Shown: in pieces, positions 1 to 21,455 of the stretch
How positions within the stretch are numbered: position 1 is the stretch's first letter
How the letters are laid out: each line of letters begins with the position of its first letter
Assembly: GCA_026786065.1 (NCBI GenBank)
Contig: JAJAYS010000059.1
Span: 1-21,455, forward strand
DNA: 21,455 nt
Origin: Polaromonas sp.
GTDB lineage: Bacteria; Pseudomonadota; Gammaproteobacteria; Burkholderiales; Burkholderiaceae_C
Direction: 5' to 3'
The notes under the pieces: generated by a model
What the model was told of the DNA's origin: nothing
The model's database searches: none
Seen by the model: the letters and a program-made list of their open reading frames with translations, nothing else
Translations under genes and position numbers: made by a program

Positions 1-2
1 AT

Positions 3-905
3 CAGCGCCTCGGCCCCGGCACCACTTTGTTACTCGTGCTGCCGCCGCTGCTCTGGGCTGGCAACGCGGTCGTCGGCCGGGTGGTCGGCGAACTGGTGCC
101 GCCGATGACGCTGAACTTTTTGCGTTGGGCGCTGGCTTTTTTGTTCTTGCTGCCGGTGGCGCATGGCGTGCTGCGCCGCGGCGGGCCGCTGGCGGTGTGG
201 CCGCACTGGCGGCGCTTCGCACTGCTCGGTCTGCTTGGCGTTGGCTGCTACAACGCACTGCAATACCTGGCGCTGCAAACCTCGTCGCCGCTGAACGTCA
301 CGCTGGTCGCGGGCAGCAGCCCGGTGTTTATGCTGGGCGTCGGCGCCATGTTTTTTGGCCAGCGCATTTCGGCCAGGCAGGTCGCCGGGGCGATGCTGTC
401 GATTGCCGGCGTGCTGGTGGTGCTGGCGCGTGGCCAGCCCGCCGTGCTGGCGCAGGTCAGGCTGGTGCCGGGAGACGTGTACGTGCTCATTGCCACGCTG
501 GCCTGGGCCTTCTACAGCTGGTTGCTGGCCCGGCCTGATGCGAGCCCACAGATTCGCGCCGACTGGGCTGCGTTTTTGATGGCGCAATTGGTCTTCGGGT
601 TGGGCTGGGCCGGCCTGTTCGCCGCTGGCGAATGGGCCTTGACCATCGACGCCCATATCGACTGGGGCTGGCCGCTGGCTGCCGCGCTGGTGTATGTGGC
701 TATGGGTCCGGCGGTGCTGGCCTACCGCTGCTGGGCCACCGGTGTGCAGCGCGTCGGACCGAACGTTGCCGGCTTCTTCGCCAACCTGACGCCGCTGTTT
801 GCGGCGTTGCTGTCGGCCGCGTTTTTGGGCGAGCTGCCGCAGATTTATCACGCGCTGGCTTTTGCGCTTATCGTCGGCGGCATCGTGGTGTCCAGCCGGC
901 GTTGA
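3..905 (+). CDS. EamA/DMT-family exporter, 5' end outside window
   Basis: Inner-membrane transporter of the drug/metabolite (EamA) type; the substrate cannot be told from sequence. The reading frame is open to the left edge and the first in-window start-like codon is a TTG at 27, so the true start is probably upstream. The protein is almost entirely hydrophobic helices, about ten, with the usual two-fold EamA arrangement. The first helix begins around LLVLPPLLWAGNAVVGR, and the second half repeats the pattern and ends in a helix with FALIVGGIVVSSRR. The roughly 300 visible residues are close to full family length, so only a few N-terminal residues should be missing. It ends 13 bp before a large palindrome and converges on the DUF305 gene. 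Family assignment is good; function is unknown. Confidence 0.85.
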   Translation, partial: QRLGPGTTLLLVLPPLLWAGNAVVGRVVGELVPPMTLNFLRWALAFLFLLPVAHGVLRRGGPLAVWPHWRRFALLGLLGVGCYNALQYLALQTSSPLNVTLVAGSSPVFMLGVGAMFFGQRISARQVAGAMLSIAGVLVVLARGQPAVLAQVRLVPGDVYVLIATLAWAFYSWLLARPDASPQIRADWAAFLMAQLVFGLGWAGLFAAGEWALTIDAHIDWGWPLAAALVYVAMGPAVLAYRCWATGVQRVGPNVAGFFANLTPLFAALLSAAFLGELPQIYHALAFALIVGGIVVSSRR

Positions 906-917
906 CGGCACGATCCA

Positions 918-1078
918 AGTGACCTGTAACAACCGATTCGGCAGCGCCTGCCGCGCGCGCAACGCGCATGGCGGCGTTGCGAATGCTCGCAATAGCCTCA
1001 GCTATTGCTGCGCTTCACGCCTTGCCCTGCACGCCGGGCGCGCGTCCTTCCCTACCGAACCGGCCGTTACAGGCCACT
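918..1078. repeat. 161-bp imperfect palindromic element, copy 1
   Basis: The outer arms read agtgacctgtaac at the left and its near-complement gttacaggccact at the right. Pairing continues inward with mismatches (ccgattcggcag against ctaccgaaccgg) to a core caatagc-ctca-gctattg centred near 998. The whole unit could fold into one long stem-loop. It lies between two convergent genes, where it could act as a bidirectional transcription stop. It has the same length and the same ATAGC-CTNN-GCTAT core as the element at 7596-7756. It resembles REP/MITE-type repeats that I associate with Comamonadaceae from memory; copy number elsewhere is unknown. Confidence 0.75.
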
Positions 1079-1092
1079 AGGCCGCGCTGGAT

Positions 1093-1515
1093 TCAGGGCC
1101 CGCGGGTTCCGCCGAGCGGCGGGAATTCGGGCTCCTGGCCGGCCGAACTGCTCTGGCGCAACACGGCGAGGCGGCGCTGCATGCTTTCTATTTCGCTGGT
1201 CTGGCCGGCCAGAATCTCCTGGGCCAACTGGCGGGTCGCCGGGTCGCGCCCGTGCTGCAACACCAGCCGCGCCATATCGACCGCGCCCACATGATGCGGA
1301 ATCATCATCGTCAGGAAGTCGATGTCGGGATTGCCGCTGCCGGTCGCCGCATGCATGTCCTGCATCATCCGCGCCATGCCGGCGTCCATGTCCTGCGTGA
1401 AGCGCGCGTGGCCCGCCGGCGCGCCAGACGATTCGGAGCCGGGCGCGGGCTGAGCCGCGACGCCGGCAGCGCCTCCGCCGACCAGCAGCGCCATCAGCAC
1501 CGCCAAAATTCTCAT
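1093..1515 (-). CDS. Secreted DUF305 protein
   Basis: Small exported protein of 140 aa. The start chosen is the ATG at 1515, because it begins a classical Sec signal peptide (MRILAVLMALLVGGGAAGVA, cleavage probably after AAGVAA) and overlaps the stop of the upstream beta-propeller gene as ATGA, which implies translational coupling. A longer in-frame reading from 1665 would run back into the upstream gene and is rejected. The mature part carries the DUF305 signature: FTQDMDAGMARMMQDMH, then DFLTMMIPHHVGAVDMA with paired histidines, then EILAGQTSEIESMQ. The family is ferritin-like, helical and Met/His-rich; several members are linked to copper or other metals, but metal binding here is inference. 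Confidence 0.88.
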   Translation of the reverse strand: MRILAVLMALLVGGGAAGVAAQPAPGSESSGAPAGHARFTQDMDAGMARMMQDMHAATGSGNPDIDFLTMMIPHHVGAVDMARLVLQHGRDPATRQLAQEILAGQTSEIESMQRRLAVLRQSSSAGQEPEFPPLGGTRGP

Positions 1516-2882
1516 GCGGTTTGCCCCTTCACTCCCGGCCGCACGTAAACAAGATTGATGCTCTTCTTGTTGCGCAACCCCCCAGACGGCAGAGCCAGGT
1601 TGCCCAGCGGGATTTGCGCAATCAGCTGCGGCTTGAAGGGGTCGCTGACGTCGAAGGCGCTGCACACAGTCTGGCCGGCGTTCGGCGTGCCCGGCAGTTC
1701 GTCCTGTTCATGCGCCACGTAGAGCAGCGTGTTGTCGGGGTTGGTCCAGAGGCCGTGGGCTTCGCGGCCGTGACTGAAGAAGCTGCCGACCAGCTTGCGC
1801 TCGCCGGCCCTGGCGCTGCGGTCGATGATCGCGATCTGGCTGGACGCGGCGCCGCCGGGGCCGCCGTCATCGACCCGCGCCAAACTGGCATAGACCACGC
1901 TGCCATTGGAGTTGGCAACGAACTCGACGTGGTTGGGCCGGCCCATGGTGCCGACAGCGACGCTGTCGAGCAGGCCAAAATCGGCGCGCGTTGAACGGCA
2001 GGACACCGTATCGGACAGCTTGTGCGAAAGCCACAGTTCCTGGCCGTCGGGGGTGGTCTTGATAAAAGGCGTGAAGCCCGGCTTGTCCTCGGCGCTGATG
2101 TCCAGCGTAACCAGCTTTTTCGGCTGCGAAGTGCTGCTCCGGCCCGGGTTGACCTGAAACACATCAAGGCGAGCCACCTTCTGGCTGGCGACGAAAGCCA
2201 GCGTACCTTCGCGGTTGAACCAGACCTGCGACGGGCCTTCGAGCGTCGGCAAAAACTGCTGCAGCGCCGGCACACCGGAGCCGTTCAACTGCTTGATCGC
2301 CGCTTCGACATCGAGGATCGCAATCCGGTCTTCGCCGCGCAAGGCAACCCACAGTTGCCGGCCATCCCGCGTAAAGGTGGGCTCATGCGGCTCGCGCCCC
2401 AGCAGGATCCCGCTGGACAGCCGTTCAGGGTTGGTTGCAGGTCCGGCAGCCGGATTGGGCGTGTTGCCGATCACCCGTTGCTCAACCGCGTCGATCAAGT
2501 AGATGTTGCTGGAGCCGCGACCGCTGGTGGCCAGCAGGCGGCCGTCGGGCGAAGGCACCGCACCGTGCGCGTCGATGCAGCCGTGGTAGAGCGGCTTGTG
2601 GATCATCGCCGCATGCGTTGGCGCGACACCGGCCGTCACGTAACGAAACGGCGGCCGGGCGTCTTCGTCGAAGCTGGTCAGGTTGATGGTGGCGGCCACG
2701 GTGTTGCTGCGCGGGTCGATGACGACCAGCGTGTTGGAGTCTTCGTTGGTGATGAACACGCGATCGCGCGCATCAATACGGGATGGCGACGCGCTTGCGA
2801 CTTGCGCGAAGCTGGCCGGCAAGGCGGCTGCCGCGCCCGCCATGGCGGTGAATTTGAGAAGCTCTCTGCGATCAAGGCTCAT
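1512..2882 (-). CDS. Tat-exported YncE-like beta-propeller protein
   Basis: Protein of 456 aa, probably periplasmic. The N-terminus SLDRRELLKFTAMAGAAAA has a twin arginine followed by a short hydrophobic stretch and a likely cleavage site near ASA, fitting a Tat signal. The rest repeats blades of the YVTN/YncE type, for example VFITNEDSNTLVVIDPRSNT near residue 42, PDGRLLATSGRGSSNIYLID, and DGRQLWVALRGEDRIAILDV, so a seven-bladed propeller is likely. A Shine-Dalgarno-like AGGAA lies about 7 nt before the ATG. Its stop overlaps the DUF305 start by 4 nt, so the two are probably made together. No catalytic residue or cofactor motif is evident; it could be a scaffold, a binding protein or an enzyme. 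A nitrite-reductase-like cytochrome d1 role is not supported. Confidence 0.85.
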   Translation of the reverse strand: MSLDRRELLKFTAMAGAAAALPASFAQVASASPSRIDARDRVFITNEDSNTLVVIDPRSNTVAATINLTSFDEDARPPFRYVTAGVAPTHAAMIHKPLYHGCIDAHGAVPSPDGRLLATSGRGSSNIYLIDAVEQRVIGNTPNPAAGPATNPERLSSGILLGREPHEPTFTRDGRQLWVALRGEDRIAILDVEAAIKQLNGSGVPALQQFLPTLEGPSQVWFNREGTLAFVASQKVARLDVFQVNPGRSSTSQPKKLVTLDISAEDKPGFTPFIKTTPDGQELWLSHKLSDTVSCRSTRADFGLLDSVAVGTMGRPNHVEFVANSNGSVVYASLARVDDGGPGGAASSQIAIIDRSARAGERKLVGSFFSHGREAHGLWTNPDNTLLYVAHEQDELPGTPNAGQTVCSAFDVSDPFKPQLIAQIPLGNLALPSGGLRNKKSINLVYVRPGVKGQTA

Positions 2883-3050
2883 GGTGAATTCCTGAAGTCT
2901 GGGCGATTAAAAAGCGGGGCGGGCACGCCTGCTTCAAACCGCAGACCATGATCCTCGACTGGAACAAGCCAGGCCGATTCGCGCTGTCAGCCGGCAGCCG
3001 CATCGCCCGTAGGCGAAGCCGCGCCTGGCGTGCTGCCGCGCTCGCTCTAA

Positions 3051-3126
3051 CCGGGCAAATTAATCCGGCCCGATTCAGCCGGCCAAATTAATCCGGCCCA
3101 ATTCCGCCGGCCAAATTTACCCGCCC
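3051..3126. repeat. 28-bp tandem repeat, about 2.7 copies
   Basis: Copy 1 occupies 3051-3078, copy 2 3079-3106, and a shorter third copy starts at 3107. Each copy begins ccggccaaattaatccgg or a close variant (copy 1 has ccgggc, copy 3 is compressed to ccggccaaatttacccgccc). The unit is itself roughly palindromic around an AT-rich centre. The third copy contains the stop codon of the RIO kinase gene, so the array forms the 3' end and trailer of that gene. It may be a protein-binding array or simply slippage-derived. Confidence 0.8.
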
Positions 3127-3971
3127 ATCCGCACCCGCCGGGCCACCTCTTCAGCCCGCGCGTCGTCGATCTCGCGGATCACGCTGCCTACGTTGACCGG
3201 CCCCGTCTGGCGGGCAAAGCGGCCGGTAAGCGGCGAGTCGGGGCTGAGCAGGCCGCTCTCATACAGCGACCAGATCTCGGGGCCGAAATCGCTGTGCAGC
3301 AGCGCCGGCGCGAACTGGCCGAAGAACTTGCGCAGGTTGTCCACGTCACGCAGCAGCATGCGTTTGGCGTGGTTGTTACCGGCCGCGTCGATAGCTTGCG
3401 GCAGGTCGATGATGACCGGGCCATCGACGCCGTCCTCGCTGGCCACCAGGATGTTGAACTCGGACAAATCGCCGTGCACCACGCCGGCACACAGCATGCG
3501 CACCACCTCGCGGATCAGCGCAGCATGGTGGCGCAGCGCATCGGACGCTGTGAACTGCACGTCGTTCAGGCGCGGCGCGGCGTCGCCGTTCGCGTCGGTG
3601 ACCAGCTCCATCAGCAGCACGCCGTCGCAGAAGTTGTACGGTTTGGGCACGCGCACACCGGCCGCGGCCAGCCGGTACAGCGCATCGACCTCGGCGCTCT
3701 GCCAGGCCGCCTCCTGGGATTCGCGGCCGAACATCGTGCCTTTGGCCATGGCCCGCGCCTGCCGGCTGTTTTTTACCTTGCGGTTCTCGGTGTAATCGAC
3801 CGCCTGGCGAAAGCTGCGCTCGCTCGCCTCTTTGTACACCTTGGCACAACGGGTTTCGTCGCCGCAGCGCACGACGTACACCATCGCTTCCTTGCCGCTC
3901 ATAAGTTGGCGCACCACGCTGTCGATCAGGCCTTCTTCGATCAGCGGCTGCAGGCGTTTGGGTGTTTTCAT
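3117..3971 (-). CDS. RIO-family serine protein kinase
   Basis: Cytosolic atypical protein kinase of 284 aa. RIO signatures are visible: a short P-loop SGKEA (25-29) followed by VYVV, the catalytic lysine in CAKVYK (K44), the catalytic loop VHGDLSEFN (H166-N173, D168 catalytic), and the metal-binding aspartate in IIDLPQAID (D189). The start at 3971 was chosen because MKTPKRLQPLIEEGLID is a typical beginning for bacterial RIO proteins. The frame extends to 4175, but the extra part is poorly kinase-like and lies over the divergent I9 gene. Substrates are unknown; in bacteria the family is sometimes tied to envelope or phosphate stress. The stop lies in a tandem repeat. Divergently oriented from the protease cassette, about 170 bp away. 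Confidence 0.9.
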   Translation of the reverse strand: MKTPKRLQPLIEEGLIDSVVRQLMSGKEAMVYVVRCGDETRCAKVYKEASERSFRQAVDYTENRKVKNSRQARAMAKGTMFGRESQEAAWQSAEVDALYRLAAAGVRVPKPYNFCDGVLLMELVTDANGDAAPRLNDVQFTASDALRHHAALIREVVRMLCAGVVHGDLSEFNILVASEDGVDGPVIIDLPQAIDAAGNNHAKRMLLRDVDNLRKFFGQFAPALLHSDFGPEIWSLYESGLLSPDSPLTGRFARQTGPVNVGSVIREIDDARAEEVARRVRMGG

Positions 3972-4140
3972 GCCTGCATTTTGCCTTGCAGGCCACGACA
4001 AAAATTCAGGCGTGCGGCCAGGCAGACCGCAGGGCAGTCGCACGCTACGATGAATGCGCCCGCAACCCGTCCAGATGCGCTCGGCCAGACAATCTGAAGC
4101 ACAGTCGGCCCCACAGCCTGCAAAAATCGGAACGCGCTCC

Positions 4141-4596
4141 ATGCCTTTTTCTTTGAACAGTCCCCAACCCGACAATCGCTGCCTGCAATCTTGCCCCCAG
4201 CCCGGTGGCAGGCGGATCGCCAGCTTTGCGCTGCTGACCGGCGCATGGCTGATTCAGGCCTGTGGTCAAACTGCGACCAGCCCGGTCGCCCCCTCAGCCA
4301 ACCTCCCTGCCACGGGAGTCAGCGGGCACAACCAGCCTGTGAGCCCGAGTGGCGCGGTGCTGCGCGTGATCGTCCGCTTTCGCAGCGCGGCGCCCGGCGA
4401 CGATGCGGCGACGCTGGCCGGGCTGTCGCGGCAGGCCCAGGCGCCGGTCCGCTATTTGGCCAGCGTGTCGCCGGACACGCATGTGTACCGGATCGAGTCC
4501 GGGCCGGGTCAGCAGGCCGACACGCTCAGGACGCGGCTGCTCGCCCTGCCGGGTATTACCAGCGTTGAGATCGACAGTACGGCGCGGCCGCTGTGA
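4141..4596 (+). CDS. Stand-alone I9-like (subtilase propeptide/inhibitor) lipoprotein
   Basis: Protein of 151 aa. The start at 4141 places a hydrophobic stretch SFALLTGAWLIQAC before a cysteine, so a lipoprotein signal is likely, although Gln at -2 of the lipobox is unusual. The mature part parallels the propeptide of the neighbouring subtilase: VIVRFRSAA against LIVRFRTPA, SVSPDTHVYRI against SVSPQTHVALL, and SVEIDSTARPL against YVEIDELVRPL. There is no catalytic domain behind it, so it is a free-standing inhibitor_I9-type domain. Such domains can fold or inhibit their cognate protease. The gap to the protease gene is 156 bp on the same strand. An alternative start at 4054 would remove the signal from the N-terminus. 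Inhibitor or immunity function is inference. Confidence 0.78.
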   Translation: MPFSLNSPQPDNRCLQSCPQPGGRRIASFALLTGAWLIQACGQTATSPVAPSANLPATGVSGHNQPVSPSGAVLRVIVRFRSAAPGDDAATLAGLSRQAQAPVRYLASVSPDTHVYRIESGPGQQADTLRTRLLALPGITSVEIDSTARPL

Positions 4597-4752
4597 AGTT
4601 GTGGCAAGGCCGGCGGTGCCCTGTGCGTCCTGAAGGGCGAAACAGCGCCGCGACCGCCGGGGACGTGGGCCAGCATCAATAATCTGCCTCTCGCCAGCCC
4701 GCAAGCCATCCCGCACGCCGCCCGGCAAGCACTCCCCTCTGTAAGCACCCGC

Positions 4753-6945
4753 ATGAATCCCTCGCCGATGCGACCCCTAAACCGGTTTTTCTGCAGCGCC
4801 GTCGCGCTGGTGCTGGGCAGCGCCAGCCTGCTGGCGCCGGCCCAACCGGCCGACCCGAGCCCGCCCGTAGCGCCGACGCCGGCCAAACCCGGCCAGGCTT
4901 CGACGCAAGCCAGCGCTGCGACCGACCCGTCCAGCCACAACCGGCTGATCGTCCGGTTCCGCACGCCCGCCACCACGCTGGCGGGCGTCTTCGACCACCG
5001 CGCCGCCGAGGACCGGGTCGCGGCGCTGGGCGCCAGCCATCGCAGCCGCGTTCCGTCGGCGGCCGGCTTGCGGCGGCTCAAATCGGTGTCGCCCCAAACC
5101 CATGTGGCCTTGCTCGACCGGCCGCACAGCCGGGCAGAGCTGCGCAGCGTGGCGCTGCAACTGGCCCAGGATCCGTCGGTGGACTACGTCGAGATCGATG
5201 AGCTGGTCCGCCCGCTGTTCACTCCGCTGGACCCCGGCTACACGCTGAACCAGTGGCACCTGAAGGCTGCGTCAAGCAGCGATGTCGGCGCGGCCAATCT
5301 GCCTGCCGCATGGGACGTCGCGACCGGCAGCGACGTCGTGGTTGCGGTGATCGACACCGGCTATCGGCCGCATGCCGACCTCAATGCCAACGTGTTGCCC
5401 GGCTACGATTTCGTCACCTCAGCCGTCGGCAACACCAATGGCGGCGGCCTGGGCGGCAACGGTCTGGACCCCGGCGACTGGGAATCGGCCGGTCAGTGCA
5501 GCCCCGGCTCGGCAGCGACCAGCAGCAGCTGGCACGGCACCCACATCGCCGGCACGATTGCCGCGCTGAACAACACCAGCGGCAGCGTCGGCGCTGCCTT
5601 CTCGGCCAGAATCTTGCCGGTGCGGGCACTTGGTACCTGCGGCGGATTCGGCTCGGACATTGCCGCCGCGATGCGCTGGTCGGCCGGGCTCGCCGTGCCC
5701 AATGTGCCGGTCAATGCCAACCCGGCCAAGGTCTTGAACCTGAGCCTGGGCGGCCCCGGCCCCTGCACCCAGGTCTATCAGGACGCGGTCGATGCGGTGC
5801 GTGCCGCCGGTGCAGCCGTGGTGGCGGCTACCGGCAACGACGCCACCAGCCTGATTGGCCGGCCAGCGAACTGCGCTGGCGTGATTGCGGTGACGGCCCA
5901 CACCCGCCTCGGCGACAACGCGAATTACGCCGATATCGGGGTCGGCACTACCTTGAGCGGGCCTGGTGGCGGCAGCGGTTTCATGGTGGCCGGCGCTGGT
6001 GAAAAAATCTATTCGACGATGAACCTCGGCGCGCGGGCTCCGGGTGCCGACGGCTATTCATTGCTGACCGGCACCAGCATGGCGGCGCCGCACGTGGCCG
6101 CAGTGCTGGCGCTGCTCAAGAGCTTCAGGCCGGGCTTGACGCCCGACCAGCTGGCCTCGGTCGTCAGCAACTCGGCGCGGCCGTTCCCGCCAGGCACTTA
6201 CTGCGTTGGCCGTAGCGACTGCGGCGCCGGGATGCTGGACGCCACCCGTGCGCTGGCCAGCGTCAACGCCGGCGAACCCTTTGCGACCGCCAGCGTCGGC
6301 CCCGGCCCGGCCAACGCGAACCGACTGGTCGGCTCGACCGTCGTGCTCACGGGTCAGGCCAGCTCGCCGCTGGCAAGCCAGCCGGCATTCACCTACCGGT
6401 GGACGCAGCTCTCCGGCGCGCCGGTAACGCTTAGCGGCAGCACCAGCGCCGTCGCCTCCCTGGTCGCACCGGCCATAGCCGGCAGCTTCTTCTTCGAGTT
6501 CAGGGCGACCGAAACCGGCTCCGGGAAATTCGCCACCAGCCGCGTCAGCGTGGCCACCAACACCGCGCCGGAGCTCGCGGCCATAAGCGCGCAAAGCGTG
6601 CCCGAAGGCCAGACCCTGAACTTCACCCTGAGCGCCAGCGACGCCGAGCGCGACCCGGTGGCTTTTCTGGCCGAGGGTCTGCCACCCGGGGCGACCTTCG
6701 ACGCCAGCACCGGCGAATTCAACTGGTCGCCCGCCGGGCCGGCGGGCAGCTATGCCTTGACGGTGACGCCGACCGACGGCAAGAACAGCGGCGCCGCGCA
6801 GCGCATCGCGATCAGCGTCGGCCCGCCCGCCTCGGGCGGCGGTGGGGCGACCGGCTGGTGGGACGGGCTCGGCCTGCTGGGACTAGCGTGGGTCGCGCTG
6901 GCTGCGCGCCGGCGCGGCCCGCGGGGCCGGCGGGGCCAGGGCTAG
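4753..6945 (+). CDS. S8 subtilase with I9 propeptide, Ig-like domain and GlyGly-CTERM
   Basis: Exported serine protease of 730 aa. Order: signal peptide (about 1-31), Pro/Ala linker, I9 propeptide (about 63-156), peptidase S8 domain (about 170-505), a beta-rich region and a putative-Ig/cadherin-like domain (about 604-690, NTAPELAAISAQSVPEGQ), then SGGGG (694-698), a hydrophobic helix GLGLLGLAWVALAA, and an Arg-rich end RRRGPRGRR. Catalytic residues are D201 in AVIDTGY, H261 in WHGTHIAG and S442 in GTSMAAPH, with oxyanion N362 in ATGND. The Asp-His insertion rich in Gly and DPGDW is like secreted proteobacterial subtilases. The Gly-run, helix and Arg tail are the GlyGly-CTERM sorting signal processed by rhombosortases, and one is encoded next door. 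Start at 4753 or at the Met six codons in. Confidence 0.93.
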   Translation: MNPSPMRPLNRFFCSAVALVLGSASLLAPAQPADPSPPVAPTPAKPGQASTQASAATDPSSHNRLIVRFRTPATTLAGVFDHRAAEDRVAALGASHRSRVPSAAGLRRLKSVSPQTHVALLDRPHSRAELRSVALQLAQDPSVDYVEIDELVRPLFTPLDPGYTLNQWHLKAASSSDVGAANLPAAWDVATGSDVVVAVIDTGYRPHADLNANVLPGYDFVTSAVGNTNGGGLGGNGLDPGDWESAGQCSPGSAATSSSWHGTHIAGTIAALNNTSGSVGAAFSARILPVRALGTCGGFGSDIAAAMRWSAGLAVPNVPVNANPAKVLNLSLGGPGPCTQVYQDAVDAVRAAGAAVVAATGNDATSLIGRPANCAGVIAVTAHTRLGDNANYADIGVGTTLSGPGGGSGFMVAGAGEKIYSTMNLGARAPGADGYSLLTGTSMAAPHVAAVLALLKSFRPGLTPDQLASVVSNSARPFPPGTYCVGRSDCGAGMLDATRALASVNAGEPFATASVGPGPANANRLVGSTVVLTGQASSPLASQPAFTYRWTQLSGAPVTLSGSTSAVASLVAPAIAGSFFFEFRATETGSGKFATSRVSVATNTAPELAAISAQSVPEGQTLNFTLSASDAERDPVAFLAEGLPPGATFDASTGEFNWSPAGPAGSYALTVTPTDGKNSGAAQRIAISVGPPASGGGGATGWWDGLGLLGLAWVALAARRRGPRGRRGQG

Positions 6946-7563
6946 GGCTAGCACCGCCGCAAGCAACCCACCGACGGCGCCCGCCCAGTGGGCCGGCCGG
7001 TACACCGGAATTTGCAGCCACGCGCTGAAGCCGCCCGCGGCGTCGCTGCCCTGCCAGAGCAGTTTGGCCGACAGGGCCAGCAACACGCCTAAAGCGACGC
7101 TGCGGGACCAAAGCTGGCTGCTTTCAGCCGCAGCCGGTGGCGGGGTCAAGTCTGGCGCCCGGCTGGCTGCGCAGAGCAGCAGAACGGCGTTGCCGGCCCA
7201 CAGGCCGTGCAGCGCACCCGAAAGGCCGGCGTAGAAGCTGCAGTCGCGGTCGAACAGCAAAATTAGTGCCACACCCAGCGCGCCACCGGCCAGCGCCAAA
7301 CCCTGCGCTGGCAGCACCAGCCAGACCCGCCAGGCCAGCAGCGATACCACCAGCGCGAGCGCGTTGAGCGCCGCATGGGCCAGACTCAAATGCACGGTTT
7401 GCCCGCTCAGCAGCAGCCACCACTGGCCAGCCGCAAAGGCCGGTCGCGAAAAGCGCAGCGCCTGGGCCGCGTCCGGCAGCCACTGCAGCGCCAGCAGCAA
7501 CACGGCCCCCGCCAGCACCAGCGCGACGTACCTGGCCTTTAGCGGCGGCAGCGCGGGCGTCAC
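6883..7563 (-). CDS. rrtA: Rhombosortase (rhomboid-type GlyGly-CTERM protease)
   Basis: Polytopic inner-membrane protein of 226 aa. It has about six helices and the rhomboid landmarks HLSLAHAALN (H58, H63, N67), YAGLSGALHG with the nucleophile S115 in GLSG, and AHWAGAVGG with the partner H192. It is short for a general rhomboid but right for rhombosortase, and it lies beside a GlyGly-CTERM protein, the hallmark pairing of this family. It should cleave the subtilase tail near the Gly run in the membrane so that the protease can be released or lipid-modified. The start is GTG at 7563 (CAATGTG); an ATG two bases upstream runs straight into a stop. The last 63 nt overlap, antisense, the end of the subtilase gene. 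The name rrtA is by family and context. Confidence 0.88.
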   Translation of the reverse strand: MTPALPPLKARYVALVLAGAVLLLALQWLPDAAQALRFSRPAFAAGQWWLLLSGQTVHLSLAHAALNALALVVSLLAWRVWLVLPAQGLALAGGALGVALILLFDRDCSFYAGLSGALHGLWAGNAVLLLCAASRAPDLTPPPAAAESSQLWSRSVALGVLLALSAKLLWQGSDAAGGFSAWLQIPVYRPAHWAGAVGGLLAAVLALALAPPAPRAAPARSQRDPR

Positions 7564-7595
7564 ATTGGAGCCTTGACCCGATGCCCGGCCGGCTC

Positions 7596-7756
7596 AGAGC
7601 CTGAGAGTTTTTCGGGCGTGACCGAGCAGCGCGTCAAAGGGCACCCGATCTAGGCGCAAAGCACAGCCATAGCCTGGGCTATGGTGCGCATTTGCAACCA
7701 CGAGCGGGGGCTCTTTGGCGTGATGAGCGGGCATGAACGAAAGACTCTCAGGCTCT
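7596..7756. repeat. 161-bp imperfect palindromic element, copy 2
   Basis: The outer arms agagcctgagagtttttcg (7596-7614) and its complement at 7738-7756 match at 18 of 19 positions. Pairing continues inward (caaagggcacccg against its partner around 7708-7724; gcgcaaagcacagccatag against ctatggtgcgcatttgc) to the core ccatagc-ctgg-gctatgg centred at 7675. It fills most of the gap between the rhombosortase start and the SDR gene, and its right end touches the SDR stop codon. Length and core architecture equal those of copy 1 at 918-1078, while the arm sequences differ. Possible roles are mRNA 3'-end protection or attenuation between SDR and rhombosortase. Confidence 0.78.
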
Positions 7757-8544
7757 CAGTAGGTCCCCGGGTACGCGCCGCCGTCGGCCAGCACGTTCTG
7801 CCCTGTGATGTAGGCCGCATGCTGGCTGCACAAAAACGCGCAGATGGCACCGAACTCTTCGGGCGTGCCAAAACGCCTGGCCGGTATGTTTTTTCGGCGG
7901 GCGTCCATCACGGCTTCTAGCGGCTGACCCGTTTTGGTGGCCGCGCCCTGCATGGTGCCGCGCAGCCGGTCGGTGTCGAACGCGCCCGGCAGCAGGTTGT
8001 TGAGCGTCACGCCGCTTGCCGCGAGCTTGGTGCGGGCCACGCCGGCGACAAAACCGGTCAGACCACTGCGTGCGCCGTTGGACAGACCCAGAATGTCGAT
8101 CGGCGCCTTGACCGAGCTCGACGTAATGTTGACGATACGCCCGAAGCCGCGCGCCGCCATGCCATCGACCGTGCGTTTGATCAGCTCGATCGGCGTCAGC
8201 ATGTTGGCATCGACCGCCTTGATCCAGGCTTCGCGGTCCCAGTCGCGAAAGTCACCTGGTGGCGGGCCGCCTGCGTTGGTGACGACGATGTCGAAGTCCT
8301 GGCGCACGCCAAACACCGCAGCCCGGCCGGCTTCGGTGGTGATGTCGGCGGCAACGCACTGCACCTCGGCGGTCGCTGCACCGGCCTGGCGCAACTGCGC
8401 GGCCGCGGCCTGCAAGGCCGGCTCGCCGCGCGCGACGATCAGCACATGGACGCCCTCTGCCGCCAGCGCCTGCGCACAACCCAGCCCCAAGCCCTTGCTG
8501 GCGCCGCAAACCAGCGCCCATTTACCGGCAATACCCAAATTCAT
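7756..8544 (-). CDS. SDR-family protein with altered catalytic Tyr/Lys
   Basis: Protein of 262 aa with a Rossmann fold: cofactor motif GASKGLG (14-20), NAG (90-92), the structural Asn in VDANMLTP, and the catalytic-type serine in ITSSSV (S142). The C-terminal end (ITGQNVLADGGAYPGTY) is classic SDR. Where E. coli FabG has YxxxK, this protein reads SNGAR, so the Tyr position is S155 and the Lys position is R159; the following GLTGF aligns with GLIGF of FabG, which fixes the register. An SDR subgroup with an imperfect tetrad is known, so this may be typical of its branch. A strong AAGGAG precedes the ATG at 8544. Its substrate, and whether it is a reductase at all, are unknown. Confidence 0.88.
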   Translation of the reverse strand: MNLGIAGKWALVCGASKGLGLGCAQALAAEGVHVLIVARGEPALQAAAAQLRQAGAATAEVQCVAADITTEAGRAAVFGVRQDFDIVVTNAGGPPPGDFRDWDREAWIKAVDANMLTPIELIKRTVDGMAARGFGRIVNITSSSVKAPIDILGLSNGARSGLTGFVAGVARTKLAASGVTLNNLLPGAFDTDRLRGTMQGAATKTGQPLEAVMDARRKNIPARRFGTPEEFGAICAFLCSQHAAYITGQNVLADGGAYPGTY

Positions 8545-8619
8545 GATGACTCCTTGAAAAATGAACCGACCGTAAAAAGATCCGCGTCGTGCAGGCAGCG
8601 ATGGTGGTGCGGCAGCCCG

Positions 8620-9534
8620 TCAGTGCCCCGGCCGCGTCACCACGAAGATGCCGGCTATCACCAGCACGGTGCCCGCGGCGATCCAGCCGGTGAAGGGCTC
8701 ACCCAGAATGAGCACGCCCATCAAGATGGTGGCCATCGGGCCGATCATGCCGGTTTGCGCGGTCAGCGCCGCGCCGATGCGCTCTATCGCCAGCATCACC
8801 AGAAGCACCGGCACGGCGGTGCAGATAGTTGCATTCAGCAGAGACAGCCAGATCACCTCGGGCGCCACCAGCGCCGCCGCCAGCGGCCGCAGCAGCACAA
8901 ACTGCAGAAGACAAAACAGGCAGGCCACCGTCGTCGCCATGCCGACCAGGCGGAAGGCGCCCAGGCGTTTGACCAGCTCGCCGCTGTAAACCAGGTAAAC
9001 CGCATAGCAGACCGCACTGAGAAAAACCAGCAGCGCACCCCAGGCCGCACCCGTGCGCTGGCTGCCGTCCCAAATCGCCAGCTCGTGGCCGAACACCAGC
9101 GCCACCCCCGAATAGCTGATCGCCATGCCGACCATCTGCCGCAGGCCGGTTTTGCGGCGGTAGAGCAGCAGGCCGAGCAGCAACACCAGCGTCGGGTTCA
9201 GGTACAGGATCAGCCGTTCGAGCGAAGCGCTGATGAAGGCCAGCCCGGCGAAGTCGAGGAAGCTGGCAAGGTAGTAGCCGCTAAAGCCCAGACCGAGCAC
9301 GCCGAACCAGTCGCTGCGCGTCAGCGCCGGCTGGCCGCGACTGGCCCACCAGGCCATGGCGGCAAAAATCGGCAGCGCAAACAGCATCCGGTACATGATC
9401 AGCGTGACCGCATCTACGCCATAGCGGTAGGCCAGCTTGACAATGATCGCCTTGCCGCTGAAGGCAATCGAACCGGCGGCCGCAAGCAACACTCCATTTG
9501 CTATGTTTTTTGTAGCTGCTTGCGCCCGTTCCAT
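8620..9534 (-). CDS. EamA/DMT-family transporter
   Basis: Inner-membrane transporter of 304 aa with about ten helices in two EamA halves. It begins ANGVLLAAAGSIAFSGKAIIVK and ends AAGTVLVIAGIFVVTRPGH. The exported metabolite is unknown. The start at 9534 (MERAQAATKN) leaves the usual short cytoplasmic N-terminus; the frame is open further to 9633 but that part overlaps the upstream gene end, and a GTG at 9570 is an alternative. The start codon, about 12 codons and the leader lie inside a dispersed AT-rich repeat (about 9498-9555), so the 5' end seems to have been built on repeat DNA. It follows the gamma-glutamyltransferase-family gene by 49 bp and may be co-transcribed with it. Confidence 0.87.
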   Translation of the reverse strand: MERAQAATKNIANGVLLAAAGSIAFSGKAIIVKLAYRYGVDAVTLIMYRMLFALPIFAAMAWWASRGQPALTRSDWFGVLGLGFSGYYLASFLDFAGLAFISASLERLILYLNPTLVLLLGLLLYRRKTGLRQMVGMAISYSGVALVFGHELAIWDGSQRTGAAWGALLVFLSAVCYAVYLVYSGELVKRLGAFRLVGMATTVACLFCLLQFVLLRPLAAALVAPEVIWLSLLNATICTAVPVLLVMLAIERIGAALTAQTGMIGPMATILMGVLILGEPFTGWIAAGTVLVIAGIFVVTRPGH

Positions 9535-9555
9535 ATGGCCTAATAGCTCTTTTTT
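9498..9555. repeat. AT-rich dispersed repeat, copy A (gtagctgcttgcgcccg type)
   Basis: The core gtagctgcttgcgcccg followed by a short spacer and atggcctaatagctc is markedly AT-richer than its surroundings. It aligns with 16547-16606 in the DNA glycosylase gene (atagctgtttacgcccg ... aggccatatagctt). From memory it resembles a short intergenic repeat common in Comamonadaceae genomes (tagctgcttgcgc ... gggctagaggcc type); I could not search for it. Here it supplies the start codon and first codons of the EamA gene on the opposite strand. Confidence 0.6.
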
Positions 9556-9583
9556 ATCTAAATTGTGAACTCGGCCGCCCTGG

Positions 9584-11194
9584 CTAGAAGCCCGCCGCCT
9601 GGCCGTCGCGCCGAGAGTCGCTGGCGGCCACATAGCCCTCGACTTTCGGATCGCCGGCGCGCCAGATGAACTGGCCGGAACCGAAATCCTGATACGAATC
9701 GGTAATCACCTCCATGCGGTGGCCGCGCTCGGCCAGGGCCTGCACCGTAACCGGGTTCATCGCGCCCTCGACGTTGATTTCCAGGCCGGCGTTGTAGCGC
9801 CAGCGTGGCGCATCGCAGGCGGCCTGCGGGCTTTGCCGGTAGTCGAGCATGCGCACCAGCGTTTGCAGGTGGCCCTGGGGCTGCATGTTTGCGCCCATCA
9901 CGCCAAAAGACATCACCGGCTGACCGCCCTGCGTCAGGAAGGCCGGGATGATGGTGTGAAACGGCCGCTTGCCGGGGGCCACCTGATTGACACCGGCGTC
10001 GAGGCTGAAGGCATGACCCCGGTTTTGCAGACTGACACCGAATTGCGGCTCGACACAGCCCGAGCCGAAGCCCATGTAGTTGCTTTGAATGAAGCTCACC
10101 ATCATGCCGTTCTCGTCGGCGGCATTCAGGTAAATCGTGCCGCCGCGCACCGGATTGCCAGCGCCGAAGTCCTGCGCTTTTTTCAGATCGATCAGCTTCG
10201 CGCGCTCAGCCAGATAGGCGTCGTCCAGCAGCTGTTCGGGCGTCACGCGCATTGCCGAAGGCTCGGCGACATAGCGGTACACATCGGCAAACGCCAGCTT
10301 CATCGCTTCGATCTGCAGGTGCTGCGAATCGGCCCCATCGACCGCCAGGCCGGCCAGGTCGAACTGGTCGAGGATGCCCAGCGCAATCAGCGCCGCGATA
10401 CCCTGGCCGTTCGGCGGAATCTCGTGCAGCGTGTAGCCCCGGTAGTTCTTCGCGATCGGCTTGACCCACTCGGCCCGGTAGCTTTCAAAATCCTTTGCGC
10501 GCAGGCTGCCGCCGTGCTGCGCCGCAAAGCGCTCGATGGCCTGCGCCATCTCGCCGCCATAGAACGCAGCGCCCCGACTTTGGGCGATGGAGCGCAGCCC
10601 GTTGGCGGCAGCCTTGAACTGCACCAGCTCGCCGACATTCGGCGCCCGGCCAAGCGGCAAAAAGCTGGGTGCGAAACCCGGCAGACCGGCCAGCTCGTCG
10701 CTGGCGGCCGACCACTTCTGCTGCACGATCGGCGAGAGCAGGTAGCCGCGCTCGGCGATGTCGATGGCCGGCTCGAACAAATCGCCGAAAGGCAGTTTGC
10801 CGAAGCGCTCACTCATCGCTACCCAGCTCGCAACCGCGCCCGGCACCGTCACCGAATCGATGCCGCGCTTGGGTGGGGCGGTGGCGGAGTCACCGTACTT
10901 GCGCTTGAAGTACTCGGGCGTCCAGCTCTGCGGCGCCCGGCCCGAGGCATTCAGGCCGTGCAGTTCCCGGCCGTCCCACAGGATGCAGAAGGCGTCGCTG
11001 CCCAAGCCATTGCTGACCGGCTCGACGATGGTCATGACCGCCGCAGCGGCGATGGCCGCATCGACCGCGTTGCCGCCTTTCCACAGCATGCGCAAGCCCG
11101 CCTGCGAAGCCAATGTGTGCGAGGTCGAAACCACGTTGCGCGCGAAAACCGGAGTGCGTGTGGTGGTGTAGGGGTTGTCGTAGTTGAAGTTCAT
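9584..11194 (-). CDS. Gamma-glutamyltransferase-family hydrolase
   Basis: Ntn-hydrolase of 536 aa, the usual length for this family. The pro-enzyme should cut itself before T353 in GGTIYLNAADENG, which leaves Thr as the nucleophile of the small subunit. Downstream the oxyanion/substrate region SNYMGFGSGCVEPQFG is present, and the large subunit has the typical GGNAVDAAIAA near residue 40 and the VEPVSNGLGSDAF stretch. There is no signal peptide, unlike periplasmic Ggt, so it may be cytosolic, as in YwrD- or oxamate-amidohydrolase-like relatives. Substrate (glutathione, another gamma-glutamyl amide, or a non-peptide amide) is undecided. No strong Shine-Dalgarno precedes the ATG at 11194. An EamA exporter gene follows. 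Confidence 0.9.
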   Translation of the reverse strand: MNFNYDNPYTTTRTPVFARNVVSTSHTLASQAGLRMLWKGGNAVDAAIAAAAVMTIVEPVSNGLGSDAFCILWDGRELHGLNASGRAPQSWTPEYFKRKYGDSATAPPKRGIDSVTVPGAVASWVAMSERFGKLPFGDLFEPAIDIAERGYLLSPIVQQKWSAASDELAGLPGFAPSFLPLGRAPNVGELVQFKAAANGLRSIAQSRGAAFYGGEMAQAIERFAAQHGGSLRAKDFESYRAEWVKPIAKNYRGYTLHEIPPNGQGIAALIALGILDQFDLAGLAVDGADSQHLQIEAMKLAFADVYRYVAEPSAMRVTPEQLLDDAYLAERAKLIDLKKAQDFGAGNPVRGGTIYLNAADENGMMVSFIQSNYMGFGSGCVEPQFGVSLQNRGHAFSLDAGVNQVAPGKRPFHTIIPAFLTQGGQPVMSFGVMGANMQPQGHLQTLVRMLDYRQSPQAACDAPRWRYNAGLEINVEGAMNPVTVQALAERGHRMEVITDSYQDFGSGQFIWRAGDPKVEGYVAASDSRRDGQAAGF

Positions 11195-11279
11195 GGACCG
11201 GCTGGCGGGAGGTTGGAGTTCAGGGATTGGGGCTTCGGATCAAGCACCCACGGGAGGCGAAAAAGAGGCGTGCCGCAAG

Positions 11280-11310
11280 AAAAAAGGCACCGCGCGGGTG
11301 CCTGATTTTT
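11280..11310 (-). terminator. Rho-independent terminator after tctA
   Basis: A perfect 7-bp stem aggcacc/ggtgcct (11285-11291 and 11297-11303) closes on the 5-nt loop gcgcg. On the minus strand it is followed by a run of six T (11285-11280), the classical intrinsic form, about 60 nt beyond the tctA stop. The plus-strand side also has GATTTTT, so it could terminate in both directions. Confidence 0.85.
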
Positions 11311-11364
11311 GCAGCAATCGGGCCGGGTCGTCCGGCTGCGAGCACAAGACCGACCCCTTACCTG

Positions 11365-12876
11365 TCACTCTTCGACGAACGCCTCTTCGCGCTTGCTCTT
11401 GACCGCGGGCAGCAGGACGATCACGATCAGCAACAGCGCAGCAGCAAGCAGGCCGGCCGACAACGGCCGGGTGACGAAGACACTCCAGTCGCCACGCGAC
11501 AGCAGCAGCGCGCGGCGCAGGTTTTCTTCCATCATCGGGCCGAGGATGAAGCCGAGCAGCAGCGGTGCCGGCTCTGCCCCGAGCTTGATGAAGGTGTAGC
11601 CGATGACGCCGAAAATCGCCACCATCCAGATGTCCCAGGTGTTGTTGTTGGTCGAATAGACCCCGACGGCGCAGAACAGCACAATGGCCGGGAAGAGCAA
11701 GCGATAGGGAATCGTCAGGAGTTTGATCCAGATGCCGATCAAGGGCAGGTTCAGGATGACCAGCATCGCGTTGCCGATCCACATCGACGCGATCAGGCCC
11801 CAGAACAGTTCCGGGTTGCTGGTCATGACCTGCGGCCCCGGCTGGATGTTGTGAATCGTCATGGCGCCGACCATCAGCGCCATCACGGCGTTCGGCGGAA
11901 TGCCCAGCGTCAGCAGCGGAATGAACGAAGTCTGCGAGCCGGCATTGTTGGCCGATTCGGGCGCCGCGACGCCGCGAATATTGCCTTGGCCGAAGGGCAC
12001 TTCGCCCGGCCTGCCCCTGATTTTTTTCTCAATGGTGTAGGCCGCAAACGCCGACAGCAGCGCGCCGCCGCCGGGCAAAATGCCGAGCGCCGAACCCAGT
12101 GCGGTGCCGCGCAGCACCGCAGGAATCATGTCCTTGAAATCCTGCTTGGTCGGCATCAGGCCCGACACCTTGGCGGTGAAAACCTCGCGCTCATGCTCGG
12201 GTTGCGACAGGTTGCTGATGATCTCGCCATAGCCAAAGACGCCCATCGCCACCACCACGAAGCCGATGCCGTCGGTCAGCTCCGGGAAGTCAAAGCTGAA
12301 GCGCGCAACGCCGGAATTCACGTCGGTGCCTATCAGCCCGAGCAACAGGCCCAGCACGATCATCGCAATGGCTTTGAGCAGCGAGCCCGAGGCCAGCACC
12401 ACGGCGCCGATCAGGCCCAGCACCATCAGGGCAAAGTACTCTGCCGGGCCGAACTTGAAGGCCAGTTCGGTCAGCGGCGGTGCGAACGCGGCGACGATCA
12501 GCGTGCCGACGCAACCGGCAAAAAACGATCCCAGGCCGGCGGCCGCCAGCGCCGGCCCGGCTCGCCCGCGCCTCGCCATCTGGTAGCCGTCGATACAGGT
12601 CACGACCGACGACGATTCGCCAGGCAGATTGACCAGAATCGCAGTGGTCGAGCCGCCGTACTGCGCGCCGTAGTAAATGCCGGCCAGCATGATCAGCGCC
12701 GACACCGGCGGCAACGCATAGGTGGCCGGCAGCAACATCGCGATGGTCGCGACCGGCCCGATCCCCGGGAGCACGCCGATCAGCGTGCCGAGCACGCAGC
12801 CGACAAAGGCATACAGCAGGTTGATCGGGGTGAAGGCAACGCCGAAGCCGAGCGAAAGATTGGCAATCAAATCCAT
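11365..12876 (-). CDS. tctA: Tripartite tricarboxylate transporter, large permease TctA
   Basis: Inner-membrane protein of 503 aa with about 11-12 helices. TctA landmarks are GTLIGVLPGIGPVATIAMLLP near residue 30, the GIYYGAQYGGSTTAILVNLPGE stretch near 67, the second internal repeat copy GSALGILPGGGALLSAFAAY, and PESANNAGSQTSFIPLLTLGIP. With TctB and a periplasmic TctC-type receptor it takes up citrate or related carboxylates using an ion gradient; the actual substrate is set by the receptor, which is not in this window. AAGGA lies 6-7 nt before the ATG. It starts 9 nt after the tctB stop, so they form one operon ended by the hairpin at 11280-11310. Confidence 0.95.
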   Translation of the reverse strand: MDLIANLSLGFGVAFTPINLLYAFVGCVLGTLIGVLPGIGPVATIAMLLPATYALPPVSALIMLAGIYYGAQYGGSTTAILVNLPGESSSVVTCIDGYQMARRGRAGPALAAAGLGSFFAGCVGTLIVAAFAPPLTELAFKFGPAEYFALMVLGLIGAVVLASGSLLKAIAMIVLGLLLGLIGTDVNSGVARFSFDFPELTDGIGFVVVAMGVFGYGEIISNLSQPEHEREVFTAKVSGLMPTKQDFKDMIPAVLRGTALGSALGILPGGGALLSAFAAYTIEKKIRGRPGEVPFGQGNIRGVAAPESANNAGSQTSFIPLLTLGIPPNAVMALMVGAMTIHNIQPGPQVMTSNPELFWGLIASMWIGNAMLVILNLPLIGIWIKLLTIPYRLLFPAIVLFCAVGVYSTNNNTWDIWMVAIFGVIGYTFIKLGAEPAPLLLGFILGPMMEENLRRALLLSRGDWSVFVTRPLSAGLLAAALLLIVIVLLPAVKSKREEAFVEE

Positions 12877-12885
12877 TTTTTATCC

Positions 12886-13374
12886 TTAGCCGGTGACGAA
12901 GAACGGCCACACCGGAAACTGCAGCTTCAGCGCGACAACAAACGCGAGGTAACTGCCGACGGCAAGCACGGTGGCGAGAATGAAGGTGGTCTTGAGCTTC
13001 CAGCCGGCTTCGGCCATGCTGGCAATGAACACCAGCGCATAGATCGCCACGATCAGGCCCATCGCCGGGACCTTGAACGCCGGAATGCCCGCCAACAAAA
13101 TGCCGAACACCACGTTGGCCGCGATCACAAAAAACAGCGGTTTCCAGGCGATCTTGCCGATCTTGTCGCCGCCCTGCGCCTCGATGACCAGCGAAGTGAA
13201 GGTGATGACCAAGCCGATCACGGCCAGAAGAATCCCGAGCATCAACGGAAAATAGCCAGGGCCCATGCGCGCGCCTGTGCCGACGTTGTAGGTGCTGGCA
13301 CCCAGTGCAAAGGCAGCCCCCACGCCGGCGAACATCAAGCCCGAGAAAAAGTCTTTTTGACTTTTGATTTGCAT
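12886..13374 (-). CDS. tctB: Tripartite tricarboxylate transporter, small permease TctB
   Basis: Inner-membrane protein of 162 aa with four predicted helices (for example FFSGLMFAGVGAAFALGAS near the N-terminus and FVVALKLQFPVWPFF at the end), the size and layout of TctB. The GPGYFPLMLGILL motif after the first helix is typical. The start is fixed at 13374 by a strong GGAGGAA spaced 3 nt from ATG; the longer in-frame reading to 13545 has no such site. It is the small membrane partner of TctA. The upstream gene is the unrelated GspE-type ATPase, so no tctC lies ahead of it. Confidence 0.93.
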   Translation of the reverse strand: MQIKSQKDFFSGLMFAGVGAAFALGASTYNVGTGARMGPGYFPLMLGILLAVIGLVITFTSLVIEAQGGDKIGKIAWKPLFFVIAANVVFGILLAGIPAFKVPAMGLIVAIYALVFIASMAEAGWKLKTTFILATVLAVGSYLAFVVALKLQFPVWPFFVTG

Positions 13375-13377
13375 TGC

Positions 13378-13384
13378 TTCCTCC
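13378..13384 (-). promoter_or_regulatory. Strong Shine-Dalgarno that sets the tctB start
   Basis: The minus strand reads GGAGGAA followed by GCA and ATG. It is the strongest ribosome-binding site in the window's minus-strand genes and decides the tctB start at 13374 over upstream ATGs. Confidence 0.8.
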
Positions 13385-13540
13385 AGGAATCGGTGGGTCT
13401 TAAAGTTTGACCGCCCCGCATTGTATTGATGGCACAACAGCCGCACGCTGTAGGCAAATACCGATTCATTTGCGGCTGCGTTCATGATCGCTTTCAGTGC
13501 AAGCATGCAAATGTAGGCCTGCGATGCCAATGCCGCAGCG

Positions 13541-13566
13541 CGCAAGAGCGCTCAAGAGCGCTCAAG
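13541..13566. repeat. 10-bp tandem repeat with GAGCGCTC palindromes
   Basis: Two and a half direct copies of caagagcgct lie just after the stop of the GspE-type ATPase gene. Each contains the perfect 8-bp palindrome GAGCGCTC. There is no T-run, so it is a poor intrinsic terminator; it may be a binding site or a simple tandem duplication upstream of tctB. Confidence 0.6.
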
Positions 13567-13584
13567 CTGAAACGCGTTCGGGAA

Positions 13585-15411
<1,827 letters not shown>

Positions 15412-15471
15412 CGCCCGCACTGTACCCGATGGAATTCGGCCGGCTTGCGCGACGCAGCGCGCCGCAGGCGT

Positions 15472-16239
15472 TCAAACCAGCGGCGCAAAAACCCGCAGCC
15501 ATTTGCGGGCCGGCAGGTCCCAGCGCGACTCGATGACGCCAGCTTGCAGCAGCAACGTGTCGCGTGTCGGCCGGCTTGGCTCGCGCTGCGCCAGCACCAC
15601 CGCATTGCCTTCGCGCGTCGGCCGGAAGGCCCAGAGCGCCTGCGGGCCGAAGGCCTCGGCGATTTTTTTCAGCGACTGCGCATAGCTGGTGTTGCGGCCG
15701 AACAGGTTGACCGTCATCACCCCGTCTTCGGCGAGCAGGGCGTGGCAGTCGGCGTAGAACGCCGCGCTGTCGAGCACCGGGCCGGCCGCTTCCTGGTCGT
15801 ACAGATCGACGTGCAGCAGATCGATGCGGCCACGGTGCTGCGGATTGCAGATCTCCAGCGCGGCGTCGGCCGCGATCACCTGCAGCCGTGCGTCGTCACG
15901 CGGTAGCTTGAACCAGCCCCGGCAGGCGGCGATCACCTGGGTGTTGATCTCGACCGCGGTGGGCGTCATGCGCAGCTTCTTGTGGCAAAACTTGGTGAGC
16001 GCGCCCGAGCCGAGCCCAAGCTGCATCGCGCGCTTTTTCGGCACGCTGGCGGCGTTGGTGAACAGCAGCCCGGCCATCATGCGCTGTACGTATTCGAGCT
16101 CGATTGCAAACGGTGCATCAATCAGCATCGAGCCTTGCACCCATTCGGTGCCCAGGTGCAGGTAACGCACGCCACCGGCATCGGAGAAGTTCACCTCCGG
16201 CAGCTCGCCAGCCGCTGCAGAAACGTTTCGCATTGCCAT
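15472..16239 (-). CDS. Spermidine-synthase-like SAM-fold protein
   Basis: Protein of 255 aa with the class I Rossmann fold of spermidine synthases and methyltransferases: SAM/dcSAM-binding loop QLGLGSGALTKF near residue 73, acidic end of strand two in AVEIN, and the aspartates in IDLLHVDLYD near residue 140. It is somewhat shorter than SpeE and I do not see the full aminopropyltransferase active-site set, so the product could be a methyltransferase or a non-catalytic relative rather than a polyamine synthase. Its ATG overlaps the stop of the upstream DNA glycosylase gene by one base (TGATG), implying coupling. A second Met lies two codons in. Confidence 0.8.
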   Translation of the reverse strand: MAMRNVSAAAGELPEVNFSDAGGVRYLHLGTEWVQGSMLIDAPFAIELEYVQRMMAGLLFTNAASVPKKRAMQLGLGSGALTKFCHKKLRMTPTAVEINTQVIAACRGWFKLPRDDARLQVIAADAALEICNPQHRGRIDLLHVDLYDQEAAGPVLDSAAFYADCHALLAEDGVMTVNLFGRNTSYAQSLKKIAEAFGPQALWAFRPTREGNAVVLAQREPSRPTRDTLLLQAGVIESRWDLPARKWLRVFAPLV

Positions 16240-16736
16240 CAGACCAACCCATGTGTTTTAAATACCGTGCGCCAGGCGGCAAGTTTGCGCTCAAAGCTCC
16301 AGGACGCATGCGCCGGGCTGCTTGACGGCAAGCGGTGCACCGGCAGCCCGAACGCACCGGTCAGGCGCGCATGTTTAAAGCTCTCGCCGCCGTTGTGGGC
16401 GATGGCTTGCAAGCCCGGGCAGCCGGCCACCAGACCGGCCAGGTCGCTGGGAACGGCCTGGCGGATATCTGCATCCAGACTGCCGTCACGCTCGCAGGCG
16501 GCGTACACGTCCCACAAGCCCAGGCCGCGAGCAAGCAGGTTGTCGCTACGAATTTCATAGCTGTTTACGCCCGAATTCATTGGGCTATCAGGCCATATAG
16601 CTTGCAAAATCGGCCAGAACTGGTTGCGCGGGTGGGCGTAATACTGTTGCGCGGCGAGCGACGCAGCGCCCGGAAAGCTGCCCAGGATCAGCAAGCGGGT
16701 GCCGCTTGACGCCAGCGGCGCCAGCCCGATCAGCAT
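16239..16736 (-). CDS. DNA-deoxyinosine (hypoxanthine) glycosylase, UDG superfamily
   Basis: Base-excision repair enzyme of 165 aa that would remove hypoxanthine from deaminated adenine in DNA. Motifs match the hypoxanthine-DNA glycosylase branch of the uracil-DNA glycosylase superfamily: LLILGSFPGAAS (15-26), YYAHPRNQFWPIL (32-44), GLGLWDVYAACER (71-83), AHNGGESF (113-120), and LPSSSPAHAS (136-145) as the second active-site loop. The start at 16736 overlaps the tatD stop by 7 nt. Residues about 45-64 (QAIWPDSPMNSGVNSYEIRS) are encoded by an AT-rich dispersed repeat and replace the segment where relatives have ordinary helix sequence, yet frame and flanking motifs are intact. Confidence 0.85.
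   Translation of the reverse strand: MLIGLAPLASSGTRLLILGSFPGAASLAAQQYYAHPRNQFWPILQAIWPDSPMNSGVNSYEIRSDNLLARGLGLWDVYAACERDGSLDADIRQAVPSDLAGLVAGCPGLQAIAHNGGESFKHARLTGAFGLPVHRLPSSSPAHASWSFERKLAAWRTVFKTHGLV
16547..16606. repeat. AT-rich dispersed repeat, copy B, inside a coding region
   Basis: It reads atagctgtttacgcccg (from 16557) and then gggctatcaggccatatagc, matching the core, spacing and right end of copy A at 9498-9555. It is clearly AT-richer than the surrounding gene. It lies fully inside the DNA glycosylase frame on the other strand and adds no stop or frameshift there. It resembles the Comamonadaceae short repeat mentioned for copy A (from memory). Confidence 0.6.
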
Positions 16737-17581
16737 GCGAGCAGGCCGGCCAGTTTGGGCAAGGCGTCCCGCGCATTGGCCCCGGTGGCGGCCGCCAAGG
16801 CTTCGACCGACATGCCGCGCAACTCCGCCACCTGCGCGGCGATCTGCGGCAACTGGGCCGGCTCGTTGCGCCCTTGCGGTTGGCCGGCTGCGCGCTCGGC
16901 CGCCGTCCGGTAAATCCATTGGGGCGGTATGTCGGGCGAGTCGGTCTCCAGCACCAGCGCGTCGAGCGGCAGGCTGGCGGCCAGCCTGCGCAGCTGGCGC
17001 GCAGCCTCGTAGGTCACCGCCCCGCCAAAGCCGAGCTTGAACCCGAGCGCGATGAACTGCCCGGCCTGCTGCGCGCTGCCGTTAAAGGCATGGGCAATGC
17101 CGCGCCAGCGGCCTTCGGCCGGCAGCAGCTCGCGCAGCGCTTTGAGCAGCCGGTCGGACGAGCGCCGCACATGCAGGATCACCGGAAGGTCGTGCTGCCG
17201 CGCCAGCCGCAGTTGCGCCCGGTAAAAGTGTTCCTGGCGGGCGCGCAGCACGGGGGTTTGGAGTTCTGGCACAAAAAAATCCAGGCCGATCTCGCCGACC
17301 GCGACCAGCCGGGGATCTTCCCGGCGCAGTGCGAGTTCGGCATCGAGCTTTTCGAGGTCGCCCGCTTCCGCACTGGCAACCCGCAGTGGATGAATGCCCA
17401 GTGCATAGCTGTAAGAAAACGCCGACGCCAAGTCGCGCACCGCCGCAAAGTTGCCGACATCGGTGGCCGGCAGCACGCAGTGCCTGATGCCGGCTGCCGC
17501 TGCACGCAGCGCGACCGACGGGCGGTCCGGTGCGAACTCCTCTGCGTCGAGGTGGCAATGGGTGTCGATCCAGGTTGGCAT
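16730..17581 (-). CDS. TatD-family metal-dependent hydrolase/DNase
   Basis: Cytosolic TIM-barrel metallohydrolase of 283 aa. All metal ligands of the family are visible: DTHCHLD (HxH) at the N-terminus, GEIGLDF with the bridging Glu, LPVILHVR, GIAHAFNGS, and LETDSPDI with the final Asp. TatD proteins are 3'-5' DNases linked to repair of oxidative or alkylation damage, though related proteins deacylate D-amino-acyl tRNA or other substrates. The start at 17581 (MPTWIDTHCHLD) is the usual family start; an ATG at 17614 and a TTG at 17644 are also in frame, and none has a good Shine-Dalgarno. First gene of a minus-strand run with the glycosylase (7-nt overlap). Confidence 0.9.
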   Translation of the reverse strand: MPTWIDTHCHLDAEEFAPDRPSVALRAAAAGIRHCVLPATDVGNFAAVRDLASAFSYSYALGIHPLRVASAEAGDLEKLDAELALRREDPRLVAVGEIGLDFFVPELQTPVLRARQEHFYRAQLRLARQHDLPVILHVRRSSDRLLKALRELLPAEGRWRGIAHAFNGSAQQAGQFIALGFKLGFGGAVTYEAARQLRRLAASLPLDALVLETDSPDIPPQWIYRTAAERAAGQPQGRNEPAQLPQIAAQVAELRGMSVEALAAATGANARDALPKLAGLLAC

Positions 17582-17772
17582 GAAATTGGCTTGCGAAAGT
17601 TGGGGGTTTGGCATGCTGGCTGACGCGGTTTGCAAGGCGGCCAAGCACCCGATGATCGCTCAGCGGCGAGCTTGCCGACGATACCCAAAGACGATGCATG
17701 GATGGTCGAATCGTGATACGGTCCTAATCCGATTTTCCGGTTTTCAGAACCCCTAATTTCACAGGTGAACGG

Positions 17773-18753
17773 ATGCGACGACCCGCGCTTTACAGCAGTT
17801 CCAGCCGATCCTCAGCCGGTCGCCCGGGCCCTCAGCCCAACACCAGGAGCGCGACGTCAAGCGGTGCGCCGTCCGTACCCGAACCGGCGCCCGCAGCCGG
17901 ACTCGACCCGCGCTCGCGACTCAGACGGATCGCCGAGCAGGTTCCGGTGAAGAGCTTCGCGCTACTGTGGTCGGTCATCGCGCTGTTGGCTCTGTTGCTG
18001 GGGCTCAGCCTGACTCCGGCCTGGCGACAGGGCACCCCGCAGTTCACCCAAAAAGACATCGACGCGGCCGTCCTCAAAACCCTGAGCACCGCCGCCCTGC
18101 CCTCAAGGGCGGCCAGGGCCTATGCGGCGATTGCGCCATCCGTGGTGCGCGTCACCGGCCTGGGCAAGGACGTGTTGCCGATCGGCGAGCGCAGCCCCGA
18201 CGGCCGCGACGACCGCGAGAGCAGCGTCGGCACCGGCGTGGTGATCACCGACAAGGGCGTGATCCTGACCAACCTGCATGTGGTGCAGGGCGCCGACACC
18301 ATCAAGGTGCGCTTCGCCGACGGGCTTGAATCCACCGCCACCATCACCGGCGTGCAGCCTGAAAACGATCTGGCGGTGCTGCAGGCCAAAACGATTCCCG
18401 ACGACATGATTGCCGCGACCATGCGCTCGACCGGCGACCTGGCACCGGGCGACGAGGTGGTAGCCGTCGGCTACCCGTTCGGCATCGGGCCGTAGGCCTC
18501 CAGCGGCGTCATATCGGGCCTCAAACGGACCTTCCGTTCACCCGAAGGCAAACAGGCCATGACCAACCTGATCCAGTTTGACGCTGCGGCCGATCCGGGC
18601 AATTCCGGCGGGCCGCTGGTCACGATGGAAGGCGAGGTTGTGGGCATCGTCACCGCGATCTATAACCCGAACCAGCAGCGCTCGTTCGTCGGCATCGGGT
18701 TCGCCGTGCCGATTGAAAACGCAGCCTCGGCAGCCGGCCTTCCGCCGTTCTGA
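17773..18753 (+). pseudogene. Membrane-anchored trypsin/HtrA-like protease, broken by in-frame TAG
   Basis: A single frame of 326 coding positions with one internal stop at 18493-18495. Before the stop: cytosolic Pro/Ser-rich N-terminus, one membrane helix (about 61-84, SFALLWSVIALLALLLGLSL), then a periplasmic S1C domain with His169 in LTNLHVV and Asp199 in PENDLAVLQ. After the stop, in the same frame: the SGLKRTFRSPEG segment and the nucleophile Ser278 in DPGNSGGPL, then VGIGFAVPIENA. The stop codon sits where relatives have GIGPSASSG, so TAG most simply derives from TCG (Ser) by one base change. No other lesion is seen. It could be a real inactivation, a sequencing error or a read-through case. 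A restart ATG at 18559 keeps Ser278 but not His or Asp. It precedes moxR. Confidence 0.85.
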
Positions 18754-18821
18754 CGGCGCTGCGCGACCGCCCGATCCGCTCCCTGCGATCCGTTCCCCCC
18801 GAACCGAGGACCCACCGCATC

Positions 18822-19829
18822 ATGACCCTCCCCAACGAAACCGCCCCCGAAACCGCTGCGCTGATGGAGCAAATCCTCTACGAAGTCAAGCGCGTGGTCG
18901 TCGGCCAGGACCGCTTCCTGGAGCGCGTGATGGTCGCCATCCTGGCCCAGGCTCACCTGCTGGTCGAAGGCGTGCCGGGGCTGGCCAAAACCCTGACCGT
19001 CAAAACGCTCGCCAATACGGTGCGCGGCGACTTCAAGCGGATCCAGTTCACCCCGGATCTGGTGCCGGCGGATCTGATCGGCACCCGCATCTACAACCAG
19101 AAAACCGGTGAATTCAGCACCTCGCTGGGCCCGGTTTTCACCAACCTGTTGCTGGCGGACGAGATCAACCGCGCACCGGCCAAGGTGCAGAGCGCGCTGC
19201 TGGAGGTGATGCAGGAGCGGCAGGTGACGATTGCCGGGGTGACGCACAAGGTGCCCTCGCCGTTTCTGGTGATGGCAACGCAAAACCCGATTGAAACTGA
19301 AGGCACCTACCCGCTGCCCGAGGCGCAGGTGGACCGCTTCATGATGAAGGTGCTGGTCGATTACCCGACCGACGAGGAAGAATTCGTCATCGTCCAGCGC
19401 GTCACTGGCCCTGCGGTCACGGTCAGCGCGGTCGCCAGCACCGAGCAGCTGGCGGCGCTGCAGGCCGAATGCCGGCGCGTCTATGTGGACCCGTCGCTGG
19501 TGCAGTACGCGGTCCGGCTGGTGTCGGCGTCGCGCACGCCGGACCGGCACGGCATCAAGGACCTGGCGCGTTTCATCACCTTCGGCGCCAGCCCGCGTGC
19601 CTCCATCAACCTGACAGAGGGCGCCCGTGCCCTCGCCATGCTGCGCGGCCGCAGCTATGCCCTGCCAGAAGACATGACCGACCTGGTGCCCGACGTGCTG
19701 CGCCACCGGCTGGTGCTGTCGTACGAGGCGCTGTCCGAAGGCCTGTCGGCCGACGCCATCGTCGGCAAGATCATGGCCAAGATTCCACCACCCGCCAAAC
19801 CGCTCGAGCACGAGAAGCTCGCGGCCTAG
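18822..19829 (+). CDS. moxR: MoxR-family AAA+ ATPase
   Basis: Cytosolic AAA+ chaperone ATPase of 335 aa. Walker A is GVPGLAKT (50-57), Walker B is LLLADEIN (D113, E114), sensor 1 is around MATQNPIETEGTYPLPEAQ, and the arginine-finger region DRFMMKVLVDYP follows; the C-terminal lid ends with ARALAMLRGRSYALPEDM, all typical of MoxR. MoxR proteins act with VWA-domain partners to mature or remodel other proteins, often envelope ones. The genes that follow, DUF58 and a BatA-like VWA protein, are its usual partners. Its start lies 68 bp after the end of the protease pseudogene, probably within the same transcript. Confidence 0.94.
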   Translation: MTLPNETAPETAALMEQILYEVKRVVVGQDRFLERVMVAILAQAHLLVEGVPGLAKTLTVKTLANTVRGDFKRIQFTPDLVPADLIGTRIYNQKTGEFSTSLGPVFTNLLLADEINRAPAKVQSALLEVMQERQVTIAGVTHKVPSPFLVMATQNPIETEGTYPLPEAQVDRFMMKVLVDYPTDEEEFVIVQRVTGPAVTVSAVASTEQLAALQAECRRVYVDPSLVQYAVRLVSASRTPDRHGIKDLARFITFGASPRASINLTEGARALAMLRGRSYALPEDMTDLVPDVLRHRLVLSYEALSEGLSADAIVGKIMAKIPPPAKPLEHEKLAA

Positions 19830-19835
19830 AAATGT

Positions 19836-19905
19836 TGCCCCCACGGTGTATGTGGCCCCCACGGTCGCTCGCTTCCCGTAGCTCCCTGCCCCCCAAGGGG
19901 GACGC
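19836..19905. repeat. GC-rich repeat between moxR and the DUF58 gene
   Basis: A direct repeat gcccccacggt occurs at 19837-19847 and 19855-19865, followed by cgctcgcttcccgtagctcc and the hairpin-like ccccccaaggggg. This block looks like a GC-rich interspersed repeat I remember from Comamonadaceae genomes (cccccacg-gctcgcttcgcgtag-ccccccaagggggac type); copy number could not be checked. It lies in an otherwise operon-like spacer and may tune the ratio of downstream products. Confidence 0.55.
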
Positions 19906-19927
19906 TGCGCCTGTATTGCCGTGGATT

Positions 19928-19931
19928 GGAG
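19928..19931 (+). promoter_or_regulatory. Shine-Dalgarno deciding the GTG start of the DUF58 gene
   Basis: GGAG is spaced 6 nt from the GTG at 19938. The in-frame TTG at 19926 overlaps it and the ATG at 19971 has no such site, so GTG is preferred. Confidence 0.6.
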
Positions 19932-19937
19932 TCCGCA

Positions 19938-20900
19938 GTGGCTGACCCTGTCCAGCCCCGTCCCCACGGCATGGCCGAAAAGCTGTTGCTGCGCCTGGAG
20001 TGGACGGTGCTGCGCCGGCTGGACGGCCTGTTGCAAGGCGACTACCGGACCCTGCTGCGCGGCGCCGGTATCGACCTGGCCGACCTGCGCGAATACCAGC
20101 ACCACGACGACGTGCGGCACATCGACTGGAACGTGACGGCGCGTCTGCAACTGCCGCATGTGCGCGTCTTCACCGAAGACCGCGAGATGAGCGCCTGGTT
20201 TCTGCTCGACCTGAGTCCGTCTATGGATTTCGGCTCCGGTGAGCAGCGCAAGCGCCAGGTGCTGGCCGAATTCACCACCGTGCTGGCGCGGCTGCTGACC
20301 CGGCACGGCAACCGCGTTGGCGCCATGCTGTATGGCGGCGGTGCCGACAGCACCCTGCCGGCACGCGGCGGCCGCCAGCAGGTGCTGCAGCTGCTGCATC
20401 GCCTGATGCCCAGGCCCAGGGCGGCCAACGCACCGGAGTCCGGCGTTACCCGCCTGCAGGACCTGCTGGCGTCGGCCGCCACCACGCTGCGCCGGCGATC
20501 CACCGTTTTTGTCGTTTCCGATTTCATCAGCGAAGCCGGCTGGGAAAAACCGCTTGGCATGCTGGCGCAGCGCCATGAGGTAGTGGCCGTGCGCCTGCTC
20601 GACCCGCTGGAACTTGAGTTGCCCGATCTCGGCCTGATTCCGATACGCGACTCCGAGACCGGCGAGCAGCTGCTGGTTGACACCCACGACGCTGGCTTTC
20701 GCAAGCGCTTTGCCCGCATCGCAGCGCAGCGCGAAGCCGACCTGCGCCAGTCCCTGGCCCGCGCCGGCGTCGATTCGCTTGAACTCTCGACCGACGACGA
20801 TCTGGCTGAGGCGTTGATGCGCTTTACCGACCTGCGCAAGCGCCGCAGCCGCGCCATGGTAGGCCCGGCCGCGCTTTCGCACCTGAAGCGGGCGGCCTGA
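19938..20900 (+). CDS. DUF58 protein, MoxR partner
   Basis: Protein of 320 aa with the DUF58 core: GDYRTLLRGAGIDLADLREYQHHDDVRHIDWN (residues about 34-64), then a VWA-like fold starting FLLDLSPSMDFGS with DLSPSM (D91) as a metal-site-like motif, and VFVVSDFISEAGW as a later core strand. DUF58 proteins lie almost always between moxR and VWA genes and probably deliver substrates or anchor the complex; the exact activity is unknown. GTG start at 19938 chosen on the basis of GGAG; TTG 19926 and ATG 19971 are alternatives. A 108-bp gap to moxR holds a GC-rich repeat. The next gene follows after 32 bp. Confidence 0.92.
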   Translation: MADPVQPRPHGMAEKLLLRLEWTVLRRLDGLLQGDYRTLLRGAGIDLADLREYQHHDDVRHIDWNVTARLQLPHVRVFTEDREMSAWFLLDLSPSMDFGSGEQRKRQVLAEFTTVLARLLTRHGNRVGAMLYGGGADSTLPARGGRQQVLQLLHRLMPRPRAANAPESGVTRLQDLLASAATTLRRRSTVFVVSDFISEAGWEKPLGMLAQRHEVVAVRLLDPLELELPDLGLIPIRDSETGEQLLVDTHDAGFRKRFARIAAQREADLRQSLARAGVDSLELSTDDDLAEALMRFTDLRKRRSRAMVGPAALSHLKRAA

Positions 20901-20932
20901 CCCCATCCGACAAGACGCTCAAAGGAGCCACC

Positions 20933-21455
20933 ATGCTTTTTCTCTGGCCCGAGTTTTTATGGCTGCTGCTGGCGTTGCCGCTGCTGGTCCTGCTGTATGT
21001 GTGGCTGCTGCGCCGCAAGAAAAAGACCGCGCTGCGTTATGCCAGCCTGTCCATCGTCCGGGAAGCGATGGGGCCGGGCCAGACCGTGCGCCGGCATATT
21101 CCACCGCTGCTGTTTTTGCTGGCTCTCGCCGCCATGCTGCTGGCCGCCGCGCGGCCGATGGCGGTGGTCAGCCTGCCGTCGCAGCGCGAAACCATCATTC
21201 TGGCGATGGACGTGTCCGGCAGCATGCGCGCGACCGATGTGCTGCCCAACCGGCTGGTCGCATCGCAGAACGCCGCCAAGGCGTTTTTGGAGGAGCTGCC
21301 GCGCAAGGTGCGGGTCGGCATCGTGGCGTTTGCCGGCACCGCGTCGGTGGTGCAGCCGCCCACGCTAAGCCGCGAAGACCTGGTCGCTGCGATTGACAAA
21401 TTTCAATTGCAGCGCGGCACCGCTATTGGTAATGGTATTGTGGTGTCACTGGCTG
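20933..21455 (+). CDS. BatA-like VWA membrane protein, 3' end outside window
   Basis: The frame is open from the ATG at 20933, preceded by AAAGGAG at good spacing, to the right edge, so about 174 residues are visible. There are two membrane helices (about 7-26 and 57-74), the second followed by ARPMAVVSLPSQRETIILAMDVSGSM with the MIDAS motif DVSGS (D93), then RVGIVAFAGTASVVQPPT and RGTAIGNG with the MIDAS Thr. This helix-helix-VWA order with a C-terminal helix expected beyond the window is the BatA/BatB form; in other bacteria bat genes affect stress tolerance or envelope assembly. It is last in the moxR-DUF58 run as far as seen. Confidence 0.9.
   Translation, partial: MLFLWPEFLWLLLALPLLVLLYVWLLRRKKKTALRYASLSIVREAMGPGQTVRRHIPPLLFLLALAAMLLAAARPMAVVSLPSQRETIILAMDVSGSMRATDVLPNRLVASQNAAKAFLEELPRKVRVGIVAFAGTASVVQPPTLSREDLVAAIDKFQLQRGTAIGNGIVVSLA

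Follow-up and report, generated by a model that had tools for sequence, protein, structure and literature searches.

A lipoprotein-like subtilase propeptide encoded beside an S8 protease in Polaromonas: a putative tethered inhibitor

Our analysis favours, with moderate confidence, the view that lipo-I9, a lipoprotein-like protein with a free-standing subtilase propeptide domain, is a lipid-tethered, trans-acting propeptide that would block the neighbouring S8 protease in the periplasm and stay behind on its export. The gene lies in a 21,455-nt stretch of Polaromonas sp. (GCA_026786065.1, contig JAJAYS010000059.1, positions 1-21,455, forward strand; hereafter the window), where the open reading frames of the three genes named in the original prediction, a lipoprotein, an S8 protease and a rhomboid, were confirmed. 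Among Burkholderiales, lipo-I9 is linked to the protease and not to the sorting enzyme, which next to the lipo-I9/S8 unit can be rhombosortase, MrtJ or none.

The three genes and their conservation in Polaromonas

The lipo-I9 gene (4141-4596, plus strand, 151 aa) runs from an ATG at 4141 to a stop at 4596, with another in-frame ATG upstream at 4054. Its signal-like N-terminus contains Cys41 (4261-4263), predicted to be lipidated, in a lipobox (IQAC, followed by Gly) that is non-canonical at -2. This cysteine occurs in 37/37 rows of alignment A3, a chosen set of aligned full-length copies with a mean column identity of 35%. A loose lipobox pattern fits 42 of the 59 lipo-I9 protein matches, and the remaining 17 are 86-101 aa long and start downstream of the box. 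The C-terminal half is the propeptide domain (residues 72-151 by predicted structure, 4354-4593), with the strand-helix-strand-strand-helix-strand order of propeptides and pLDDT mostly above 90 to about residue 140; in a comparison of predicted folds unrelated chains rank first, and the ferredoxin-like fold is common. The proposal that this gene is a lipoprotein copy of the protease's propeptide is borne out by the invariant Cys and by BLASTP against the neighbouring protease's own propeptide (E=5e-8, 34% identity over 121 columns, the alignment stopping at the same residue in both), but no Pfam or NCBIfam model matches lipo-I9 at E<=1; one relative, P0086, has a precomputed PF22148 annotation. 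At E<=10 the lipo-I9 profile matched 19 solved-structure chains, 12 being subtilase propeptides, or proteases aligned where their propeptide ends, and seven being matched via the signal part only; the best match, the BPN' propeptide (1spb_P, E=0.0078), is weak alone. The same profile also picks up S8 protease propeptides (13 of 14 long-frame matches checked).

Two features of the domain bear on its function. Glu143-x-Asp145 (4567-4575) matches the helix-capping Glu69/Asp71 of the BPN' propeptide, with Glu143 kept in 36 and Asp145 in 35 of the 37 aligned rows, and the corresponding residues cap subtilase helices in the propeptide complexes described in PMC6993865. The C-terminal Leu151 (4591-4593) aligns with Leu155 of the protease propeptide, the predicted P1, and all seven intact Polaromonas locus copies terminate there; this product-like end is not universal, since 13 of the 37 aligned copies extend 2-12 residues beyond the P1 equivalent and one ends one residue early.

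The S8 (subtilisin-like) protease precursor (4753-6945, plus strand, 730 aa; PF00082, 152 bits) comprises its own N-terminal propeptide (residues 61-155, 4933-5217), a mature catalytic domain (5218-6273) with catalytic D201, H261 and S442, two Ig-like domains (PKD-like and He_PIG, 6331-6822) and a sorting tail (6835-6942). An alignment of 20 rows shows no change at D201, H261, S442 or N362, and the predicted mature N-terminus, F156, follows the chains deposited for solved relatives (5yl7, 9grg, 9goi, 9i67), which begin one residue before query residue 157. The C-terminal end, SGGGG-ATGWWDGLGLLGLAWVALAA-RRRGPRGRRGQG, has the Gly-rich motif (GGGG), TM helix (residues 703-718) and basic C-terminus of the GlyGly-CTERM type, and three-part tails are present in the six Polaromonas orthologues examined. 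The predicted tail is there in form, but TIGR03501 gave no match to it at E<=1 and, in a genome search at E<=10, matched elsewhere only.

The rhomboid gene (6883-7563, minus strand, 226 aa), which overlaps the protease gene tail-to-tail by 63 nt (6883-6945), encodes Ser115 (GLSG) and His192 (AHWAG). Its 81.1 bits (E 8e-23) against TIGR03902 compare with 10.4 bits against the GlpG model and fall 2.9 bits below the curated cut-off of 84, so that the predicted rhombosortase is called rhombosortase-type here, marginally below the formal line; two orthologues score 70.5 and 82.5 bits. The Ser motif (GxSG) is found in 7/7 intact Polaromonas copies and the His motif by pattern in six, the seventh reading PAHCAGA. 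Its neighbour bears a GlyGly-type tail, and the rhomboid is probably the enzyme that sorts this protease, which is probably surface-bound. The two genes are a known kind of dedicated GlyGly-CTERM/rhombosortase pair, in which a rhomboid-family enzyme serves a single target whose end combines a Gly-rich motif, a TM helix and basic residues, and target and rhombosortase are at most one gene apart in 16 of the 21 single-target genomes reported in PMC3237569. The Polaromonas pair differs in these model scores for tail and rhomboid, and a lipoprotein is nowhere mentioned in PMC3237569.

Among 87 Polaromonas genomes searched, all three genes occur in 8/8 that have the protease, one copy being broken, and such conservation in relatives speaks against a chance arrangement. 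GspD above the cut-off was found in 57 of the 87 genomes and in six of the eight with the three-gene set; a seventh, G454, holds part of one, and none above the cut-off was found in the window's own genome, an assembly 83.6% complete, where export of the protease by a type II system is presumed.

Linkage of lipo-I9 across Burkholderiales

An order-wide sample of 399 genomes, searched with the lipo-I9 profile alone, contained 16 true free-standing copies in eight families, 14 of them adjoined by an S8 gene. By sorting system, four of these 14 pairs go with rhombosortase, three with a JDVT-CTERM/MrtJ-type system and seven with neither; lipo-I9 and S8 genes lie on one strand in all 20 pairs measured. 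The JDVT-CTERM/MrtJ system is thus the second one having the lipo-I9/S8 unit; MrtJ is adjacent in two of its three genomes, and two of its three pairs are located between gspF and gspG in a type II secretion operon. MrtJ is a glutamic-type intramembrane protease unrelated to rhombosortase, and the neighbourhood described for this system consists of two genes, one for the sorting enzyme and one for its target (PMC11980579). This distribution suggests that one protease unit can pair with either kind of sorting.

The original prediction placed the lipoprotein in a self-contained sorting cassette and set a co-occurrence survey beforehand as its refuting test. The order-wide sample yielded 11 protease-rhombosortase pairs, counting that of the window, and seven of them had no lipo-I9 beside them (the pair of G194, split by contig ends, was counted as having lipo-I9); 10 of the 14 lipo-I9/S8 pairs had no adjacent rhombosortase. 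A cassette in which the lipoprotein is a fixed sorting part is therefore not upheld; the idea of one functional set survives in the constant company of the three genes in Polaromonas.

The S8 partners of lipo-I9 retain their own propeptide, and half of them (7/14) have no recognised sorting tail, six of these ending in a chitin-binding-like module assigned by eye. Two genomes, G213 and G244, carry lipo-I9 without a protease at the site where their sister G274 carries both. Six S8 proteases of the order have two tandem propeptide-like domains, which could be a fused form of the lipo-I9/S8 pairing, but the second domain is untethered and its Glu-x-Asp mostly lost, so that the tandem arrangement may have another role.

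Proposed role and competing explanations

In the mechanism we propose, the S8 precursor would leave the cytoplasm by Sec and fold on its own propeptide, its GlyGly-type tail would hold it in the inner membrane for cutting by the neighbouring rhombosortase, and the cut protease would reach the cell surface via a type II secretion system. The lipo-I9 gene would supply a second propeptide copy as a lipoprotein, remaining on the periplasmic side because it is lipid-anchored, and this copy would bind the folded, autoprocessed protease in the periplasm. Its C-terminus would then plug the active-site cleft in the manner of a cleavage product, and its Glu-x-Asp would cap helices of the catalytic domain. 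As a tethered inhibitor, lipo-I9 could shield the periplasm, and export would part the protease from this guard, left behind, and so switch the protease on. We infer the inhibition, its site and the release by export from the S8 linkage (14/16), the conserved Cys and Glu143/Asp145, the P1 ending in Polaromonas, the retained S8 propeptides, the G213/G244 orphans, the two pairs inside the type II operon and the tandem forms, whereas the seven protease-rhombosortase pairs lacking lipo-I9, the aligned copies that run past or stop short of the P1 equivalent and the GspD result in the window's incomplete genome count against it. Nor does every cargo need a guard: VesB of Vibrio cholerae, a serine protease of a different kind, appears to retain its propeptide and to be inactive until export (PMC6219818).

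Chaperone or immunity factor, as first suggested, was the right pair of hypotheses, and the evidence leans towards a tethered inhibitor. A trans-acting steric chaperone (foldase), comparable to CpaB or to lipase foldases with their membrane anchor and inhibiting as a side effect, is unlikely, although propeptides both fold and inhibit, which makes such a role hard to exclude by sequence. ORF2 of Aeromonas sobria substitutes for a missing propeptide and is not known to be a propeptide homologue. Like lipo-I9 it has its own gene next to that of a Gram-negative subtilase; it is required for maturation and inhibits by its C-terminal region at the active site (IC50 84 nM), which speaks for the foldase reading, and unlike lipo-I9 it is described there with no lipid anchor (PMC5638518). 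Membrane-anchored chaperones beside type II cargo genes are likewise established: lipase foldases and CpaB resemble lipo-I9 as proposed in being dedicated, membrane-tethered and periplasm-facing, but they have an N-terminal TM anchor, other folds and a requirement in secretion, and Table 1 of membrane-bound type II chaperones in the same source lists no S8 protease (PMC4713064). Against a foldase, a second propeptide should be unneeded for folding as the S8 partners retain their own, most protease-rhombosortase pairs do without lipo-I9, and two genomes keep it with no protease at the site.

Less probable still is a surface regulator, an exposed lipoprotein that would sit on the anchored protease and adjust how active it is. 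Lipid would then hold the two partners alike at the surface. Under the E. coli rule, a non-Asp residue after the lipoprotein Cys predicts the outer membrane, and this residue is never Asp in the 22 lipo-I9 locus copies read; for the half of the S8 partners without a recognised sorting tail, however, co-localisation with lipo-I9 would end after export. A part in sorting, such as linking the protease as an adaptor to rhombosortase or to the type II system, might explain the three-gene linkage in Polaromonas and the positions between gspF and gspG, but is very improbable given that lipo-I9 also adjoins proteases with no recognised tail and accompanies the unrelated MrtJ. On the tree, free copies and propeptides separate (3 label changes vs 16.4 in shuffles), and a single origin is not rejected (p-AU 0.31). 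A recent, functionally idle propeptide duplication is hardly credible, for despite its resemblance to the neighbouring propeptide lipo-I9 falls, like the other free copies, outside the 100/98 clade of Polaromonas protease propeptides and its Cys, Glu and Asp are conserved.

Related inhibitors and wider meaning

The potempins of Tannerella are inhibitors coded beside a protease and thought to protect the producer. The same is assumed of the Spi/SpeB and Bacteroides Bfi/Bfp pairs, with Spi being a propeptide analogue and two of the Bfi proteins predicted lipoproteins; their targets are cysteine proteases, unlike that of lipo-I9, and neither Spi nor Bfi as described there combines a lipid-anchored propeptide fold with an S8 protease (PMC2873492). 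Stand-alone subtilisin-propeptide-like inhibitors include PoIA1, the yeast peptidase B inhibitor and Arabidopsis SPI-1 (MEROPS I9), TgMIC5 and Plasmodium SUB1-ProM. They share with lipo-I9 the free-standing propeptide fold and the conserved capping Glu, and the Plasmodium gene also adjoins subtilase genes, but those named in this source are eukaryotic and none is described in it as lipid-anchored, and their inhibition has been demonstrated, whereas that by lipo-I9 is deduced from sequence (PMC6993865).

For much of the type II cargo it is an open question how broad-specificity proteases are kept harmless during folding in the periplasm, ahead of their export. A tethered second propeptide, if true, would be a simple answer, distinct both from foldases, which are anchored and required for folding, and from free inhibitors, and lipo-I9 would be a marker gene for type II-exported, surface-sorted subtilases. 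We suggest tentatively that Burkholderiales possess an unnamed family of lipid-tethered propeptides serving as export-coupled safety catches, in which the protease would become active since it alone passes the type II channel, the unit having joined two C-terminal sorting systems that are unrelated to each other and having entered a type II operon, and the tandem-propeptide proteases being its fused counterpart. Comparable lipo-I9 pairs stand beside further exported proteases in relatives of this bacterium and may there hold the protease off until it is outside the cell.

The three-gene locus in Polaromonas

Positions 4141-7563 of the window (contig C59 of a 2.93-Mb assembly, 83.6% complete) are occupied by three genes, encoding a 151-aa lipoprotein-like protein with a free-standing subtilase propeptide domain (lipo-I9; 4141-4596, plus strand), a 730-aa S8 protease precursor (4753-6945, plus strand) and a 226-aa rhomboid (6883-7563, minus strand), whose gene is convergent with the protease gene and overlaps it by 63 nt. 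In the protease, residues 61-155 form a folded propeptide at the N-terminus and residues 156-164 a linker of low confidence in the predicted structure; the catalytic domain and Ig-like domains follow, and residues 703-718 make up a C-terminal helix. The original prediction of a GlyGly-CTERM protease with its rhombosortase held as to type: the rhombosortase model TIGR03902 was the sole strong NCBIfam match of the rhomboid, but at 81.1 bits it fell below the cut-off of 84, and the protease tail displays all three parts of the sorting signal, but is not matched by TIGR03501. This half of the locus belongs to an already known kind of pair.

The S8 protease was found in 8 of the 87 Polaromonas genomes searched. 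Six of them (G000, carrying the window, G007, G015, G018, G027 and G028) contained lipo-I9 immediately upstream and a rhombosortase-type gene convergent downstream, and the same set was present in G436 and, with broken frames, in G454, so that the predicted co-occurrence was borne out within the genus in all eight protease-bearing genomes, one of them degraded. In the 61-genome sample, the protease was absent from the remaining 31 Polaromonas genomes, three of which (G020, G031 and G036) gave weak lipo-I9 matches (E 7.7e-4 or worse, mostly with internal stops) that were not counted. A peptide-pattern scan of named genomes returned seven stretches, including five confirmed loci, all from Polaromonas and taken as contigs already counted.

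The tail-to-tail overlap (6883-6945 in the window) measured 54-96 nt across all seven intact Polaromonas copies measured (including loci L063-L067 and L126), so that the codons for the basic end of the sorting tail run antisense to those for the rhomboid C-terminus. Inverted repeats (CTCAGAGCCTGAG; CCATAGCCCAGGCTATGG), terminator-like by score, lie at 7593-7684, upstream of the rhomboid start and within the gap to the next gene. A PA4780-family RIO1-like kinase gene (3117-3971; NF041645, 467 bits) is divergent from the lipo-I9 gene, and 16239-16919 matches the DNA-deoxyinosine glycosylase model (TIGR04274, 138 bits; cut-off 80).

Propeptide likeness and history of the free copy

The final 80 residues of lipo-I9 are a propeptide copy, sharing 34% identity (E=5e-8) with the propeptide of the neighbouring protease in an alignment that reaches the same last residue in both. 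Since the deposited chains of solved relatives (5yl7, 9grg, 9i67 and 9goi) start one residue before query residue 157, the mature protease probably begins at F156, with L155 as P1, the last propeptide residue before the cleavage site, and the C-terminal residue of lipo-I9 aligns with L155. In a 37-row alignment and profile (A3), whose rows were picked out of 59 protein matches plus 13 copies from the loci, no row lacks the lipobox Cys, and the best kept core positions are F80 (36/37), E143 (36/37) and D145 (35/37). In subtilisin-propeptide complexes, Glu and Asp at the positions matching E143/D145 cap catalytic-domain helices (PMC6993865). The Glu was found in 20 of 22 lipo-I9 locus copies and the Asp in all 22, compared with 19 and 25 of 27 S8 protease propeptides. 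Copies ending six residues past the Asp, the P1 place, make up 23/37 rows, including all seven Polaromonas locus copies in A3; 13 others extend 2-12 residues beyond it and one stops a residue short. Against solved structures, the top profile match was the BPN' propeptide (E=0.0078), and the 19 chains at E<=10 comprised 12 subtilase propeptides or proteases and seven matched in the signal part only. The predicted fold has the propeptide order of elements, but is too widespread to be diagnostic.

Among the lipoproteins P0086, P0089-P0093 and that of L069, several N-termini carry twin-arginine-like SRRRLL, ARRRLL or PRRRLL ahead of the lipobox, and this subgroup may be exported by Tat.

On a tree built from 27 propeptides together with 22 free copies (tandem forms left out), three label changes separated the two classes, compared with 16.4 for shuffles, and grouping all free copies in one clade was not rejected (p-AU 0.31), with the caveat of long branches and weak deep support. 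Seven Polaromonas propeptides formed one clade (100/98) with the Polaromonas free copies outside it. The tree thus makes the free copy an old one and no recent duplicate.

Partners across the order

At E<=1e-10, TIGR03902 matched 51 places in 47 of 399 sampled genomes of the order, and the neighbourhoods of 33 of the 51, including the window, were examined. Ten had an S8 gene within 200 bp, all with a Gly-rich, hydrophobic and basic tail, and three of these contiguous pairs (the window, G350 and G094) had lipo-I9. An eleventh pair, in G194, was taken as split over two contigs, one ending in lipo-I9 and the S8 gene (with a GGGG tail) and the other in the rhomboid gene, and was counted as having lipo-I9. 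The expectation that lipo-I9 accompanies such pairs in most genomes thus failed in this order-wide sample, where it was present with 4/11 and missing from 7/11.

The converse search with A3 alone over the 399 genomes gave 50 places in 43 genomes. All 21 places in frames below 400 aa were read; 16 were true free-standing lipo-I9, across eight families, and five were different proteins. An S8 gene adjoins 14 of the 16 on the same strand. Four partners have a GlyGly-type tail and rhombosortase (G000, G094, G350 and G194), three a JDVT-CTERM-type tail (G052, G062 and G190), six a chitin-binding-like tail assigned by eye, and one no recognised tail. The JDVT-CTERM model placed G062 above cut-off in both scans, G052 in the genome scan only and G190 below. 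MrtJ, the sorting enzyme of these tails, which is unrelated to rhombosortase, adjoins the G052 pair (112 bits, cut-off 75) and, by similarity to the G052 protein, the G190 pair; none was seen next to the G062 pair. In G052 (L069, G052:C6) and G062 (L122, G062:C29), a type II secretion operon contains the lipo-I9/S8 pair, flanked by gspF and gspG, which both exceed their model cut-offs, and at L069 mrtJ is likewise between them. Among all 38 JDVT places, five S8 proteases were recognised (E<=1e-12 to the window catalytic domain), three with lipo-I9. The two lipo-I9 genes with no S8 neighbour, in G213 (L229) and G244 (L230), are flanked by the genes that surround the pair in sister genome G274 (L227); tblastn found no remnant of protease at either site, and protease loss or a later gain in G274 would both fit.

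Proposed function of lipo-I9

Subtilases, once folded, remove their own propeptide, so that a folded subtilase held in the periplasm would be a danger. A second propeptide, lipid-bound and unable to leave, could cover this period before protease export, and we somewhat favour lipo-I9 as a tethered guard of the protease in the periplasm. VesB of V. cholerae has its GlyGly tail cut by rhombosortase and a glycerophosphoethanolamine-containing group added at the new end; it is then carried by the type II system to the surface, where activity begins (PMC6219818).

Thirteen of 14 long-frame A3 matches checked were propeptides continuous in frame with the catalytic domain of an S8 protease, and so show what the profile detects. 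Six of the 13 contained two tandem propeptide-like domains before the catalytic domain (G338, L209; G256, L212; G432, L214; G249, L215; G353, L217; G142, L219), the first domain matching weakly in three of the six (i-E 0.6-6) and having mostly lost its Glu-x-Asp. A second propeptide per protease therefore occurs fused as well, which lowered our confidence in a tethered guard very slightly. That lipo-I9 acts instead as a foldase seems unlikely, and a role as surface regulator more improbable still. An open-access literature search found no description of the lipo-I9 family, which is a variation on two established themes, inhibition by a stand-alone propeptide and the pairing of type II cargo with a membrane-tethered partner.
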